Assembly: GCA_028289645.1 (NCBI GenBank)
Contig: JANQOK010000023.1
Span: forward strand, 248,001-312,000
DNA length: 64,000 nt
Direction: 5' to 3'
Source of the DNA: Anderseniella sp.
GTDB lineage: Bacteria > Pseudomonadota > Alphaproteobacteria > Rhizobiales > Aestuariivirgaceae
This document shows positions 1 through 64,000 of the stretch, one piece after another (the stretch's first letter is position 1; each line of letters begins with the position of its first letter). The notes under the pieces were generated by a model. The model had not been told where the DNA came from. It worked only from the letters and a program-made list of their open reading frames with translations, and ran no database searches. The position numbers and the translations under genes were made by a program.

Positions 1-283
1 CGCCCCCCGTCATGGGCACACCATAATGGGCTTCGAGCATGGGCGGCGTGTTCGCCAGCATCACCGAAACCGTGTCGCCCTTGCTGATCCCCCTGGCGGC
101 CAGAGCCGAAGCCAGCTTGCGCGAGCGGGCGTAAAACTCGGTGTAGCTGAAGCGCTGATTGCCGTGCACGATGGCAGTATGATCGGGATAGACCCGCGCT
201 GAACGAGCCAGAAAACTGGTCGGGGTCAGGGGCTGATAATTGGCTTCGGTTTTGGCTAGGCCGGTGTCATATGGGCTGGTCAT
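1..283 (-). CDS. acyl-CoA synthetase (AMP-forming), N-terminal part, cut by window edge
   Basis: Reading the minus strand from an ATG at 283 gives an open frame running off the window start. It begins MTSPYDTGLAKTEANYQPL and continues with TPTSFLARSARVYPD, AIVHGNQRFSYTEF and GISKGDTVSVMLANTPPMLE. This is the usual N-terminal lobe of the ANL superfamily (DmdB-like or medium-chain fatty acyl-CoA ligases), which activate a carboxylate with ATP and transfer it to CoA. The AMP-binding core (P-loop TSGTTG) lies outside the window, so substrate cannot be judged. It is divergent from prpE, with a long non-coding gap between them. Family is fairly certain; the specific member is not. Confidence 0.85.
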   Translation of the reverse strand, partial: MTSPYDTGLAKTEANYQPLTPTSFLARSARVYPDHTAIVHGNQRFSYTEFYARSRKLASALAARGISKGDTVSVMLANTPPMLEAHYGVPMTGG

Positions 284-1185
284 GGGTGGCTTGGTATCCT
301 GCAGCGGGCTTGAGGGTTTGACTGGCGTTCAAGGATGCCTAGCGTGCAGCAGTCCCGGGCGCAATTCAACTAGAGGCCCATAGGGCTTGCCGGGCCTGTG
401 CGGACGCGTTGGCGGCCGGATCCGCAGCGCTGAAGCTGCAACAACCGTGCAGCCTTAGGCCCATGCGGGCCTTATCCGTGTGTTGCCGTCGCAGGCGCCG
501 CAGGGCCGGCGCGAGCTTCCCGCCTGGCGATACAGTGGGCCTGCAACCTTATGGGCAGCGCGCAGTATCATGCGGGCGACAATGTCTGCCAGAGGATGCC
601 CGCCCGTGGAGATAATGGGCAGGATCATGGTCACGGAGACTGGTAAAGTGGGCCAGAATGCCCATGTCCCGCGCAGTGGCCAGTGCATGAGAGCCGGCAC
701 GATGGCGTGAAATGAGGGGAATGTGATGATGCCCGGGGCCTGCACATAGTTGAACAACGACAGGCCCTCGGGCCGTCAGTCAGGGGGTATTCCGCCGCGG
801 TTCCCAGACAAGTCATGGTGTCCCTGTCGGCAAGTTGATGAGCGGGCCCAACGGCAGGAGGTTTAAAGACGGGTAAACCGGATCGGCAAGCGGGGGTCGG
901 CAAGGCGATGCTGTTCTCAGTGCCGGCCGATGTGGCGGCACAAGGGCCAAAAATGCACGGAAAAAACGGACATTCTCGTGCCGTTCAGCGCTATATAGGC
1001 CCGTCATCTGTGTTCAGCGGCACCGTAGAGGTCGATCAAAAGGTGAACATTTGGCCCAACTTGGCTGAAATCCCTGTCGGCGGCTCCGCTCGTCGAGCGG
1101 TATGCGCCTTTTTGGTGGCTTGCAACCATGGCAGGTTTGGCCACAATGCCAGAAACAAACGGGAAGTGCAGGGAACGCAGACAAC
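284..1185. other. 902-bp intergenic region with no convincing gene
   Basis: Several short open frames exist on both strands, but they overlap one another, are rich in Arg, Pro and Cys, and look like GC-rich noise. The region must hold the divergent promoters of the acyl-CoA synthetase and prpE. A small stem (CCGCTC-GTC-GAGCGG, 1086-1100) followed by a T-run at 1109-1113 lies about 75 bp before prpE. Nothing else is recognisable. Confidence 0.5.
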
Positions 1186-3093
1186 ATGAAGAGCCGCTAT
1201 CACGATATTTATGCCGGGTGGAAATCGGATCCGGAAGGATTCTGGGCGAAGGCTGCCGGGGACATTGACTGGACCAAGCCATGGGATGAGGTGTTCCAGA
1301 AGGTCGACGGGCTGGACCGGTGGTTTGTGGGGGCCGAATGCAACACCTGCTGGAATTGCGTCGACAGGCATGTCGAGGCCGGGCGCGGCGACCAGGCGGC
1401 GATCATCTATGACTCTCCCATCACCGGCGCCAAGCGCACTTACAGCTATTCCGAACTGCAGGAAGAAGTGGCGTGCTTTGCGCAGGTCCTGACTGACAAG
1501 GGCGCAGCCCGCGGCGACCGCGTCATCATCTACATGCCCATGGTGCCGGAGGCCGCAATCGCCATGCTGGCGTGCGCGCGGCTAGGCGTCATTCACTCTG
1601 TGGTATTTGGCGGATTCGCCGCTGCAGAGCTCGCTACACGTATCAATGACTGCGATCCGAAGCTTATTGTATCATCTTCGTGTGGTATTGAGCCTGGCAG
1701 AGTGATTGCCTACAAGCCTCTGCTGGACGAGGCCATTGAACTCGCCAAGGCAAAGCCGGCGGGTACAATTGTGCTGCAACGCGAACAGGCGACGGCTGAC
1801 ATGAAGGCCGGTTACGATCACGACTGGCAGACGGAAGTTGATGCCGTTCGGGCCGCAGGGCGCGGTGCTGACTGTGTTCCGGTCAAGGCCACCGATCCGC
1901 TTTACATTCTTTACACCTCCGGAACGACGGGACAGCCAAAGGGCGTGGTGCGCGACAATGGCGGGCACATGGTGGCGCTGAAATGGTCGATGTCGGCCAT
2001 GTACGGCGTTGAGCCTGGCGAAGTGTACTGGGCGGCCTCCGACGTGGGCTGGGTGGTTGGCCATTCCTATATTGTGTATGCGCCGCTGCTGCATGGCTGC
2101 ACGACGATCCTGTTTGAGGGAAAACCGGTCGGGACGCCGGATGCGGGGACGTTCTGGCGGGTCATCTCCGAACACAAGGCGGTGTGCCTGTTTACGGCAC
2201 CGACAGCATTCCGGGCCATCAAAAAGGAGGATCCGAAAGGCGAGTTCATCGGCAAGTACGACCTTTCACACTTCCGGACACTGTTCCTGGCCGGAGAACG
2301 CGCTGACCCCGACACGATCGAATGGGCACAGCAAGTTCTGCAGGTGCCGGTGATCGACCACTGGTGGCAAACCGAGACCGGATGGACGATTGCAGGCAAT
2401 CCGGTTGGCCTCGGCACACTGCCCGTCAAGCTGGGTTCACCTGCAGTGCCGATGCCGGGCTATGACATTCAGGTTCTGGACGAAGGTGGCCATGAAGTGG
2501 CGCGCGGCGAGCTGGGAGCCGTGTGCGTAAAGCTGCCGCTGCCGCCGTCCTGCCTGCCAACCCTGTGGAACGCTGACGAGCGGTTCCGCGACAGTTACCT
2601 TACGGCCTATCCCGGCTACTACGAGACCTCGGACGCCGGATACATGGATGATGACGGCTATCTGTACATCATGGCGCGCACCGATGACATCATCAACGTC
2701 GCAGGCCACCGGCTGTCGACCGGCGGTATGGAGGAGGTGCTTGCTTCTCATTCTGATGTGGCGGAATGCGCTGTCGTCGGCGTTGCGGACAAGTTGAAGG
2801 GCCAGTTGCCCATCGGGTTCGTGGTGCTGAAATCCGGCGTCAACAAGAAGCCGGAAGAAGTCGAGAGCGAATGCGTCAAACTGGTGCGGGAAAAAATTGG
2901 CGCCGTGGCCGCGTTGCGCACGGTGATGGTTGTGTCGCGGCTGCCCAAGACGCGGTCAGGCAAGATCTTGCGGGCTACCGTGCGGTCGATCGCCGACGGT
3001 AGTGACTGGAAGATGCCGGCCACCATTGACGACCCGGCGATCCTCGATGAACTGACCGCTGCGATGACCGCGCGAAGTGTTGGAAGTCTTTGA
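1186..3093 (+). CDS. prpE: propionyl-CoA synthetase PrpE
   Basis: AMP-forming ligase of 635 residues that converts propionate, ATP and CoA to propionyl-CoA in the cytoplasm. The N-terminus (YHDIYAGWKSDPEGFW, then WTKPWDEVF) is the acetyl/propionyl-CoA synthetase ACS-type domain. The P-loop ILYTSGTTGQPKGVV lies near residues 240-253, and the C-terminal PKTRSGKILR near 587-596 holds the lysine that is acetyl-regulated in this family. The WAASDVGWVVGHSYIVY stretch is typical of PrpE rather than Acs. The open frame extends upstream to 1102, but the ATG at 1186 matches the family N-terminus. It overlaps the next gene by 4 bp. Confidence 0.93.
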   Translation: MKSRYHDIYAGWKSDPEGFWAKAAGDIDWTKPWDEVFQKVDGLDRWFVGAECNTCWNCVDRHVEAGRGDQAAIIYDSPITGAKRTYSYSELQEEVACFAQVLTDKGAARGDRVIIYMPMVPEAAIAMLACARLGVIHSVVFGGFAAAELATRINDCDPKLIVSSSCGIEPGRVIAYKPLLDEAIELAKAKPAGTIVLQREQATADMKAGYDHDWQTEVDAVRAAGRGADCVPVKATDPLYILYTSGTTGQPKGVVRDNGGHMVALKWSMSAMYGVEPGEVYWAASDVGWVVGHSYIVYAPLLHGCTTILFEGKPVGTPDAGTFWRVISEHKAVCLFTAPTAFRAIKKEDPKGEFIGKYDLSHFRTLFLAGERADPDTIEWAQQVLQVPVIDHWWQTETGWTIAGNPVGLGTLPVKLGSPAVPMPGYDIQVLDEGGHEVARGELGAVCVKLPLPPSCLPTLWNADERFRDSYLTAYPGYYETSDAGYMDDDGYLYIMARTDDIINVAGHRLSTGGMEEVLASHSDVAECAVVGVADKLKGQLPIGFVVLKSGVNKKPEEVESECVKLVREKIGAVAALRTVMVVSRLPKTRSGKILRATVRSIADGSDWKMPATIDDPAILDELTAAMTARSVGSL

Positions 3094-3593
3094 TAAATAT
3101 AGATTATATTCAGACTATGGCTCGTTACAACGGGTGGCAGAACCAGTCCGTTTTTGATGCTGCCGATACGTTGGATGAGGCTGAGCGAAACCTGGATCGC
3201 GGCGCGTTTTTCGGATCGATCCATGGCACCTTGAGCCACCTGTTGTGGGGCGACCAGATCTGGATGCACAGGTTCTCCGGCAGTCCGCTGCCGGCTGCAT
3301 CATCGATTGAGGCCTCGCCGGGCATGGTCGCTGGCTGGGAAGAACTCAAGCGGCAGCGCACGGCCATGGATCAGGCTATTTCAACATGGGCGCAAGGGAT
3401 GGACCCGGCGTGGCTGGAAGATGACCTAACCTGGTTTTCAGGCGCAGCGAAGCGTGAGGTGAGCAAGCCGGCGGGCTTTCTGGTCATGCACTTCTTCAAC
3501 CATCAGACGCATCATCGCGGTCAGGTTCATGCCATGCTGACCGCGGCAGGCGCCAAACCGGACGACACCGATCTGTTCTATATGGACATTTAG
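3090..3593 (+). CDS. DinB-family putative metal-dependent protein
   Basis: A 167-residue four-helix DinB/YfiT-like protein. Family hallmarks are ARYNGWQNQ near the N-terminus, GSIHGTLSHLLWGD with a ligand histidine, and FFNHQTHHRGQVH near the C-terminus, where further metal-binding histidines lie. These proteins are often thiol-dependent transferases or of unknown activity; the substrate cannot be told here. I chose the TTG at 3090, which overlaps the prpE stop (TTGA), because homologues carry about nine residues before ARYN. The ATG at 3117 is the alternative. It is translationally coupled to prpE. Confidence 0.8.
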   Translation: MINIDYIQTMARYNGWQNQSVFDAADTLDEAERNLDRGAFFGSIHGTLSHLLWGDQIWMHRFSGSPLPAASSIEASPGMVAGWEELKRQRTAMDQAISTWAQGMDPAWLEDDLTWFSGAAKREVSKPAGFLVMHFFNHQTHHRGQVHAMLTAAGAKPDDTDLFYMDI

Positions 3594-3909
3594 CACCGGC
3601 ATTTGGGTCAAAGCATCACGTGCCAAATCTGCAAACTGGAAATTTGCCATTCCCGTCACCGCAGCGAAAGCTGGGGTCCAGTCCCAGTTGACTGTCGGGT
3701 ACCTGGCGAGAGATGGATTCCGGCCTTCGCTGGAATGACGACTGTTGGAGCTTCACACCTCCCGACTAGCGCTCAAACTGCGAGACACGCCCAGATCGTG
3801 AACACAGTGTTTATCGGGCATGCGTAAACCGGCGTGCCAATTACCGCTTCTTTAAGACCGGATGATCTAGTGTGACCCTGGGTCATGTTTCGCAAGCGGT
3901 TGTCTCTAC
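3594..3909. other. intergenic region with one palindromic repeat
   Basis: A 316-bp gap between two plus-strand genes. It holds the interspersed inverted repeat annotated at 3654-3740. The rest presumably carries the promoter of the DMT exporter; no gene is visible. Confidence 0.5.
3654..3740. repeat. interspersed palindromic element (REP/BIME-like)
   Basis: The arms 3654-3680 and 3714-3740 are imperfect reverse complements over 27 bp, ending in CGTCA/TGACG with a core AGCGAAAGC/GGCCTTCGCT. This resembles the CGTCATTCC...GCGAAAGC...GGAATCCA elements scattered between genes in many proteobacteria. Mismatches between arms are mostly ones that would still form G-U pairs in RNA. No associated transposase is present here. 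Confidence 0.6.
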
Positions 3910-4872
3910 ATGGTTGAACAGCGCAGCAACTCAAATCTGATCGGTATCATGTGTGTGCTTGGCGGGACATTCGCCCTTGGCATCCAGGATATGATCATCA
4001 AGCTGGTGTCGGGTACCTATCCCCTGCACGAGATTGGTTTCGTGCGCTCTGTTTTCGCCATTCTTCTGACCTGTGTGTTTCTCAAGATGGAGGGCGGATT
4101 CAGGCAGCTCAGGTCCAGCCGCCCCGGCACTCACCTGGCACGCGGAATTCTGCTGATCTGCGCCAACATGGCCTATTTTCTGGGCTTGGCGTCCATGCCG
4201 CTTGGCGATGCGGCGGCCATTTTCTTTTCTGCACCGCTGATCATTACCCTGCTGGCGATTCCGTTCCTGGGAGAAAAGATCGGCCTGCAAAGGTGGCTGG
4301 CGGTGTCGATGGGCATGATCGGCGTCATCATCATGCTGCGTCCGGGGACCGATGCGATCCGGCTGGTGGGACTTTTGCCGCTGTTTGCGGCGGTCTGTTA
4401 CGCCTCCATCCAGATTCTGGCACGTAAGCTGGGTGCGATAGAAAACGCATCCGTAATGGCTTTTTATGTTCAGGTTTGCTTTATCGTCTTCTCCCTCGGA
4501 TTCGGCCTCGTGTTCGGATCGGGGTGGATGTCGAGCGGCACCAATGTGACGCTGGATTTCCTGTTCAGGGCGTGGAGCGTTCCGGATGCATTTGGCTTTG
4601 CGATGATGGCTGCCTGCGGGCTATTGGTCGGTATTGGCGGCTATCTGCTGTCGCACGCCTACCGCATTGCCCAGGTGCGCACGGTGGCGCCATTTGAATA
4701 TGCCGGGCTGCCGTTCGCCGTGCTGCTCGGCTTCATCGTATGGGGAGATCTGCCGGACAGATTGAGCATCATAGGCATTCTGCTGATTGCCCTGTCCGGT
4801 CTGTATGTGTTTTACAGGGAAAACCTGGTGCGCAAGCAGGCCATCGTCAAAGAGCCTGTCCTGCGCGACTAG
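3910..4872 (+). CDS. DMT/EamA-family drug/metabolite exporter
   Basis: A 320-residue inner-membrane protein with about ten hydrophobic segments arranged as two EamA halves. The first half starts IGIMCVLGGTFALGIQDMIIKL, and the family-typical MPLGDAAAIFFSAPLIITLLA follows with LGEKIGLQRW. The second half begins with the AVCYASIQILARKLG stretch and includes APFEYAGLPFAVLLGFIVWGD. It is close to the RhaT/S-adenosylmethionine-transporter-like branch common in alphaproteobacteria. Substrate is unknown. It stands alone, convergent with trcR. Confidence 0.88.
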   Translation: MVEQRSNSNLIGIMCVLGGTFALGIQDMIIKLVSGTYPLHEIGFVRSVFAILLTCVFLKMEGGFRQLRSSRPGTHLARGILLICANMAYFLGLASMPLGDAAAIFFSAPLIITLLAIPFLGEKIGLQRWLAVSMGMIGVIIMLRPGTDAIRLVGLLPLFAAVCYASIQILARKLGAIENASVMAFYVQVCFIVFSLGFGLVFGSGWMSSGTNVTLDFLFRAWSVPDAFGFAMMAACGLLVGIGGYLLSHAYRIAQVRTVAPFEYAGLPFAVLLGFIVWGDLPDRLSIIGILLIALSGLYVFYRENLVRKQAIVKEPVLRD

Positions 4873-4966
4873 ATCATGAAACTGAACGCTCCCGGGGCGA
4901 CCGAGCACCTTGTTTGGGTTCAACCGACCCCATGGTGCTCCAGAGCGTCCTGCGCCGGAGACGGCG

Positions 4967-5755
4967 TTACTTGTCTTCTGCCGGTGTTTCGGTCTTCAGG
5001 TCTTTCAGCTTGGCAAACACTGAATCGGCGTCCACGTCTGCTTCTTCTTCCTTGGCCTGTGGTTCGACCTCTTCCGGCTTGAAGTCCTTGAATGCCTCAT
5101 CGGCATCCGGCGCCGCTGCTTCTTCCTCGACCGGCTCTGTCGGTGCATCGGCAATCGCATAAGGCGGCGGGACGGTCTCTTCAGCCGGCATGAGCGTGCG
5201 CTCGGGAAGTTTTCCGCCGGCCTTCTCGACGCGCTTGGCCGCCTTGCGGACCGCAAGGTCCAGTTCCAGCTGGGAACACAGGCCCAGTGTCACCGGATCG
5301 ACAGGCTTGAGGTTCTGGCTGTTCCAGTGGGTGCGGTCACGGATGGCATTAATCGTTGTCTTGGTGGTGCCGACCAGCTTCATGATCTGGCTGTCCGCCA
5401 GTTCAGGATGGTAGCGCAGCAGCCAGCTGATCGCGTCGGGCCGGTCCTGACGGCGTGACACCGGCGTGTATTTTGGGCCCTTGCGCTTGGCTGCGACAGG
5501 AACAACGATCTTCGACTTGGCCAGCTGCAGTTTGTAGCTGGGGTCCTTTTCGCCCGCCTCGATTTCATCGCGGGTGATCTGGTTGGCTGCAATCGGATCC
5601 ATGCCCTTGATGCCGACCGCGACTTCGCCATCGGCGATGCCCTTAACCTCGAGCGTATGCAGTTTGCAGAATTCGCCGATCTGGCTGAATGTCAGTGCCG
5701 TGTTGTCGACCAGCCACACGGCAGTGGCTTTCGGCATCAATGGTGTGTCAGACAT
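4967..5755 (-). CDS. trcR: TrcR-like cell-cycle transcriptional regulator (DUF1013)
   Basis: A 262-residue DUF1013 protein. The N-terminus MSDTPLMPKATAVWLVDNT, TFSQIGEFCKLH and GIKGMDPIAANQITRDEIE are diagnostic. In the middle, AISWLLRYHPELADSQIMKLVGTTKTTI is a helix-turn-helix. The C-terminal third is acidic and probably disordered (EEEAAAPDADEAFKDF and similar). In Caulobacter the TrcR family acts on the ccrM methyltransferase promoter, so this is likely a cell-cycle regulator. A good ribosome site (AAGGAGAA) lies just before the ATG at 5755. Confidence 0.85.
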   Translation of the reverse strand: MSDTPLMPKATAVWLVDNTALTFSQIGEFCKLHTLEVKGIADGEVAVGIKGMDPIAANQITRDEIEAGEKDPSYKLQLAKSKIVVPVAAKRKGPKYTPVSRRQDRPDAISWLLRYHPELADSQIMKLVGTTKTTINAIRDRTHWNSQNLKPVDPVTLGLCSQLELDLAVRKAAKRVEKAGGKLPERTLMPAEETVPPPYAIADAPTEPVEEEAAAPDADEAFKDFKPEEVEPQAKEEEADVDADSVFAKLKDLKTETPAEDK

Positions 5756-5873
5756 AAGAGTTCTCCTTCAGAACCTGAGCGCCGGTTCTGCTGATCCAGT
5801 GGGATCAATGCTGCTTGGGATGGCTGGTATATAATGCCGATGGACATGTTACGCAATTGCTGATTTTTGTCGC

Positions 5874-6527
5874 TCACAGATTATAGCTCAAGTCGCTGGC
5901 TTCACCGGCGGCGCGTTTTGCGTAGTGCTCTTCGAAGTTGAGCATGTCCATGAGCCCTGTTCCGCTCTCAAATGCGGCAAAAGCCCTGGTTTCATTGGCC
6001 ATGATGTCACGGGCGCCGGGCACCAGCGCCGACAGCTCGTCGTCGGTGCCGCAGATGACGCCGTCAGCATCACCAAACACCACATCACCGGGTGACACGA
6101 CAATGCCGCCGCAGGAGACAGCAATGCCGATGTCGCCGATGGTCTGGATTGTGCCTGCGACAGGATGCACGGCGCGAGCATAGACCGGCAGGTCGATGTC
6201 CTGCATGGCAGCGGAGTCGCGCACCATGCCGTCCACGATGATACCACCCAACTTCTTGCGATGAGCTTCCAGGGCGAACATTTCGCCGGCCAGCGCCAGG
6301 TGGCCGCCACGGCCGTCAATGACCAGCACGTCGCCGGCCTCGGCGTCGGCCAGAACGCGCATGACTGTCAGGAAGTCATTGCGGCACGATGCGGTTCGCG
6401 CGCGCCCCAACAGCTTGCGGCCCGGATTGATACGCCTGATGCCGGCATCCATGGCACGAACATGCTTGTTGATGTCGGCGAGCATTGAGGTTTCGAGCTC
6501 GGCGAGCTGGTCGAGTAGGGTGGTCAT
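5874..6527 (-). CDS. RraA-family protein (aldolase/decarboxylase-like)
   Basis: 217 residues. The RraA/HMG-CHA-aldolase fold is shown by LVIDGRGG, LGGIIVDGMVRDSAAMQDIDLPVYARAVHPV and VVSPGDVVFGDADGVI; the GDxxxxDxDG segment and the R-D pair are the metal and substrate residues of the family. Members cleave 4-hydroxy-4-methyl-2-oxoglutarate or have unknown roles. The frame opens at 6551, but the ATG at 6527 has AAGG upstream and lies outside the hairpin at 6551-6570, so I prefer it. It is downstream of, and probably cotranscribed with, the Tat-exported cyclase gene. Confidence 0.82.
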   Translation of the reverse strand: MTTLLDQLAELETSMLADINKHVRAMDAGIRRINPGRKLLGRARTASCRNDFLTVMRVLADAEAGDVLVIDGRGGHLALAGEMFALEAHRKKLGGIIVDGMVRDSAAMQDIDLPVYARAVHPVAGTIQTIGDIGIAVSCGGIVVSPGDVVFGDADGVICGTDDELSALVPGARDIMANETRAFAAFESGTGLMDMLNFEEHYAKRAAGEASDLSYNL

Positions 6528-6550
6528 GATATCTACCTTGATAAGACTCA

Positions 6551-6570
6551 TCCCGGCGCTACCGCCGGGA
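6551..6570 (-). terminator. perfect 8-bp hairpin between cyclase and RraA-like genes
   Basis: TCCCGGCG-CTAC-CGCCGGGA, a perfect stem in the 65-bp gap between two minus-strand genes. No T-run follows, so it is more likely an mRNA stability or partial attenuation element than a full terminator. Confidence 0.4.
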
Positions 6571-6592
6571 TGTTGTGCTGGTTGCGGCTGGA

Positions 6593-7408
6593 TCAGACCA
6601 TGGCAAAAATGCGGGCCGGTCCGCCAGTGCCGCCACGGTGCTTCGGCGCACCGACGACAAGGGTCGCGCCCTTGGCAGGCACGGCGTCGAGATTGGCCAG
6701 GTTTTCAATGCCCCAGCGATTGGTCGGCAGCCAGGCATAGTGGGTGGCGAAGTCGGCAGACTGACCATAGTCAAGCGACAGCGTATCAACCGCCATGCCG
6801 ACCGCGCCGGTCTCCAGCAGCACATTTGTCGCCTCGATGTGGAAACCAGGGAAATGCATTTTCTTTTCAGCGTCGGCGCCGCGGAACTTGTCGCTGCCGA
6901 CATGTGCCGCCCAGCCGGAGTTCATCGCCACACAGGCTTTGTCGGGTATCGGGCCGTTGGCGTCGGTCCAGGCCTTCACGTCATCCGGGGTGACCTGGTA
7001 ATCGGCGTTTTCCGCCGCCTTGGCCTTCACGTCGATGACGCACAGCGGGCAGACCAGGTTGGCCATCGGTATCTCGGCAACCGACTGGCCGTCGGCGGAA
7101 AAATGCAGCGGAGCATCCATGTGCGTGCCGGTATGTTCGTTGACACGCAATTCAAGCAGATTGAAGCCATTGTCCTTGAAGTTGAATTTCTGGTCCCTGA
7201 AGAACTGCTGCGCGCCGAAATAGGTCGGGAACTCCTCATGCAGTTCATGTGTCATGTCCTCCACCTTTTCGTGTCCCGCAGCCAGGGCCGGGGCAGACAT
7301 GGGCGCGGTGACCGCCGCAGCCGCGACACCCGCAGCGGCCGTCTGAAACAGCGCCCGCCGCGACAGCATTTGCGCCTTAACGCTCTCAATTACACATGCA
7401 TCACACAT
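6593..7408 (-). CDS. Tat-exported cyclase-family metal-dependent hydrolase
   Basis: 271 residues. The catalytic signature HTGTHMDAPLHF at residues 92-103 is the HxGTHxDxPxH motif of the cyclase/kynurenine-formamidase family, a metal-binding amidohydrolase fold. The N-terminus MCDACVIESVKAQMLSRR leads into a twin-arginine signal (SRRALFQTAAAG, then an Ala-rich segment ending near residue 44), so the enzyme is probably periplasmic. A strong ribosome site AGGAGAGG precedes the ATG at 7408. Substrate is unknown. It is followed by the RraA-like gene, which suggests a short catabolic pathway for a ring-derived compound, but this is inference. Confidence 0.85.
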   Translation of the reverse strand: MCDACVIESVKAQMLSRRALFQTAAAGVAAAAVTAPMSAPALAAGHEKVEDMTHELHEEFPTYFGAQQFFRDQKFNFKDNGFNLLELRVNEHTGTHMDAPLHFSADGQSVAEIPMANLVCPLCVIDVKAKAAENADYQVTPDDVKAWTDANGPIPDKACVAMNSGWAAHVGSDKFRGADAEKKMHFPGFHIEATNVLLETGAVGMAVDTLSLDYGQSADFATHYAWLPTNRWGIENLANLDAVPAKGATLVVGAPKHRGGTGGPARIFAMV

Positions 7409-7530
7409 TTAAACCTCTCCTCACTCGGTGACCCAGAAATTCCCGCGCGCAAGGCCCGGAAACCTGCAGCTTAGCACCAGTTGCGGCAGAGGCCAGTGGA
7501 TTTACCGTGATCGTCTGCTAATGCTGGGAT

Positions 7531-8529
7531 CTAGACTTCCAGCACAATCTTGCCGATGTGGGCCGAGGTCTCCATCAGCGCATGCGCCTCGTCGGCTTGC
7601 GCCAGCGGGAAGGTCCTGAACAGCTGCGGCTTGACTTTGCCGTCCTCGATCAGGGGCCAGACGGTCTTGCGCAGTGCAGCGGCTATGGCCGCCTTGTCGG
7701 CGGTGGGACGGATGCGCAGTGTGGATCCGGTCAGGGTCAGGCGTTTCAGCATGACCATCATGAAATCAACTTCTGCCTTCGAACCGTTGAGATAGGCGAT
7801 GTTGACGATCCGGCCATCGCGCGCTGCCGCCTTGATGTTGCGCTGAATGTAGTCGCCACCGACCATGTCGAGTATCACGTCGACACCTTTCTTGCCGGTT
7901 GCCTGTTTCAGGACCTCGACAAAATCTTCCTCGCGATAGTTGATGGCGCGTGCGGCGCCAAGCTGTTCACAGGCCGCGCACTTGTCGGCTGAGCCCGCAG
8001 TGGCATACACGGTTGCCCCAAGTTGGGACGCAATCTGGATGGCGGTTGTGCCAATACCGGACGAGCCGCCATGGACGAGCAGGCTTTCACCCGGTTTCAG
8101 GTGTCCGCGTTCGAACACGTTGGTCCATACAGTGAAGAAGGTTTCCGGCACACCGGCTGCTTCGGCCATGGTGAGACCTTGCGGCACCGGCAGCGCGTTG
8201 CTCTCGTGGACAGTGCAATATTCGGCATAGCCGCCACCGGCGACCAGGGCGCAGACCTTGTCACCGACTTTCCAGGCAGATGCGCCGTCGCCAACGCCTG
8301 CAACCTCGCCGGCTATTTCCAGCCCCGGGATTTCCGATGCTCCGGGCGGCGGCGGATAGGCTCCCTTGCGCTGCAGCACATCCGGGCGGTTCACCCCGGC
8401 GGCTGCAACCTTGATCAAAACCTCACCGGCACCGGGCGCCGGAACGGGTATTTGGGCCGGTTTCAGCACTTCCGGGCCACCTGGCGTGGATATTTCGATC
8501 GCGGTCATTGAAGACGGAATATTGGTCAC
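7531..8529 (-). CDS. NAD(P)H-quinone oxidoreductase (zeta-crystallin/PIG3 type)
   Basis: 332-residue zinc-independent medium-chain dehydrogenase/reductase. Motifs: AAGVNRPDVLQRKGAYPPPPG in the GroES-like part, PETFFTVWTNVF, and the nucleotide-binding LLVHGGSSGIGTTAIQIA near residues 150-167, then YATAGSADKC. These are the TP53I3/PIG3-like quinone reductases, soluble cytoplasmic enzymes. A GTG at 8529 gives an N-terminus that matches relatives with about seven residues before MTAIEI; the ATG at 8508 is the alternative, without an obvious ribosome site. It is divergent from the DUF1192 gene across 106 bp. Confidence 0.88.
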   Translation of the reverse strand: MTNIPSSMTAIEISTPGGPEVLKPAQIPVPAPGAGEVLIKVAAAGVNRPDVLQRKGAYPPPPGASEIPGLEIAGEVAGVGDGASAWKVGDKVCALVAGGGYAEYCTVHESNALPVPQGLTMAEAAGVPETFFTVWTNVFERGHLKPGESLLVHGGSSGIGTTAIQIASQLGATVYATAGSADKCAACEQLGAARAINYREEDFVEVLKQATGKKGVDVILDMVGGDYIQRNIKAAARDGRIVNIAYLNGSKAEVDFMMVMLKRLTLTGSTLRIRPTADKAAIAAALRKTVWPLIEDGKVKPQLFRTFPLAQADEAHALMETSAHIGKIVLEV

Positions 8530-8635
8530 AGCGGATGGCGCCTCATATGCAAAGGTTGTCAGGAAATTGCCGGGCAGGCATTATGACGCCACTAGTAATG
8601 GTGCTGTAGGCCGGTTGCAAGCGGAGGTCATTGTC

Positions 8636-8821
8636 ATGGACGAAGAAATCATCACGCCGAAAAAACCCGGTCCCGCCGTTGGGGAAGACCTGTCTGAGCT
8701 GTCTGTTGAGGAATTGCAGAATCGGGTGCTGGAATTCGAGGATGAAATCGTGCGCCTGAAGGCCGAAATAGAGGGAAAGCAGTCGTCCAAGGTGGCCGCA
8801 GACTCGTTTTTCAAGCTGTGA
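8636..8821 (+). CDS. DUF1192 small conserved protein
   Basis: 61 residues starting MDEEIITPKKPGP, with a helical stretch LSVEELQNRVLEFEDEIVRLKAEIEGKQ that will form a short coiled coil, ending SFFKL. This is the DUF1192 family, short proteins nearly universal in alphaproteobacteria and of unknown function. The ATG at 8636 has CGGAGG eight bases upstream; the open frame extends further 5' into the intergenic region but that part is not conserved-looking. Confidence 0.82.
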   Translation: MDEEIITPKKPGPAVGEDLSELSVEELQNRVLEFEDEIVRLKAEIEGKQSSKVAADSFFKL

Positions 8822-8928
8822 TGATGTCCTAAGGGCAATTTTTTTGCCGGTCTAAGCCATTGGATTGAATCGGTTATCTGAAAAGTAACCTGAATAAATT
8901 GCTTCAATATTGACCAAAATGAATCACA

Positions 8929-8943
8929 TTAACCTTTTGGTAA
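8929..8943 (+). promoter_or_regulatory. CtrA-like binding box
   Basis: TTAA-CCTTTTG-GTAA fits the CtrA full-site consensus TTAA-N7-TTAA at seven of eight positions. It lies in the region upstream of rcdA, whose Caulobacter homologue is in the CtrA regulon. The same spacing is found at 58404-58418 upstream of tolQ. Confidence 0.45.
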
Positions 8944-8949
8944 GGATCT

Positions 8950-9062
8950 GAGGTCATAGTCATAAATGTAGTCCTTAGGGATTACCCGAGTGGTTTTCCA
9001 CTCTGTTTGACGCCTCCCTGTTAGACTTCATGAGCCGCGATTATTTCGTGGCTCTTTTTTTT
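8950..9062 (+). ncRNA. candidate small RNA or leader ending at an orphan terminator
   Basis: The terminator at 9032-9062 has no gene immediately before it other than DUF1192, whose stop is 210 bp upstream, and a CtrA-like box at 8929-8943 precedes this segment. A short transcript of roughly 100 nt is therefore plausible. No start site, family or conserved fold was identified; the 5' end given is a guess. It could also be just the 3' untranslated region of DUF1192. Confidence 0.3.
9032..9062 (+). terminator. intrinsic terminator
   Basis: GAGCCGCGA (9032-9040), a short loop, TCGTGGCTC (9046-9054), then eight T residues. A 9-bp stem including one G-T pair, followed by the T-tract, is a textbook Rho-independent terminator on the plus strand. 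Confidence 0.85.
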
Positions 9063-9167
9063 GGCACCGGTCTTGCTTGATAGCTGGTCAGGCTGGCCTT
9101 CCTGGTTCATATTGATGCACCGAAGATTCCCGGCTTTTAGAGGCCCAGGATTTTCGAGGTTGGTTTT

Positions 9168-9701
9168 ATGGTCACTGGTGGTAGTTCAGAGCGTCTCATG
9201 CCTGTAGATTTCCTTTCCCGCTTTACGGCATCCAAACAGTTTCAGGAGGTTTTTCAGGAAGGCATGAGCCTGATTGAAGAAACCGCGAATTACCTGGACG
9301 GCCCGGGCCGGGTGGATGTTCGTGAACTCGACAAGCAGGGGTCGGTCACCTATGCGAGCCAGTCCATGCGCCTGACCACGCGGCTGATGCAGCTTGCGTC
9401 GTGGCTGCTGCTGCAGCGTGCGGTCAGTTCCGGCGAAATCACCCGCGATGATGCCGATCATGAAAAGAGCCGTATCTCACTTGACGAGATTGGCGAGGGT
9501 CAGCCTCTGGCCGGTCAGGACGGATTGCCGGACGCGCTGAAAGATCTTGTCGGCCGGTCCCTGCGCCTGCATGAGCGCATTGTGACGCTGGATGTGATGA
9601 TTGCCGAGCGCGACGAAACGCTGCTTACCGGCGAGGCGGCAAATGAAGTGAACACGCATCTCGACCAGCTGCAGAAAGCGTTCAACGCCCGCCGCAGCTG
9701 A
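9168..9701 (+). CDS. rcdA: RcdA-like regulator of CtrA degradation (DUF1465)
   Basis: 177 residues of the DUF1465 family: PVDFLSRFTASKQFQEVFQEGMSLIEETANYLDGPGR, TYASQSMRLTTRLMQLASWLLLQRAV, then helical LRLHERIVTLDVMIAERDETLLTGE. In Caulobacter RcdA is a ClpXP adaptor helper that brings CtrA and other substrates to the protease at the pole during G1-S. The ATG at 9168 is supported by GAGG nine bases upstream; a second ATG at 9198 would start at MPVDF. The protein is about the family length. Confidence 0.78.
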   Translation: MVTGGSSERLMPVDFLSRFTASKQFQEVFQEGMSLIEETANYLDGPGRVDVRELDKQGSVTYASQSMRLTTRLMQLASWLLLQRAVSSGEITRDDADHEKSRISLDEIGEGQPLAGQDGLPDALKDLVGRSLRLHERIVTLDVMIAERDETLLTGEAANEVNTHLDQLQKAFNARRS

Positions 9702-9731
9702 CGGCAGGTCACAACCCCCGACGTCGAATGC

Positions 9732-9760
9732 AAAAAGCCCGGCTGACCGGCAGCCGGGCT
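9732..9760 (-). terminator. rpmE intrinsic terminator
   Basis: On the minus strand AGCCCGGCTG-loop-CAGCCGGGCT followed by TTTTT; a 10-bp GC-rich stem directly downstream of rpmE. Confidence 0.85.
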
Positions 9761-9793
9761 CAATCCTGTCCAGGACTTGACCAGGTCGGTGGA

Positions 9794-10015
9794 TTACTTC
9801 TTGAGGAAGCCGAACTTCTCGTTGAAGCGGCTGACCCGGCCACCGCGGTCGACCAGGTTCTGGTTGCCGCCGGTCCATGCCGGATGGGTCGAAGGATCGA
9901 TGTCCAGCTGAAGATTGTCGCCTTCCTTGCCCCATGTGGAACGGGTCTGGAAAGACGATCCGTCAGTGTTGGTCACCGTAATCATGTGATAGTCGGGGTG
10001 AATGTCTTTTTTCAT
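9794..10015 (-). CDS. rpmE: 50S ribosomal protein L31
   Basis: 73 residues: [60 protein letters not shown]. Part of the large ribosomal subunit. There is no cysteine at all, so this is the zinc-independent (C-minus) form of the type A protein, as common in alphaproteobacteria. Single-gene unit with its own terminator. Confidence 0.95.
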
Positions 10016-10217
10016 CGAAGGTATCTTTCATACGATCCAGCCCACCCGATCCGACAACCGGCCTGCGTGACGAGCTGGAGAAAAACTGAAATCCGGCGTG
10101 GTCTATACATGAGCAGAGCGGTTAGCGCAACCACTGGCGTCAGATGCGGCCAGTGGCCTCATCTGTTACCGATGGTTGCGGCAACTTTATGGGTTCAACT
10201 GAAACCATGTTGCTCTA

Positions 10218-12113
10218 ATGTACGGTGCGACGGTTTGGTTTGAAGGATTGAAGACGTTGACAGTTGATACGGGCCGGGCAGGGCCACAGGATGTTCAAGC
10301 ACATGCTGGCGTGTCTCATACCGGCGATGCCAAGCCGGCGGTTGAAGCCGATGAGCCCGGCAGGCGAGCGAAAGCCGCAAGTCTGAAGCCGCTGTCACGG
10401 TTGCTGCCGTATCTGTTTCGCTACCGGCCTCAGATCGGAATTGCATTCCTGTTTCTGGTCCTGGCTGCCGCCTCGACACTGGTGGTGCCGGTTGCGGTGC
10501 GGCGGGTCATCGACCATGGGTTTTCCGGCGAGAATGCCGCGTTCGTCGATCAGTATTTCTCGGTCATGCTGTTCGTGGTGGCGGTGCTGGCCGTTTCATC
10601 GGCGGGCCGCTATTACTTCGTGACCTGGATCGGTGAGCGGGTTGTGGCGGACCTGCGCGACGCAGTGTTTTCACATCTTCTGAAATTGTCGCCTGCGTTT
10701 TATGACACCGCCCAATCGGGCGAAGTGCTGGCGCGCCTGACCGCCGACACGACCCAGGTGAAAAATGTGTTCGGGTCGACGGTCTCGGTTGCGCTGCGCA
10801 ATCTCGTCATGCTGGTCGGCGCCATTGCCATGCTTATTTTCACCAGTCTGAAACTGTCCGGCATGGTGCTTCTGGTTATTCCGCTGATCGTGCTGCCTAT
10901 GGTGTTCTTCGGACGCAAGGTGCGCAAGCTGTCGCGACACGCGCAGGATACGCTGGCCAGTTCCGCAGCGCTGGCCCAAGAATCCCTGTACTCGGTGCAG
11001 GCAGTGCAGGCGTTTGGCCAGGAGCCGCGTATCGGCAAGACATTCAACGCAGCGACCCACGAGGCATTTGCTGCCGCGGCAGCCCGGGCTCGGGGGCGTG
11101 CGTTCCTGACCGCCGCCATCATCTTCCTGGCCTTTGGTGCGATCATCGGGATTTTGTGGTACGGCGCCCAGGAGGTGCTGTCAGGTGAGATGACACCGGG
11201 TACGCTGGGACAGTTTCTGCTTTATGCCGCCTTCGCCGCCGGGGCCATGGGATCGCTGTCGGAAGTGTGGGGGGAACTGCAACTGGCAGCCGGGGCGGCG
11301 GAACGTTTGTCGGAACTGCTGGACACCGAGCCGGGCATTGCGGAGTCTGCAGCACCGGTGGCGCTGCCGTCACCCGCAAAGGGGGCGGTCGAGTTCGACA
11401 ACGTCGAGTTCTCCTACCCGTCACGGCCCGATGATCAAGTGCTGAAGGGCCTGAGTTTCAAAGTGAAGCCCGGTGAAACAGTGGCCATCGTCGGACCGTC
11501 GGGTGCCGGCAAATCCACCCTGTTTGCCCTGATCCTGCGGTTTTATGATCCGCAGTCGGGAACCGTGCGGCTTGATGGTGTCGATGTCGCCGATGCCGCG
11601 CTGGACAGCCTGCGCGGCGCAATTGCCCTGGTGCCGCAGGACACGGTGATCTTTTCCGCCAGCGTGCTGGACAACATCCGGTTCTCCAGGCCATCGGCCA
11701 GCGATGAGGAGGTGATGCAGGCGGCCAAGCTGGCGCGGGTCGACGAGTTTGCGGTCCGGCTGTCGCACGGGTTTGAGACCCAGGTCGGCGAGCGTGGTGT
11801 AACCCTGTCGGGTGGGCAGCGCCAGCGGGTTGCGATTGCCCGCGCCGTATTACGCGATGCACCGTTGCTGCTGCTGGATGAAGCCACCAGCGCCCTTGAC
11901 GCGGAAAGCGAGCAGTACGTGCAGGCCGCGTTTGAAGACCTGATGCAGCGGCGCACCACGCTGGTCATCGCGCATCGCCTGGCCACGGTGCGCAATGCCG
12001 ACCGTATCGTGGTTCTCGATGACGGCTGTGTCGCTGCCGAGGGCAGCCATGCGCAGTTGATGAAACGGGGCGGGCTTTACGCCCGGCTGGCAAAGCTGCA
12101 GTTCAACGACTGA
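10218..12113 (+). CDS. MsbA-type ABC exporter (fused TMD-NBD half transporter)
   Basis: 631 residues. Six membrane helices from about residue 70 (LPYLFRYRPQIGIAFLFLVLAAAS) form the ABC transporter type-1 domain. The ATPase domain has Walker A GPSGAGKST near 426, signature LSGGQRQR near 531, Walker B LLLLDEATSALD near 551 and the H-loop TLVIAHRLATV. A homodimer in the inner membrane exporting a lipid or hydrophobic substrate is expected; the true substrate is unknown. The start is uncertain: the ATG at 10218 lacks a clear ribosome site, while a TTG at 10257 has AAGGA upstream. Confidence 0.85.
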   Translation: MYGATVWFEGLKTLTVDTGRAGPQDVQAHAGVSHTGDAKPAVEADEPGRRAKAASLKPLSRLLPYLFRYRPQIGIAFLFLVLAAASTLVVPVAVRRVIDHGFSGENAAFVDQYFSVMLFVVAVLAVSSAGRYYFVTWIGERVVADLRDAVFSHLLKLSPAFYDTAQSGEVLARLTADTTQVKNVFGSTVSVALRNLVMLVGAIAMLIFTSLKLSGMVLLVIPLIVLPMVFFGRKVRKLSRHAQDTLASSAALAQESLYSVQAVQAFGQEPRIGKTFNAATHEAFAAAAARARGRAFLTAAIIFLAFGAIIGILWYGAQEVLSGEMTPGTLGQFLLYAAFAAGAMGSLSEVWGELQLAAGAAERLSELLDTEPGIAESAAPVALPSPAKGAVEFDNVEFSYPSRPDDQVLKGLSFKVKPGETVAIVGPSGAGKSTLFALILRFYDPQSGTVRLDGVDVADAALDSLRGAIALVPQDTVIFSASVLDNIRFSRPSASDEEVMQAAKLARVDEFAVRLSHGFETQVGERGVTLSGGQRQRVAIARAVLRDAPLLLLDEATSALDAESEQYVQAAFEDLMQRRTTLVIAHRLATVRNADRIVVLDDGCVAAEGSHAQLMKRGGLYARLAKLQFND

Positions 12114-12528
12114 CGGCTGGTAACGCATAAATTTGATCCAACCACACGTCGTTGCAGTTGCAGCGGGCGCAGATTCGAAGAAAATCCGGTGTTTTAACCC
12201 CGGGAGGATGCCGGCGACCGATGCTTGGTCCGAACCTGGTTTCGCCGGGATTTCGCCGCGCGCGATAAGTGTAGGTGAGATTCCGGATACTACCTGAGCG
12301 AGGAAATGGGCCTCGCTGAAAATTAATTGCTATACTGATTAATACAATTAAAATTCATATATAACAATAACTTGTCGTTTCACGGCGTCGCCGTAACATG
12401 AACAGAACTTCAGTCTTTATAAAGATTGTCAGTTTACTTATCATATTTCATATGCGAAATGGCTTTAAAGGCGCCGGAGCAGGCGATCTGACGCCAAATA
12501 ACAAGTGGCCCAGGGTGGGAGATTTCAG
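12114..12528. other. intergenic region; AT-rich promoter zone of the 12.5-21.8 kb gene set
   Basis: 415 bp. The first 200 bp are GC-rich without recognisable features. Positions 12318-12372 are strikingly AT-rich (ATTAATTGC, TATACTGATTAATAC, ACAATTAAAATTCATATATAAC) and probably hold the promoter for the downstream operon. The TATACTGATTAAT element (12331-12343) recurs in near-identical form at 14239-14251. A small frame at 12398-12688 is not convincing. Confidence 0.5.
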
Positions 12529-13005
12529 GTGGGTTCAAACAACACCTCGCAGCATGATGCACGGCAACCAGGCGGCTCGGGAGACCGGGTGTACGACTAT
12601 ATTCGCCTGGTTGTCGCTGACAGCCGCTATCTGGACAGTGAGGCTGAGTGGCGCATCATCGACAATGCGGTGTTCCAGCTCGGAATGATGCCACTGGACG
12701 TTAAGAGTTACCTGCTCGGTGCTGCAACGCTCGGCGGATTTTCAACTGAGTCCATGATCACCAGGGTACTTAGCGATATTGCCGCCGGGATGCGGGCCAA
12801 ATCGTCCAGGATTTCCAAGGACCAATTCAAGTATCTGGTCGAGACGGCGATTGCCATGTCGCAGGATGAACTTTCCACAGACAAGGCTGAAAACCTCGCC
12901 AAAGCCGCGTGCGAGGGCGCCAAACTGCGGGCCCGCCGAAGGTGGCTCGTGGGAACACGGCGCTGGTACAATCGGATTTCGCCGTCCGACAAACAGACGG
13001 TGTGA
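12529..13005 (+). CDS. unknown soluble helical protein, first gene of the MlaFE-like operon
   Basis: 158 residues if read from the GTG at 12529, which has GGGAGA at a good distance; the frame opens at 12505. I do not recognise the family. The sequence is mostly helical and mildly acidic until a basic tail: YIRLVVADSRYLDSEAEWRIIDNAVFQLGM, LLGAATLGGFSTESMITRVLSDI, then RARRRWLVGTRRWYNRI. The alternation of helices with regularly spaced acidic residues recalls TerB-like folds, but no diagnostic motif was seen. Five bases separate it from the DUF4239 gene. Confidence 0.6.
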   Translation: MGSNNTSQHDARQPGGSGDRVYDYIRLVVADSRYLDSEAEWRIIDNAVFQLGMMPLDVKSYLLGAATLGGFSTESMITRVLSDIAAGMRAKSSRISKDQFKYLVETAIAMSQDELSTDKAENLAKAACEGAKLRARRRWLVGTRRWYNRISPSDKQTV

Positions 13006-13010
13006 AGATC

Positions 13011-13811
13011 ATGGCGCAGGATGTCTTTCAGGGAACCATACTGAACTGGATCGCGGCACAGTCGCTTGACGTTGCCTTCATTCTCATCGTGCTGCCGACC
13101 ATGGTGCTGGCGGTGGTGGGAACACTGGTGGTGCGCGGCATTTTCGGACTGATGATCGCGCCCGGCAGCACTGTCGGTGCGGCAAAGGCGGGTGCTGCGG
13201 CAGAGATCTACGCCGTTGTTCTCGGCTTTATAATCGTTTTCGGTTTTTCCGATTTCCAGGAAGCCAAACGGGATGTGCTGCAGGAAGTCACGGCGCTGGA
13301 ACGGCTGACCGCTCAGGCAAAACTGCTCGGCACAGACGCCTCCGGCGAGATCGCCACGGCAGTTGGAGAGTATGCCAGCGCCGTCGTTGTGCACGAGTGG
13401 CCGGTGATGGAGACGGGCAGGACCAGTCCTGAGGCCGAGGCGGAGCTCGCCCAGATGAGCAATGCGGTCATGAACCCTGCCGGTGGCGCCAACGCGTTGT
13501 CACAGTTCAGGCTTTCGGCGCTGCTTGATGACGTCGTGAAACTGCGGGTGGCACGATTGTCGGCCTCGCCAGACCCGGTTGTCTCAGGCCTGATCTTTCA
13601 GGTCCTGTTTGTGGGGGCGGCGTTGGCGCTGGTGTCAGGATGGTTCGTGCGCGGCCCGAGTGCGCTGGTTCATGTGCTGCTGTCCGCTATGCTTTCAGGT
13701 TCCGTCGTCGCGGTCATGATCCTGTCGGCACAGCTGCTTTATCCATTTTCAGGGCCGGTTTCGATTTCAGCCGAACCGTTCATGGAACTGGCCAAATTGG
13801 CGCAACAGTAG
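13011..13811 (+). CDS. DUF4239 (bestrophin-like domain) membrane protein
   Basis: 266 residues. Two N-terminal hydrophobic segments (LDVAFILIVLPTMVLAVVGTLVV; EIYAVVLGFIIVFGFSDF) are followed by a soluble helical part with the family's EVTALERL, EYASAVVVHEWPVMETGR and RLSALLDDVVKLR. Two more membrane segments and the closing YPFSGPVSISAEPFMEL complete the DUF4239 pattern. The function of the family is unknown; a channel-like role has been suggested from fold comparison. Second gene of the operon, 13 bp before the DUF6524 gene. Confidence 0.75.
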   Translation: MAQDVFQGTILNWIAAQSLDVAFILIVLPTMVLAVVGTLVVRGIFGLMIAPGSTVGAAKAGAAAEIYAVVLGFIIVFGFSDFQEAKRDVLQEVTALERLTAQAKLLGTDASGEIATAVGEYASAVVVHEWPVMETGRTSPEAEAELAQMSNAVMNPAGGANALSQFRLSALLDDVVKLRVARLSASPDPVVSGLIFQVLFVGAALALVSGWFVRGPSALVHVLLSAMLSGSVVAVMILSAQLLYPFSGPVSISAEPFMELAKLAQQ

Positions 13812-13824
13812 GGGGTGAAACACA

Positions 13825-14229
13825 GTGTTCGGGCCGGTGAATTTCGCGTTGCGTTGGATGTTCTCACTGTTTCTGGTTTTCGCCACCTACAATCCAAGCG
13901 GAGTGTCTTTCTATCATTGGGCGGTGAGTGGCTGGTCACCGCTTACGCTTGTCAGCGTTGTCGGCGTCGCCCTGTTGGCAATCTACGTCTTCCTGTTTAG
14001 GAGCACCTGGCGGTCCATAAAGCTGACCGGAATCATGATCGGTGCGGTTTTCATGGGGTTGTTCAACCTGATGCTGATTGACCTGGAGATCGTCGCGATT
14101 GACCGCGCTTCCATCGTGGTGGTGATGATCCTGGCATCGCTGGCAACGATCCTTTCAGTCGGTGTGTCTTTCTCTGCAATCAGGGCCCGCCTGGCCGGTC
14201 AAATCGACTCTGATGACGTCGGGCAGTAA
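13825..14229 (+). CDS. DUF6524 membrane protein, first copy
   Basis: 134 residues with four hydrophobic segments. The hallmark LRWMFSLFLVFATYNPSGVSFYHW near the N-terminus matches DUF6524, a small alphaproteobacterial inner-membrane family of unknown function. A second member with the same FATYNPS motif closes the gene set at 21357. The start is a GTG at 13825 with a G-rich stretch (GGGGGTG) upstream. Confidence 0.7.
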   Translation: MFGPVNFALRWMFSLFLVFATYNPSGVSFYHWAVSGWSPLTLVSVVGVALLAIYVFLFRSTWRSIKLTGIMIGAVFMGLFNLMLIDLEIVAIDRASIVVVMILASLATILSVGVSFSAIRARLAGQIDSDDVGQ

Positions 14230-14238
14230 GAAATGTGG

Positions 14239-14262
14239 TATACAGATTAATTATGATGTATA
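14239..14262. promoter_or_regulatory. inverted repeat TATACA-N12-TGTATA, possible operator
   Basis: Perfect 6-bp arms, TATACA at 14239-14244 and TGTATA at 14257-14262, separated by 12 bp, centred in the 82-bp gap between the first DUF6524 gene and the small exported protein gene. Its left part, TATACAGATTAAT, matches TATACTGATTAAT at 12331-12343 in all but one position. It may be an internal promoter or repressor site of the cluster. Confidence 0.4.
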
Positions 14263-14311
14263 GTGATTATCTAGACGAGTTTGTTGCGAATTTAACCTGT
14301 AGGGACGCGTT

Positions 14312-14593
14312 ATGAAAAAATCATCCAGAGTTGGGATTGCGCTTGCGCTTGGCCTGACCATGGCATCGTCTTTTGCGGTTTGGGAAGAAGACTCGAAGTC
14401 CGGAACGCCGTTCGGATTTCAAACCGCGCAAGCATCAATAACAGGCACGGCCGGCACTCGGGAAACCGTGCAACAGCGCGCGATCGTTCTGCGCCAGTCA
14501 GCACTGCGGAGCCGGCATAGAAGTGCGCTTATCTCCCGTGTTCGGCAACAGCTTCTGGATGCCGGGCCAATACCGGTTTCAGATGCGCGTTAA
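14312..14593 (+). CDS. small exported protein of unknown function
   Basis: 93 residues. The N-terminus MKKSSRVGIALALGLTMASS is a Sec signal peptide, with likely cleavage after an Ala-x-Ala (TAQA) near residue 40 or earlier. The mature part is short, Arg/Gln-rich and helical (RETVQQRAIVLRQSALRSRHRSALISRVRQQLLD). No family recognised. An AGGGA-like ribosome site precedes the ATG. It is 15 bp ahead of the repeat-containing exported protein and probably made with it. Confidence 0.6.
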   Translation: MKKSSRVGIALALGLTMASSFAVWEEDSKSGTPFGFQTAQASITGTAGTRETVQQRAIVLRQSALRSRHRSALISRVRQQLLDAGPIPVSDAR

Positions 14594-14608
14594 GGGAGAC
14601 ATGGGCAA

Positions 14609-15682
14609 ATGCCACGTTCGTCAATACTGCCGTTAGTCTTCTGCGCGGCCTTGTGCGCTGCTTCGCTTGGCATACCCGCTCAGGCGACGGAAGACGAGAC
14701 AAAACCACCAGCGTTGGCCGAAGACAGCACGCAGGCAGCACCAGGTGCTGACGAAGGTGCCGCAACCCAGTCCGAAAGTGTGCCGCTCCCGGACTCCACC
14801 AAGGCGGCAAATGTCGAAGCATCCGACGGCGCGTGGGAAATCAGCTTGCCGATGGATGCCATTGCCGGACATGTCGCGGCATTCAAGGCATTCATTCAAA
14901 AGCAGGCGGTTGATCCTACGGTCGAGTTCGCCGGCTCATCCGTGGATGTCGCCAATCAATCGGTCCAGTGGGCGATGGATGGTTCCGCCAAGTCCGTCAG
15001 CTGGGCGTGGGACGGATCAAGCAAGACCGTGAGCTGGGTCTTGGACGGATCCGTCAAGTCCGTGCGTTGGGTTTGGGACGGATCCACCGGTACGCTGAAC
15101 GCCGTTGTGGGCGGAATTGGTTCGTCAATGGGCGCGCTGTCGGAGACTGTCAAAAAATCCGCCTACTGGCCGGCAAACGCCATGGACAAGTTTGTGGAAG
15201 ACCTGCACAGCGACGAATTCGCCGAGTTTGCGCAACTGGTCGAAGATACCGGATTTGCGGTGGCCGATGTGAAGGTGGGGGTCGGGATCATCCCGGACCT
15301 GGCGATCGAGTTCAAACATGTCCGTGATCTCTCGGACAAGGAAATTGCAGAAGTCGACCGGCAGATCAATGAATACACATCACGCGCCAGCAAGGCAGCC
15401 GGATATATTGAATCAGTCATTCTGCATAACCTGGTTGACGCGGGCAGGTATGCCGGAAAGACCGATCTTTCCAGCGTGTCGATCAAGCTGTTTCCGCTTC
15501 CCGGCCTTGTCCTGAAGTTTGATCCTTTCGACTATGAGGAGCACAAGGCGATAAAACTGAAATCTGCATTCGATCTGGCGAACATAGCCACTGAAGCGGA
15601 AAAGAAACTGGAGCAGCGTCTGACAAATATCGAAGACGCGATCAAGAAACTGCATGAGTCCAAAGAGACGGACGCGAATTGA
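14609..15682 (+). CDS. exported protein with four tandem 11-residue repeats
   Basis: 357 residues. Signal peptide (LPLVFCAALCAASLGIPAQA, cleavage near residue 27), then a low-complexity acidic/Ala region to about residue 70. Residues 118-161 contain four consecutive 11-mers: SVQWAMDGSAK, SVSWAWDGSSK, TVSWVLDGSVK, SVRWVWDGSTG. Each has an invariant Trp at position 4 and Asp-Gly at 7-8, suggesting a small amphipathic or beta-solenoid stack. The C-terminal half is helical and charged with a final coiled-coil (ATEAEKKLEQRLTNIEDAIKKLHE). No family recognised. Presumably periplasmic. Confidence 0.7.
   Translation: MPRSSILPLVFCAALCAASLGIPAQATEDETKPPALAEDSTQAAPGADEGAATQSESVPLPDSTKAANVEASDGAWEISLPMDAIAGHVAAFKAFIQKQAVDPTVEFAGSSVDVANQSVQWAMDGSAKSVSWAWDGSSKTVSWVLDGSVKSVRWVWDGSTGTLNAVVGGIGSSMGALSETVKKSAYWPANAMDKFVEDLHSDEFAEFAQLVEDTGFAVADVKVGVGIIPDLAIEFKHVRDLSDKEIAEVDRQINEYTSRASKAAGYIESVILHNLVDAGRYAGKTDLSSVSIKLFPLPGLVLKFDPFDYEEHKAIKLKSAFDLANIATEAEKKLEQRLTNIEDAIKKLHESKETDAN
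14960..15091 (+). repeat. 33-bp tandem coding repeats, four copies
   Basis: DNA encoding the four 11-residue units of the exported protein. Units share the T/C-CGTCAG or GTGAGC...TGG...GACGGATC framework and differ at several positions, so the array is not freshly expanded. Confidence 0.7.
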
Positions 15683-15723
15683 TAGAATAGTTCAGGGAGA
15701 TATGTTCGCGGCAAGTTGGCACC

Positions 15724-16317
15724 ATGAATTTCACGCTGGTACTGATCGAGAATATCATTTTGTTCCTGCTGGTTCCGCGGGCATTGCGGACTGCGTCGCA
15801 AAAGGCCGTGCAGGCGATAGATGACCGCAACATGTTCGGTATTCCCTTCTGCAGCAGTGTCGCCACCGCATGCGGGATACTGCTGGCGATTGTAATCTTG
15901 TTGTGTGCCGGTGTTGCCGGCGATGCGGCTCCGTCCCGGTTATGGGGGTTCGATGGCCCGTGGCATACGGGGCGGCTGCTGGTGCTTGTGACGACTTACC
16001 TGTCGGCACTGGTGCAGGGCGGGATTGCAGAGCAGGCGAGTATCGTAATCTCCATCGTTACTCTTCTGCTTGTCAGCGCCGGAGGACTGACCCTGATAAA
16101 CGGGGTGGTTGCGGCTGCGGGCTGGCGGTCGATACAGGCGCTGCGCGGTCTGGCAACACATATCATACTGGCGGTCTCGAGTGCCCTGGTATTCGCGATC
16201 TGGGCTTTGACCGCGTTGTGGGCCGTGCACTGGCTCAATTTCTGGATATTCCTGGTGCTGCTCTGCGTCATTGAAATGCGTCGCCGTGAGACCGGCCCGG
16301 TGCGATTGTCGTTCTAG
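15724..16317 (+). CDS. polytopic membrane protein of unknown family
   Basis: 197 residues with about four strongly hydrophobic segments: MNFTLVLIENIILFLLVPRAL, GILLAIVILLCAGVAGD, a central SIVISIVTLLLVSAGGLTLINGVVAAAG, and ILAVSSALVFAIWALTALWAVHWLNFWIFLVLLCVI. The tail is short and basic. No family motif recognised. It sits between the repeat-containing exported protein and the membrane-anchored protein at 16362, so it is probably a membrane subunit of the same assembly. Confidence 0.6.
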   Translation: MNFTLVLIENIILFLLVPRALRTASQKAVQAIDDRNMFGIPFCSSVATACGILLAIVILLCAGVAGDAAPSRLWGFDGPWHTGRLLVLVTTYLSALVQGGIAEQASIVISIVTLLLVSAGGLTLINGVVAAAGWRSIQALRGLATHIILAVSSALVFAIWALTALWAVHWLNFWIFLVLLCVIEMRRRETGPVRLSF

Positions 16318-16361
16318 AAACATGCGGGGATTGGTGAACCAATGAGCAAGGGTCGGGCGGT

Positions 16362-17483
16362 ATGAATTCGGAGTCCAATGACACGGCGCATCTTTGGCAC
16401 AGACTGTCTGATCGTGCCCGGAATTGGGGCTTTGCGTCGGTGTTTTCAGCGCTCCTGCTGGCAGCAATAGCTGTCGGAGGTGCGGCGCTGGTGCCAGGCA
16501 GCCCATTGGCCGGCCTCGCAACAGCATACGTGGTCACGCCGGGACCCGTGCGGCTGGACCCTTCAGTTTACTTCTACGACGGGAGAAAGTACTCCCGCGC
16601 CGGCCGCGTCGTTGCCGCCGTTGGCTCCCGGCACAAGATCGAACTGATATCCGAGGTGGCGAAGCTGCAGGAAAGCGGCCTGGTGGCGGCGGTAACACCG
16701 GCAAACCTGGGACAGTTTATCAAGCTTCAATCACCGGAAGATCTGGATGCAATGCGTGCCGACCTGTCGGAGGCAGTGACCTCTTTGGTGGGCGACATTT
16801 TCACCATGCTCAGGGAAAACGGCCATAAAAAAACTTCCCGAGGGCCGCTGAGCTTGGCATTTGCGGAAACCATCGAAACACCGGGGCTGGCCGAATCACG
16901 CCTGGCGCTTTCGGATTTTCTGCACAATGAGATCAGCCCGCGGGTGTCAGGCGAGATCAAGACGGTGTTTCTCGACCGCGTCTCGACCGCGTTGAAGGTC
17001 ATCATCAAGGATGCACTGGAAAACTACGGGACCGATCTGGTCCGTGGCCGTTTCGACACGGCGCCCATTTCACATGCGATAGATGGAATGCTGGCGGATC
17101 CGCGAATGCTTGATCTGGCTGGCGAGGTACTGGGTGCCATGCTGGATGAACCGCAGGTGATGGACGCCACCCAGAAATTCGCGGCCAGATATTCGGAAAA
17201 CCTCTTCGACAGCTTTTCCAAACTGCCGAGCAAAACTGAAGATGTGCGCAGGCACCGCGCTGAAATGCTGGTGCGGAAATTCCTCAAAACCGTTGAAACG
17301 CTGATTTACCGCAACGATGCGGCCCATCCCGTGATCGTTGCCGTGGCCGGCAACGTGATGAACCGAAAGCGGGGCAGATCGGATGCGGTTCTGATCGTAA
17401 TGCAGGCGGGACAGGTGACCAACTGGGGCACTGACAAGAGCTTTGTGCCTGTCCGGTCGGGATGGCAGGTGACAAGTGATTAA
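16362..17483 (+). CDS. membrane-anchored, largely helical envelope protein next to MlaFE fusion
   Basis: 373 residues. One N-terminal membrane anchor (WGFASVFSALLLAAIAVGGAALV, about residues 22-45) is followed by a short segment with beta character (GPVRLDPSVYFYDGRKYSR) and then a long helical domain with recurrent leucines and a DRVSTALKVIIKDAL stretch. No recognised domain. Its topology (single N-terminal helix, large periplasmic part) and its 8-bp overlap with the ATPase-permease fusion are what one sees for MlaD/MCE subunits, but I cannot find an MCE motif. It may be a functional replacement; this is inference. Confidence 0.6.
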   Translation: MNSESNDTAHLWHRLSDRARNWGFASVFSALLLAAIAVGGAALVPGSPLAGLATAYVVTPGPVRLDPSVYFYDGRKYSRAGRVVAAVGSRHKIELISEVAKLQESGLVAAVTPANLGQFIKLQSPEDLDAMRADLSEAVTSLVGDIFTMLRENGHKKTSRGPLSLAFAETIETPGLAESRLALSDFLHNEISPRVSGEIKTVFLDRVSTALKVIIKDALENYGTDLVRGRFDTAPISHAIDGMLADPRMLDLAGEVLGAMLDEPQVMDATQKFAARYSENLFDSFSKLPSKTEDVRRHRAEMLVRKFLKTVETLIYRNDAAHPVIVAVAGNVMNRKRGRSDAVLIVMQAGQVTNWGTDKSFVPVRSGWQVTSD

Positions 17484-18930
17484 GTTTGAAGGCTTGTCAG
17501 TACAAAGGGGGCCGCAGGCAATCGTAAAAGATGTGGCGCTTGAGTTTCCAGATCACGGCATCACGACGATTATCGGGCCAAGTGGTGCCGGCAAGACGTC
17601 ATTCCTTTATGCTCTGGGCGGCATAGGCAAGGCAGTCGGTCTGACCGTGACCGGCAAGGTGGGCAACTCCAAAGGTCCACCGAAAGATCTGGCGGACGAC
17701 AGTGAACCGCGCGGCAGCATCGTGTTTCAGAGCCCGGCGCTTTATGACGAATTCTCGGTAAAGCAAAACCTCGATCTGGTGGCCAGCAACAACCCCGCGC
17801 CAGATGAAGCAAACCTGTCTGAAGTCTCGAAACTGCTTGAAGGAATCGAGCCCGATCAACTGCCGAATGCCCTGTCCGGCGGCCAGCGGCAGAGGGTGGC
17901 GATCGCCCGCAGCCTGTATGCGGACCACAATCTGATCCTGATGGATGAACCCAATTCCGGGCTGGACATCACGCGAGCCAGGGTGCTGGTTGATACGGTT
18001 CGCCGCGTTGCGCAGACGGGCCGCCATGTGGTGATTGCCGCTCATTATCCCGAGCCGTTCCTGAAGCATGCAACTCAGGTTCTGTTCCTGGACGGCAAGG
18101 GCAACATTGCTCCAATACCTGCCACGGCAGATGGCATTAGAAAAGCGTTTGAGGATGCCGAGAAGGCGGATGTTCCACAGCGACATTCCGGCTCTGTGGT
18201 GTCGATCCGCAGACATTCGGTGTCCTACTGGATACGCGAATTCTTCCGTCGTGAACTCTGGAGCCTGGTGATAGCACCGTCGAACATTCTTTACATTGGG
18301 ATAGCGTGCGCGCTGCTAGCCTTCACCGCATCTTACGTGACGGTCGCGCGCTACCCGTTTTCCGGGTTGCTGCTCGACCTGACGCTTGATGTACTGGTGG
18401 CCGAACTGGGGGCTGCGAATTTCCGCTTTACCGTACCGCTTTTCGTTTCGATTCTGGTTGCCGCCAGAAGCGGTGCGCTGTGTACCACTGACATCGCCAT
18501 GAAATCCCTGTCGAATGAGACGGTTGCGCTCAACCAGTTGCGGGTTCCGATACACCTGTACCGCGGCGCCAGCCTGCTTGTGGTGCTGGCGCTGTCGACA
18601 TTCATTCTTTACGTGATCGGGGTTGTCATCACCTTGCTGATGATCACGGTGGCAGTCGCGATTCCCACGGATGTGCCGCCGGCAATCCTGCGCTCGCTGG
18701 TGATCAGTGACATCGTGAACCAGGACGGTTCGCTGGCAAGCTGGTCATGGATACTGGCCAAGACGCTGTTTTCGGGCGCTGCCATTGGCGTGGTCAGCCT
18801 GGCTATAGGCCGGCGCAGTGTAAAGTCCGGCCGTGACATCACCGCATCCGCCTCTCTGGCCATTCTTGTCAGTGTGCTTGCGGTCATCGCGCTGCACTCG
18901 CTGCTGATCGTTATGGAGTTGGGAGTATGA
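17476..18930 (+). CDS. MlaF-MlaE fusion: ABC ATPase joined to MlaE-like lipid permease
   Basis: 484 residues. The N-terminal ATPase has Walker A GPSGAGKT (34-41), signature LSGGQRQR (133-140), Walker B LILMDEP (153-159) and H-loop His190. After a linker, residues 250-484 form a polytopic domain with the MlaE/Ttg2B pattern: VPLFVSILVAARSGALCTTDIA (320-341) aligns with the AGRxGxxxxAE loop, and the final WSWILAKTLFSGAAIGVVS plus ITASASLAILVSVLAVIALH match the MlaE C-terminus. MlaE proteins move phospholipids between membranes; here ATPase and permease are one chain, whereas Mla systems use two genes. GTG start overlapping the previous gene by 8 bp. Confidence 0.8.
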   Translation: MIKFEGLSVQRGPQAIVKDVALEFPDHGITTIIGPSGAGKTSFLYALGGIGKAVGLTVTGKVGNSKGPPKDLADDSEPRGSIVFQSPALYDEFSVKQNLDLVASNNPAPDEANLSEVSKLLEGIEPDQLPNALSGGQRQRVAIARSLYADHNLILMDEPNSGLDITRARVLVDTVRRVAQTGRHVVIAAHYPEPFLKHATQVLFLDGKGNIAPIPATADGIRKAFEDAEKADVPQRHSGSVVSIRRHSVSYWIREFFRRELWSLVIAPSNILYIGIACALLAFTASYVTVARYPFSGLLLDLTLDVLVAELGAANFRFTVPLFVSILVAARSGALCTTDIAMKSLSNETVALNQLRVPIHLYRGASLLVVLALSTFILYVIGVVITLLMITVAVAIPTDVPPAILRSLVISDIVNQDGSLASWSWILAKTLFSGAAIGVVSLAIGRRSVKSGRDITASASLAILVSVLAVIALHSLLIVMELGV

Positions 18931-19430
18931 GCAGTCAACGCGTCATAACCCGGCTGCTCAACCTCGTGTTCGACTGGCTCAAACAGGCGGCAAAATGGCC
19001 TGATGCGGTTTTCGACTGGACAACCACGACTTTCCGGCGGCAGCTGCAGCCGGAAACCGAAGAGGTTGACGATTGGGTCGATGACGGGCCAGCGCCGGTT
19101 GTGACCCAGCAGCCTACTGTTGGCAGCGATGCGGGCCAACCGCTGGAGATTGTGGTGTCCGAGGTCGTCTCTGATGAAAATGACGAGATCGGCCTGTTCA
19201 CCGGTCTTGGGGCGTTCCTGCGCACGGAAAAGCCACGCGACTACACGGTCGCGGACGGAGTGCTGCAGAAACTGGTTACGGAACTCAAAAACAAGGCTGT
19301 GCATCTGGGAGCAGATGCCGTTGTGTCCACCACGATCAAGCTGGTGCGTGGTGTCGATGACAGCGGGCAGCGCAGACTGAAGATGTCGGCGATCGGGACC
19401 GCCGTCCGACTGAAAGGCACGAACTCATGA
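18927..19430 (+). CDS. YbjQ-like (UPF0145) C-terminal domain protein
   Basis: 167 residues. The first ~75 are hydrophilic with an amphipathic helix (RVITRLLNLVFDWLKQAAKW) and an acidic linker. From residue 73, LEIVVSEVVSDENDEIGLFTGL leads to ADGVLQKLVTELKNKAVHLGADAVVSTTIKL and a closing MSAIGTAVRLK, the LxxxAxxLGADAVV...GTAV pattern of YbjQ/UPF0145 heavy-metal-binding-domain-like proteins, which form pentamers. Its start ATGA overlaps the fusion gene's stop, and its stop overlaps the next start, so it is translationally coupled to both. Confidence 0.6.
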   Translation: MSSQRVITRLLNLVFDWLKQAAKWPDAVFDWTTTTFRRQLQPETEEVDDWVDDGPAPVVTQQPTVGSDAGQPLEIVVSEVVSDENDEIGLFTGLGAFLRTEKPRDYTVADGVLQKLVTELKNKAVHLGADAVVSTTIKLVRGVDDSGQRRLKMSAIGTAVRLKGTNS

Positions 19431-20443
19431 GAGCATTCAAGCACGCGTTGCAGGTATTGTGCGCGACTACAGGCCAGATCCATCAAGATGCACAGGCTTT
19501 TCGGATGCGGGCGACAAAAAACGCCGGTGCTTCGCGCTTCACAGGTTGGCTGGCGGCGGCAGCAGCATTGGCATCTTGCCTGCTGGTTTCACCGGCACAA
19601 AGCCAGGATACGGCAACCACGCTTGCAACCCTGAATACCGTCCATGTTGCTGACGCCGGCGCGCCCTGGTTTACCTCTTGGTTTGAGGAAAAGCAGCAAT
19701 CCGAGGGCGCTTTGTTCAGGCCAAAGATCATGGTTTCGTCCGGCACCTCCCTGCTTGAACAGGTCGCGGCGGACAAGTCGTCAATCGGGCTTTTGAGCCA
19801 GGCGGAACTGGCAGCCGCGAAACCGTTGCCGGATACTATCAGCAGTGCGGCTTCCGGTCTCCAGGTGTGTGCAGCACTGGTGGTCCGCGATGCGGCTGCC
19901 AGCACGCAGGTTGGTGATCTGGCGCTGCTGCCGCAACCGGCCCAAATTGCCGCCACCGGCGATACGGCCGCAATCCTGCGGGCGCTGCTTGGCGCGCATG
20001 GTTTCGATGGCAGGCTGACCGTGTCCGACAGCTCGGTACCCGCCATGATGTCCGGCTTGTCATCGGGAACACTGGCGCTTGCGGCGCTGCCGGTTGAACC
20101 GGACGACGAAGTTCAGCTTCCCGACAATGCCGGAGATGTAAGGTTTATGGAACTGACTGCTGCGGCGGCCGTTGCGACAGCTGGTGAGAGGTTTGCCGTG
20201 AGCACCTATTCCACGAACAGTCTGCTGGGCGTATCGCTGGCATCCGGCATCAATACGGTGTGCGACGACATCATGATCGTTTCATCGGCAACAGGGCAGT
20301 TCAAACCTGGCCAGCTTGCCCGCCGTGACAGCACGACAATCGAAAAACCCAGTGATAGCGGTGGGTTGATCGACCGTACCAGGGCTTCACTGAATGATCT
20401 GTGGAACGTCATCATTGCGACATATCAAGGATCGGCACAATGA
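19427..20443 (+). CDS. exported TAXI-like substrate-binding protein
   Basis: 338 residues. A signal peptide lies at residues 36-60 (RFTGWLAAAAALASCLLVSPAQS); if the ATG at 19505 is used instead of the overlapping 19427 start, it becomes a normal N-terminal signal. The mature part resembles type 2 periplasmic binding proteins of the TAXI/phosphate class: SGTSLLEQVAADKSSIGLLSQAEL, a domain-crossover GLQVCAALVVRD, IAATGDTAAILRALLGAHG and TYSTNSLLGVSLAS. Likely a soluble or membrane-tethered periplasmic carrier for whatever the MlaFE-like fusion moves. The ligand is unknown. Confidence 0.6.
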   Translation: MRAFKHALQVLCATTGQIHQDAQAFRMRATKNAGASRFTGWLAAAAALASCLLVSPAQSQDTATTLATLNTVHVADAGAPWFTSWFEEKQQSEGALFRPKIMVSSGTSLLEQVAADKSSIGLLSQAELAAAKPLPDTISSAASGLQVCAALVVRDAAASTQVGDLALLPQPAQIAATGDTAAILRALLGAHGFDGRLTVSDSSVPAMMSGLSSGTLALAALPVEPDDEVQLPDNAGDVRFMELTAAAAVATAGERFAVSTYSTNSLLGVSLASGINTVCDDIMIVSSATGQFKPGQLARRDSTTIEKPSDSGGLIDRTRASLNDLWNVIIATYQGSAQ

Positions 20444-21360
20444 ACGGAAAATCCGGAAAGTCAGTCAAGAAGCCGGCTGCCAGGAAGCAGCGGGAACAGG
20501 CAACGGGCAAACATAAAGAAGCCAAGGAGAAGACCGTGGCGCAACCGGCCAACGGTCCGGCGTTGGCTGATGACACAGCGCCGTCCGACAGCAGGAAAGG
20601 TGCCGGCAGCGGCGGTTCGGTCGATGCGGTGCCAACTGAGGTCCCGGAGACAGCGGCGGCGGCGCCGGCATCCGGACAGTCGCGACGATGGTTGACGGAT
20701 GGCAATGTAACCCGCTTCATATCGGTCCTGGCGCTCCTCATCGCCTCGGCGTCACTGGCATACATTATCAGCATTGAACGCAATGGAGGCCTGCTGGCAA
20801 ATTCCGCGCGCGCCGTAATGGCAAAGGCCGGAATCGGCGCCGCGCCTACTGCACCGGACAAGGCAACGATGTTGTCTTCGATCCAGTATCTTTCATCAGC
20901 GGCGCGCGGATCTGAGCCGTTCAGCACTGAGCTCGCAGTGACCTACAAGATGGTTGGCGATCATCCGGAAATCGGCAAGGTGTTGGATGAAATCCTGCCT
21001 GGTGCTGAAACCGGCATACCCAGTGTGGAGGACGTCACGACCTCGTATGCGGATATCATATCAGAAATCTATGGATACGGACCCGGGCAACTGCTTGGCC
21101 AGGCTGCCTCCAGCATCACCTCCATCGTCGGGATCAAGACATCTGCGCAGCAGCGCCAGGCGACCATTGAACAAGTGACAGTGCTTGTTGCGGCCGGCAA
21201 GCTGGAGCAGGCCCTGCAGGCGCTGAACAAGCTTGACGGGCAATCCAGGCTGCCGTTCGCCGCGTGGCAGATCAAAGCCCAGAGGCGGGTTGCGCTCGAT
21301 GCCGCCGTTTCCGAAATCAAGCGGATTGCCTTCCTGTCCATCCTCGACGGAGCGTCATGA
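20440..21360 (+). CDS. mitofilin/COG4223-like single-span membrane protein
   Basis: 306 residues. Lys- and Ala/Pro-rich cytoplasmic N-terminus (about 90 residues), one membrane helix (FISVLALLIASASLAYIIS), then a helical periplasmic domain. PFSTELAVTYKMVGDHPEIGKVLDEIL, GIPSVEDVTTSYADIISEI and ALQALNKLDGQSRLPFAAWQIKAQRRVALDAAVSEIKRI follow the layout of the mitofilin domain of alphaproteobacterial Mic60-like proteins. Those proteins shape or tether the inner membrane. The canonical alphaproteobacterial Mic60 is linked to hem genes, which are absent here, so this is probably a specialised paralogue. Overlaps both neighbours by 4 bp (ATGA). Confidence 0.6.
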   Translation: MNGKSGKSVKKPAARKQREQATGKHKEAKEKTVAQPANGPALADDTAPSDSRKGAGSGGSVDAVPTEVPETAAAAPASGQSRRWLTDGNVTRFISVLALLIASASLAYIISIERNGGLLANSARAVMAKAGIGAAPTAPDKATMLSSIQYLSSAARGSEPFSTELAVTYKMVGDHPEIGKVLDEILPGAETGIPSVEDVTTSYADIISEIYGYGPGQLLGQAASSITSIVGIKTSAQQRQATIEQVTVLVAAGKLEQALQALNKLDGQSRLPFAAWQIKAQRRVALDAAVSEIKRIAFLSILDGAS

Positions 21361-21794
21361 GTTTTCCAAGCCACGCCGTTGTTCGCCGAAAACTCCCTTG
21401 GTGGGGGGTCGCGGGGCGGTTTCTGCTGGCCTGTTTTCTGGTGTTTGCGACCTATAATCCGTCCTACTACTCGCTTGCCACCCTGATTGTCAGTGATGTT
21501 TCAAACCCTTCGGCGCGGCTGTTCCTGGGGTTTTGTCTGTTGCTGGCATGGATCATCATCCTGCGCGTTTCCCTGGCCGGTCTCGATCGCCTGGCCTGGT
21601 ATGCAGTGTTGTCGTTTATCGTGATCCTGGGGTTGCTGGAGATCGAGTTCCAGCTGTTCAGGACCCTGAATTCATTTACTGCCATTTTGTTGTTGGAGTT
21701 GCTTGTGGCAGGGATACTGGCATTTGGATTAATACAGTCCTACTGGGTTCGCAGCATTGCCGGCCAGTCGCCGGTTGTGAAACATCCGCCTTGA
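21357..21794 (+). CDS. DUF6524 membrane protein, second copy
   Basis: 145 residues, four hydrophobic segments, with GRFLLACFLVFATYNPSYYSLATL near the N-terminus, the same FATYNPS signature as the protein encoded at 13825. The two copies differ elsewhere, so duplication is old. Last gene of the coupled set (ATGA overlap with the mitofilin-like gene). Function unknown. Confidence 0.7.
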   Translation: MSFPSHAVVRRKLPWWGVAGRFLLACFLVFATYNPSYYSLATLIVSDVSNPSARLFLGFCLLLAWIIILRVSLAGLDRLAWYAVLSFIVILGLLEIEFQLFRTLNSFTAILLLELLVAGILAFGLIQSYWVRSIAGQSPVVKHPP

Positions 21795-21948
21795 TGGGCG
21801 AACTTCCTGTGGGCTGGTTCGAGCTGTCAACTGCACAGCTTACGTTGCGTGACAATGCCACTTTGCCGGGTTAGTGTTTTGCAAACGCATGGCGAACGGC
21901 AACCGCTGTTTTGCGGAAACCGGACAAGCCAAACTGGAGGAAACCGAA

Positions 21949-22380
21949 TTGACGATCAGAAAAGCCGTTTCAGCATTGCTAGCCGGTATTGCCGGATTGA
22001 TGATCAGTGCACCGTCCCAGGCGGCGCCGGTTGCCGCACAGCAGTTGTCCGCGGTCACGGCATTCAGCGGCGGGGCGCACGTTGTGCAGGTGGGCAAGAA
22101 AAAGAAACGCCGGCTGAGGAGGTTTCGCAAGAGGCGCCGCGGTTTCAATCATTTCCATAACGGGTTTTACTATGCGCAGCCGTTCTGGAACTATGGCGAC
22201 TTCTACGAAGACGACTACGACTTTTATGACGATGACGATTATGACGAGCCGGATTATGCAGAGGGCGGCGATGCTCACGAAGACTGGTGCCGCAGGAAGT
22301 ACCGATCATACAAGGTGCGGACCGACACCTGGACCGACTATGACGGCAATACAAGGCGCTGCAGAAGCCCGTTCAACTGA
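21949..22380 (+). CDS. BA14K-like exported protein
   Basis: 143 residues. A TTG start at 21949 is chosen because GGAGG lies nine bases upstream and it yields a proper signal peptide (LTIRKAVSALLAGIAGLMISAPSQAA); ATG at 21892 and GTG at 21874 would add a poor N-terminus. The mature protein has a basic KKKKRRLRRFRKRRRG block, a Tyr/Asp-rich acidic linker, then HEDWCRRKYRSYKVRTDTW and DGNTRRCRSPF, which is the BA14K domain. BA14K proteins are envelope or lectin-like antigens of Rhizobiales. Convergent with the OmpA/MotB-like gene. Confidence 0.75.
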   Translation: MTIRKAVSALLAGIAGLMISAPSQAAPVAAQQLSAVTAFSGGAHVVQVGKKKKRRLRRFRKRRRGFNHFHNGFYYAQPFWNYGDFYEDDYDFYDDDDYDEPDYAEGGDAHEDWCRRKYRSYKVRTDTWTDYDGNTRRCRSPFN

Positions 22381-22413
22381 AGGTTCCGGCTGCTGATCCT
22401 GAGAGCCTTGCTG

Positions 22414-23451
22414 TCACCTGGTGGTGAGTTTCAGTTCGATGCGGCGATTGCGGGTCTTGGCTTCTTCCGTGGTGCCCGGATCTATCGGCTGAAACTCGCC
22501 AAATCCGGCAGCGACCAGATGTTGCGGAGGAATGCCCTGCTGGGCGAGTTCCTCGACAACTGCGATGGCGCGGGCAGACGACAACACCCAGTTTGACGGG
22601 AATTGGGGCGTGTTGATCGGGTCATCGTCAGTATGGCCATCGACCTGCAGAACCCAGTTGAGATCGTCCGGGATTTCGCGCACCAGTTGCTGCATGGCCA
22701 CGGCCAGCTTGGCAATTTCCTGCTGACCTGTCGGCGACAGTGCGGCTTCAGCCTTGCCGAACAGGACTTCGGACTGGAACACGAAACGGTCGCCGACAAC
22801 CCTGATATCGTCACGATTGGCCAGGATACGGCGCAGCCGGCCGAAGAACTCCGACCTGAACCGATTCAGTTCCTGTACCCGCTGCGCCAGTGCGACGTTG
22901 AGACGGCGGCCAAGGTCGACGATCTGCGAGCGGCTTTCCTGGTCCTGTTTTTCGGCCGCTTCAAGCGCGTCATTCAAGGCACCGATCTGCCTGCGCAGGG
23001 CTGCAATCTGCTGGTTGAGCAGTTCCACCCGCGCCAGTGCCTCGGAAGATACTTTCTTTTCACCCTCGAGCCTCTGCTGTAGTGCCGACAACTGGTTGCC
23101 GGCCTCGTTGCCCTGCGACCTGAAGGTATCGACAATGCCCTGCAGCTGGCTGGTCTCGTCGCGGGCGGACCGCAGGTCATCGGTGAGCGCGGCAAGGGTG
23201 GTTTCTATTTCGGCCTTGGACGATTTTTCCAGCGCGAGCAGTTCGGTCAATTCGCTGATCTCAGACCGCAGTCTCGACAGTGCGCTGTCCTGACCGGAGA
23301 TTTCCCGCGCCTGAAGGAACTGGGTGATCATGAACACTGACAAGAGAAACGTAATGACCAGCAACAGTTGCGCCATGGCATCCACGAAGCCTGGCCAGTA
23401 AAAACCGGAACTGTCCTGACCACGCCTGCGTCCTCTGCCGAGACCTGCCAC
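22414..23451 (-). CDS. MotB/OmpA-like peptidoglycan-binding membrane protein
   Basis: 345 residues. One N-terminal membrane helix (YWPGFVDAMAQLLLVITFLLSVFMITQFL), a long coiled coil (residues ~50-185) and an OmpA-like domain at the C-terminus: RFVFQSEVLFGKAEAALSP, VDGHTDDDPINTPQFPSNWVLSSARA, GFGEFQPIDPGTTEEAKTRNRRIEL. It pairs with the TolQ/MotA-like protein encoded 3 bp upstream; the pair should form a proton-driven stator-like complex linking inner membrane to cell wall. The pair is conserved in Rhizobiales beside suhB and efp; its exact role is unknown. Confidence 0.85.
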   Translation of the reverse strand: MAGLGRGRRRGQDSSGFYWPGFVDAMAQLLLVITFLLSVFMITQFLQAREISGQDSALSRLRSEISELTELLALEKSSKAEIETTLAALTDDLRSARDETSQLQGIVDTFRSQGNEAGNQLSALQQRLEGEKKVSSEALARVELLNQQIAALRRQIGALNDALEAAEKQDQESRSQIVDLGRRLNVALAQRVQELNRFRSEFFGRLRRILANRDDIRVVGDRFVFQSEVLFGKAEAALSPTGQQEIAKLAVAMQQLVREIPDDLNWVLQVDGHTDDDPINTPQFPSNWVLSSARAIAVVEELAQQGIPPQHLVAAGFGEFQPIDPGTTEEAKTRNRRIELKLTTR

Positions 23452-23454
23452 GGC

Positions 23455-24474
23455 CTAACTCCGGCCCCGGCCCGGAGGCGCACCGACACGGGCCAGCATG
23501 CGCTTGATTTCAGCGCTTTGCTCCGACTGCTGCTGTGCCCATTGGCGTACGACCTTCTGCTCTTCGCGCATCTGTTGCACGAGCCCATGTACCGCACCGG
23601 CAAGCTGCTCCATGGATTCCGCGCTTTGCGGTCCTGCGCCATTGGACTGCACGGCCGTTTCAAGCGTCCGGTTGATGCGGTCCATGCCAGAGCGAAGCGT
23701 CGACATTTCAGCCTGAATGTGCGGCGGCAGATCGACGGTGCTGGCATATTCGCCAGCGTCAATATCGGTCAGCGTGGCGAGCCAGTCTTCCAGATCGTTG
23801 TAGAACCGGTTCTGCGCCTGCGAAGCCTGCAACTCCAGAAAGCCGAGGACCAGTGAGCCTGCAAGGCCGAACAGGGACGATGAAAATGACGTTCCCATGC
23901 CGGCAAGCGGCGCTTCAAGGCCGGCCTTAAGCTCTTCAAACACGGTGCCGGACTGCGCGGTCGAGATGTTGAGGGTCCGGATCGTCTCTCCGACTGCGGA
24001 CACGGTCTGCAACAGTCCCCAGAACGTGCCGAGCAACCCCAAGAAAATCAGCAGGCCGATCATGTAGCGTGAGATATCGCGGGCTTCATCGAGACGTGAG
24101 GCCAACGAGTCGAGCAACGACCGCAAGGTGATCGGCGACAGAATAGTCAGGCCCTCACGATCGCGAAGCTGGGCTGCCATGGGCGCCAGCAGCCGCGGGA
24201 TGTGCGGAATTTCCAGGCCCGGATTTGCAATTCTGAAGCTGTTGACCCAGTTCACTTCCGGCCACAGCCGGAACACCATGCGAAACGTGTATGCGATGCC
24301 GAGCAGCAGGACCACGATGATGAGGCCGTTAAGGCCCGGGTTGGCCATGAAGGCAATCTGAATGTTGGGAAACAGAACGGCCGCGCCGATGCAGATAAGA
24401 ATGGTGAAAACCGCCATTCGCACGAGATACACCCGCGGCAGTTCCAAGACTTTCAGATGATCCGATGCCAGCAT
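23455..24474 (-). CDS. TolQ/ExbB/MotA-like proton channel protein
   Basis: 339 residues. Membrane segments at about 20-38, 45-65, 140-160 and 195-220. The family loop is seen in RYMIGLLIFLGLLGTFWGLLQTVSAVGETIRTL and in LKAGLEAPLAGMGTSFSSSLFGLAGSLVLGFLELQASQAQNRFY, a MotA/TolQ/ExbB channel arrangement. A helical C-terminal tail follows (MSTLRSGMDRINRTLETAVQSN, MREEQKVVRQWAQQQSEQ). It lies upstream of and is cotranscribed with the OmpA/MotB-like gene. Not Zorya ZorA (see rejected). Confidence 0.85.
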   Translation of the reverse strand: MLASDHLKVLELPRVYLVRMAVFTILICIGAAVLFPNIQIAFMANPGLNGLIIVVLLLGIAYTFRMVFRLWPEVNWVNSFRIANPGLEIPHIPRLLAPMAAQLRDREGLTILSPITLRSLLDSLASRLDEARDISRYMIGLLIFLGLLGTFWGLLQTVSAVGETIRTLNISTAQSGTVFEELKAGLEAPLAGMGTSFSSSLFGLAGSLVLGFLELQASQAQNRFYNDLEDWLATLTDIDAGEYASTVDLPPHIQAEMSTLRSGMDRINRTLETAVQSNGAGPQSAESMEQLAGAVHGLVQQMREEQKVVRQWAQQQSEQSAEIKRMLARVGAPPGRGRS

Positions 24475-24697
24475 GCCGATCTCATGTCCTTCCCGAGCAC
24501 AAATTTATCCGCAGTGTAGCCAAAGATTCAACCTTGTCACGTCTGTACAACGATTCAGGTTTTGTTTGGAACAAATCCACAATTTTTCGTTTGTGACCAC
24601 GTTTGCGCGCGTCAATCCGGTGCCCGATTTGACCGCAAAACCACGGACCGGGGTGGTCGAGACTAGTTGAGCTGTGTGGACGTTTTGCGGCACACGT

Positions 24698-25498
24698 CTA
24701 CCCGTCGGCACGTGCCGCCTTGATACAGGCTTTCAACTGGGACTGCATGTGTTCATTGCCGGCTATGATATCGCCGGTATTCATGACATCGGGGCCGCCG
24801 TCGATGTCGGCAGCGAATCCGCCGGCCTCGCGCACCATGACGATGCCAGCACAGATATCCCAGGGTTTCAGGCCTCGTTCCCAATAGCCGTCCAGCCGGC
24901 CGGCTGCCACCCAGGCAAGGTCCAGCGATGCGGTGCCGGCGCGGCGGATGCCGGCGGCTTTCGCCTGCACCTGGGCGAGCTCTCGGCGAAACTCCGCATG
25001 ATCACCGCGCCCACGATGGGGAACGCCACAGGCAATGACGGCATCCGAGATATCACGGCGGCCGGATACCCGCAGCCGGCGGTCGTTCAGATAGGCACCT
25101 CCACCGCGTTCGGCGGCGAACAGTTCATCGGTGATCGGGTTATAGATGATGCCTGCAACCGGCTCACCATTTCGGGTTACGCCGATAGAGACGGCAAAAT
25201 GCGGAATACCATGAATAAAGTTGGTGGTGCCGTCGATCGGATCCACGACCCAGACATGCTGGCCGTCGGTACCGGCGATCTCGCCGCTTTCCTCCAGATG
25301 AAATCCCCATTTGGGGCGCGCCCTTCGCAGTTCTTCGACAATGACTTTCTCAGCCTTGCGGTCTGCACGGGTGACAAAATCGGCCGGGCCCTTTTGTGAA
25401 ACCTGCAGGTTTTCGACTTCGCCAAAGTCACGCGACACAGCACGCGCCGCCTTGCGGGCCGCGCCGGTCATCACGGTAATAAGCGGGGAAGCTGGCAT
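24698..25498 (-). CDS. suhB: inositol monophosphatase family protein (SuhB-like)
   Basis: 266 residues. Metal and phosphate motifs: HLEESGE (E in motif A), WVVDPIDGTTNFIHGIPHFAVSIG (DPIDGTTN) and the C-terminal GYWERGLKPWDICAGIVMVREAGG (WDxxAG). Li-sensitive, Mg-dependent phosphatase fold; members hydrolyse inositol monophosphates or act with RNA polymerase as SuhB. It lies 9 bp downstream of efp on the minus strand. Confidence 0.9.
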   Translation of the reverse strand: MPASPLITVMTGAARKAARAVSRDFGEVENLQVSQKGPADFVTRADRKAEKVIVEELRRARPKWGFHLEESGEIAGTDGQHVWVVDPIDGTTNFIHGIPHFAVSIGVTRNGEPVAGIIYNPITDELFAAERGGGAYLNDRRLRVSGRRDISDAVIACGVPHRGRGDHAEFRRELAQVQAKAAGIRRAGTASLDLAWVAAGRLDGYWERGLKPWDICAGIVMVREAGGFAADIDGGPDVMNTGDIIAGNEHMQSQLKACIKAARADG

Positions 25499-25507
25499 GA
25501 TGCAATG

Positions 25508-26077
25508 TCAGCTTTCGGACGCGCGGCGCACGTAGGTCACTTCATTGGTGTCGACGATGATTTTCTCGCCGCTGGCGATAAACGGCGGCACCATGACTTT
25601 CAAGCCGTTTTCGAGAAGGGCCGGTTTATACGATGACGACGCCGTCTGACCCTTAACCACAGCATCGGCTTCGGTAATCTCCAGTGTGACCTGGTCGGGA
25701 AGCGAAATGCCCAGGGGTTTTTCCTCATATGTCTCGACGGTTACCGTCATGCCGTCCTGCAGGAAGGCGGTCCGTTCACCGACAAACTCTTCCGGCAGCT
25801 CGATCTGCTCATAGGTTTCATTGTCCATGAACACCAGCATGTCGCCCTGCTGATAGAGATATTGATAGTCTTTTTGTTCGAGGCGCACTCTCTCAACGGT
25901 TTCCGACGAGCGGAAGCGTTCGTTCAACTTGGTGCCATTGACAATGCCCTTCATCTCGACCTGGGCAAAGGCGCCGCCCTTGCCAGGCTTTACGTGGTTG
26001 ACCTTGACCGCAATGTAGAGGTCGCCATTGTGCAACAGCACGTTGCCGGGTTTGATTTCATTGCCATTGATTTTCAT
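25508..26077 (-). CDS. efp: translation elongation factor P
   Basis: 189 residues, the normal length: N-terminal KOW-like domain [18 protein letters not shown], then [31 protein letters not shown] and two OB domains with [17 protein letters not shown] and the C-terminal [11 protein letters not shown]-like [24 protein letters not shown] rescues ribosomes stalled at polyproline. The tip lysine is Lys33 (KPGKGG), the residue that EpmA/B modify with beta-lysine in gamma-proteobacteria; no epmA or epmB is in this window. First gene of the efp-suhB-TolQ-like-OmpA-like operon. Confidence 0.96.
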
Positions 26078-26265
26078 TCGGGATACCTGGAGTTTTCAAA
26101 GAACGCGGAAATTGACAGCTATCTACGCCGTCCTGTTGGGCGGGGTTTAGCAGGGCTTGCGCGTTATGGGTAGGGGAAAGTGGCCGTTATGATTGACGCG
26201 GGCACTGCAAGCCGCGATTGTGCGCGCAACAATCACAACCTAACCGTTCCTGGAGTGCTGTCTGC

Positions 26266-27393
26266 ATGCCCGTACTTTCGTTTCTGACCACAACGCACTT
26301 TGATCATGGCGCCATTTCGCTGTTGCAGAGATCGCTTGGCCGCAAGAACATCAAGCGGCCGCTGATCGCCACCGACAAGGGAATCGTCGCAGCCGGCATC
26401 CTTGATACGGTCATTGGGGCCATGGATGCAGGTGCTGATGCGCCGGTTTTTGATGACACGCCCGGGAACCCCACAGAACGCGCCGTCATGGCTGCCCTCG
26501 AAGTCTACGAGAAAGAGGATTGTGACGGGGTCATCGCGCTGGGCGGGGGGTCAGCCATGGACCTGGGCAAGACCGTTGCGCTGCTGGCCGGATCAGGCGG
26601 GCCGCTGAGCCAGTTTGATCCTCTGCAGGGCGGCAACAAACTGGTGAAGGGCCTGGCACCCGTGATTGCCATCCCGACCACTTCCGGAACCGGTTCTGAG
26701 GTGTCGCTCGGCATGGTGATCATCATGGACGACGGCCGCAAGCTGACCTTCGGCAATCCGAAGTTCATTCCTTCTGTGGCCATTTGCGATCCGGACCTGA
26801 CCCTGGGGCTGCCGCCACAGCTGACGGCGGCAACTGGCATGGATGCCCTTACCCACTGCATCGAGGCGTTTCTGACCCCAACCGTGAACCCGCCCGCCGA
26901 CGGGGTGGGGCTGGACGGGCTGTGGCGTGGCTGGCGCTATCTGGCCAGGGCGGTGAAGGACGGCGCCGACAAGGAAGCGCGGTGGCAAATGATGATGGCG
27001 TCCACTGAAGGGGCGCACGCGTTTACAATGGGGCTGGGTGCGGTGCACGCCATGAGCCATGCCGTCGGGCGGCGGGAAGACCTGCGCCTGCACCACGGCA
27101 CGCTGAACGCGGTGATCCTGCCGGCGGTGCTGCGTTTCAATGAACCGGACTGCGAAGACAAGTACGATCGCCTGCGCGCAACCATGGGCCTGGCTGCGGG
27201 CGCCGATCTGGCGGCCGCGATTGAAGAGCTTAACGCGGATATCGGCCTGCCGTCGGGTCTGGGCGCCATGGGCGTGAGCGAGGACATGATCGAGGATTTC
27301 GTCCCACATGCCCTGGCAGATCTGGCCCATCGCACCAATCCGCGCCAGGCATCCGCGGACGATTATGCAGCGTTGTTCAGGGAGTCCCTGTGA
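26266..27393 (+). CDS. iron-containing alcohol dehydrogenase
   Basis: 375 residues, group III (Fe-ADH/DHQ synthase-like) dehydrogenase. NAD(P) binding GGGSAMDLGKTVALL, TSGTGSEVSLGMVII, and metal ligands in GMDALTHCIEAFLTP, AVHAMSHAVGRREDLRLHHGTLNAV (Asp and three His). Members include 4-hydroxybutyrate dehydrogenase and maleylacetate reductase. The exact substrate is unclear. The frame opens at 26218 but the ATG at 26266 has GGAG upstream and matches the family start (MPVLSFLTTTHFDHGA). The YunG-like gene follows after 4 bp. Confidence 0.88.
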   Translation: MPVLSFLTTTHFDHGAISLLQRSLGRKNIKRPLIATDKGIVAAGILDTVIGAMDAGADAPVFDDTPGNPTERAVMAALEVYEKEDCDGVIALGGGSAMDLGKTVALLAGSGGPLSQFDPLQGGNKLVKGLAPVIAIPTTSGTGSEVSLGMVIIMDDGRKLTFGNPKFIPSVAICDPDLTLGLPPQLTAATGMDALTHCIEAFLTPTVNPPADGVGLDGLWRGWRYLARAVKDGADKEARWQMMMASTEGAHAFTMGLGAVHAMSHAVGRREDLRLHHGTLNAVILPAVLRFNEPDCEDKYDRLRATMGLAAGADLAAAIEELNADIGLPSGLGAMGVSEDMIEDFVPHALADLAHRTNPRQASADDYAALFRESL

Positions 27394-27397
27394 GCCG

Positions 27398-27751
27398 ATG
27401 AAATTTGATGAAGCCCGGATAAGGTCTGCCCTGGCCAAGGCCTGGTCGCTGCAGACCGCCAAGCAATGGACTAAGGAAACGCCGGCGGCGGGACAGTGCA
27501 ATGTGACCGCCGTGGTGGCGCACGATCTGTTTGGCGGAGATATCCTGAAAACCGACCTGCCTGACTATGACGTTGATCACTTCTACAACCGCATCGACGG
27601 CGTTGTCGTGGATCTGACAGATGGGCAGTTCTCAGCGCCGGTTACCTATGATGACGAGCCTGCAAGCCGTGAAGAGGCAATGCGGTGTGTTCTTGCTTCA
27701 GAGTATGACACATTGCGCGCCGCGTTGCTGACTCGCCTGAAGCAGCAGTGA
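27398..27751 (+). CDS. YunG-like small protein
   Basis: 117 residues: LAKAWSLQTAKQWT, then GQCNVTAVVAHDLFGGDILKT, VDHFYNRIDGVVVDLTDGQFSAP. The Cys in GQC, His in HFYN and Asp in VDLT are arranged as in YunG-family proteins with a papain-like catalytic triad; activity unknown. The start at 27398 follows the alcohol dehydrogenase stop by four bases. Likely cotranscribed with it. Confidence 0.6.
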   Translation: MKFDEARIRSALAKAWSLQTAKQWTKETPAAGQCNVTAVVAHDLFGGDILKTDLPDYDVDHFYNRIDGVVVDLTDGQFSAPVTYDDEPASREEAMRCVLASEYDTLRAALLTRLKQQ

Positions 27752-27754
27752 ACC

Positions 27755-28516
27755 TCAAGCCGTTATCAGGTTCCGGACCGAAACGAACAACAACCAGCAT
27801 CCAATCATGATCAGGCCGATGAAGAACAGCCTGCTGAACTGTTCTTCGGAAACAGACGCCCGGTATCGCGTGCCAAGCCAAAGTCCGAAGAATGCCGGGA
27901 TCAGGGATGTTACCGAAACGGCTGTCAGGTCTGCTGTCATCAAAGAGCGGCTGGTCAGGGAAACCGCCAGGGTTGTGGAAATTGTCACGAAGGTCACGCC
28001 AAGCGCCTGCACGAGCATATCCCTGTGCATGCCGAGCGCCTGCAGAAACAGGATCCCCGGAACGATAAAGTTGCCGGTCATGCCAAACATGACGCCGCCC
28101 AGTGCTGAACAGGCTACTGACCAAACGGTCTCGTGTTCCGGTGCGGGTGCAGGTGTTCTGAAACCAGTGAATGAAATCAATGAGTTCAGGATCAATATGA
28201 TGCCGAGCATGGCAACCAGGTAATCGGTCCGTGCCGATGCCAGTATCTGTATTCCGAGCCAGGCACCAACGATGGCGGTCAGCAGGAAAGGCCAGAATCG
28301 CAGCAAAATCTCCTTCAGGTAGGGACCCGCAAGCGCTTGCCAGAGGTTGGTCACCATAAGCGGTATGACAATAATCGCCAGGCTGGTCTTCAGGCCGAGC
28401 GGCAGTGTCAGCATGGCCAGCGTCACTGTCGGCAAGCCGAGGCCGATGACGCCTTTGACGAAACCGGCAGCGACAAATGTCACGGCGATCAGCGCCAGTA
28501 TTTCCGGTGTCCACAT
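27755..28516 (-). CDS. TauE/SafE-family (TSUP) transporter
   Basis: 253 residues from the ATG at 28516. About eight membrane segments; the family's GFVKGVIGLGLPTVTLAMLTLP in the first repeat and ALGGVMFGMTGNFIVPGILFLQALGMHRDMLVQALGVTFVTISTTLAV in the second are clear. TSUP members move sulfite, sulfoacetate, taurine or organic acids. Convergent with the YunG-like gene, 3 bp apart. The frame continues upstream to 28603, but the extra residues are not hydrophobic or conserved-looking. Confidence 0.85.
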   Translation of the reverse strand: MWTPEILALIAVTFVAAGFVKGVIGLGLPTVTLAMLTLPLGLKTSLAIIVIPLMVTNLWQALAGPYLKEILLRFWPFLLTAIVGAWLGIQILASARTDYLVAMLGIILILNSLISFTGFRTPAPAPEHETVWSVACSALGGVMFGMTGNFIVPGILFLQALGMHRDMLVQALGVTFVTISTTLAVSLTSRSLMTADLTAVSVTSLIPAFFGLWLGTRYRASVSEEQFSRLFFIGLIMIGCWLLFVSVRNLITA

Positions 28517-28659
28517 GGGCACAGGGAGTAGCAGTGTGGCTCGGCATTGACCAGTGTGCTTGAGGGCATGCATGGCAAGCAGTCCGCTGGCACATGGCTG
28601 CATTTCCCGTATGCACTCTCGATGTAGCGGTGGCTGTTCCGGGCTGGCGGCAAATCGCG

Positions 28660-29538
28660 CTAAGATCTGACCACCTGCTTGGCAGCATCAAATTCTGCGC
28701 GGCGTCGGGCCAATTCGTCAGCCGACAGTTTGTCGGGGTTGGAATAATCGTCTTTCCAGCTGTCGTCGCCTGCAGTCCATTCAAGCGGCGAGACCAGCGT
28801 GGTGCGTGGCCGCGATACGATTTCCAGCGCGCTCAGAGCCAGCCCCAAGGTGAAATTCTGGCTTTCCTCGTCAAACGGCTTGCCGGCGGCGTTGCCGAGC
28901 GGAAAATCGGAAAACACAAACCGCGGCACGCCACAGTGTTCAACAATGTCCTTGGCACAACCCATGACTACCGTGGCGATCCCGGCAGCCTCCAGATGCC
29001 GGGCAGCCAGTGAGACCGACTGATGGCAGACCGGGCAATTGGCCACCAGGATGGCTGCCTGAGCGCCTTCACCTGCCAGCGCCTCAAGCAGCACAGGTGC
29101 ATCCTTTTCGATGTTGGTGCGCTGGGACCTGTTGGTTGGAAAGCCGTACACATGTGTGGTGAGAGAGCCGATGCGGCCGGCTTCTTCCGCCCGCCTCAGG
29201 GCGGCAAGGGGAAACCAGGTGCGCGGGTCTTCTGCGGTCGTGTGGGTGCGATCATAGGCGATGTGGGAAATGCGCACGTCCGGGGCGGGGCTTGCGGGAT
29301 GCGACCAGACGTCGTGAAACTTTGCCGCCCCGTTGTAGGCGGCACCGGGACCCTGGTCGCCGGCACCTGGATCAAACAGCGCCGCGGTGGTTACCAGAGC
29401 GACCCGGGACTTGGCAATCGGCCGGCCAAGGCCCGAAAACGGCACCTCCTGATGATGCGCCCACTGGTACGGGTTGCCATAGCCCAGGGCCAGATACCAG
29501 TCGCGGGTGCGCTGCATGTAGGCAAGAGGTTCAGCCAT
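28660..29538 (-). CDS. GrdB/PrdB-like reductase family protein
   Basis: 292 residues. It resembles the glycine/sarcosine/betaine/D-proline reductase selenoprotein B family: RVALVTTAALFDPGAGDQGP, VRISHIAYDRTHTTAEDPRTWFPLAALRRAEEAG, then AAILVANCPVCHQSVSLAARHLEAAGIATVVMG and PRFVFSDFPLGNAAGKP. The selenocysteine site of GrdB-type proteins is replaced by an ordinary NCPVCHQ (CxxC); there is no in-frame TGA. In Alphaproteobacteria these stand-alone members have no assigned substrate. The stop of the SEL1-repeat gene overlaps its start by 8 bp. Confidence 0.7.
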   Translation of the reverse strand: MAEPLAYMQRTRDWYLALGYGNPYQWAHHQEVPFSGLGRPIAKSRVALVTTAALFDPGAGDQGPGAAYNGAAKFHDVWSHPASPAPDVRISHIAYDRTHTTAEDPRTWFPLAALRRAEEAGRIGSLTTHVYGFPTNRSQRTNIEKDAPVLLEALAGEGAQAAILVANCPVCHQSVSLAARHLEAAGIATVVMGCAKDIVEHCGVPRFVFSDFPLGNAAGKPFDEESQNFTLGLALSALEIVSRPRTTLVSPLEWTAGDDSWKDDYSNPDKLSADELARRRAEFDAAKQVVRS

Positions 29539-30499
29539 TGCGGTCGGTCTTGCCGTCAGTTGCGTTGAGGCGCTTGTTTTTCAGGTCCTCGGCAAACACG
29601 CGGGCGCGGCGTTCGGCATCATCTTGTTGCGGTGACGACAGATTGGACATCATCACTTCGAGGTCGGCATCCACCTGACCGGCCTGCCGGGCAAGGGTGT
29701 AGTACTTTGCGGCCTCGACACGGTCCTTTTTCATGCCCCGCCCGGCAGCCAGAATTCGGGCAATGAACAATTGCGCCCTGGCATTGCCGGAATTGGCGGC
29801 AACCAGCAGCCATTGTGCGCCGATCTTGTAGTCCTTGCGCAGGCCCGCATCACCGCCATACACCATCAGGCCATAGTCAAGCGCTGCTTCCGGCAACCCC
29901 TGTACGGCGGCCCGCTGAAACCAGATACCGGCCACTTTCAGGTTCTTGTCGACACCGTCACCGTTCACATACAACAGGCCGAGATTGTACTGGGCCTGGG
30001 CCAAGCCCGCGTCGGCGGCTTTTCGGATATGCTTGGCGGCCAGCACCGGGTCGGCCAGAACACCATTGCCCTGATAATAGATCAGACCCAGTTCGTTGTT
30101 GGCTTTCAGATGGCCGTCGGCTGCGGCCTTGGACAGCCACTTGCGGGCTTTCGCCGGGTCCACGGCGCCGGCCTGTCCGGTCAGGTGCAGCATGCCGATC
30201 CGAAACATGGCGCCGGTATGATCCTGCGCCGCGGCCATCTCATACCATTGCAGCGCATTGGCCAGGTCCGTCTTCCGGCCATGGCCAAGCTCGTACATTT
30301 CACCCAACATGATCTGAGCGTTGACGTCGCCCTTGGTTGCCAACGGCACGGCGATTTCGTAGGCGGCCGGGTAATTCTCGTCAGAATAAAGCGCTGCCGC
30401 TTCCTTGAAGGTGGGGGCAAGCTTGCCGGTCTGGGCGTGTACGGCTGTGGCCGAAAGCACCAGCGACGCCGCCAGCATACTGATGGCCAGGAGTTTCAT
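29531..30499 (-). CDS. SEL1-repeat (TPR-like) exported protein
   Basis: 322 residues. Signal peptide MKLLAISMLAASLVLSATAVHA, then repeated SEL1 units such as AQIMLGEMYELGHGRKTDLANALQWYEMAA, AMFRIGMLHLTGQAGAVDPAKARKWLSKAA, ANNELGLIYYQGNGV and AQYNLGLLYVNGDGV, about seven in all. These are helical scaffold repeats; binding partner unknown. An AAGGA ribosome site precedes the ATG at 30499, which overlaps the upstream gene's TGA (ATGA). It sits in the central-carbon operon, as SEL1/TPR genes commonly do in Rhizobiales. Confidence 0.85.
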   Translation of the reverse strand: MKLLAISMLAASLVLSATAVHAQTGKLAPTFKEAAALYSDENYPAAYEIAVPLATKGDVNAQIMLGEMYELGHGRKTDLANALQWYEMAAAQDHTGAMFRIGMLHLTGQAGAVDPAKARKWLSKAAADGHLKANNELGLIYYQGNGVLADPVLAAKHIRKAADAGLAQAQYNLGLLYVNGDGVDKNLKVAGIWFQRAAVQGLPEAALDYGLMVYGGDAGLRKDYKIGAQWLLVAANSGNARAQLFIARILAAGRGMKKDRVEAAKYYTLARQAGQVDADLEVMMSNLSSPQQDDAERRARVFAEDLKNKRLNATDGKTDRNG

Positions 30500-31104
30500 G
30501 CAGCGTTCCTTTCTCCGGCTGCGGTCAGCACACCTGCTATACGTGCCGCCTCGTCGGCAGACTGCCACATGACGTCCGGCGGCATGACGAAATCGGCGCC
30601 GGCGGCAATGGCGTCCAGGCAGGCCGCCTCGTTGGCGGCGCCGAGGCCGATACACGGCACCTGAAACAACGGCACCCACCAGGCGAGCAGATCCACGCCC
30701 ACAGGTGAAGCAAGATCGAAGGCGATATAATCGATGTCGGTCTCACCGGCCTCCATGGCAGCGTGGCGTGAACCGGAGGCGACAAGGCCGACGCTCGCCT
30801 TGCGGCCCAGCGTTTTATGGGCGGCCACGGCGTCTTCAACTCCCGTTGTGACGTGCACGCCGTCAGCCTTTTCGTAGGCTGCGAAGCGGCTGTCATCCTT
30901 GATCAACACCGCAATGTCCTTATGCTGTGCCATTGCCATGACCTTGTCGGTTAGCGCCTTGTCAGGCGACAAAACCAGGCAGGCTACATCGCCTGCATCT
31001 GCTGCCGCGAGCAAACCCGCCGCAACGGTATCCGCATCGGTGCCGGACGGTGGCATTAGGAAAAGGCGGCAATTGGGCAGTTCTTCGGCAGGTTTGGTGC
31101 TCAT
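30496..31104 (-). CDS. thiamine-phosphate-synthase-like protein
   Basis: 202 residues with a TIM-barrel TenI/ThiE-like sequence: CRLFLMPPSGTDADTVAAGLLAAADAGDVACLVLSPD, ADGVHVTTGVEDAVAAHKTLGRKASVGLVASGSRHAAMEAGETDIDYIAFD, then WWVPLFQVPCIGLGAANEAACLDAIAAGADFV. In Rhizobiales this distal homologue follows fba and precedes the TPR/SEL1 gene; whether it makes thiamine phosphate is doubtful because its substrate motifs are divergent. The ATG at 31104 is preferred over the frame start at 31329. Confidence 0.7.
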   Translation of the reverse strand: MSTKPAEELPNCRLFLMPPSGTDADTVAAGLLAAADAGDVACLVLSPDKALTDKVMAMAQHKDIAVLIKDDSRFAAYEKADGVHVTTGVEDAVAAHKTLGRKASVGLVASGSRHAAMEAGETDIDYIAFDLASPVGVDLLAWWVPLFQVPCIGLGAANEAACLDAIAAGADFVMPPDVMWQSADEAARIAGVLTAAGERNAA

Positions 31105-31192
31105 GAGACGAATCAGTCCGGTAAGGTTGGATGCGACCAGGTGCAGTGATAGCGGGATTGACGGAGCAAGCAAATGGCCAGGGTTTGCAACT

Positions 31193-32224
31193 TTATGGCT
31201 TCGCCGGCCAGGTATCGGACAGACGGTAGCCTTCCGGCCAGGGATCTTCCGGGTCCAGCATGACCTGCTGCGTGCCGGTGATCCAAGCGCGGCCGGTGAT
31301 GCTCGGCACAATGGCGGGATGACCGGCAACGCTCGTCACATCCTCTAGCCGGCAGTCAAACCGTGATCCGATGATGGAACGGCCCACAAACCGATCTCCT
31401 ACATCGAGCTTGCCTTTCGCATGCAGGACGGCCATGCGGGCGGAACATCCGGTGCCGGTCGGGCTTCGGTCCACCTTGCCCGGGTCGACTACGACGGCAT
31501 TGCGTCCCGAGGGGATGCCATCGTCATCTTCCAGCGGCATGGCGACCTGGCAGAACGAAATGTGCGACCAGTCGGGATTGCCGGGATGCGTGAAACCAAG
31601 CTGGTCATTGGCGGCCCTGGTGATTTTCGCTCCCAGTGTCGCAATGTCGGCTGCTTCGTCAGGCTGAACGGAAAACCCGAGTGTCGGCGCATCAACAATG
31701 ACAAAGCTGTCGCCGCCATAAGCGGTATCGACGCTCAACGTCCCCAAGCCTTCCACCTCAAGTTTCGCATCGAGCCTGTCGGCAAAGGACGGCACATTGC
31801 GCACGGTGATGGACTTTGCCTTGCCGGCCTCGCAGTGCGCCGTGACTGCAACCAGTCCGCCAGGGGCTTCGAGGTTGAAACGGGTTTCCGGCTCCGACAT
31901 TTCGACCAGGCCAGTGTCAAGCAGAACGGTCGACACGCATATGGAGTTCGACCCGGACATGGGCGGTGTATGCTCAGGCTCCATGATGATGAAACCGAAC
32001 TGCGCGTCAGGGTGTTTTGCCGGGACCAGCAAGTTGATATGTCTGAACACCCCGCCGCGCGGTTCGTTCAGAACGAAATTGCGCAGTGACTGGTCCTCGG
32101 CGATGAACGTGCGCTGCTCCCAGAGGGTCTCGCCGGGAGGCGGCGCAACGCCGCCAACGATGACATCACCCACTTCGCCCTCGGCATGGGCGCAGACGAT
32201 GTGGATGACGCGGGAGGTGCGCAC
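31193..32224 (-). CDS. proline racemase family enzyme (probably trans-3-hydroxyproline dehydratase-like)
   Basis: 343 residues. [21 protein letters not shown] at the start, [19 protein letters not shown] in the middle and [20 protein letters not shown] near residue 260 are the proline racemase-family motifs. The two catalytic positions that are Cys in racemases and epimerases (MCGH and SPCGTG) are Ser (MSGS) and Thr (SPTGTG) here. A Thr at the second position is characteristic of trans-3-hydroxy-L-proline dehydratases, so a dehydratase is more likely than a racemase. GTG start, 9 bp after fba. A metabolic link to the glycolytic neighbours is not obvious. Confidence 0.8.
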
Positions 32225-32233
32225 GGCGGTAGC

Positions 32234-33265
32234 TTACTTTTTGTTTTCTGCCGCCTTGGTCCACTTGCCCTTTGAAGCGAGACCGTTCATGGCCGCGCGA
32301 TGGGCAAAGGCAGCCTGCGCCGCCTTGACGTTGGCCGGGTTGCCGCCCCAGGCTTTCAGGGCCGCCGCCTGCAGGGCGCGACCGTAGGAGAACGTCAGAT
32401 TCCAGGGCACATCGTGGCGCGAGTTCATCAGCGACAGATGTTCGGTTGCCTCGATATCCGACTGTCCGCCCGACAGGAAGGCGATGCCGGGAACGGCAGA
32501 CGGCACACATGCCTTCAGGCATTTGACCGTCATGTCAGCGACCTGCGTGGCGCTTGCCTGTTTGGCGGCGTTCTTGCCAGGCACGATCATGTTCGGTTTC
32601 AACACGATGCCTTCAAGGTTGACCCGGGCTTCGTAGAGCTCGGAAAACACAATTTTCAGGACCCGCTCGGTGACGTCGTAACAGCGCTCGATTGAGTGTG
32701 CAGCGACGGGACCATCCATCAGCACTTCCGGCTCGACAATCGGCACAATGCCTCTTTCCTGGCACAGGGAAGCATAACGGGCCAGGGCATGGGCATTGGC
32801 ACGAATACAGCCATAAGTCGGTGCGCCGGGCACAATATCGATCACGGCGCGCCATTTGGCGAAGCGCGCGCCGAGCTTGTGATACTCCTTCAGGCGGGCG
32901 CGCAGGCCATCGAGACCGGCGGTGATCTTTTCACCCTTGAAACCGGCCATGTCCTGGGCGCCGGCGTCGACCTTGATGCCTGGAATGGAGTTCGTGGCCT
33001 GCATCATTTCGACCAGCGTCTGCTTGCCGCTGGCTGACGACTGGCGGATAGTTTCGTCAAACAGAATGACACCGGAGATGTTTTTCTTCATCGCCGACTT
33101 GGCGGAGAACAGCATTTCGCGGTAGTCGCGCCGGTTGTCTTCGGTCGATTCAACACTGATGCTGTCAAATCGCTTTTTGATGGTGCCGGTGCTTTCGTCC
33201 GCGGCCAGTATGCCCCTGCCGGGTGCAACCATGGCGTTTGCTATGTCTTCGAGTGTCTGTTTCAT
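32234..33265 (-). CDS. fbaB: fructose-bisphosphate aldolase, class I
   Basis: 343 residues: ANAMVAPGRGILAADESTGTIKKRF, VILFDETIRQSS, AGLDGLRARLKEYHKLGARFAKWR, IVPIVEPEVLMDGPVAAHSIERC and the Schiff-base lysine in EGIVLKPNMIVPG. This is the vertebrate-type class I aldolase (fructose 1,6-bisphosphate to DHAP and GAP) found in alphaproteobacteria; no class II enzyme is in the window. Upstream AGGGG is a plausible ribosome site. It follows pgk after 34 bp. Confidence 0.95.
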   Translation of the reverse strand: MKQTLEDIANAMVAPGRGILAADESTGTIKKRFDSISVESTEDNRRDYREMLFSAKSAMKKNISGVILFDETIRQSSASGKQTLVEMMQATNSIPGIKVDAGAQDMAGFKGEKITAGLDGLRARLKEYHKLGARFAKWRAVIDIVPGAPTYGCIRANAHALARYASLCQERGIVPIVEPEVLMDGPVAAHSIERCYDVTERVLKIVFSELYEARVNLEGIVLKPNMIVPGKNAAKQASATQVADMTVKCLKACVPSAVPGIAFLSGGQSDIEATEHLSLMNSRHDVPWNLTFSYGRALQAAALKAWGGNPANVKAAQAAFAHRAAMNGLASKGKWTKAAENKK

Positions 33266-33299
33266 GTCGATCTATGCCCCTTCGGAAACGAATGGCTGT

Positions 33300-34472
33300 T
33301 CAGGCGGCCCGCAATACCTCTACCCCCGGCAGCGCTTTGCCTTCAAGCCATTCAAGAAATGCCCCACCTGCGGTGGAAACATATGTGAAGTCACCTGCCA
33401 CGCCGGCATGGTTCAATGCCGCTACAGTGTCGCCACCACCGGCAACCGCGACCAGCTTGCCGGACTTGGCCAGTCCGGCTGCGTGTTGGGCCGCCGCCAC
33501 GGTGCCGGCGTCGAACGGTGGAATCTCAAACGCACCAAACGGCCCGTTCCACACCAGGGTCGCGGCACCGTCAAAGACAGCGGCTGCTTCGGCAACCGAA
33601 GCAGGTCCCACGTCCAGCATCATTTCGTCCTCGGCAATGTCACTGACCGGCACAATGCGGCTGTCTGCACCGGCGGCAAATTCCTTCGCAACCACGGCAT
33701 CCACCGGAAGCAGGATGCGGCAGTCATTGGCTTGCGCCTGTTCCAGGATATCCAGTGCGGTGGCGGCCATGTCGTGTTCGCACAGCGACTTGCCGACGTG
33801 AATCCCTTTGGCTGCCAGGAAGGTATTGGCCATGCCGCCGCCGATAATGATGGTGTCTGCCACTTTCGACAAGTTGCCGAGCAGTTCAAGCTTGGTGGAC
33901 ACCTTGGCGCCGCCTACCACACACACCAGCGGCCGGGCCGGATCAGTCAACGCTGCCGAAAGCGCCGACAGTTCCCGCTGCATCGACCTGCCGGCGGCAG
34001 CCGGCAGCAGCCGGGCTACACCTTCGGTGGATGCATGGGCGCGGTGCGCGGCTGAAAATGCGTCGTTGACGTAGATGTCGCCAAGCGAGGCGAGCGACTT
34101 CGCGAAGGCGGCCTCGTTCTTTTCTTCGCCTTCATTGAAGCGGGTGTTTTCCATCAGCACGATCTGGCCGTCTGCCAGTTGGCCCGGTTCTTCGGCAGCA
34201 AATCCGACCGGCCGGGCAAGGACATCGGCCAGGGCGGATGCGATTGGGGCCAGGCTCATCTCGGCAACCGGTTTTCCCTTCGGCCGGCCGAAATGCGCCA
34301 GCAGGATGACCTTCGCACCCTTGTCGGACAACTCGCGGATGGTCGGCGAGACTGCATGCAGACGGGTCGCGTCGGTGACCCTGCCGTCCTGCATCGGAAC
34401 GTTCAGGTCAACCCTGACAAGCACGCGCCGGGATTTGACATCCAGATCATCGAGTGTCCTGAAGGCGGTCAT
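33300..34472 (-). CDS. pgk: phosphoglycerate kinase
   Basis: 390 residues from the ATG at 34472. [89 protein letters not shown] and the ATP-binding [11 protein letters not shown]-like [15 protein letters not shown] are all present. Interconverts 1,3-bisphosphoglycerate and 3-phosphoglycerate. The frame extends to 34559, but the first 29 codons do not match the family. Unusually, tkt lies directly upstream, with no gap gene between. Confidence 0.96.
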
Positions 34473-34497
34473 GATGAGTTGCGGTCCCCGTTGGTGT

Positions 34498-36546
34498 TCA
34501 GGCGCCTGCTTCAAGACCGGACAGTGCGGCCTGCACAGCGGCGTCGGCGGTGATGCCAAAGTGTTCGTAGAGGTCCTGGTAGGGGCCGGACGCGCCGAAA
34601 GTGGACATGCCTATGAATGTGCCGTCGACGCCGATCAACTGGTCCCATCCCTGGCGCACGCCGGCCTCGATGGCAATGCGGACGGGTTCCTCACCGGTTA
34701 TCAGCTTGCGGTAGTCGTCATCCTGCTGGTGGAACAGGTCCATGCACGGCACTGACACGACCCGCGAGGAAATTTTGTTTTCAGCCAGTTTGACCGCCGC
34801 CTGCATGGCGATCTCGACTTCCGAGCCGGACGCGAAAATCACTACCTTGGCGTCATCGTCGGCCTGGATGTCATAGGCGCCGCGGGCACACAGGTTTTCC
34901 TTGTTGAACTTGGCGCGGGCCGGAGTGAGCTTTTGGCGGGTCAGGGCGAGGATCGACGGGGTGCTGTCAGCCTTGAGGGCCAGTTCCCAGCATTCGGCAG
35001 TCTCAACGGCGTCGCACGGCCGGAACACGTTGAGGTTCGGGATTACCCGCAATGCGGCCAGGTGCTCGACCGGCTGGTGGGTCGGTCCGTCTTCGCCCAG
35101 GCCGATGGAGTCATGGGTCATGACGTAGATGACCCGCTGCTGCATCAGCGCCGACAGGCGGATGGCCGGGCGGCAGTAATCGGTGAACACCATGAACGTG
35201 CCGGAATAGGGGATCACGCCGCCGTGCAGGGCCATGCCGTTCATCGCTGCCGCCATACCGTGTTCGCGAATGCCCCAGTGCAGGAAGCGCCCGGATGGGT
35301 CCTCGGCTGTAAACGGCACCATCTCCTTGGTGCGGGTGTTGTTGGAGCCGGTCAGGTCGGCTGAACCGCCGATTGTTTCCGGCACTGCCGCGTTGATGAC
35401 CTCGAGCGCGTTCTGGGACGCGTTGCGGGTCGCGATTGCGGTGGGCGCCTCGGCAAGCTTTTCCTTGTAAGACAGGATGGCTTCACGCAGGTCTTCCGGC
35501 AGGGTGCCGGCGGTGCGGCGATCGAATTCAACCTTCTCGCCTGACGGCATGGCCGCCACACGGTCTTCCCAGGCCTTGCGCTCACGGCAGCCGCGCAGGC
35601 CGGTAATGCGCCACATGTCCCTGATGGACGTCGGAACTTCAAATGGTTCGTGGCTCCAGCCAAGCTGTTCACGCGCGGCCTTGACCTCGTCGGGGCCGAG
35701 CGGTGCTCCGTGGGCGCCGGAGGTGCCCTGTTTGCCCGGTGAGCCGTAGCCGATAATGGTGCGGCAGGCGATGAGCACTGGCTTGGTGGCTGTCTGTGCC
35801 GACGACAACGCGTTGGCAATCTCGGCATAGTCATGGCCGTCGACACGCATCACATCCCAGCCGGAGGCGGCAAACCGGCCCAGCTGGTCGGTTGAGTCTG
35901 TCAGGCTGACCGGTCCGTCAATGGATATCTGGTTGTCGTCCCACAACACGATGAGCTTGCTCAGCTTGAGATGGCCCGCGAGCGTGATGGCTTCCTGCGA
36001 AACCCCTTCCATCAGGCAGCCGTCACCCGCAAGCACATAGGTCTTGTGGTCGACAATGCCGCTTCCGAAGCGGGCTGCCAGGTGGGCTTCTGCGATGGCC
36101 ATGCCGACCGCATTGCCGAGGCCCTGGCCGAGCGGTCCGGTGGTGGTTTCAATGCCCGATGCATGGCCGAATTCGGGGTGTCCTGCCGTTCGTGAACCAA
36201 GCTGGCGGAAGTTGCGCAACTCTTCAATGGTCATGTCTTCATAACCAAGCAGGTGCAGCAGTGAATACAGCAGCATGGAGCCGTGTCCGGCCGACAGTAT
36301 GAAGCGATCCCGGTCGGCCCAGTTGGGGGCTTGCGGATCAAACTTCAGATAATGCGCAAACAATACCGTTGCCATATCGGCAGCCCCCATCGGCAACCCC
36401 GGATGGCCGGAGTTCGCGGCCTGAACCGCGTCCATGGAAAGCGCTCGGATGGCGTTTGCCATTTCGGTGAATTTGGCAATGTCTTCGGGGGTGGCCGCTG
36501 CGGCGCTGGACGTGCCGGATGCGGCGGCTGGGTTAGCCGGTGTCAT
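34498..36546 (-). CDS. tkt: transketolase
   Basis: 682 residues from the ATG at 36546. [64 protein letters not shown], the thiamine pyrophosphate motif [14 protein letters not shown]...[31 protein letters not shown] and [23 protein letters not shown] are present. Transfers two-carbon units in the pentose phosphate pathway. The N-terminal ~18 residues are Ala/Ser-rich and not conserved. First gene of the minus-strand central-carbon operon. Confidence 0.96.
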
Positions 36547-36685
36547 CTGTCTCTTTTCCACCGTTGAAATTCGGCGCCACACATAGCACTCAGGCATGTG
36601 GAGTCAATGGTGCACTATGGCCGCACTGCCGCAGGTGTGAATACCGTGAATAAACACGGTTGCCAACAACCTGTTTAATGTGCTG

Positions 36686-36715
36686 TTGACGGTATTGCCG
36701 GTAACCCCATACAGT
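36686..36715 (+). promoter_or_regulatory. possible sigma70 promoter for DUF4164-zapA
   Basis: TTGACG at 36686-36691 and TACAGT at 36710-36715, 18 bp apart, in the 234-bp divergent gap, about 65 bp before the DUF4164 start. Confidence 0.4.
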
Positions 36716-36780
36716 ATTGAAGGGATTTGGCACTGACGATCTGCGGGTAACGGAACGTCAGGTTGCGGGAAAAAACAGCC

Positions 36781-37059
36781 ATGGCGTCGAAATCTGAGCT
36801 GGATAAGGCAATTGCGCACTTTGAACAGGCCATGCGCCAGCTTGAAGCGGCATGGGCGCAGGCCGAGCAGAATCAGGGCAAAATCACCAAGCTCAATACC
36901 GAAGCATCAGCGCTGAAGGATGACCGCGCCCGGCTTGCCGGCGAACTGGACGAGGTTCGCGCCAAGGCGGAAGAGCTGACCGAGGCCAGCCGGCAGGCGG
37001 CCCGGCGGATAGAGCTGGCGATGGCACGGGTGAGAACCGTCATTGGTGAAGAGGCCTGA
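36781..37059 (+). CDS. DUF4164 coiled-coil protein
   Basis: 92 residues, almost wholly coiled coil: LDKAIAHFEQAMRQLEAAWAQAEQNQGKI, LNTEASALKDDRARLAGELDEVRAKAEEL, then ASRQAARRIELAMARVRTVIGEEA. DUF4164 proteins sit directly upstream of zapA in Rhizobiales and are ZapB-like by position and form; direct evidence of a division role is lacking. The ATG at 36781 is chosen over a frame start at 36763. Four bases separate it from zapA. Confidence 0.78.
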   Translation: MASKSELDKAIAHFEQAMRQLEAAWAQAEQNQGKITKLNTEASALKDDRARLAGELDEVRAKAEELTEASRQAARRIELAMARVRTVIGEEA

Positions 37060-37063
37060 ACCC

Positions 37064-37423
37064 ATGGGACAAGTGGTCATCAACGTAAACAATCGCTCCT
37101 TCACCATGGAATGCGCCGACGGCGAGGAAGACCATCTCACCGAACTGGCCAAGCTGCTGGACACCCAGGTAAAGGACATCAAGTCAGGGGTCGGTGAGGT
37201 CGGCGATATCCGGCTTCTGGTGATGGCCGGGCTGATCATTGCTGATCAGTTGTCGGAGGCCCTGGAACGTGTCGAGGAACTGTCCGGCGAAATCAAGGGA
37301 GCCCACAAGACCGGCACCGATGCAATCGCGCAGTCCAAGCAGCGGGAATCGGCCGCTGCAGAGCGTATTGAGGCGGCGGCAAAACGCCTGGAACAGATTT
37401 CGCGGCTGGCCCGGCAGGGTTAA
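37064..37423 (+). CDS. zapA: cell division protein ZapA
   Basis: 119 residues: GQVVINVNNRSFTMECADGEEDHLTELAKLLDTQVKDIK, IRLLVMAGLIIADQLSEALERVEEL, then a coiled-coil tail. ZapA cross-links FtsZ filaments at midcell. The length is typical. The ATG at 37064 has GAGG upstream. Confidence 0.9.
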   Translation: MGQVVINVNNRSFTMECADGEEDHLTELAKLLDTQVKDIKSGVGEVGDIRLLVMAGLIIADQLSEALERVEELSGEIKGAHKTGTDAIAQSKQRESAAAERIEAAAKRLEQISRLARQG

Positions 37424-37568
37424 CATCGAAATATCCTGAATCCAATCGACGATCAGTTGTGCCGGTCGTGCAATTTTGTTGCACAAGCGGAGCAAATTAT
37501 TTGATTTGTGTGCGCCGCTGACGGTGGTGTGTCATTCAAGCAGTGAAAACCCTGGTTTGGATGTGCAC

Positions 37569-39125
37569 ATGTCGGATGTCGGCAAACAGCAGACACGCCC
37601 GGCCCGGCGGGGCGGCGGCCGGTCCGGCCGGGCTGCAAGACGTGCCAAAGCTGACATTGTTCGATCGCCGGCGGTCTTCACCCGCAAAATCCCGACCTAC
37701 GAACTGCTCGGCGAAGACGGGCTGGACCGCATCGAGGCCCATGCCGACTGGATACTGAAGGATGTCGGCATCGAGTTCAGGGGCGACGAGGAGGCGCTGG
37801 CGCTGCTTCGCGACGCGGGCGCTGACGTCACAGGGGAAAGGGTTCGCTTTGAACCGGGACAGGCCAGGGCCCTGTGCGCTAGCGCCCCGGCGCAGTTTCG
37901 CATGCAGGCTCGCGATACTCGCAATGCCATCGTGCTGGGCGGCGATCACGTGGTGCTGATGCCGAGCTACGGTCCGCCGTTTGTCAGCGACCTTGACGGT
38001 GGGCGCCGGTATGCCACGCTGGAGGATTTCTGCAACATCGTAAAGCTCGCCTACATGTCGCCGTTTCTGAACCATTCGGGCGGTACCGTGTGCGAACCGG
38101 TCGACGTGCCGGTAAACAAGCGCCACCTGGACATGGTGTATGCGCACCTGCGCTATTCGACAAGGCCGTTCATGGGGGCTGTGACCGCGCCGGAGCGTGC
38201 GGCTGACTCGATAGAGATGGCGCGCATCGTGTTCGGGTCGGCGTACATGGAGGACAACTGCGTCATCCAGGGCAATATCAATGTCAACTCGCCGCTGGTT
38301 TATGATCACATCATGACCGGGGCGTTGAAGGCCTATGCGCGCGCCAACCAGTCGTGCGTTATATCGCCGTTCATTCTGGGCGGGGCCATGGGGCCGGTGA
38401 CACAGCCGGCGCTGCTGGCGCAGTCGCACGCGGAAGCCATGGCGGGCATCGCGCTGAGCCAGCTGGTGCGCAAGGGCTCGCCGATGGTGTACGGCAACTT
38501 CCTCACAACGATGAACCTGAAGACCGGCGCACCGACATTCGGGACACCCGAAGCAAACCTGTCGACATTCGCCATCGGCCAGCTGTGCCGGCGGTTGGGA
38601 CTGCCGCTGCGCTGTGGCGGCCAGCTGTGCGCATCCAAGGTGGCTGACGGCCAGGCCATGCAGGAAGCCGCCAACTCCATGCTGACCGGCGTGCTTGCGG
38701 GATCGAATTTCATCTTTCACTCGGCCGGATGGCTGGAGGGCGGCCTCACGCTGGGCTATGAGAAATTCGTCATGGACCTCGATCATTGCGGCATGATGCT
38801 GAAAATGATGTGCGGCCTTGAGATCGACGGCAATTCTCTTGCTGCAGACGCGTTTCTGGAAAACCAGCCGGGGGAAAACTTTTTCGGCACAGCCCACACG
38901 CTGCGCAATTTCGAGACGGCGAATTACATGTCCGACCTGGCCGATACTTCGTCGTACGAGCACTGGAGCGAAGCCGGCAGCCTGACCATGGAACAGCGCG
39001 CCAATGCTCGCTGGAAGGAGATGCTTTCGGAATACCAGGCACCGCCGATTGATGCCGCTGTCGATGAGGCTCTAAAGGACTTTGTCGCGCGCAAGAAGCA
39101 GTCTATGCCCGACATGTGGCATTAG
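37569..39125 (+). CDS. trimethylamine methyltransferase family (MttB superfamily) protein
   Basis: 518 residues from the ATG at 37569. After a basic N-terminus (GGGRSGRAARRAK), PTYELLGEDGLDRIEAHADWILKDVGIEF, DRNAIVLGGDHVV-like NAIVLGGDHVVLMPSYGPPFVSDLDGGRRYATLEDF and FIFHSAGWLEGGLTLGYEKFVMDLDHCGMM mark the MttB superfamily. The reading frame has no internal TAG, so it is the non-pyrrolysine type; such members include glycine betaine or proline betaine methyltransferases. No corrinoid protein gene adjoins it. It is inserted between zapA and fau. Confidence 0.88.
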   Translation: MSDVGKQQTRPARRGGGRSGRAARRAKADIVRSPAVFTRKIPTYELLGEDGLDRIEAHADWILKDVGIEFRGDEEALALLRDAGADVTGERVRFEPGQARALCASAPAQFRMQARDTRNAIVLGGDHVVLMPSYGPPFVSDLDGGRRYATLEDFCNIVKLAYMSPFLNHSGGTVCEPVDVPVNKRHLDMVYAHLRYSTRPFMGAVTAPERAADSIEMARIVFGSAYMEDNCVIQGNINVNSPLVYDHIMTGALKAYARANQSCVISPFILGGAMGPVTQPALLAQSHAEAMAGIALSQLVRKGSPMVYGNFLTTMNLKTGAPTFGTPEANLSTFAIGQLCRRLGLPLRCGGQLCASKVADGQAMQEAANSMLTGVLAGSNFIFHSAGWLEGGLTLGYEKFVMDLDHCGMMLKMMCGLEIDGNSLAADAFLENQPGENFFGTAHTLRNFETANYMSDLADTSSYEHWSEAGSLTMEQRANARWKEMLSEYQAPPIDAAVDEALKDFVARKKQSMPDMWH

Positions 39126-39130
39126 GTGTG

Positions 39131-39150
39131 GCGCTGGCTTGATCCAGCGC
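39131..39150 (+). terminator. terminator-like hairpin after the mttB-like gene
   Basis: GCGCTGG-CTTGAT-CCAGCGC, a 7-bp perfect stem just after the stop codon, followed by TTCCTCC rather than a pure T-run. A weak terminator. Confidence 0.5.
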
Positions 39151-39213
39151 TTCCTCCTGATCGATTGAAAGTCAGGTGTTTGATCGAGCCTTCAAAGAAA
39201 AACGCATCTTGGG

Positions 39214-39606
39214 CTACTGAAGTCCGAGAACGGATTTTACCGACCCTGCCTCACTGAATGACCAGTCAATCGGGCGGTTTTCAATAAGAAACATGATTGA
39301 GTTCTGGGGTTCAAAGCCGATCTCGCGCAGGCGGCGGCGAACATCTCGGTAAAGCGCCTCTTTCTGGTTATCCGTGCGACCGCCCAACAATGCGATTTCT
39401 ATCACGATAGTTGCATTTGGCTCTCTTTCGCCAAGAAAGGTTGGATGCAGGATCATGTCCTCAGCGTCGTACCGGGAGATCAGACAAAAGTAGTCATCAG
39501 GATTGACGTCACACATATCCACCAGACTGGCATGCAACTGGTCGTTGATCGCGTGACACATTTCGGCCGGCAGTGTTTTTGGAACATGCAGTTTGTTGAA
39601 AGGCAT
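39214..39606 (-). CDS. tautomerase-family protein
   Basis: 130 residues: MPFNKLHVPKTLPAEMCHAINDQLHASLVDMCDVNPDDYFCLISRYD, then ATIVIEIALLGGRTDNQKEALYRDVRRRLREIGFEPQNSIMFLIENRPIDWSF. The N-terminal Pro after Met is the catalytic base of tautomerases; the RTDNQKEALY segment is family-typical. Substrate unknown. GAGG lies eight bases before the start. Convergent with the mttB-like gene. Confidence 0.8.
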   Translation of the reverse strand: MPFNKLHVPKTLPAEMCHAINDQLHASLVDMCDVNPDDYFCLISRYDAEDMILHPTFLGEREPNATIVIEIALLGGRTDNQKEALYRDVRRRLREIGFEPQNSIMFLIENRPIDWSFSEAGSVKSVLGLQ

Positions 39607-40430
39607 CTGGTCATCCTCGTTAGTCGGCTAGGTTATAAAAGGTGGTAAAAGCGGAAAAAGGCGAGGTGATCAAACCAGCGCCCACGCCAATGTCGAGACC
39701 GTTCTCATAGTAATGTCTTGTCCTGATCCCGCATCTGTCACTACCAACGGAAAGGGCGCCATATCAAGATGAGTCCCACGAAAAGGCAACTTGCGCCGGC
39801 TGTTGCTATCACCCAACGCTAGGTTGGAAAATCTGTGCATATCCAGTCACTGCTTCCTGCTGGCAAGCGCGGTGGGTTGTCCAGACATCGTTCGAACCAA
39901 AACCGTTGCAAGAAGGCCCAAGTTCGTAGCGCCAAAGTTCATGTACCGACGACTTTCACTCCGGTTCCAGCCTGCATCACTCTTGAAGCCGCTACGAGCA
40001 TGCTTGCGGAAGCGAACACCTTGAGAACTCTGATGTCTTACAAGACGAAATCCCAAACTCATACAGGACTGCAACGGGTTCGCGTAGGCGGTTCGCTGCG
40101 CGCTGACTGCTTCAAAAAAATGCTGAATTGTGCGTCCGACCAGCAACCTGCACCGGTCGATAAAAAGCGACGAGCCACCATGGGCCGTGGGAGTTTAAGA
40201 TCTCGGGTCCCTACAGTTGTAGGTGGGCGCCGCGTGTCACAGACCACGATCCGAAACAGAGACAGCTCCCTTAGAAGATCTTATAGGCCCCAGAGAATAG
40301 TAACGCCATCACGCACCGGGCAGCCCGTCTGCGGCTATATGTACGCGCAGCCAGCGTAATTTTAAAGAGGCAAGTTTGCATCTCACCGACAGGTGACAAC
40401 CGGGCGGCGAAGCTGTAAGAGCCACCCACC
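39607..40430. other. 824-bp region upstream of fau without a protein gene
   Basis: Frames here are short and lack codon bias. The region lies upstream of fau, where the 6S RNA gene usually sits between zapA and fau in proteobacteria. The 3' half (40165-40350) can be folded into a long rod and is annotated as a candidate ssrS. Confidence 0.5.
40165..40350 (+). ncRNA. ssrS: candidate 6S RNA (ssrS)
   Basis: Position is the main argument: 6S RNA is classically found between zapA and the 5-formyltetrahydrofolate cyclo-ligase gene, and the cyclo-ligase starts at 40431. By eye, nested pairings form a rod: 40173-40176 with 40333-40336, 40180-40185 with 40323-40328, 40196-40203 (TAAGATCT) with 40276-40283 (AGATCTTA), 40215-40220 with 40262-40267. 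A large asymmetric bubble falls on the 3' side (40291-40322), as in 6S RNA. No energy calculation or family search was possible, so ends are approximate. Confidence 0.4.
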
Positions 40431-41027
40431 ATGAAAGACAACCAATCAGTTGCGGCCCGCAAGAAGCTGGCGCGCCAGGCGGCTGGCGACGTGCGCAAGG
40501 CAGCGCATCAGGCGTTGCGGGCAAGCGCGCCGCAGGCGCTGGCCGGGCACGGCCTGGACTTTGCCGGCGATGTGAGTGGTAAAACCGTGTCCGGTTTCAT
40601 TCCGTATCTCAGCGAGATTGACACGAGGGTCTTGCTTGGCCAGCTCGGCGGTCGCGGTTGCACAACCTGCGTTCCGGTGGTGATCGAGAACAACGCGCCG
40701 CTGGAATTCCGGACCTGGGCACCCGGCGAGCCGACGGTTCCCGGACGCTGGAACATTCCCGTGCCCGAAGACGGCGCTCCGGTTGTCGACCCGGATTTCC
40801 TGCTGGTGCCGATGCTGGCCTATGACCTGGCCGGATACCGGCTCGGCTACGGTGGCGGGTTCTATGACCGCACCCTGGAGAGACTGAGGGCGATGAAGCC
40901 GGTGGTCGCCATTGGCGTTGCCTATTCGGCACAACAGGTGGATGCGGTTGTGCGTGATGATCATGACCAGCCGCTGGACTGGATCCTGACCGAGAAAGGC
41001 CCGATCAGACCCGGGAAAAGATCATGA
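40431..41027 (+). CDS. fau: 5-formyltetrahydrofolate cyclo-ligase
   Basis: 198 residues. Motifs RKKLARQA, VSGFIPYLSEIDTRVL, PEDGAPVVDPDFLLVPMLAYDLAGYRLGYGGGFYDRTL are diagnostic. It converts 5-formyl-THF to 5,10-methenyl-THF with ATP. A 4-bp ATGA overlap couples it to the ymdB-like gene. Confidence 0.9.
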   Translation: MKDNQSVAARKKLARQAAGDVRKAAHQALRASAPQALAGHGLDFAGDVSGKTVSGFIPYLSEIDTRVLLGQLGGRGCTTCVPVVIENNAPLEFRTWAPGEPTVPGRWNIPVPEDGAPVVDPDFLLVPMLAYDLAGYRLGYGGGFYDRTLERLRAMKPVVAIGVAYSAQQVDAVVRDDHDQPLDWILTEKGPIRPGKRS

Positions 41028-41848
41028 GACTGTTGTTTGTCGGAGATGTCGTGGGCCGGGCAGGGCGCCAGGCGATTTCCTCGCATCTGCCCGGACTGCG
41101 TGAGCGGCTGAAGGCTGACTTTGTTGTCGTCAACGGCGAGAATGCGGCCGGTGGGTTCGGCATAACCGAAGACATCTTCAACGAGTTCCGCGATCTAGGC
41201 GCCGACGTGGTGACCCTGGGCAACCATGCCTGGGACCAGCGCGAAGCCCTGGTGTTCATCGAACGGACCCCGGAGCTGATCCGGCCTGTGAATTATCCCT
41301 CCGGGACGCCGGGCAAGGGCGCCAACGTCTATGAAACAGCGTCGGGCAAACGGGTGCTGGTGATGAACGTCCTGGGCGTTGCGAAAATGGAGCCGCTGGG
41401 TGATCCGTTTGCCGCCGTGGATCGGGAACTGGAGGCCTGCCCGCTGGGCGAAGTCGCCGATGCGGTGATTGTCGACATGCATGCGGAACTGACGTCGGAG
41501 AAGATGGCCATGGGGCATTTCTGCGATGGCCGGGCCTCGCTGGTGGTGGGCACTCACACCCATGTGCCGACCGCCGACACCCACATCCTGTCGGGCGGCA
41601 CCGGTTACCAGACCGATGCCGGCATGACCGGTGACTACGACAGCGTGATCGGCATGGACAAAGGCGAACCGCTGAACAGGTTCACCCGCCGCATTCCGTC
41701 AGGCAGGTTTTCGCCAGCCCTGGGGCAGGCGACATTGTGCGGGGTTATGGTGGAGACCGACGACAAAACCGGACTTGCGATCCGGATCGGTAGCGTTCGC
41801 GTCGGCGGGCAGCTTCAGGAAACCTTGCCGGACTGGGCCTCGATCTGA
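41024..41848 (+). CDS. YmdB-type metallophosphoesterase
   Basis: 274 residues: MRLLFVGDVVGRAGRQAI, FVVVNGENAAGGFGITEDIF, VTLGNHAWDQREALVFI, VDMHAELTSEKMAMGHFCDGRASLVVGTHTHVPTADTHIL, GMTGDYDSVIGMDK. These are the GDVVG/NGEN/GNH/VGTHTH metal-binding motifs of the TIGR00282/YmdB phosphodiesterases (2',3'-cAMP in Bacillus). Downstream of fau, as in Rhizobiales. Confidence 0.9.
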   Translation: MRLLFVGDVVGRAGRQAISSHLPGLRERLKADFVVVNGENAAGGFGITEDIFNEFRDLGADVVTLGNHAWDQREALVFIERTPELIRPVNYPSGTPGKGANVYETASGKRVLVMNVLGVAKMEPLGDPFAAVDRELEACPLGEVADAVIVDMHAELTSEKMAMGHFCDGRASLVVGTHTHVPTADTHILSGGTGYQTDAGMTGDYDSVIGMDKGEPLNRFTRRIPSGRFSPALGQATLCGVMVETDDKTGLAIRIGSVRVGGQLQETLPDWASI

Positions 41849-42159
41849 GCCGCGATTGTGCGCAATTTGGCGATGCGTTCGGCGTAATCCGACAGAGCCA
41901 TGACGCGGGCGCAGTCCACGCTGGCGGAGGCGTCATTGCCGTCGTCGATCAGATGGCGGGCCGCCGACATGGCATCTTCCATGCGGTTGACCGTTGCCTG
42001 CATGGCACCTGCCGTTTTCAAGGCGTGGCCAGGCGTCGATGTGTGCGCAACACCGTGCAGTGAGGTCAGCAGCGATGCCATCGCGGAACCTGCCATGTCC
42101 ACCGTTTCGGACATGTGGCGATCCAGTTTGTCAGCCGTTTTCAATTTCTTGCCGTCCAT
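41815..42159 (-). CDS. hypothetical helical protein overlapping ymdB end
   Basis: 114 residues, Met/Ala/Thr-rich helices: MSETVDMAGSAMASLLTSLHGVAH, MQATVNRMEDAMSAARHLIDDG, AERIAKLRTIAAQIEAQ. No recognised family. Its last 34 bp overlap the ymdB-like gene convergently, and an AAGAAGAC stretch upstream may be a weak ribosome site. It fills an otherwise empty gap with a well-behaved frame, so it may be real. Confidence 0.5.
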   Translation of the reverse strand: MDGKKLKTADKLDRHMSETVDMAGSAMASLLTSLHGVAHTSTPGHALKTAGAMQATVNRMEDAMSAARHLIDDGNDASASVDCARVMALSDYAERIAKLRTIAAQIEAQSGKVS

Positions 42160-42350
42160 TGCCGTCTTCTTTCAGGATGACGACTGTGACGTGACAACCT
42201 CTAACAGCCGGTAAATTGTATAGATTCAAGTTTAACGCGCTTTGCAACGGTTCTGAATCAGATACGGGCATCTGGACAGCACACGCTGTGCTGGTTTAGA
42301 CGAAAGCCACAAAATTCAGCAGACTTGCATTTCTGGAAGGGATGAGGGCC

Positions 42351-43100
42351 ATGGCCGGACATTCACAATTTAAGAACATCATGCACCGCAAGGGCCGCCA
42401 GGACGCGGTGCGCGCCAAGATGTTTTCGAAACTGTCCAAGGAAATCACTGTTGCCGCCAAGCTCGGCGGGCCGGATGTCGACTCCAACCCGCGTCTCAGG
42501 CTGGCGGTCCAGAACGCCAAGGCCCAGTCGATGCCCAAGGACAACATCCAGCGCGCCATCAACAAGTCGCAGGCCGGCGACGCGGAAGACTACGAGTCGA
42601 TCCGCTATGAAGGTTACGGGCCCGGCGGCGTTGCGGTGATTGTTGAGACGCTGACCGACAACCGCAACCGGACGGCCGGCGCCGTGCGGTCCTACTTCAC
42701 CAAGCACGGCGGCAATATGGGGGAGACCGGATCGGTGTCGTTCATGTTCGACCGGGTTGGCGAAATCGTTTACAAGCCGGAAGCCGGCGATGACGACACG
42801 GTGATGATGGCGGCTATCGAGGCGGGTGCCGACGATGTGACGTCGGACGCCGACGGTCACGTGGTGATCTGCGCTTTTGAAAACATTGGCGACGTGTCGT
42901 CTGCGTTGGAAAAGGATCTCGGCGAGGCGGACTCGGTGAATATCGTCTGGAAACCCCAGACCAGTACCGACCTTGATGAAGACAAGGCCGGTACGCTGAT
43001 GAAGCTTATGGCAGCCTTCGACGATGACGAGGACGTGCAGAGCGTGTTTTCAAACTTCCAGGTTTCCGACGAGGTCATGGCAAAGCTGACGGCGGCTTAG
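42351..43100 (+). CDS. yebC: YebC/PmpR-family protein
   Basis: 249 residues: [105 protein letters not shown]-binding and ribosome-associated regulator found throughout bacteria. In alphaproteobacteria it normally neighbours ruvC; here ruvC is 12.7 kb away. The ATG at 42351 is chosen (frame opens at 42342). Confidence 0.92.
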
Positions 43101-43106
43101 CCCTTC

Positions 43107-43901
43107 CTACGGCAGAGACAGCCATCCGGCCCGGTCGGGCAGTTCCGGCCGGAAATAGCAGATCATGCGGCCGTCCGGTCCGGCGGTTGCGGTCTCGCCC
43201 CAGGGCGCAACGCCGTGCAGGGACAGGCGGTGGGCAAGGTAAGTCTCACCTGGCCTGGCGTGAATGACCACCCGCCGGCACTGATCGAAACATTGCTTGC
43301 GGGCCTGCTGGTAGCTATCGGTCAGATCAACATTGATCCAGTCTGCCGGCGGTATGTCTGCCAATGCGGACATGAAGGCGCGCCGCATGATCTCGTGCGA
43401 CCCTTCCCAGATCACAAACGGCGAGGCATCGGGGCTGGCCTCCACCATGGGTATGCCGAGCACAAAGGCGTGGCCTTCTTCCAGGAAGCGCCGCCGTGGC
43501 TGGCCGACACCGCGCAGGCCGTCAACGTGGGCGGCATCGCGGTTTTTGCGGAAATTGAACTGACCTTCGGTCTCACCGGCCATGGGCTGCGGGTAGCCCG
43601 GATAACAGATGGAGACCTGGGCCTTGTCCCAGTCGAATTGCGGCAAGCCTAGTTCCGACGCAATGAATTCAATGGCGCTGCCGGTCAGGGGTGGCCCTTG
43701 AGGCAGCCGGCCTGACGCGTCATTGGGCAGCGCGTTGACGCCGGCAAACCAGGTGCCCTGATACCGGGTCCACAGCTCCTGGGCCGGGTCATCCAGCGTG
43801 GCGCGGGCCGCCGGCAGGGCGAACTGGACCCACTCCGACACCGCCGGATCGGTATCGAACGAGCACCAGCCTGAGGAGAAAAACTGATCCCGCTTGTTCA
43901 T
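43107..43901 (-). CDS. putative Fe(II)/2-oxoglutarate dioxygenase-like protein
   Basis: 264 residues. No family is certain, but AHVDGLRGVG, with an HxD pair, and a later HRLSLHGVAPWG followed by a RMICYFRPEL arginine are laid out as the His-Asp...His metal site and 2OG-binding Arg of phytanoyl-CoA dioxygenase-like enzymes. GHAFVLGIPMVEASPDASPFVIWEGSHEIMR matches the family's middle. Small-molecule hydroxylation is the likely role. It directly follows the amidase gene (no gap), implying an operon. Confidence 0.5.
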   Translation of the reverse strand: MNKRDQFFSSGWCSFDTDPAVSEWVQFALPAARATLDDPAQELWTRYQGTWFAGVNALPNDASGRLPQGPPLTGSAIEFIASELGLPQFDWDKAQVSICYPGYPQPMAGETEGQFNFRKNRDAAHVDGLRGVGQPRRRFLEEGHAFVLGIPMVEASPDASPFVIWEGSHEIMRRAFMSALADIPPADWINVDLTDSYQQARKQCFDQCRRVVIHARPGETYLAHRLSLHGVAPWGETATAGPDGRMICYFRPELPDRAGWLSLP

Positions 43902-45305
43902 TCAGCCCGCTGCAGGATCTACAGGAAGCGCCGGCACGCCGCCGGCTTCAATGATTTCACCGGCAGCAAACAGGGTGTCTTCGCGGTAGCGGCCGGCAAT
44001 CAGCTGGACGCCGACGGGGACATTGCCGTCGGTCATGCCGGTGGACACGGTGAGCCCGGGCAGGCCCATCAGCGGCAAACCGACCTGGGTCAGTTGTGCT
44101 TCCATGGCGCGGTCAAATGCTTCCGGCGATTCAACGTCCAGCAGATCGGGAAACGGCAGTTCGCCTGACACCGGGCACAGCAATACCGGGTATTGGTCGA
44201 GGAATATCTGCCAGTCGCGGGTCAGAGTGGCGCGGCGCTGAAGCGCATCGAGGATACCGTTCATGTCCGGCTCCGGGCACAGGCGGACCATCTGGTCGTA
44301 GACGAACATCGCATCCGGATCAGCCTCTTTCCTGACGGCTTCGGCGGCGCCGCGGCGGAACTCTGCCAGCCACAACTGGGCCTGCAGCATGGCAGGTTCC
44401 CTGAACGGCGGGCATTCGACTTCTTCCACCTGCCAGCCGGCCTCGGTCAGCTTCTCGGCTGCATCACGCAGGGCGGTTGCAACAAGCGGATCAACGTTCA
44501 TTCCCTCAGGCGCCACCGTCAGTGCGGCGCGCCTGGGCTGTTCGGGCAGAGTAGCCGGAACCGGCACCCACCACGGATCACGCAGGTCCGGCGCCGACAT
44601 GGCCTCAAATGCCAGCCGTACATCGCCGATAGTGCGGGCAAGCGGGCCTGAGACGGCCATCAGTTGCCCGCCGATGTGTCGGTCAGGTGCGGTGAAGTTC
44701 GCCGCCGGTACGCGGCCCAGGGTCGGACGCAGACCGTGCAGGCCGCAGGCGTAGGCCGGATAGCGCACCGATCCGCCGATGTCGGTGCCATGGCCAATGC
44801 AGCCGATACCGGCCGCGGTCGCTGCCGCGGCTCCGCCCGACGAGCCGCCGGGCGTAATGTTGGGGTTTACAGGGTTCCTGGTGTGACCGTGCAGCGAGTT
44901 GCGGCAGAACCAGCGAATTGAGAAGGCCGGTGTGTTGGTGCGCCCTATGATGATGGCGCCGGCGGCGCGCAGGTTGGCGACCACCGGGTTGTCCTCCTCG
45001 GCGATCAGGTCCTTCTGCAGGCGCAGACCATTGGTGGTGGCAAAGCCCTTCTGATCGACGTTGACCTTGACGGTGACCGGAACACCAACCAGGGACGGCA
45101 GGCGGTCGCCGCGGGCAACGGCCTCGTCCGTGGCCTGTGCGGCTGCAAGCGCTTCTTCGGGCATGAACTGCACAACGGCGTTGATGGCCGGATTGACGGC
45201 ATCCAGCCTGGCAAGGGCGTCGTGCGTCACCTCAACGGCTGACACAGCACCCAGCCGGATCAGTTGGGCGATTTCGGTGGCGGGCTTTTTCCAAAGATCT
45301 GACAT
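43902..45305 (-). CDS. amidase (amidase signature family)
   Basis: 467 residues from the ATG at 45305; earlier in-frame starts are 45320 and a TTG at 45329. The Ser-cisSer-Lys triad is seen: GVPVTVKVNVDQKG (Lys), PGGSSGGAAAATAAGIG (cis-Ser) and GTDIGGSVRYPAYACGLHGLRPTLGRVP (nucleophile Ser). This is the GatA/AmiE-type family; as there are no gatB/gatC neighbours it is a catabolic amidase. Substrate unknown. Confidence 0.9.
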   Translation of the reverse strand: MSDLWKKPATEIAQLIRLGAVSAVEVTHDALARLDAVNPAINAVVQFMPEEALAAAQATDEAVARGDRLPSLVGVPVTVKVNVDQKGFATTNGLRLQKDLIAEEDNPVVANLRAAGAIIIGRTNTPAFSIRWFCRNSLHGHTRNPVNPNITPGGSSGGAAAATAAGIGCIGHGTDIGGSVRYPAYACGLHGLRPTLGRVPAANFTAPDRHIGGQLMAVSGPLARTIGDVRLAFEAMSAPDLRDPWWVPVPATLPEQPRRAALTVAPEGMNVDPLVATALRDAAEKLTEAGWQVEEVECPPFREPAMLQAQLWLAEFRRGAAEAVRKEADPDAMFVYDQMVRLCPEPDMNGILDALQRRATLTRDWQIFLDQYPVLLCPVSGELPFPDLLDVESPEAFDRAMEAQLTQVGLPLMGLPGLTVSTGMTDGNVPVGVQLIAGRYREDTLFAAGEIIEAGGVPALPVDPAAG

Positions 45306-45438
45306 GCGGATACCGGTCATTATGAACAAGAGACTGGCGAGTGTGTTTCCGGTAGGTTGATCCCGTCAAGAGGCCCGCACCGGGAAGCAGCCATGTGCTT
45401 AACGGTGGAGGCGTGTTCTGCGAGGATAAGTAAGCGAG

Positions 45439-46188
45439 TTGGACGCTGAAACAGACAGATTGTACCGGGATGCCGATCTCGTGCAGTTCTACGATATCGA
45501 AAACGGTCTGGCGGCGGACTGGGAACACTGTGCCGCCATGGCGGAGGACGCAGGTTCGGTGCTTGATGTCGGCTGCGGCACCGGCGGCTTCCTGACCTAC
45601 CTGACAGACAACAAACGTCGCTGTGGCGTGGATCCGGCGAAAGCCATGCTGGATGTCGCCCGCACCCGGCCGGGCGGCGAACACGTGACCTGGGTGCAGG
45701 CGGATGCCCGAGCGGTTCGGCTGCCGCGAAAGTTTGACCTTGTGGTACTGACCGGGCATGCCTTCCAGGTGTTCCTGACCCCGGATGACCGGCGCGCGGT
45801 GCTGGCCACAATTTCACGTCACCTGGCACCGCAGGGGCGCTTCATCTTCGATACCCGCAACCCGCTGGCCGAAGACTGGCGCAGCTGGACTCCAGATGAA
45901 ACGCAGCGCCGGATCGAGCACCCGGAGCGGGGTCCGGTGACGGTGTGGAATGACGTGTCACACGATGCGGCGACCGGAATCGTCACCTACGAAACCCACT
46001 ATCGTATCGAAGCGACCGGCGAGACCTTCTCAGCCACGTCAAAAATAACATTTCCCGGCCAGGGTGAACTGGCCGGGATGATGGACGAGGCAGGCCTCGA
46101 TGTAGACCATTGGCTGGGCGACTGGGGCGGAGCGCCGTTCACCAGCACGTCGCCGGAGATCATTCCGGTGGGGCGGCTGAAGATGTGA
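45439..46188 (+). CDS. class I SAM-dependent methyltransferase
   Basis: 249 residues. Motif I VLDVGCGTGGFLTYL, then GVDPAKAMLDVAR, motif II-like FDLVVLTGHAFQVF and post-I features of a Rossmann methyltransferase, with a C-terminal barrel-like part (TVWNDVSHDAATGIVTYETHYRIEAT). The start is a TTG at 45439; there is no ATG nearby. Substrate unknown. Convergent with the FMO gene. Confidence 0.85.
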   Translation: MDAETDRLYRDADLVQFYDIENGLAADWEHCAAMAEDAGSVLDVGCGTGGFLTYLTDNKRRCGVDPAKAMLDVARTRPGGEHVTWVQADARAVRLPRKFDLVVLTGHAFQVFLTPDDRRAVLATISRHLAPQGRFIFDTRNPLAEDWRSWTPDETQRRIEHPERGPVTVWNDVSHDAATGIVTYETHYRIEATGETFSATSKITFPGQGELAGMMDEAGLDVDHWLGDWGGAPFTSTSPEIIPVGRLKM

Positions 46189-46207
46189 ACTCGGCCTGCC
46201 GCCGTCA

Positions 46208-48001
46208 TCAACTCAGATGGTGCACTTCCTGCAAGCCGTAGACCGGGGTGTCGAGCCCCTCATGACGTGCCTTCAGCTGCAGTGACAAGAATTGCGAATA
46301 GTGGCGCGACTGGTGCAGGTTGCCGCCGTGAAACCACAATGCCTCCTGCTGCGTCGGTTTCCACATGTTGCGCAACTCGCCTTCCCACGGACCCGGATCC
46401 TTGGGGGTGTCCGAGCCGAGGCCCCAGCACTTGCCGACCTTGTCAGCGACTTCCTTGGAAATCAGCCGCTCGGCCCAGCCGTTCATTGACCCATAGCCGG
46501 TGGCATAGACCACAAGGTCGGCCGGCAGTTCCTGACCTGTGTCCAGCACCACCGATGTCTCGGTGAGATGGTCGGCCTGGCCCTTGGCCAGCTTTATCTT
46601 GCCGTCTGCAACCAGTTCCGAGGCGCCCACGTCAATGTAGTACCCGGATCCGCGGCGCAGGTACTTCATGAACAGGCCAGTGTCGTCGGCGCCGAAATCC
46701 AGGTCGAAACCGGCCTTTTCCAACCGGTCATAAAACTCCTTGTCGCGCTCCTTGGTCTCGTCGACCTGTGGCTGCATCACGGCCGGGAGAACCTTGTAGG
46801 GCAGGGATGCGAAGATCAGATCCGCAACATCATGGGTAATGCCGTTCTTGACAGCTTCTTCAGAATAAAGCGCGCCTAGCGCCACATCCATCAGGGTTTC
46901 CGACTTGACAACGTGGGTGGACGAGCGCTGCACCATGGTGACATCGGACCCGGCTTCCCACAGAGCGGCGCAGATGTCGTGGGCGGAATTGTTGGACCCG
47001 ATGACGACCACCTTCTTGTCCTTGTAAGCGTCAGGACCGGGATGCTGGCTGGAGTGCTGCTGTTCGCCCTTGAAGACATCCTGGCCGGGCAGTTGCGGCA
47101 CGTTCGGCACTGCGGACATGCCGGTGGCCAGGATCAGTTGTTTCGGTTTCAGCGTAACTTCGCTGCCGTCACGGTCGACAACAACGGTCCATTCCTTCGA
47201 CTTCTCGTCATATGACGCAGACTTGGCCGTCGTGCTTGACCAGTAGTTCAGTTCCATCAGCTTGGTGTAGCTTTCCAGCCAGTCGCCGATCTTGTCCTTG
47301 GGCGAGAACACCGGCCAGTGATCGGGAAACGGCAGATAGGGCAGGTGGTCGTACCAGACCGGATCGTGCAGGCACAAGGACTTGTAGCGCTTGCGCCAGC
47401 TGTCGCCGGCACGCTCGTTCTTCTCGATGATGATGGTCGGCACGCCAAGCCGCCTCAGTCTGGCGCCAAGCGCGATGCCGCCCTGTCCGCCGCCGATGAT
47501 CACGCAATAGGGCTGTGTCTTGTAGCCAAGCTCGGCGGCTTCCTTTTCGCGCTCTTCGGCATAGGTGAGGCGTCCCTTGGCGGAGCCGTGTTCGACGCCC
47601 TTTGGCCGGTTTGCGCCTTTGGGTTCCTCGAAGCCTTTCAGTTCCTGCAGCGAGGTCAGCATGGTCCACGCCTTGCCGTCGATCAGCCGCACCAGGCCCT
47701 TGCCACGCCCCGTTTCGGTCTCGAAAGTGAACCAGGCGTCGACGACGCCGTCCGCCTCATTGGCCTCACCTTCAATCTGGAAGTTTTCTGGTTTTGCGTG
47801 CCCGAGTGTTGCCTTCAGCATCGCAGCGATGTCGTCGCGGCCTTCGGCGGTCTTGATGTTCCATGTCAGGGAGACCAGGTCGCGCCAGTAACTGTCTTCG
47901 CCGAACAGTGCCGTTGCAGCGTCTGTATCGTGTGCTTTCAGGGCGGTTTCCAGTTGCTCAAGCCAGGCCTTGACGACCTTTGTGTGCTGCGTTTCAGGCA
48001 T
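46208..48001 (-). CDS. flavin-containing monooxygenase with an N-terminal NTF2/SnoaL-like domain
   Basis: 597 residues from the ATG at 48001 with GGAGG upstream. Residues 1-150 form a SnoaL/NTF2-like domain (VVKAWLEQLETALKAHDTDAATALFGEDSYWRDL, IEGEANEADGVVDAWFTFET). FAD binding follows (VIIGGGQGGIALGARL near 165), then FKGEQQHSSQHPG, the FMO signature FxGxxxHxxx, and a second Rossmann motif VVVIGSNNSAHDICAALWEAG near 328. Likely N- or Baeyer-Villiger-type oxygenation of a small substrate. It lies near the isomerase and desaturase genes on the same strand. Confidence 0.87.
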   Translation of the reverse strand: MPETQHTKVVKAWLEQLETALKAHDTDAATALFGEDSYWRDLVSLTWNIKTAEGRDDIAAMLKATLGHAKPENFQIEGEANEADGVVDAWFTFETETGRGKGLVRLIDGKAWTMLTSLQELKGFEEPKGANRPKGVEHGSAKGRLTYAEEREKEAAELGYKTQPYCVIIGGGQGGIALGARLRRLGVPTIIIEKNERAGDSWRKRYKSLCLHDPVWYDHLPYLPFPDHWPVFSPKDKIGDWLESYTKLMELNYWSSTTAKSASYDEKSKEWTVVVDRDGSEVTLKPKQLILATGMSAVPNVPQLPGQDVFKGEQQHSSQHPGPDAYKDKKVVVIGSNNSAHDICAALWEAGSDVTMVQRSSTHVVKSETLMDVALGALYSEEAVKNGITHDVADLIFASLPYKVLPAVMQPQVDETKERDKEFYDRLEKAGFDLDFGADDTGLFMKYLRRGSGYYIDVGASELVADGKIKLAKGQADHLTETSVVLDTGQELPADLVVYATGYGSMNGWAERLISKEVADKVGKCWGLGSDTPKDPGPWEGELRNMWKPTQQEALWFHGGNLHQSRHYSQFLSLQLKARHEGLDTPVYGLQEVHHLS

Positions 48002-48092
48002 GCATGTTTCCTCCGGGTTTGCTCCCCAGCCCAACCCAGGGTTGAGGCTAGCACTGTGAATGAGGAAACAGCAATTGCGGAAATTCGGGAAG

Positions 48093-48956
48093 TCAGCCTG
48101 TTTCCGCCTGACAGGATTCCGCCCAGATGCGCCTGGCCAAGTCGCGCATCTGTCTGGCTTCGTCCCAGCGGTTGGACAGTTCCTTGCCATCGGGCCCGGT
48201 GATGGCGTATTCGGGCGGTCCCAGTTCACACAGGAAAACCGGTGAGCCTTCCGGATTCCGCTTCAGCCAGCTGTCAAAGCCGCGGCGCCAGAAATCCTCA
48301 AACACCTCGACCCATTTGCGGTGCTGCGGGAAGTTGAGCTGCAACTGGATCTGCTGGCGCGAGGCGACGCGGCCCTGGAAACTGTCGGAGCGTTCGATGC
48401 AGCGCTGGATCAGGGCCTGGTTGTCATCTGAAATCGGATACCAGAACTCACGGTCGACAATGTAGTGGGACAGGTCGCAGCACAAGCGCATTTCCGGCAC
48501 TGCATCGAGCAGTTGCAGCGTGTAGAACAGATCGTTGGTGATGCAGTTGCGGTGGGTTTCAAACTGCACCGGGATACCGACGTCGTCGGCCATTTCGAGC
48601 CATTTGCGGATGACGGGAATGCCGCCTTCGACCGACAACGGAAACACCTGGCCGATAATGTCGACAAACGGCGAGCCGAAATCCTTCGACATCTGCAGCG
48701 TGTCGCGCAGTGACTCGACCGTTTTGGGAAACGCGACGATCAGCGGTGTCAGGTTGTTGCGTTCCAGATGGGGGCGGACCTTGTGAGCGGTCTCGATGTC
48801 GGCCGCGCCCAGGTCAATTGCCATGCCGGAAAACCCTTCCGCCGCGACCATGTCGCAGACTTCGTCCAGCGGCAGTTTCACACCGTCCGGCGCGTGCGGC
48901 TGCATGGCCCACAGGGATTGGAAAACTTGCAGTTCAGGGCGTCTGGATTCAGTCAT
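48093..48956 (-). CDS. sugar phosphate isomerase/epimerase-like TIM barrel
   Basis: 287 residues from the ATG at 48956, which overlaps the desaturase stop; a TTG at 48962 is possible. LDEVCDMVAAEGFSGMAIDLG, FVDIIGQVFPLSVEGGIPVIRKWLEMADDVGIPVQFETHRN and LCCDLSHYIVDREFW suggest a xylose-isomerase-like TIM barrel with a metal site (E, D, H). Substrate unknown. It is between the desaturase and the FMO, all on the same strand, possibly one pathway. Confidence 0.75.
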   Translation of the reverse strand: MTESRRPELQVFQSLWAMQPHAPDGVKLPLDEVCDMVAAEGFSGMAIDLGAADIETAHKVRPHLERNNLTPLIVAFPKTVESLRDTLQMSKDFGSPFVDIIGQVFPLSVEGGIPVIRKWLEMADDVGIPVQFETHRNCITNDLFYTLQLLDAVPEMRLCCDLSHYIVDREFWYPISDDNQALIQRCIERSDSFQGRVASRQQIQLQLNFPQHRKWVEVFEDFWRRGFDSWLKRNPEGSPVFLCELGPPEYAITGPDGKELSNRWDEARQMRDLARRIWAESCQAETG

Positions 48957-49935
48957 AGACAACCCGGTCGAGGGTGCCGTTGCGCCGCGTTATCCAGACT
49001 TCGTTCATGGGGTAGTCGGCTTCCGACCTGCCGCCGGACAGCTTGCGGATGAGTTCAAGCTGGAACTCGATATAGCCCATGCGGTGAACCTCATGGCCGA
49101 GCTTGGTTTCAATCTCGTCGTTCAGTTCCTTCAGCTTCCAGAACGGCACCGACGGAAAGGTGTGATGGGCGGTGTGGTACTGCATCTGCCAGCACATCCA
49201 CTTCATCAGCGCATTGGTGTCGGTCGAGCGGGTGTTGATCAGCGTGTTGTCCTCATGGCTGAGGCCCAGGTGCTCAATGGTATTCTGCAACTGGTGCACG
49301 AACTTCATGGTGATCATTGGAGCCAGCCACAATATCACTGCCGCCCAGGACTGAAAGTAGATCGAAACGCCGGCAACCAGCATATAGGCGGCCAGTGAAA
49401 TGCGCGCTTCCTTTATCACCAGCTCATGCTGGGTCTTGAAGACGTACGGTTCGGTGACAATGCCGAACGTAAATCGAAAAATCCGGCGGATGCGCGAATA
49501 CCAGTAGGATGGTCCAAAGAACCACATCAGGTAGGAGGTCAGGGTGTAGGGCTCGCGCACCAGTTCGCCATCCTTTTCCCAGTTCTGGGTGTACTGGTGA
49601 TGGGCGAAATGCTGGATCTTGTCGAAGTCGCGCGGATAGATCATCACGAATCCGATCAGGCGGCCAAGCCACTCGTTCAGCCACTTGGTCCTGAACACGG
49701 TGCCGTGGCTCAACTCATGCTGTCCGGCATAGAGAAAATTGATCAGGATGCCGTGCAGCATGAACACCGGTACGGCGACCCATGTGCCCCAGTTCTGCCA
49801 AAGCAGGTACCCGGTGATGGCAATAGCGCCCAGATGCGACCCGGCCTGCACCAGCCCACGGGCATCCGAGCGCTCATACAGCGCGCGAAGATGGTCACGT
49901 TCCAGGAGTTTGCGGCGGGAGAATTCGGCGTCCAT
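48949..49935 (-). CDS. membrane fatty acid desaturase
   Basis: 328 residues. Three His boxes: GQHELSH (HxxxH), IQHFAHHQYTQ (HxxHH) and QYHTAHHTFPSV (HxxHH). About four membrane segments (LGAIAITGYLLWQNWGTWVAVPVFMLHG and others). A di-iron acyl-lipid or acyl-CoA desaturase-like hydroxylase. It is divergent from the LysR gene, whose product may control it. Confidence 0.88.
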   Translation of the reverse strand: MDAEFSRRKLLERDHLRALYERSDARGLVQAGSHLGAIAITGYLLWQNWGTWVAVPVFMLHGILINFLYAGQHELSHGTVFRTKWLNEWLGRLIGFVMIYPRDFDKIQHFAHHQYTQNWEKDGELVREPYTLTSYLMWFFGPSYWYSRIRRIFRFTFGIVTEPYVFKTQHELVIKEARISLAAYMLVAGVSIYFQSWAAVILWLAPMITMKFVHQLQNTIEHLGLSHEDNTLINTRSTDTNALMKWMCWQMQYHTAHHTFPSVPFWKLKELNDEIETKLGHEVHRMGYIEFQLELIRKLSGGRSEADYPMNEVWITRRNGTLDRVVYD

Positions 49936-50055
49936 GAGTTTCGACTTTCACATCACTTGCGTCTGCCGGACATGATGAGGTGACAAAATTTGACACACAA
50001 GTGAATTTTTCCGCACTATTGTTGACATTTATTTGTAGGTATAGGGCGAGTATAG

Positions 50056-50952
50056 ATGAGTAAATTCAGCCGGTTGCCGCCGGTAAAGGCGATGCGGGCC
50101 CTGGAAGCCCTGGACAGATTGCGATCGGCCGGTGCGGTGGCGGAAGAAATGTCGCTGACCCGTTCTGCGGTGAGCCACATGCTGCGCCGGCTGGAGGACG
50201 ATCTGGGGTTTGCCATTTCAGAGCCCGATGGCCGCGGCATCCGGCTAACGGCTCGCGGCAAGCGCTATGCCCAGGAAGCCCGGCGCGCGCTCGATATCAT
50301 GACACGGGCCGCGGCCGACGAACCGGTGTTGTCGGGCGATCTGAAGGTGGTGGCGCCCCCCGGTTTCGCCACCTTCTGGCTGGCCGACCGGATCGGGTCT
50401 TTCATCGAACAGTTTCCTGACATCAACATACATGTCGCGGCTGCGCGAGTGCTCGGCGACATCACCGATGAAACGGCAGATGTGCAGATTGCATTCGGCG
50501 AGGCGGCGCAATTGCGTGATCAGGCTGATCTGCTGGCCCAGGTGGCGCTGTTTCCGGTGTGTGCCCCGTCCGCGCTCAGTGCGGATCCGGGGCTGCGCAA
50601 GCCGTCGGACCTGAAACGCATGCGGCTGTTGCACCTGGTCACCCATGTGGACTGGCAGCGCTGGCTGGAGGCAGCCGGTGCGACGCAAGTCGATCCGCGC
50701 GGCGGCCCGGTGTTTTCAGACATGCCGATGGTGCAGATGGCGGCGGCATCAGGCCACGGCGTTGCGCTGGGCGATGCCCTGACGGCGCGCGCGGCGCTGG
50801 AAAGCGGCCAACTGGTCAGGCCTTTCGCCTTGTCGATACCCAGCCGCTGGAGTTATTTCATGCGGGTGAACGCCGCCGGCCCGGCGGGCGAGGCGGCACA
50901 GGCGTTTGCCGAATGGATCAAAACCCAACTTGACGATGGAAACAGGCAATGA
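50056..50952 (+). CDS. LysR-family transcriptional regulator (GcvA-like)
   Basis: 298 residues. Winged HTH at the N-terminus (LPPVKAMRALEALDRLRSAGAVAEEMSLTRSAVSHMLRRLEDDLGFAI), then a substrate-binding domain (LKVVAPPGFATFWLADRIGSFIEQFPDINIHVAAAR, GVALGDALTARAALESGQLVRPFAL). The PPVKALRAFEA start is that of GcvA-type LysR proteins. The effector is unknown. Divergent from the desaturase (120-bp gap) and overlapping the RidA gene. Confidence 0.9.
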   Translation: MSKFSRLPPVKAMRALEALDRLRSAGAVAEEMSLTRSAVSHMLRRLEDDLGFAISEPDGRGIRLTARGKRYAQEARRALDIMTRAAADEPVLSGDLKVVAPPGFATFWLADRIGSFIEQFPDINIHVAAARVLGDITDETADVQIAFGEAAQLRDQADLLAQVALFPVCAPSALSADPGLRKPSDLKRMRLLHLVTHVDWQRWLEAAGATQVDPRGGPVFSDMPMVQMAAASGHGVALGDALTARAALESGQLVRPFALSIPSRWSYFMRVNAAGPAGEAAQAFAEWIKTQLDDGNRQ

Positions 50953-51374
50953 AAACCACGATTGATGCAGAGGGCGTCTGGTCGCCGCGCGGGCGCGGAT
51001 TCTCCATGGGCGTCGTGCAACCGGAAGGCCGCGTGATCCATTTCACCGGGCAGGTGGCGTGGGACCAGGATGAACAGATCGTCGGCAAGGGTGATGTGGC
51101 CGAACAGACCCGCCAGTGCTTCCGCAATATCGAGCGCGTGCTGGCTGCCGTCGGCGGCCGGTTGGACGATCTGGTGGCGATCACCACCTACTACACCGAC
51201 AGGTCGCAACTGCCGCTGATCCAGCAGGTGCGGGGCGAGTTCCTGAAGGCGGACAACGCGCCCACCAGCACATCCATCATGGTCGCGGGGCTCGGACACG
51301 AAGACTTTCTGGTGGAACTGGCTCCGATTGCGGTGGTGCCAGAGGGTCGGTTGGTGATGCCCCGATCCGGATAG
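50949..51374 (+). CDS. RidA-family protein
   Basis: 141 residues, RidA/YjgF fold: GFSMGVVQPEGRVIHFTGQVAWDQDEQIVGKGDVAEQTRQCFRNIERVLAAVGGRLDDLVAITTYYTDRSQL, then a SIMVAGLGHEDFLVELAPIAVVP end. The canonical enamine deaminase arginine in RidA's SRxCVEV region is not visible here, so this is a RidA paralogue of unknown specificity. ATGA overlap with lysR. Confidence 0.82.
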   Translation: MKTTIDAEGVWSPRGRGFSMGVVQPEGRVIHFTGQVAWDQDEQIVGKGDVAEQTRQCFRNIERVLAAVGGRLDDLVAITTYYTDRSQLPLIQQVRGEFLKADNAPTSTSIMVAGLGHEDFLVELAPIAVVPEGRLVMPRSG

Positions 51375-51382
51375 TCGCGACG

Positions 51383-52237
51383 TTACTGTTTGCCGGCTAT
51401 TGCGGTGCCGGCCTGCACCGTTACGGCGACAAGCACAACTGCGCCGCCGATAAGGGTGAGCAGCGCCGGTGTCTCGCCGAATCCGATCCAGACCCAGACC
51501 GGCGCCAGAATGACCTCCGACAGCATCAGGAGCGTCACTTCAGCGGCCGGCACATGTTTTGCCGCAATGGTTATCAGTATGTACTGGAGGCCGACCTGCA
51601 CCGTGCCCAGCAATACCGCGATGACCAGGTCGTTGCCCGACAGCATGAAGTCGTCGACGAGAAACACGGTGACAAACGCCGCAAACACGCCTGCCAGACA
51701 GGTTGCGGGCATCATGTCGATGTCCTTTCCGGCCCGGTAGGCGACGATGCTGGCGGCATAGCCCAGCGCCGCGATCAGCGCCACGGCGCTGCCGAGCGCG
51801 CTGCCGGCCAACAGGCCCTCGGCCATCATGATGGCCACGCCGAGCAGTCCGGCAGTCATGCAGGCCCATGAGACCCCGGACGCCTTTTCGCCCAGACATA
51901 TCCACGACAGGAGGGCGGCAATGAACGGGGATGCACTCAAGATGAAGACCGCGCTGGCCACGGTGGTGAGCAGCACGGCGAAAATATAGGCGATGAACGC
52001 GCTGCCAAGACAAATGGACACGACCGCTCCCCAGACACCGGTTTTCGTAAAGCGGGTGAACGTCTCGCGCCCGTTGCGCACCAGCATGAAGGCCAGTACC
52101 AGCAGGGCAAACGAGACCGAACGGTAGAACAGGATCTGCCAGCCGTTCGCGTCTTCGATCAGCCGCACCAGCACGCCGACCGAACTGCCGCACAGTCCGG
52201 CGACCAGAACCGCTGCAATACCGAGTTTGTACGTCAT
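51383..52237 (-). CDS. EamA/DMT-family transporter
   Basis: 284 residues, ten predicted membrane segments in two EamA halves: VLVAGLCGSSVGVLVRLIEDANGWQILFYRSVSFALLVLA, VASAVFILSASPFIAALLSWICLGEKASGVSWACMTAGLLGVAIMMAEG, then ILITIAAKHVPAAEVTLLMLSEVILAPVWVWIGFGE. Substrate unknown. Convergent with ridA. Confidence 0.88.
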   Translation of the reverse strand: MTYKLGIAAVLVAGLCGSSVGVLVRLIEDANGWQILFYRSVSFALLVLAFMLVRNGRETFTRFTKTGVWGAVVSICLGSAFIAYIFAVLLTTVASAVFILSASPFIAALLSWICLGEKASGVSWACMTAGLLGVAIMMAEGLLAGSALGSAVALIAALGYAASIVAYRAGKDIDMMPATCLAGVFAAFVTVFLVDDFMLSGNDLVIAVLLGTVQVGLQYILITIAAKHVPAAEVTLLMLSEVILAPVWVWIGFGETPALLTLIGGAVVLVAVTVQAGTAIAGKQ

Positions 52238-52597
52238 CTTCGAAGAAGCCCCGCCGAATACCGCCTGGCCCAGTTAGGCCATCGCCACCGGCTGACACAA
52301 GAGGTGTGACTGCGCGCTACTGACGTAAAGCTGTCAGCAGTTTACGGCCTCGTGTCCGCAACTGATGGAACTTCGCCCGTCAGGCTGCGGCCGGCTCTGC
52401 TGCGGACGGAGCTTTTGCCTGGCTGGCTGACCGATTACAGCAAACCTCGAAAACACCTGGTTTGGTTTTTTTGTGGTCACGCACTGCACGATGCACAGGC
52501 AGTCTTAAAGGAATGTTCGGATCTGTTATGTTATCGAACAAACAAGTCTGAATGTGGTCAGTTCTTGTTGCCGTCTGATTAGAAATTTCGTGGGGAC
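52238..52597. other. intergenic region with a 3' gene remnant and an AT-rich promoter zone
   Basis: 360 bp between the EamA gene and the pilin-like gene. It contains the 54-bp repeat (52374-52427) and, nearer the pilin-like gene, an AT-rich stretch with an inverted repeat GTTCG (52515-52519) / CGAAC (52535-52539), which could be an operator. Confidence 0.5.
52374..52427 (-). pseudogene. 3' remnant of a cyclic-nucleotide-binding gene (54-bp direct repeat, left copy)
   Basis: The 54 bases match 54015-54068 at 52 positions. On the minus strand they encode the C-terminal tail ASQAKAPSAAEPAAA and stop codon of the protein encoded at 54021-54752. No other part of that gene remains next to this copy; only a chance frame precedes it. 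It marks the left edge of the low-GC cassette. Confidence 0.75.
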
Positions 52598-52735
52598 ATG
52601 ATGAGGACAGAACCGACAAAAGTGCGATTTCAACGATTCTTGAAAGACGATCGCGGTGCTACGACGATCGAATACATATTGATGTCGTTGCTGGTCATCA
52701 TGAGTTTGTTCTGGTTGTGGGAAAAGCTCGGATAA
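52598..52735 (+). CDS. Flp/type IVb pilin-like small protein
   Basis: 45 residues, too short for normal gene calls: MMRTEPTKVRFQRFLKDDRG, then ATTIEYILMSLLVIMSLFWLWEKLG. Gly20-Ala21 with Glu25 at mature +5 followed by Tyr (G|ATTIEY) is the type III prepilin-peptidase signal of Flp/TadE-type pilins, with the hydrophobic mature helix directly after. A GGGG-rich stretch precedes the tandem ATGs. The stop overlaps the membrane protein's start (TAATG). No tad/cpa gene is in the window, so its peptidase and partners would be elsewhere. Confidence 0.65.
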   Translation: MMRTEPTKVRFQRFLKDDRGATTIEYILMSLLVIMSLFWLWEKLG

Positions 52736-53682
52736 TGAGTGATCGCCGGGCGAGGAGTTCTGTAGTTCACTCCCTTTACTCTGTTTCAACATGGCGTCGT
52801 TTTCTTCGCACCCTGGATAGAAAACTGGAGTTTGGATCCTTTAGGCGCTGGATAGTGTCACTGGGCTTTGGTGTCGGCGCGGCTTTCAGCTTGGCCTTTC
52901 GACTGGGCGAGACGTTAGGTCTAGATTATAATTTTCTTGAATTCTTCTATCTGGTCCGAGAAATCCTGATTGCGCCATTTGCATATTTGAATCAAATATC
53001 ACCCGTATGGTTGAAATGGATTTTTCGAAGAGAATTGGGCTTACTCTACAGTTTTGCCTTTTTCCTGTTGCCGTTTTTTATTCGCGGATATGAGAAATGG
53101 CAGATTCATCGAGATTATTCGACAGAAGAATCAAAATCTGAAAAAGAGATGTTTCGGATTCAGGTAGCAGTAGTCAATTTTCTGCTGATTTGGCTGTCGT
53201 TTGTAGCGCTCTATTTCATATGGTTGGGTCCTGCCTTCAAATTCTTTCTGCGCAGTCTTATAGAGTTGATCTTATATGGAATAATTTTGAGTGGCATACT
53301 TATTGGCGGGAGTCATTTTTATTCGCAAATAGTCGATTGGAAAACCCGAAATCTGGCCAACGGCGCCAACAGACACAAGCTGCTGTTATACGATGCGGTG
53401 CGAGCCGTCTTTTTGGCTGGTTTTGTTTCAATTGCCACTGTTGCCATTGGCATTGCCGTTTACTTGCTATGGATAAGCGGTGGATATGTCACATACCTGA
53501 CAATCTATGGGTTGATCGCACTGACAATCGTTGCCGCATTCGATGACTGGCGCACCATTCCGGCAATTATGGTATCTTCCCTATGCATTGTCTTGGGAAA
53601 TGTGTTCATCGAAACTCTTGTCGGACCATCTTGGCAGTGGTTGAACGAGGTAGTAGCCAAGCTTCCGCGATATGAGCCATAG
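52735..53682 (+). CDS. polytopic membrane protein of unknown family, low-GC cassette
   Basis: 315 residues with about eight membrane segments (for example LYSFAFFLLPFFIRGY, FLLIWLSFVALYFIWLGPAFKFFL, LILYGIILSGILIGGSHFY, VFLAGFVSIATVAIGIAVYLLWI). Codon use and base composition are clearly more AT-rich than neighbours, suggesting transfer. No GxGD or other peptidase motif was seen, so it is not an obvious prepilin peptidase. Its start overlaps the pilin-like gene's stop, so the two proteins are made together. Confidence 0.65.
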   Translation: MSDRRARSSVVHSLYSVSTWRRFLRTLDRKLEFGSFRRWIVSLGFGVGAAFSLAFRLGETLGLDYNFLEFFYLVREILIAPFAYLNQISPVWLKWIFRRELGLLYSFAFFLLPFFIRGYEKWQIHRDYSTEESKSEKEMFRIQVAVVNFLLIWLSFVALYFIWLGPAFKFFLRSLIELILYGIILSGILIGGSHFYSQIVDWKTRNLANGANRHKLLLYDAVRAVFLAGFVSIATVAIGIAVYLLWISGGYVTYLTIYGLIALTIVAAFDDWRTIPAIMVSSLCIVLGNVFIETLVGPSWQWLNEVVAKLPRYEP

Positions 53683-54020
53683 AGCAGATTTGGAAGCCGT
53701 GCTGGTGCATCACTCGGCTCAATTCCTAGTCAAGTCGGTCGCTGTCCCGCCAACGACTGTGGGGTCACGCGCATACTATCTGAAACGCACTGACTCGATC
53801 CCGCGCATTCGAGCGCCGATTGTCCCAGATTGCGACGTTGGGATGATTATACCTGATGGCCCACGACGGAGCCGGGAGAGGCCTCTCCGAGCGTTAAAAT
53901 TCCGGATGCGAAGTCTTGCGGTGTCGCGTGACTGACACCAGAGGCCTGTCGGCACGCTGCTGACGCTGTGCTGCCTTTCAGGTCGCGGTTTCCCGCTTGC
54001 GACTGCCAGAGTTGCGCCCG
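53683..54020. other. intergenic region after the low-GC cassette
   Basis: 338 bp. A palindrome GGAGAGGCCTCTCC lies at 53875-53888. Frames are short and unconvincing. The right edge of the region is the second copy of the 54-bp repeat. Confidence 0.4.
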
Positions 54021-54068
54021 TCAGGCTGCGGCCGGCTTTGCCGCGGACGGAGCTTTTGCCTGGCTGGC
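54015..54068. repeat. 54-bp direct repeat, right copy
   Basis: Identical to 52374-52427 except for two transitions. It includes the stop codon and the last 15 codons of the cyclic-nucleotide-binding gene at 54021-54752. The two copies lie 1641 bp apart and flank the pilin-like/membrane protein cassette. Confidence 0.8.
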
Positions 54069-54752
54069 AGTTTCCGACATGGAAACCAATTTGGAGCGCA
54101 GGTGATTGGCCATGTTCTGCTCGAGTACCGCGGCAATGTCTGTGTTTTTCTGCAGGAAGGCCCTCAGCTTGTCTGCCTCGAACCGGATCAGGTGCATCTG
54201 TTCTGCAACCTCGACGGTTGCGGTGGCCGGCTCACCTGACAGGTAGGTTATCTCGCCGATGGCCATGCCGACGTCTGACGTGGCGATTGCCTTGCCGCCC
54301 ACGATCACCCTGGCGTTGCCGGACGCCACGAAACTGAGATGATCGACTGGCTGGCCTTCCCGGGTCAGAATTGTGCCAGGCTCTGCCTGCAACCACATGC
54401 CCGTGTCCAGCAGCGCCCGGGCCCGGTGTTCGCTCAGGCCGTTTGCCATGTGTTGCATGAACAGGCGTTCCTGATCGGAAAACCGCGAAGTGACGCCAAG
54501 AACATACATGCGGGCAATGCCGATGATGCTGATCGCAATCCAGGTGATCTGGATGACCGCCGACGACAAGTTGAAATCCTGCATCAGGCTGGCCAGCACG
54601 CACGAGGCCGCGATCAGGCAGACGGCGGGGTAGACATAGCCCTGACCGCGGACAAATCCGGTCTGCAGGGCCATGTAGTTTCCGATGTAGAGAGACACAC
54701 CGACAATGCCGATGGTGTTGAAGATATCCAGGTCAACAAACAGTTCCCGCAT
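54021..54752 (-). CDS. CBU_0592-like membrane domain plus cyclic-nucleotide-binding domain protein, copy 1
   Basis: 243 residues. N-terminal four-helix membrane domain: NTIGIVGVSLYIGNYMALQTGFVRGQGYVYPAVCLIAASCVLASLMQDFNLSSAVIQITWIAISIIGIARMYVL, the CBU_0592-like pattern. The second half is a CRP/cNMP-binding fold: LLDTGMWLQAEPGTILTREGQPVDHLSFVASGNARVIVGGKAIATSDVGMAIGEITYLSGEPATATVEV, which has the GEPATATVEV phosphate-binding-cassette-like segment but no DNA-binding helix. A membrane sensor is likely; ligand unknown. Ends in ASQAKAPSAAKPAAA. Tandem paralogue at 54900. Confidence 0.75.
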   Translation of the reverse strand: MRELFVDLDIFNTIGIVGVSLYIGNYMALQTGFVRGQGYVYPAVCLIAASCVLASLMQDFNLSSAVIQITWIAISIIGIARMYVLGVTSRFSDQERLFMQHMANGLSEHRARALLDTGMWLQAEPGTILTREGQPVDHLSFVASGNARVIVGGKAIATSDVGMAIGEITYLSGEPATATVEVAEQMHLIRFEADKLRAFLQKNTDIAAVLEQNMANHLRSKLVSMSETASQAKAPSAAKPAAA

Positions 54753-54899
54753 CGGTTGCTACCTTCAAACTGGTTTCCGGTGCTGCGGACGCCTCGGTGG
54801 AGGAGTGCGCGACGTCGGACAGTCAACACAACCTCAGGTGGCAGGTCTGTGCTAATTGCCACGCAAATCTGCAGGAAATGGTTATTGTCGCGCTGTCTG

Positions 54900-55631
54900 T
54901 CAGGCAGCGGCCGGGTTCTGGGCGGTTTTGGCCGCATCCCTGCTGGCGGTCGCCGACATGGACACCAGCTTGGAGCGCAGGTGGTTGGCGAGGTTCTGTT
55001 CAAGGATTGCACCGATGTCTTCGTTCTTATGAACGAAGGCGCGCAGCTTGTCGGCGTTGAAGCGCAGCAATTGCATGGGTTCACAGACCTGCACGGTTGC
55101 CGTGGCCGGAGCCCCGGTCCGATATGTCACTTCGCCGATCACGGCGCCAGTGGTTGTGGTGGCGATGGTCTTGCCGTCCACGATCACCTCGGCTTTGCCG
55201 GAGGCCAGGTAGCACAAGTCATCAACCGGCTGTCCCTGGCGCGTCAGTACCGTACCCGGTTCCGCCGTCATCCACAGGCCGGTGTCGAGCAGGGCCCGGG
55301 CGCGCTGGCGCGGCAGACCGGCCAGCACGTCACCGATAAACAGCAGTTCGTTGTCGCTGAAGCTCAGCCGTGACTGAACATAGTACATGCGCACGATGCC
55401 GATGAGGCTGATGGTGATCCAGGAAATCTGGATGATGGCGGACGACAGGTTGAAATGCTGCATCAGGCTGATCAGGACGCAGGAAGCGGCGGCCATGTTG
55501 ATGGCGGGATAGAGATAGCCCTGGCCGCGCAGGAAACCGGTTTGCAGCGCCGCGTAGGAGCCCAGATAAAGTGATACGCCCAATATGCCGATTGCATTGA
55601 TCAGATCGGCATGGGTTGCAATGTCCGACAT
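54900..55631 (-). CDS. CBU_0592-like membrane domain plus cyclic-nucleotide-binding domain protein, copy 2
   Basis: 243 residues from the ATG at 55631 (GAGGGACG upstream; frame extends to 55646). NAIGILGVSLYLGSYAALQTGFLRGQGYLYPAINMAAASCVLISLMQHFNLSSAIIQISWITISLIGIVRMYYV is the membrane domain; LLDTGLWMTAEPGTVLTRQGQPVDDLCYLASGKAEVIVDGK and GEVTYRTGAPATATVQV are the cNMP-binding domain. It is equal in length and closely similar to copy 1, so a tandem duplication. Divergent from ruvC. Confidence 0.75.
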   Translation of the reverse strand: MSDIATHADLINAIGILGVSLYLGSYAALQTGFLRGQGYLYPAINMAAASCVLISLMQHFNLSSAIIQISWITISLIGIVRMYYVQSRLSFSDNELLFIGDVLAGLPRQRARALLDTGLWMTAEPGTVLTRQGQPVDDLCYLASGKAEVIVDGKTIATTTTGAVIGEVTYRTGAPATATVQVCEPMQLLRFNADKLRAFVHKNEDIGAILEQNLANHLRSKLVSMSATASRDAAKTAQNPAAA

Positions 55632-55800
55632 CGCCCCGTCCCTCATATGCCACTTGCGGTGCGGCCTTTCGTTTTGGGTTGCACGCTACGGTATTTATGC
55701 AATCTGCGCTAGAGTTGACTGAACGGTTGTACAGAATTAATTCACATCCGAATTGGCGCGGGTTTGCCACTGCCCGCGCTGGCCGCGTAGGGTGGCGTTG

Positions 55801-56316
55801 ATGACACAGACGATTCGCATTATCGGCATTGATCCGGGGTTGAGACATACCGGCTGGGGTATTGTGGCGGCGCAGGGCACGCGGCTGTCTTATGTGGCCG
55901 ACGGTACCATCAAGTCCGATTCAACCGACGAGTTGTCGGACCGGCTGATGCAGTTGCATGAAAGGCTTACCGAAGTGATTGGCGGCTTCGAACCGGATGA
56001 GGCAGCGGTGGAGGAAACCTTCGTCAACAAGGATGCACGGGCCACGCTGAAGCTGGGGCAGGCGCGCGGCATCGCCATGCTGGTGCCGGCCCAGGCAGGA
56101 TTGCGGGTGGCCGAGTATGCACCGAACCTGGTGAAGAAAACCGTAGTTGGCGCAGGTCATGCCGACAAGCAGCAGATCCAGGCAATGGTGAAGATACTGC
56201 TGCCGAAATGCACGCCGAACTCGGCCGACTCCGCAGATGCCCTGGCCATTGCCATATGCCATGCGCAGCATCGCGGGCCGGCATCGCTCAGCGCAGCATT
56301 GAAGGCGGCGGGATGA
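55801..56316 (+). CDS. ruvC: crossover junction endodeoxyribonuclease RuvC
   Basis: 171 residues from the ATG at 55801. [17 protein letters not shown] (catalytic Asp), [35 protein letters not shown] and [15 protein letters not shown] complete the active site. It resolves Holliday junctions with RuvAB. Starts the ruvCAB block; the 4-bp overlap with ruvA indicates coupling. Confidence 0.95.
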
Positions 56317-56927
56317 TCGGCAGGCTTAAAGGCGTCGTGGACGAATATGGCGACGACCATGTCATACTGGACGTGGGCGGTGTCGGCTACCATGTGGCAT
56401 GCTCGGCCAAGACGCTGGCCGCACTGCCGTCTGCCGGCGAGGCGGCGGTGCTGCACACCGAAATGCTGGTGTCGGAGAACTCGATCCGGCTGGTCGGGTT
56501 TTCCAGCGAAGCTGAGCGGGACTGGTTCCGCCTGCTGGACAATGTCCAGGGTGTCGGCACCAAGGTAGCGCTGGCGCTGCTGTCCACCCTGACCACGGCT
56601 GAGCTGACCAACGCAATTGCGCTCGGTGACAAGGCCATGGTCGGCCGCGCCAATGGCGTGGGCCCGAAACTGGCGCAGCGCATCGTCACTGAACTAAAAG
56701 ACAAGGCGCCGGCCTTTTCCGGCGGCGACGCGGCCCTGGCGGCAGTGTCGGGCGCCATGGACGCGCCGCGGCCAACCGCTGCGGCGGAAGCGGTTTCAGC
56801 GCTGGTCAATCTCGGTTACGGGCAGGCGCAGGCAGGGGCGGCAGTATCTGCCGCCATGCGCGAGGCCGGTGAGGATGCCGCCACCGAAACCCTGATCCGG
56901 CTGGGCCTGAAGGAGCTGGCGCGGTGA
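56313..56927 (+). CDS. ruvA: Holliday junction branch migration protein RuvA
   Basis: 204 residues: [31 protein letters not shown], then [36 protein letters not shown] and an Ala-rich domain III ([23 protein letters not shown]). Tetrameric; binds the four-way junction. Overlaps both neighbours. Confidence 0.95.
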
Positions 56928-57961
56928 ACGATCGCCTGATAGAGCCCGCCAAGCGCGGTGAGGATGAGTTCGACACTCACCTGAGACCGCAACTGCTGGA
57001 TGAATTCATCGGCCAGCGCCAGGCCAAGTCAAATCTGAAGGTGTTCATTGAAGCGGCCCGCACGCGGGGCGAGGCGCTGGACCATGTGCTGTTTGCCGGG
57101 CCGCCCGGGCTGGGCAAGACCACGCTGGCGCAGATCGTGTCGCGCGAGCTGGGGGTGAACTTCAAGGCGACATCCGGGCCGGTGATCGCCAAGGCCGGAG
57201 ACCTGGCTGCGTTGTTGACCAATCTTGAAGACCGCGACGTGCTGTTCATCGATGAAATCCACCGGCTCAATCCGGCTGTCGAAGAAGTGCTGTATCCGGC
57301 CATGGAAGACTTCCAGCTCGACCTGATTATCGGCGAGGGGCCGGCGGCGCGGTCAGTGCGCATTGACCTTGCCAAGTTTACCCTCGTCGGCGCGACAACG
57401 CGCACCGGGCTTCTGACCACACCGTTGCGGGACCGTTTCGGCATTCCGGTCCGGCTCAACTTCTATGAAGTAGACGAACTGCTCGACATTGTGACACGCG
57501 GCGCGCGGGTTCTCGGCCTTGCCATGACCGAAGACGGTGCGCTTGAGGTTGCCCGCCGGGCCCGCGGCACCCCGCGCATTGCCGGGCGGTTGCTGAGAAG
57601 GGTGCGCGACTTTGCGTCCGTCGATGGCACTGCGCAGGTGGACCGGCAGGCGGCCGACAGGGCATTGCAGCGCCTGGAAGTTGACAGTCTCGGCCTGGAT
57701 GCGCTGGATCACCGCTACCTGAAGTGCATTGCGGTCAATTTCGGTGGCGGGCCGGTGGGCATCGAAACCATCGCCGCCTCGCTATCGGAGCCGCGCGATG
57801 CCATTGAGGAGATCATCGAGCCCTACCTGATCCAGCAGGGGTTCGTGAACCGCACACCGCGCGGGCGGATTCTGACACCGCATGCTTTCAAGCATCTCGG
57901 ACTGGCGACACCTGACCTGCTGGCCACCAGGCAAGTGGAATTGTTCCAGGACGACGAGTAG
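56924..57961 (+). CDS. ruvB: Holliday junction branch migration ATPase RuvB
   Basis: 345 residues. GTG start overlapping the ruvA stop. [26 protein letters not shown], Walker [13 protein letters not shown], Walker [29 protein letters not shown]-like [19 protein letters not shown] sensor, and a C-terminal [20 protein letters not shown] [21 protein letters not shown]. Confidence 0.96.
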
Positions 57962-57963
57962 AG

Positions 57964-58383
57964 ATGTCGTTGTCCGGTTATCTTGAAGACGGAGTTCATC
58001 ACCTGGATATCCGGGTGTATTTCGAGGACACGGACTTTTCCGGTATCGTCTATCACGCCAACTACCTGAAGTTCTGCGAGCGTGGCAGGTCCGACATGCT
58101 GCGCCTGGCAGGTGTTCATCATTCAGACCTGGCCGGCGACGGCATACACTTTGTAGTGCGCCACATGCAGTGCGATTTCAGGGCATCGGCGCGCATAGAC
58201 GATGTGGTCCGTGTCGAGACCCGGCCGAAGCGTGCATCGGGCGCACGGCTGGTTCTGGTGCAGGCGGTGAAACTTGCCGAAAAGGTGCTTTTTGAAGCGG
58301 AAGTGACACTCGCGCTGATCAATGGCGCCGGACGACCGCAACGGATTCCACCGGAAATGATGCGCGCAATGTCGCAAGCGTGA
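57964..58383 (+). CDS. ybgC: acyl-CoA thioesterase YbgC, Tol-Pal associated
   Basis: 139 residues, hot-dog fold: DIRVYFEDTDFSGIVYHANYLKFCERGRSDML (catalytic Asp in EDTD and YHANYL), then LVLVQAVKLAEKVLFEAEVTLALI. Usual first gene of the tol-pal cluster. Confidence 0.92.
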   Translation: MSLSGYLEDGVHHLDIRVYFEDTDFSGIVYHANYLKFCERGRSDMLRLAGVHHSDLAGDGIHFVVRHMQCDFRASARIDDVVRVETRPKRASGARLVLVQAVKLAEKVLFEAEVTLALINGAGRPQRIPPEMMRAMSQA

Positions 58384-58403
58384 ATGCACCATTGGTTATG
58401 AAA

Positions 58404-58418
58404 GTAACCTTCTGTTAA
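58404..58418 (+). promoter_or_regulatory. CtrA-like binding box upstream of tolQ
   Basis: GTAA-CCTTCTG-TTAA: seven of eight CtrA consensus positions with the correct 7-bp spacer, in the 196-bp gap between ybgC and tolQ. Same architecture as 8929-8943. CtrA control of envelope genes is known in Caulobacter, but this site is only inferred from sequence. Confidence 0.4.
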
Positions 58419-58579
58419 CTAATGCAGCGTTGAGTGCCGGTTGAATTGGGTGAGGTGTTTGCGTGGGATTCAACGCCGCAGTTTCGACAAAGTGAGCAGG
58501 CTTTTGAAGCCCGCCGGATGGAAGAGAATCATTTATTGTTGCCCGTTTGGGTGGGCGCGTGAATTAGAGCAGGCAGAAC

Positions 58580-59287
58580 ATGGAAGTGAATGTGGGGGAT
58601 CTCGCGGCGCAGCCCGACCAGTTCGGACTGTTCAATCTGTTCCTGATTGCGTCGCCAATGGTCAAGCTGGTCATGATCGGCCTGGTTGTCGCGTCGATCC
58701 TGTGCTGGGGCATTGTCTTTGAAAAGTGGCTTGCAGTTCGCAGGATGAGAGCCTCGATGGACAAGTTCGAGCAGTTGTTCTGGTCTGGCCAGTCGCTGGA
58801 AGATCTCTACCTCACGCTGGGGCCGCGCAACAACAAGGGCATGGCGGCGCTGTTCATGTCGGCCATGCGCGAATGGAAGCGGTCGCAAGATTCAGCCATG
58901 CGGGCGGGATTTGCCGGTGTGCAGATGCGGATCAACAAGGTGATGGACGTCCAGTTGCAGAAGGAAATGGCCAAGCTGGAACAGCGGCTGCTGGTGCTGG
59001 CAACGGTGGGATCGACGGCGCCGTTTATCGGACTTTTTGGCACGGTTTGGGGTATCATGAACTCATTCCGTGCAATAGGTATATCGAAGAACACCAATCT
59101 GGCGGTTGTGGCGCCTGGCCTCGCCGAAGCCCTGTTTGCGACCGCGCTAGGCCTTTTGGCAGCTATTCCGGCAGTGATGTTTTACAACAAATACTCCAGT
59201 GACATCCGCAAGATTGCGGCCCGGCTGGAGAATTTTGCAGACGAATTCGGTTCGATAATTTCGCGCCAGCTTGATGAGCGCGTATAG
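58580..59287 (+). CDS. tolQ: Tol-Pal system proton channel TolQ
   Basis: 235 residues, three membrane helices: MVKLVMIGLVVASILCWGIVFEKW, then LLVLATVGSTAPFIGLFGTVWGIMNSFRAIG and NLAVVAPGLAEALFATALGLLAAIPAVMFYN. The TolQ/ExbB TVxG-P...GTVWGI and GLAEALFATALGL motifs are present. Inner-membrane ion channel powering outer membrane constriction. Confidence 0.95.
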   Translation: MEVNVGDLAAQPDQFGLFNLFLIASPMVKLVMIGLVVASILCWGIVFEKWLAVRRMRASMDKFEQLFWSGQSLEDLYLTLGPRNNKGMAALFMSAMREWKRSQDSAMRAGFAGVQMRINKVMDVQLQKEMAKLEQRLLVLATVGSTAPFIGLFGTVWGIMNSFRAIGISKNTNLAVVAPGLAEALFATALGLLAAIPAVMFYNKYSSDIRKIAARLENFADEFGSIISRQLDERV

Positions 59288-59319
59288 CGCATCCAAGCAG
59301 GAAACACAGTGGAGAGATC

Positions 59320-59787
59320 ATGGCAGGAGGACTGGTAGGCGGAAGCGATGGCGGCGGTAGAAGACGCCGCCGGTCTTCAGGCTTTGCACCGATGAGCGAG
59401 ATCAACGTCACGCCATTCGTTGACGTGATGCTGGTGCTGCTGATCGTGTTCATGGTGGCTGCGCCCCTGCTCAATGTATCGGTGCCAATTGACCTGCCTG
59501 AGAACAAGGCGGAACAGACGCCGGGTGAGAAAAAGGACCCGATCACCATTTCCATTGATGCGGAAGGCAAGATCTATATCGGTGATACTGAAGTAGCTGC
59601 CGACACACTCGCGCCAAAATTGAGCGCCATTGCACAAAGCAGGCAGTCAGAGGCCGAAACCAAGGATCAGCGTGTTCGGGTCCGGGGTGACAAGGGGGTG
59701 AATTACGGCCTGGTGATGCAGGTCATCGGCGAATTGAACGCGAGCGGTTTTCGACGCATTGACCTGATAAGCAACCCGCAGAACTAG
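59320..59787 (+). CDS. tolR: Tol-Pal system protein TolR
   Basis: 155 residues. PMSEINVTPFVDVMLVLLIVFMVAAPLL includes the N-terminal helix and the proton-coupling Asp in VDVMLVLLIVFM. The periplasmic domain has IYIGDTEVAADTLAPKLSAIA and VNYGLVMQVIGELNASGFRRIDLI. ExbD/TolR family. 44 bp to tolA. Confidence 0.93.
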   Translation: MAGGLVGGSDGGGRRRRRSSGFAPMSEINVTPFVDVMLVLLIVFMVAAPLLNVSVPIDLPENKAEQTPGEKKDPITISIDAEGKIYIGDTEVAADTLAPKLSAIAQSRQSEAETKDQRVRVRGDKGVNYGLVMQVIGELNASGFRRIDLISNPQN

Positions 59788-59832
59788 GGTCCCTGACCCT
59801 CGTGACAGGCCGTTGGAGGTGAGCGAAAGCAT

Positions 59833-60789
59833 ATGCGGATTAACTGGAGTTTGCTGACTTCGTTTGCGGTGCACGCCGCCATCCTGCTGATGGCGGTGGT
59901 GGTGCTGCCATCGCCGGATCAGCATAAGATTGCCGAACCGCCGCCTATCGCCGTGAACATCGAAGACTTTCAGGATGTGGCCAAACGGGCCAACCAGACC
60001 ACCGAAGAGGTGAAGAAGGATCCCGAACCCCAGGACAAGCCGAAGGTCCAGAAAGTTGAAAAGAAAATCGACCGGCCGACACCAAAGCCTGCCAGGGAGA
60101 TAAAGCAGGCCGCGCGTGAGCCGCAGGCCCAGCCTGAACCGGAACCCAAGCCGGAGCCGAAGCCCGAACCGAAGCAGGCAGAGCCAACACCGCCGGATCC
60201 CGCGCCGCTGGAAGAACTGATCAAGAAGACCGAAGAGGTGACACCGGACCCGAAACCGGTCGAGGAACCCAAGAAAGCCGAACGCAAACCTGTTCCGAAA
60301 CCTCGGGTAAAGCCCAAGCCGCCGAAGAAAGTCGTCAAGAAGAAGCAGGAAGAGTTCAAGCTGGATGACATTGCCGCCCTGCTCAACAAGACTGATGAGG
60401 AAAAAGCCGCGCCGAGCGACCAGTCCGATACCGGGACCCCGTTGCAGGGTTTGCAGAACCTCAGCGGTCAAGACCGCCAGGTGACGGCGACGGCGCTGGA
60501 CTGGTTGCGCCAGCGGGTCGGGCAGTGCTGGTCCATCCCTGCAGGCGCGCGCGACGCAGCCGGCCTGATTGTGACGCTGCGCTTCCAGCTTGATATCAAC
60601 GGCAACCTGACCTCACAGCCGCTGGTGGAGCAGGTTACCAATCACCCGGCGGCCCAGGCGGCGGCCCGGTCGGCGCTTGCGGCATTGATCCAGTGCCAGC
60701 CATACGACAGAATGCCCAAGGAAACCCACAGTCTGTGGGCAGATATCAGAATGAAGTTTGATCCCAGTGTCATGGTCGGGCTGAACTGA
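59833..60789 (+). CDS. tolA: Tol-Pal system protein TolA-like
   Basis: 318 residues. N-terminal membrane helix (LTSFAVHAAILLMAVVVLPS), a long Pro/Lys/Glu-rich middle (EPEPKPEPKPEPKQ and similar repeats), and a compact C-terminal domain with LDWLRQRVGQCWSIPAGARDAAGLIVTLRFQLDINGNLTSQP and ALIQCQPYDRMPKE. This is the alphaproteobacterial TolA form. The C-terminal domain binds TolB/Pal. Confidence 0.88.
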   Translation: MRINWSLLTSFAVHAAILLMAVVVLPSPDQHKIAEPPPIAVNIEDFQDVAKRANQTTEEVKKDPEPQDKPKVQKVEKKIDRPTPKPAREIKQAAREPQAQPEPEPKPEPKPEPKQAEPTPPDPAPLEELIKKTEEVTPDPKPVEEPKKAERKPVPKPRVKPKPPKKVVKKKQEEFKLDDIAALLNKTDEEKAAPSDQSDTGTPLQGLQNLSGQDRQVTATALDWLRQRVGQCWSIPAGARDAAGLIVTLRFQLDINGNLTSQPLVEQVTNHPAAQAAARSALAALIQCQPYDRMPKETHSLWADIRMKFDPSVMVGLN

Positions 60790-61142
60790 GCAGGCGGCGG
60801 TCTAGAGCGAAGTGTTATTGGATTGTATCATTTGATGGCGGAAAATCGGTTCACTCGGCTAGTCGTGTCGCGCAGCGCGATGTGGTGCATTGGGCAAGCG
60901 GCGCAACGACGCCGATGGACCGATTTTCCCCACCCCGATGGAAATGGAGATGTTGAAATGTTTAGTGCAAGGGCCGGGCGATTTTGCCCTCTGGCGTCGT
61001 TGGATCGCACTTGCGGTGGGGCCACACCACGGCGCGCAATCCGCCTAGCCAGCGACCAAAATCGCCACGGTCAAATGATCCAATCCAATAACAGTTCGCT
61101 CTAATGGTTCAATTCAATCTCATCTCACTGCAGGGAATCTCG
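60790..61142. other. intergenic region filled by a palindromic MITE-like element
   Basis: 353 bp between tolA and tolB, nearly all the palindrome at 60803-61103. The last 39 bp before the tolB start contain its ribosome site AGGGA. An open frame extends tolB's start to 61104, exactly at the element's edge. Confidence 0.6.
60803..61103. mobile_element. MITE-like long inverted-repeat element between tolA and tolB
   Basis: The ends TAGAGCGAA...TTCGCTCTA are inverted, and the terminal 33 bases match in reverse complement at 31 positions (TAGAGCGAASTGTTATTGG...). Inner arms also match, for example the CAACGACGCC at 60904-60913 with its complement near 60994-61003, so most of the 301 bp is one imperfect palindrome. 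It has no gene and no transposase, which fits the short palindromic AGAGC...GCTCT elements in Rhizobiales intergenic DNA. It could fold into a very long hairpin in RNA. Confidence 0.7.
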
Positions 61143-62492
61143 ATGAAATCAGCGATGGTACGAACTAGCGGTTTGTCTCTGGCAATCCTGCAGCGGGCTA
61201 CTGCCGCAATATTGATCTGGATCGCACTGGTCGTGCCGGCTCATGCGGTGCTCGAAGTCGACATCAATCAGGGCCAGGTGGACCCGATCGCCATAGCGCT
61301 GCCGAACTTCGGCGGAGCGGATCCGCAGTCGCAGCAATACGGCATCGACATCACCACCATCATCGGCAACAACCTGGAGCGCTCCGGTCTGTTTCGCCCG
61401 CTGCCGCAGAATTCGTACCTGCAGCAGGTCATCGACTTCAATGCCCAGCCGCGGTTTGTCGATTGGCAGACCATCCAGGCCCGGGCCCTGGTGACCGGCC
61501 AGGCGGTCATTCTGGATGACGGCCGCATACGCGCCGATTTCCGCTTGTGGGATGTTTACGGTCAGACGCAGATTGTGGGCCTGCAGTTTGTCACGACACA
61601 GAAGAACTGGCGCCGTATCGGGCACCTGATCTCCGACGCCATTTACAAGGCAATGACCGGCGAAGACGGATATTTCGACAGCCGAATCGTTTACGTCGCC
61701 GAGAGCGGGCCGAAAAACCAGCGCAAGAAGGTCCTGACGATCATGGACCAGGACGGCTTCAACAGGCGGCCCTTGACCAATGGCAACGACCTGGTGCTCA
61801 CGCCGAGGTTTTCGCCCACGTCGCAGGAAATCACCTACATGTCATTCGCCGGCGGCCGGCCGCGGGTCTACCTGTACAATATCGACACCCGACAGCGCGA
61901 GGTGGTTGGCGAGTTTCCCAATATGAGTTTCAGTCCGAGATTTTCGCCGGATGGACAAAAAGTGATCATGAGCCTGCAGGAGGGCGGCAATGCCAACATC
62001 TATGAAATGGATTTGCGCACCCGCCGGCTGCGCCAGCTGACCAACACGGCAGCGATCGATACAGCGCCGTCTTATTCACAGGACGGCCGGCGAATCGTGT
62101 TCGAGAGCGACCGTGACGGCGGCCAGCAGATATACGTCATGAACGCCGATGGATCAGGCCAGCAACGTATTTCGTTTGGCCAAGGACGCTATTCGACCCC
62201 GGTCTGGTCGCCACGCGGCGACAACATCGCCTTCACCCGGTTTGGTGGCGGCAGATTTTCCATCGGCGTGATGCGTCCCGACGGTTCTGGTGAGAGAATA
62301 TTAACCGAAGGTTTCCATAATGAAGGGCCAACATGGTCGCCAAATGGGCGGGTGATCATGTTCTTCCGGGATTCAGGAGGAGAAAGCGGGGGTGCAAAAA
62401 TGTTTTCGGTGGACCTGACGGGCTACAATGAACGCCCGGTGCCGACACCGACATTTGCATCCGATCCGGCGTGGTCGCCTCTTCTCAGATAA
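61143..62492 (+). CDS. tolB: Tol-Pal system periplasmic beta-propeller TolB
   Basis: 449 residues from the ATG at 61143, which has AGGGA upstream. Signal peptide ends VVPAHA. N-terminal domain: [69 protein letters not shown]. Propeller repeats such as [42 protein letters not shown] and [38 protein letters not shown]. Binds Pal and TolA. The open frame begins at 61104 next to the MITE-like element. Confidence 0.94.
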
Positions 62493-62658
62493 ACGGAAAT
62501 TGAACTGCAAACTGGACAGATAATGGCTTGTATTGTCATAAATCTGCCATCACAAGGGTCAATTGGCCCGTCATCAATTCGCCGCGTTGTATTTGAGTCT
62601 GGTGGGGCTGGCTTTGCAACAAGTGGTCGATAACTGGATGCCACAAGGAGTGGGATAA

Positions 62659-63183
62659 ATGTATCGCAATACTGCAGGCCGCAAGATTGCCCTTGCGTTC
62701 GTAGGGCTGCTGGTTCTGGCTGGCTGCTCGAAATCAGAGAAACCTGATCTGCTGGCACAGGGCCCCAACAGCGCAACCCAGGTTGTGCCAGGCACTGAAC
62801 GGGATTTCATTGTAAATGTCGGGGACCGGGTCTATTTTCTGGTCGACCAGACCACGCTGACGCCTGAGGGCATGGAGACCCTGCGCCGCCAGGCCCAGTG
62901 GCTCAACCAGTATCCGAATGTCACCATACAGGTTGAGGGCCATGCCGACGAGCGCGGCACGCGCGAGTACAACATTGCCCTGTCGGCGCGGAGGTCTACC
63001 GCGACGCGTGAGTTCCTGATATCACAGGGCGTGGCGCCGCAACGTGTCGCCACGCTTGCTTATGGCAAGGAACGCCCGGTGGCGCTTTGTGATGCGGAAA
63101 GCTGCTGGGCGCAGAACCGTCGTTCCGTGACTGCGATCACCGGTGGTGCAAAACCGCCGTCACAAGGATCGATTGGCTCTTGA
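62659..63183 (+). CDS. pal: peptidoglycan-associated lipoprotein Pal, first copy (chimeric tail)
   Basis: 174 residues. Lipobox LVLAGC, then a short linker and the OmpA-like domain VGDRVYFLVDQTTLTPEGMETLRRQAQWLNQYPNVTIQVEGHADERGTREYNIALSARRSTATREFLISQGVAPQRVATLAYGKERPVALC. Anchors outer membrane to peptidoglycan. Its last ten residues (KPPSQGSIGS) have no counterpart in the second copy: they are translated from the duplicated upstream DNA of the second gene. Confidence 0.93.
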   Translation: MYRNTAGRKIALAFVGLLVLAGCSKSEKPDLLAQGPNSATQVVPGTERDFIVNVGDRVYFLVDQTTLTPEGMETLRRQAQWLNQYPNVTIQVEGHADERGTREYNIALSARRSTATREFLISQGVAPQRVATLAYGKERPVALCDAESCWAQNRRSVTAITGGAKPPSQGSIGS

Positions 63184-63268
63184 TGAATTTGCCATATTGC
63201 GTTTGAGTCTGGCGGGGCTGACTCTGTATTATGTGGTTGGTAACTGGATGCCACAAGGAGTGGGATAA

Positions 63269-63772
63269 ATGTATCGCAATACTGCAGGCCGCAAGGTTGC
63301 CCTTGCATTCGTAGGGCTGCTGGTGCTGGCCGGTTGCTCGAAGTCGGAAAAACCTGATCTGCTGTCACAGGCCCCTAACAATGCTACCCAGGTTGCACCG
63401 GGTTCTGAGCGGGATTTCATCGTTAACGTCGGGGATCGCATCTATTTCCTGGTGGATCAGACGACGCTGACGCCTGAGGGCATGGAGACCCTGCGCCGCC
63501 AGGCCCAGTGGCTGGCCCAGTATCCGAATGTCACCATACAGGTTGAGGGCCACGCCGATGAGCGTGGCACCCGCGAGTATAACATCGCACTGTCGGCGCG
63601 CCGGTCCACCGCGACCCGCGAGTTCCTGATATCGCAGGGCGTGGCGCCGCAACGTGTCGCCACGCTTGCCTATGGCAAGGAACGTCCGGTGGCGCTTTGT
63701 GATGCGGAGAGCTGCTGGGCACAGAATCGGCGCGCGGTAACAGCCATAACCGGTGGCGCCTCACCTGGATGA
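63269..63772 (+). CDS. pal: peptidoglycan-associated lipoprotein Pal, second copy
   Basis: 167 residues, differing from the first copy at only about a dozen positions: lipobox LVLAGC, VGDRIYFLVDQTTLTPEGMETLRRQAQWLAQYPNVTIQVEGHADERGT and the same C-terminal LAYGKERPVALCDAESCWAQNRRAVTAI. It ends TGGASPG, probably the ancestral end. Same ribosome-site sequence as copy 1. Confidence 0.93.
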   Translation: MYRNTAGRKVALAFVGLLVLAGCSKSEKPDLLSQAPNNATQVAPGSERDFIVNVGDRIYFLVDQTTLTPEGMETLRRQAQWLAQYPNVTIQVEGHADERGTREYNIALSARRSTATREFLISQGVAPQRVATLAYGKERPVALCDAESCWAQNRRAVTAITGGASPG

Positions 63773-63778
63773 TGCATC

Positions 63779-63828
63779 ATGGCCGGAAGGGCCCTGGCAT
63801 TGAATGGCCGGAAGGGCCCTGGCATTGA
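63779..63828. repeat. 25-bp perfect tandem duplication
   Basis: ATGGCCGGAAGGGCCCTGGC plus ATTGA, twice in direct succession (63779-63803 and 63804-63828) just after the second pal stop. Two copies only; not a CRISPR. A recent slippage or template-switch product. Confidence 0.85.
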
Positions 63829-63830
63829 AC

Positions 63831-63856
63831 AGCCCGCGGATACGTCCGCGGGCTTT
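63831..63856 (+). terminator. probable terminator of the tol-pal cluster
   Basis: AGCCCGCGGA-TACG-TCCGCGGGCT, a 10-bp perfect stem, followed by TT on the plus strand. The T-run is short, but no better candidate is nearby. The remaining ~145 bp to the window end show only an unassigned minus-strand open frame. Confidence 0.6.
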
Positions 63857-64000
63857 CACTGCGTTAAGGTCAGCAACCGGCTCCTGGTCCAAGTTTGACC
63901 GGATTTTGCGGGCAAGCTGGACCGATATGAATTTGTAGCTGAGGTCCAACCCGGATTGAGAAATCAGCCGGATACCGTTACAATTCCAGTGGCTTTGGTA

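Follow-up and report, generated by a model that had tools for sequence, protein, structure and literature searches.

A conserved, previously unnamed gene system around a fused MlaF-MlaE transporter, with a probable role in lipid transport

The window analyzed here, a stretch of 64,000 nucleotides from the 4.8-Mb genome of Anderseniella sp. (contig 5), carries 12 adjacent genes (g1 to g12) on its + strand, at positions 12505-21794. A previous sequence-only reading had listed eleven co-oriented genes; their orientation and short spacing are confirmed, but the count rises to twelve when a small ORF at 14312-14593 is included. Genes in the upstream half (g1 to g7) are closely packed without overlap, with gaps of 5, ~13, 82, 15, 41 and 44 nt. 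The last six genes (g7 to g12) are linked by the five consecutive overlaps described in that reading from 17476 to 21357: one of 8 nt between g7 and g8 (17476-17483), in which g8 begins with GTG, and four of the ATGA type (18927-18930, 19427-19430, 20440-20443 and 21357-21360). The GC content of the locus equals that of its surroundings and shows no trace of recent transfer.

Homologues of the fusion gene g8 were found at 32 loci (see below), against which each of the other genes can be described. The first gene (g1, 12505-13005) encodes a small soluble protein of ~138-166 amino acids, depending on an uncertain start; it belongs to a new family without a Pfam entry, carries a C-terminal RRRWLVGTRRWYNRI-type motif, and has homologues at 21 of the 32 loci. 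It is followed by a membrane protein (g2, 13011-13811) that matches PF14023 with 111 bits (cut-off 32) and has homologues in four other loci; the earlier assignment to DUF4239 was correct, but the family is now named Bestrophin-like. Two genes encode DUF6524 (PF20134) membrane proteins, as proposed, with 119.7 bits for the first copy (g3, 13825-14229) and 62 bits for the second (g12, 21357-21794), against a cut-off of 27. Between them lie g4 (14312-14593), a small and possibly exported protein for which no homologue was found outside the window, and g5 (14609-15682), which has a signal-like hydrophobic segment at residues 6-24, the expected 11-residue repeat (SVQWAMDGSAK...) in four copies, and then a C-terminal domain that is present in six loci. 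The next gene (g6, 15724-16317) encodes a polytopic membrane protein with about six hydrophobic segments, whose family occurs in 16 of the 32 loci.

The protein encoded by g7 (16362-17483), which we call P7, has one transmembrane (TM) helix, a small beta domain and long helices, and is a candidate substitute for MlaD. Downstream of the fusion (g8, 17476-18930) are two window-specific genes. One, g9 (18927-19430), encodes the predicted YbjQ-like protein, a marginal assignment at 24.6 bits to PF01906 (cut-off 23); a recurrent small family in other loci, cl6, was ruled out as its counterpart (hhalign, 0.1%). The other, g10 (19427-20443), had been read as a TAXI-like binding protein. This reading finds no support, because searches of Pfam, NCBIfam and PDB sequences returned no solute-binding domain or any other family. 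Finally, g11 (20440-21360) encodes a membrane-anchored protein with a C-terminal domain of the mitofilin (Mic60) type.

The proposed fusion of an MlaF-like ATPase to an MlaE-like permease was borne out by matches of g8 to PF00005 (65.8 bits) and PF02405 (31.1 bits, cut-off 22.5). The Walker A, LSGGQ, Walker B and H-loop motifs of the ATPase are intact in the alignment. Resemblance to MlaE is distant (E ~1e-7), yet the PF02405 score exceeds the curated cut-off, and a profile of the fusion family also detects the canonical MlaE of the host genome (2.6e-8). This separate MlaE scores 264 bits. Because the ATPase domain swamps searches with ordinary ABC proteins, the full-length fusion is unsuitable as a query, and we searched instead with its permease portion or with a profile of the permease.

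The 32 loci fall into eight family-level groups and two classes. The permease profile detected the fusion in six further genomes of the class sample. In the Azospirillum family, 17 of 82 genomes carry the fusion, as do 2/7 and 9/36 genomes of two other orders. Outside the class, one fusion-bearing genome (G431) was found in the wider phylum (398 genomes). A match in another genome (G660) was dropped because its ORFs resemble an ordinary Mla operon. The copy in the window is only 25-30% identical to all others and forms the longest branch of the tree, and the fusion was not found in any of the 68 other genomes of the same family, including five of the same genus. In a plasmid search, the only match to the window permease was a distant homologue on the Azospirillum plasmid pAB510b; P7 and g5 of the window gave no matches in this search. 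Given its patchy distribution, the fusion behaves like part of an accessory system.

To count neighboring families, we applied iterated HMM searches to all reading frames of the 32 loci. After the fusion itself (32 loci), the most frequent families are P7 (29), g11 (23), DUF6524 (21), g1 (21), g6 (16) and MlaA (12), followed by cl6 (11), a TPR-like protein (10), x11590 (9) and a ParA/MinD-like ATPase (8). Rarer families are the g5 domain (6), Bestrophin-like proteins (5) and PBP_like_2 binding proteins (4), some of which carry or adjoin the g5 domain. Thus nine of the 12 window genes have family members that turn up repeatedly beside the fusion in distant genomes, with the gene order reshuffled; g4, g9 and g10 have no such counterparts at the other loci. 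The fusion on pAB510b is flanked by two DUF6524 genes, by homologues of g1, g6, P7 and g11, and by an MlaA gene; in Azospirillum sp. B510, P7 and the fusion carry the locus tags AZL_RS21555 and AZL_RS33575. Six unrelated loci, each up to 20 kb long, served as controls and yielded none of the recurrent families.

Association of these families extends beyond physical linkage. Within the Azospirillum family, DUF6524 occurs in 17/17 genomes that carry the fusion and in 6/65 that do not (Fisher 6e-13), a p-value that overstates independence because the genomes are related. In the main genus of this family, the corresponding figures are 16/16 and 1/29. One of those six genomes (G1087) contains P7 and a fusion gene cut by the end of a contig. 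Four genomes (G755, G1060, G1073 and G1101) carry the fusion on one contig and the DUF6524 pair on another, where the neighbors of the pair are g1, g6, the TPR-like protein and a second MlaA gene. It is difficult to account for this pattern unless the families share a function.

P7 is the most constant partner of the fusion. Its gene lies immediately upstream, and mostly overlaps the fusion gene, in 29 of 29 loci with upstream DNA; at the three loci that lack P7, a contig edge lies upstream of the fusion. An independent profile comparison confirmed that the window protein belongs to the family (hhalign 97.3%, E 1.7e-11, 335 columns). P7 occupies the position of MlaD, and a recognizable MCE gene is missing: our own MCE profile detected none in the window or in the 32 loci, and at no locus does the fusion sit in an ordinary Mla operon with such a gene. 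PF02470 (MCE) is present in all 30 carrier genomes searched, with none of the matches listed lying within ~50 kb of the fusion. The host genome has one MCE gene, located on a different contig from the window locus.

P7 was also compared with MCE proteins in structure. A model of the homologue from G755 (27 sequences, pLDDT 79.7) predicts one TM helix, a beta domain and helices of up to 49 residues. A fold search with the whole model produced no meaningful match, since its long helices fill the list. When the beta domain was modeled alone (pLDDT 71.5), five MCE entries appeared in the first 14 rows of 995 chains, with Z values of 4.2-5.5 and rmsd of 3-4, although such scores are low and unrelated barrels do equally well. 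The entries are Mce4A (Z 5.4, rmsd 3.3 over 62 residues), MlaFEDB chains from two species (4.5 and 4.5), LetB (4.4) and MlaFEDB again (4.2). By sequence, P7 has no significant match to an MCE profile; the best local match aligns IGRV of P7 with the VGxV motif of MCE proteins, and a reversed control scores equally. A search of PDB sequences with the beta domain returned no matches. The models thus suggest, weakly, that the beta domain resembles MCE domains in structure and not in sequence. Given the low, tied Z values and the unsupportive sequence profiles, we treat the idea that P7 is a cryptic MCE protein as a lead and not as a result.

At the level of its family, which occurs at 23 of the 32 loci, the assignment of g11 as a mitofilin relative was upheld. 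PF09731 is matched by 16 of 21 homologues (best 1.2e-9) but not by the window protein itself. One hydrophobic segment predicts a single TM anchor. MlaA (PF04333), the outer-membrane partner of Mla, is encoded at 12 of the 32 loci as well as beside the unlinked DUF6524 pairs in the same genomes; there is no MlaA gene in the window, and no family corresponding to MlaB (STAS) or MlaC was detected among the window genes. Searches of the literature on MlaFE fusions and on MlaE systems lacking MCE proteins found no such gene set described, and none of the papers in the library searched mentions DUF6524.

The sequence-only reading had proposed a candidate undescribed system and had set beforehand a neighborhood test, the recurrence of partners in distant genomes; this recurrence is observed across the 32 loci. 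Linkage, homologies, co-occurrence and the lack of a recognizable MCE gene at these loci are direct observations, and a conserved, previously unnamed system around the fusion is well supported. The further proposal of a trans-envelope lipid machine has become more likely with the finding of MlaA, and lipid transport is probable. MlaE permeases and MlaA handle phospholipids, and the cargo is therefore probably phospholipid. We favor, with some confidence, an accessory system that resembles Mla and moves lipids across the envelope, with P7 as its cryptic MCE subunit, or a substitute for one, and g11 as a mitofilin-like organizer.

In the following model, we infer the cargo, the role of P7 in place of MlaD and every step of assembly. 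Two copies of g8 would form an inner-membrane ABC core, each chain contributing an ATPase and an MlaE-type permease. P7, anchored by its TM helix, would sit on the permease where MlaD does in Mla. Its MCE-like beta domain would lie above the lipid exit, and the long helices would extend into the periplasm, as in needle-bearing MCE proteins. In this position, it could guide phospholipid out of the permease into the periplasm, where g5 and similar exported proteins may act. The proteins g11, g6 and g1 and the two DUF6524 proteins may organize or regulate the complex at zones of contact between the inner and outer membranes. The MlaA lipoprotein would form the outer-membrane end in relatives that encode it nearby; the window locus lacks this gene and so would need MlaA from elsewhere in the genome. 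Mitofilin shapes mitochondrial membranes, and it is through the mitofilin relative that transport might be coupled to membrane shape. A more specific version, in which a cryptic MCE-like needle (P7) and the mitofilin relative bridge the fusion to MlaA at Mic60-type contact sites, is possible but, in our view, doubtful. If true, the system would be a trans-envelope lipid machine of a new class, and possibly a bacterial parallel to the lipid flow organized around MICOS.

Other explanations were considered. Least plausible is that unrelated envelope genes were gathered by chance into one operon of this genome. The three window-specific genes and the absence of the fusion from 68 other genomes of the family might suggest such pooling, which we regard as very improbable because it is contradicted by the recurrence of nine gene families around the fusion in distant genomes, reshuffled and co-occurring even when unlinked, and by control loci without any of them. 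The same conserved envelope system might instead export or import another hydrophobic or small molecule, with MlaA as an incidental guest. Other ABC exporters are distant relatives of MlaE-type folds (PMC7790496), MlaA is missing from 20 loci, and the PBP_like_2 proteins at four loci, some with or beside the g5 domain, would suit an importer. However, these binding proteins are rarer than MlaA, MlaA recurs beside DUF6524 at separate loci of the same genomes, and MlaE-type permeases described in the literature that we found work in MCE lipid systems. We view another cargo as unlikely.

FtsEX works by mechanotransmission, and a regulatory or sensory device of this kind can also be imagined, in which the ATPase-MlaE core moves no substrate but acts on P7 and the mitofilin protein, driving them to reshape the envelope or to switch on enzymes. 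P7 is long and helical with an anchored partner, numerous membrane and periplasmic partners lack an assigned function, and a ParA/MinD-like ATPase is encoded at eight loci, all of which would fit. The MlaE domain, the MlaA partners and the MCE-like beta domain point instead to lipid handling, and we consider mechanotransmission improbable, more so than a different cargo.

How phospholipids cross the bacterial periplasm, and even in which direction, is still debated. MlaE-type transporters described so far pair with MCE proteins. With its fused ABC subunits, its mitofilin relative and no recognizable MCE gene, the conserved set represents a natural variant in which these roles can be separated. 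DUF6524 and several unnamed families gain a first context, and a link between Mic60-type proteins and lipid traffic becomes testable in the bacterial class ancestral to mitochondria.

Among known systems, Mla of E. coli (MlaFEDB-MlaC-MlaA) shares with the present system an MlaF-type ATPase, an MlaE-type permease, a single-TM periplasmic subunit encoded beside the permease and, in 12 related loci, MlaA. It differs in that its ATPase and permease are not fused, that MCE, MlaB and MlaC genes accompany them, and that mitofilin, DUF6524 and the other new partners are absent. In a survey of "true Mla" operons, MlaE, MlaD and MlaC were invariably encoded together (PMC7790496). Since no recognizable MCE, MlaB or MlaC gene is present here, we do not classify the system as Mla.

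Brucella Mpc, a chimeric Mla-Pqi system, is likewise alphaproteobacterial and built on an MlaFE-type core. The predicted plan of P7, a TM helix, a small beta domain and a long helical extension, is that of Brucella MpcD and of the needle-bearing MCE proteins Mce1 and TGD2 (PMC12436622). However, Mpc is encoded by a four-gene operon and has a recognizable MCE domain and a PqiC-like lipoprotein, and mitofilin or DUF6524 partners are not described for it (PMC12436622). With Mic60/mitofilin of Alphaproteobacteria and mitochondria, the g11 family shares the mitofilin domain at the C terminus and the presence of one TM anchor; unlike these proteins, g11 is divergent and is encoded beside a lipid-type ABC transporter.

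Two loci, L161 (in genome G1135) and L162 (in genome G1132), carry a cluster composed of MlaA, PBP, two DUF6524, cl6 and TPR-like genes, together with homologues of g6 (a polytopic membrane protein) and g11 (a mitofilin-type protein). When the fusion of MlaF-like ATPase and MlaE-like permease (g8 of the operon) was looked for in G1135, none was detected; therefore, the cluster in this genome may be served by a replaced or more divergent transporter. The fusion of genome G1165 (L125:8810-10394) is split across two reading frames, which is a frameshift or an assembly error.

The exported protein g5 (14609-15682) contains four copies of an 11-residue repeat with conserved W and DGS, located N-terminal to its conserved domain, and these repeats were not seen in g5 homologues. 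The small soluble protein g1 has a C-terminal extension after its domain in one clade (L069:10090-11007 and relatives), in which a second, stand-alone g1 copy also lies a few kilobases from the extended one.

In the window, the first feature after the operon is a directly adjoining gene for a BA14K-like exported protein (21874-22380). A pair of minus-strand genes (22414-24474) lies a short way downstream of the operon and is convergent with it; one encodes a coiled-coil-containing OmpA-family protein and the other a MotA/TolQ-like protein.

Additional neighbors occur in other loci. In three genomes of the Azospirillum family, the system is followed downstream by a gene (L042:15328-16416; also in L106 and L107) whose product, judged by reading, resembles a pentameric ligand-gated ion channel. 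A ParA/MinD-like ATPase gene adjoins the system in eight loci (L069, L070, L071, L118-L120, L122 and L125), and this ATPase could conceivably help to position the machine spatially.
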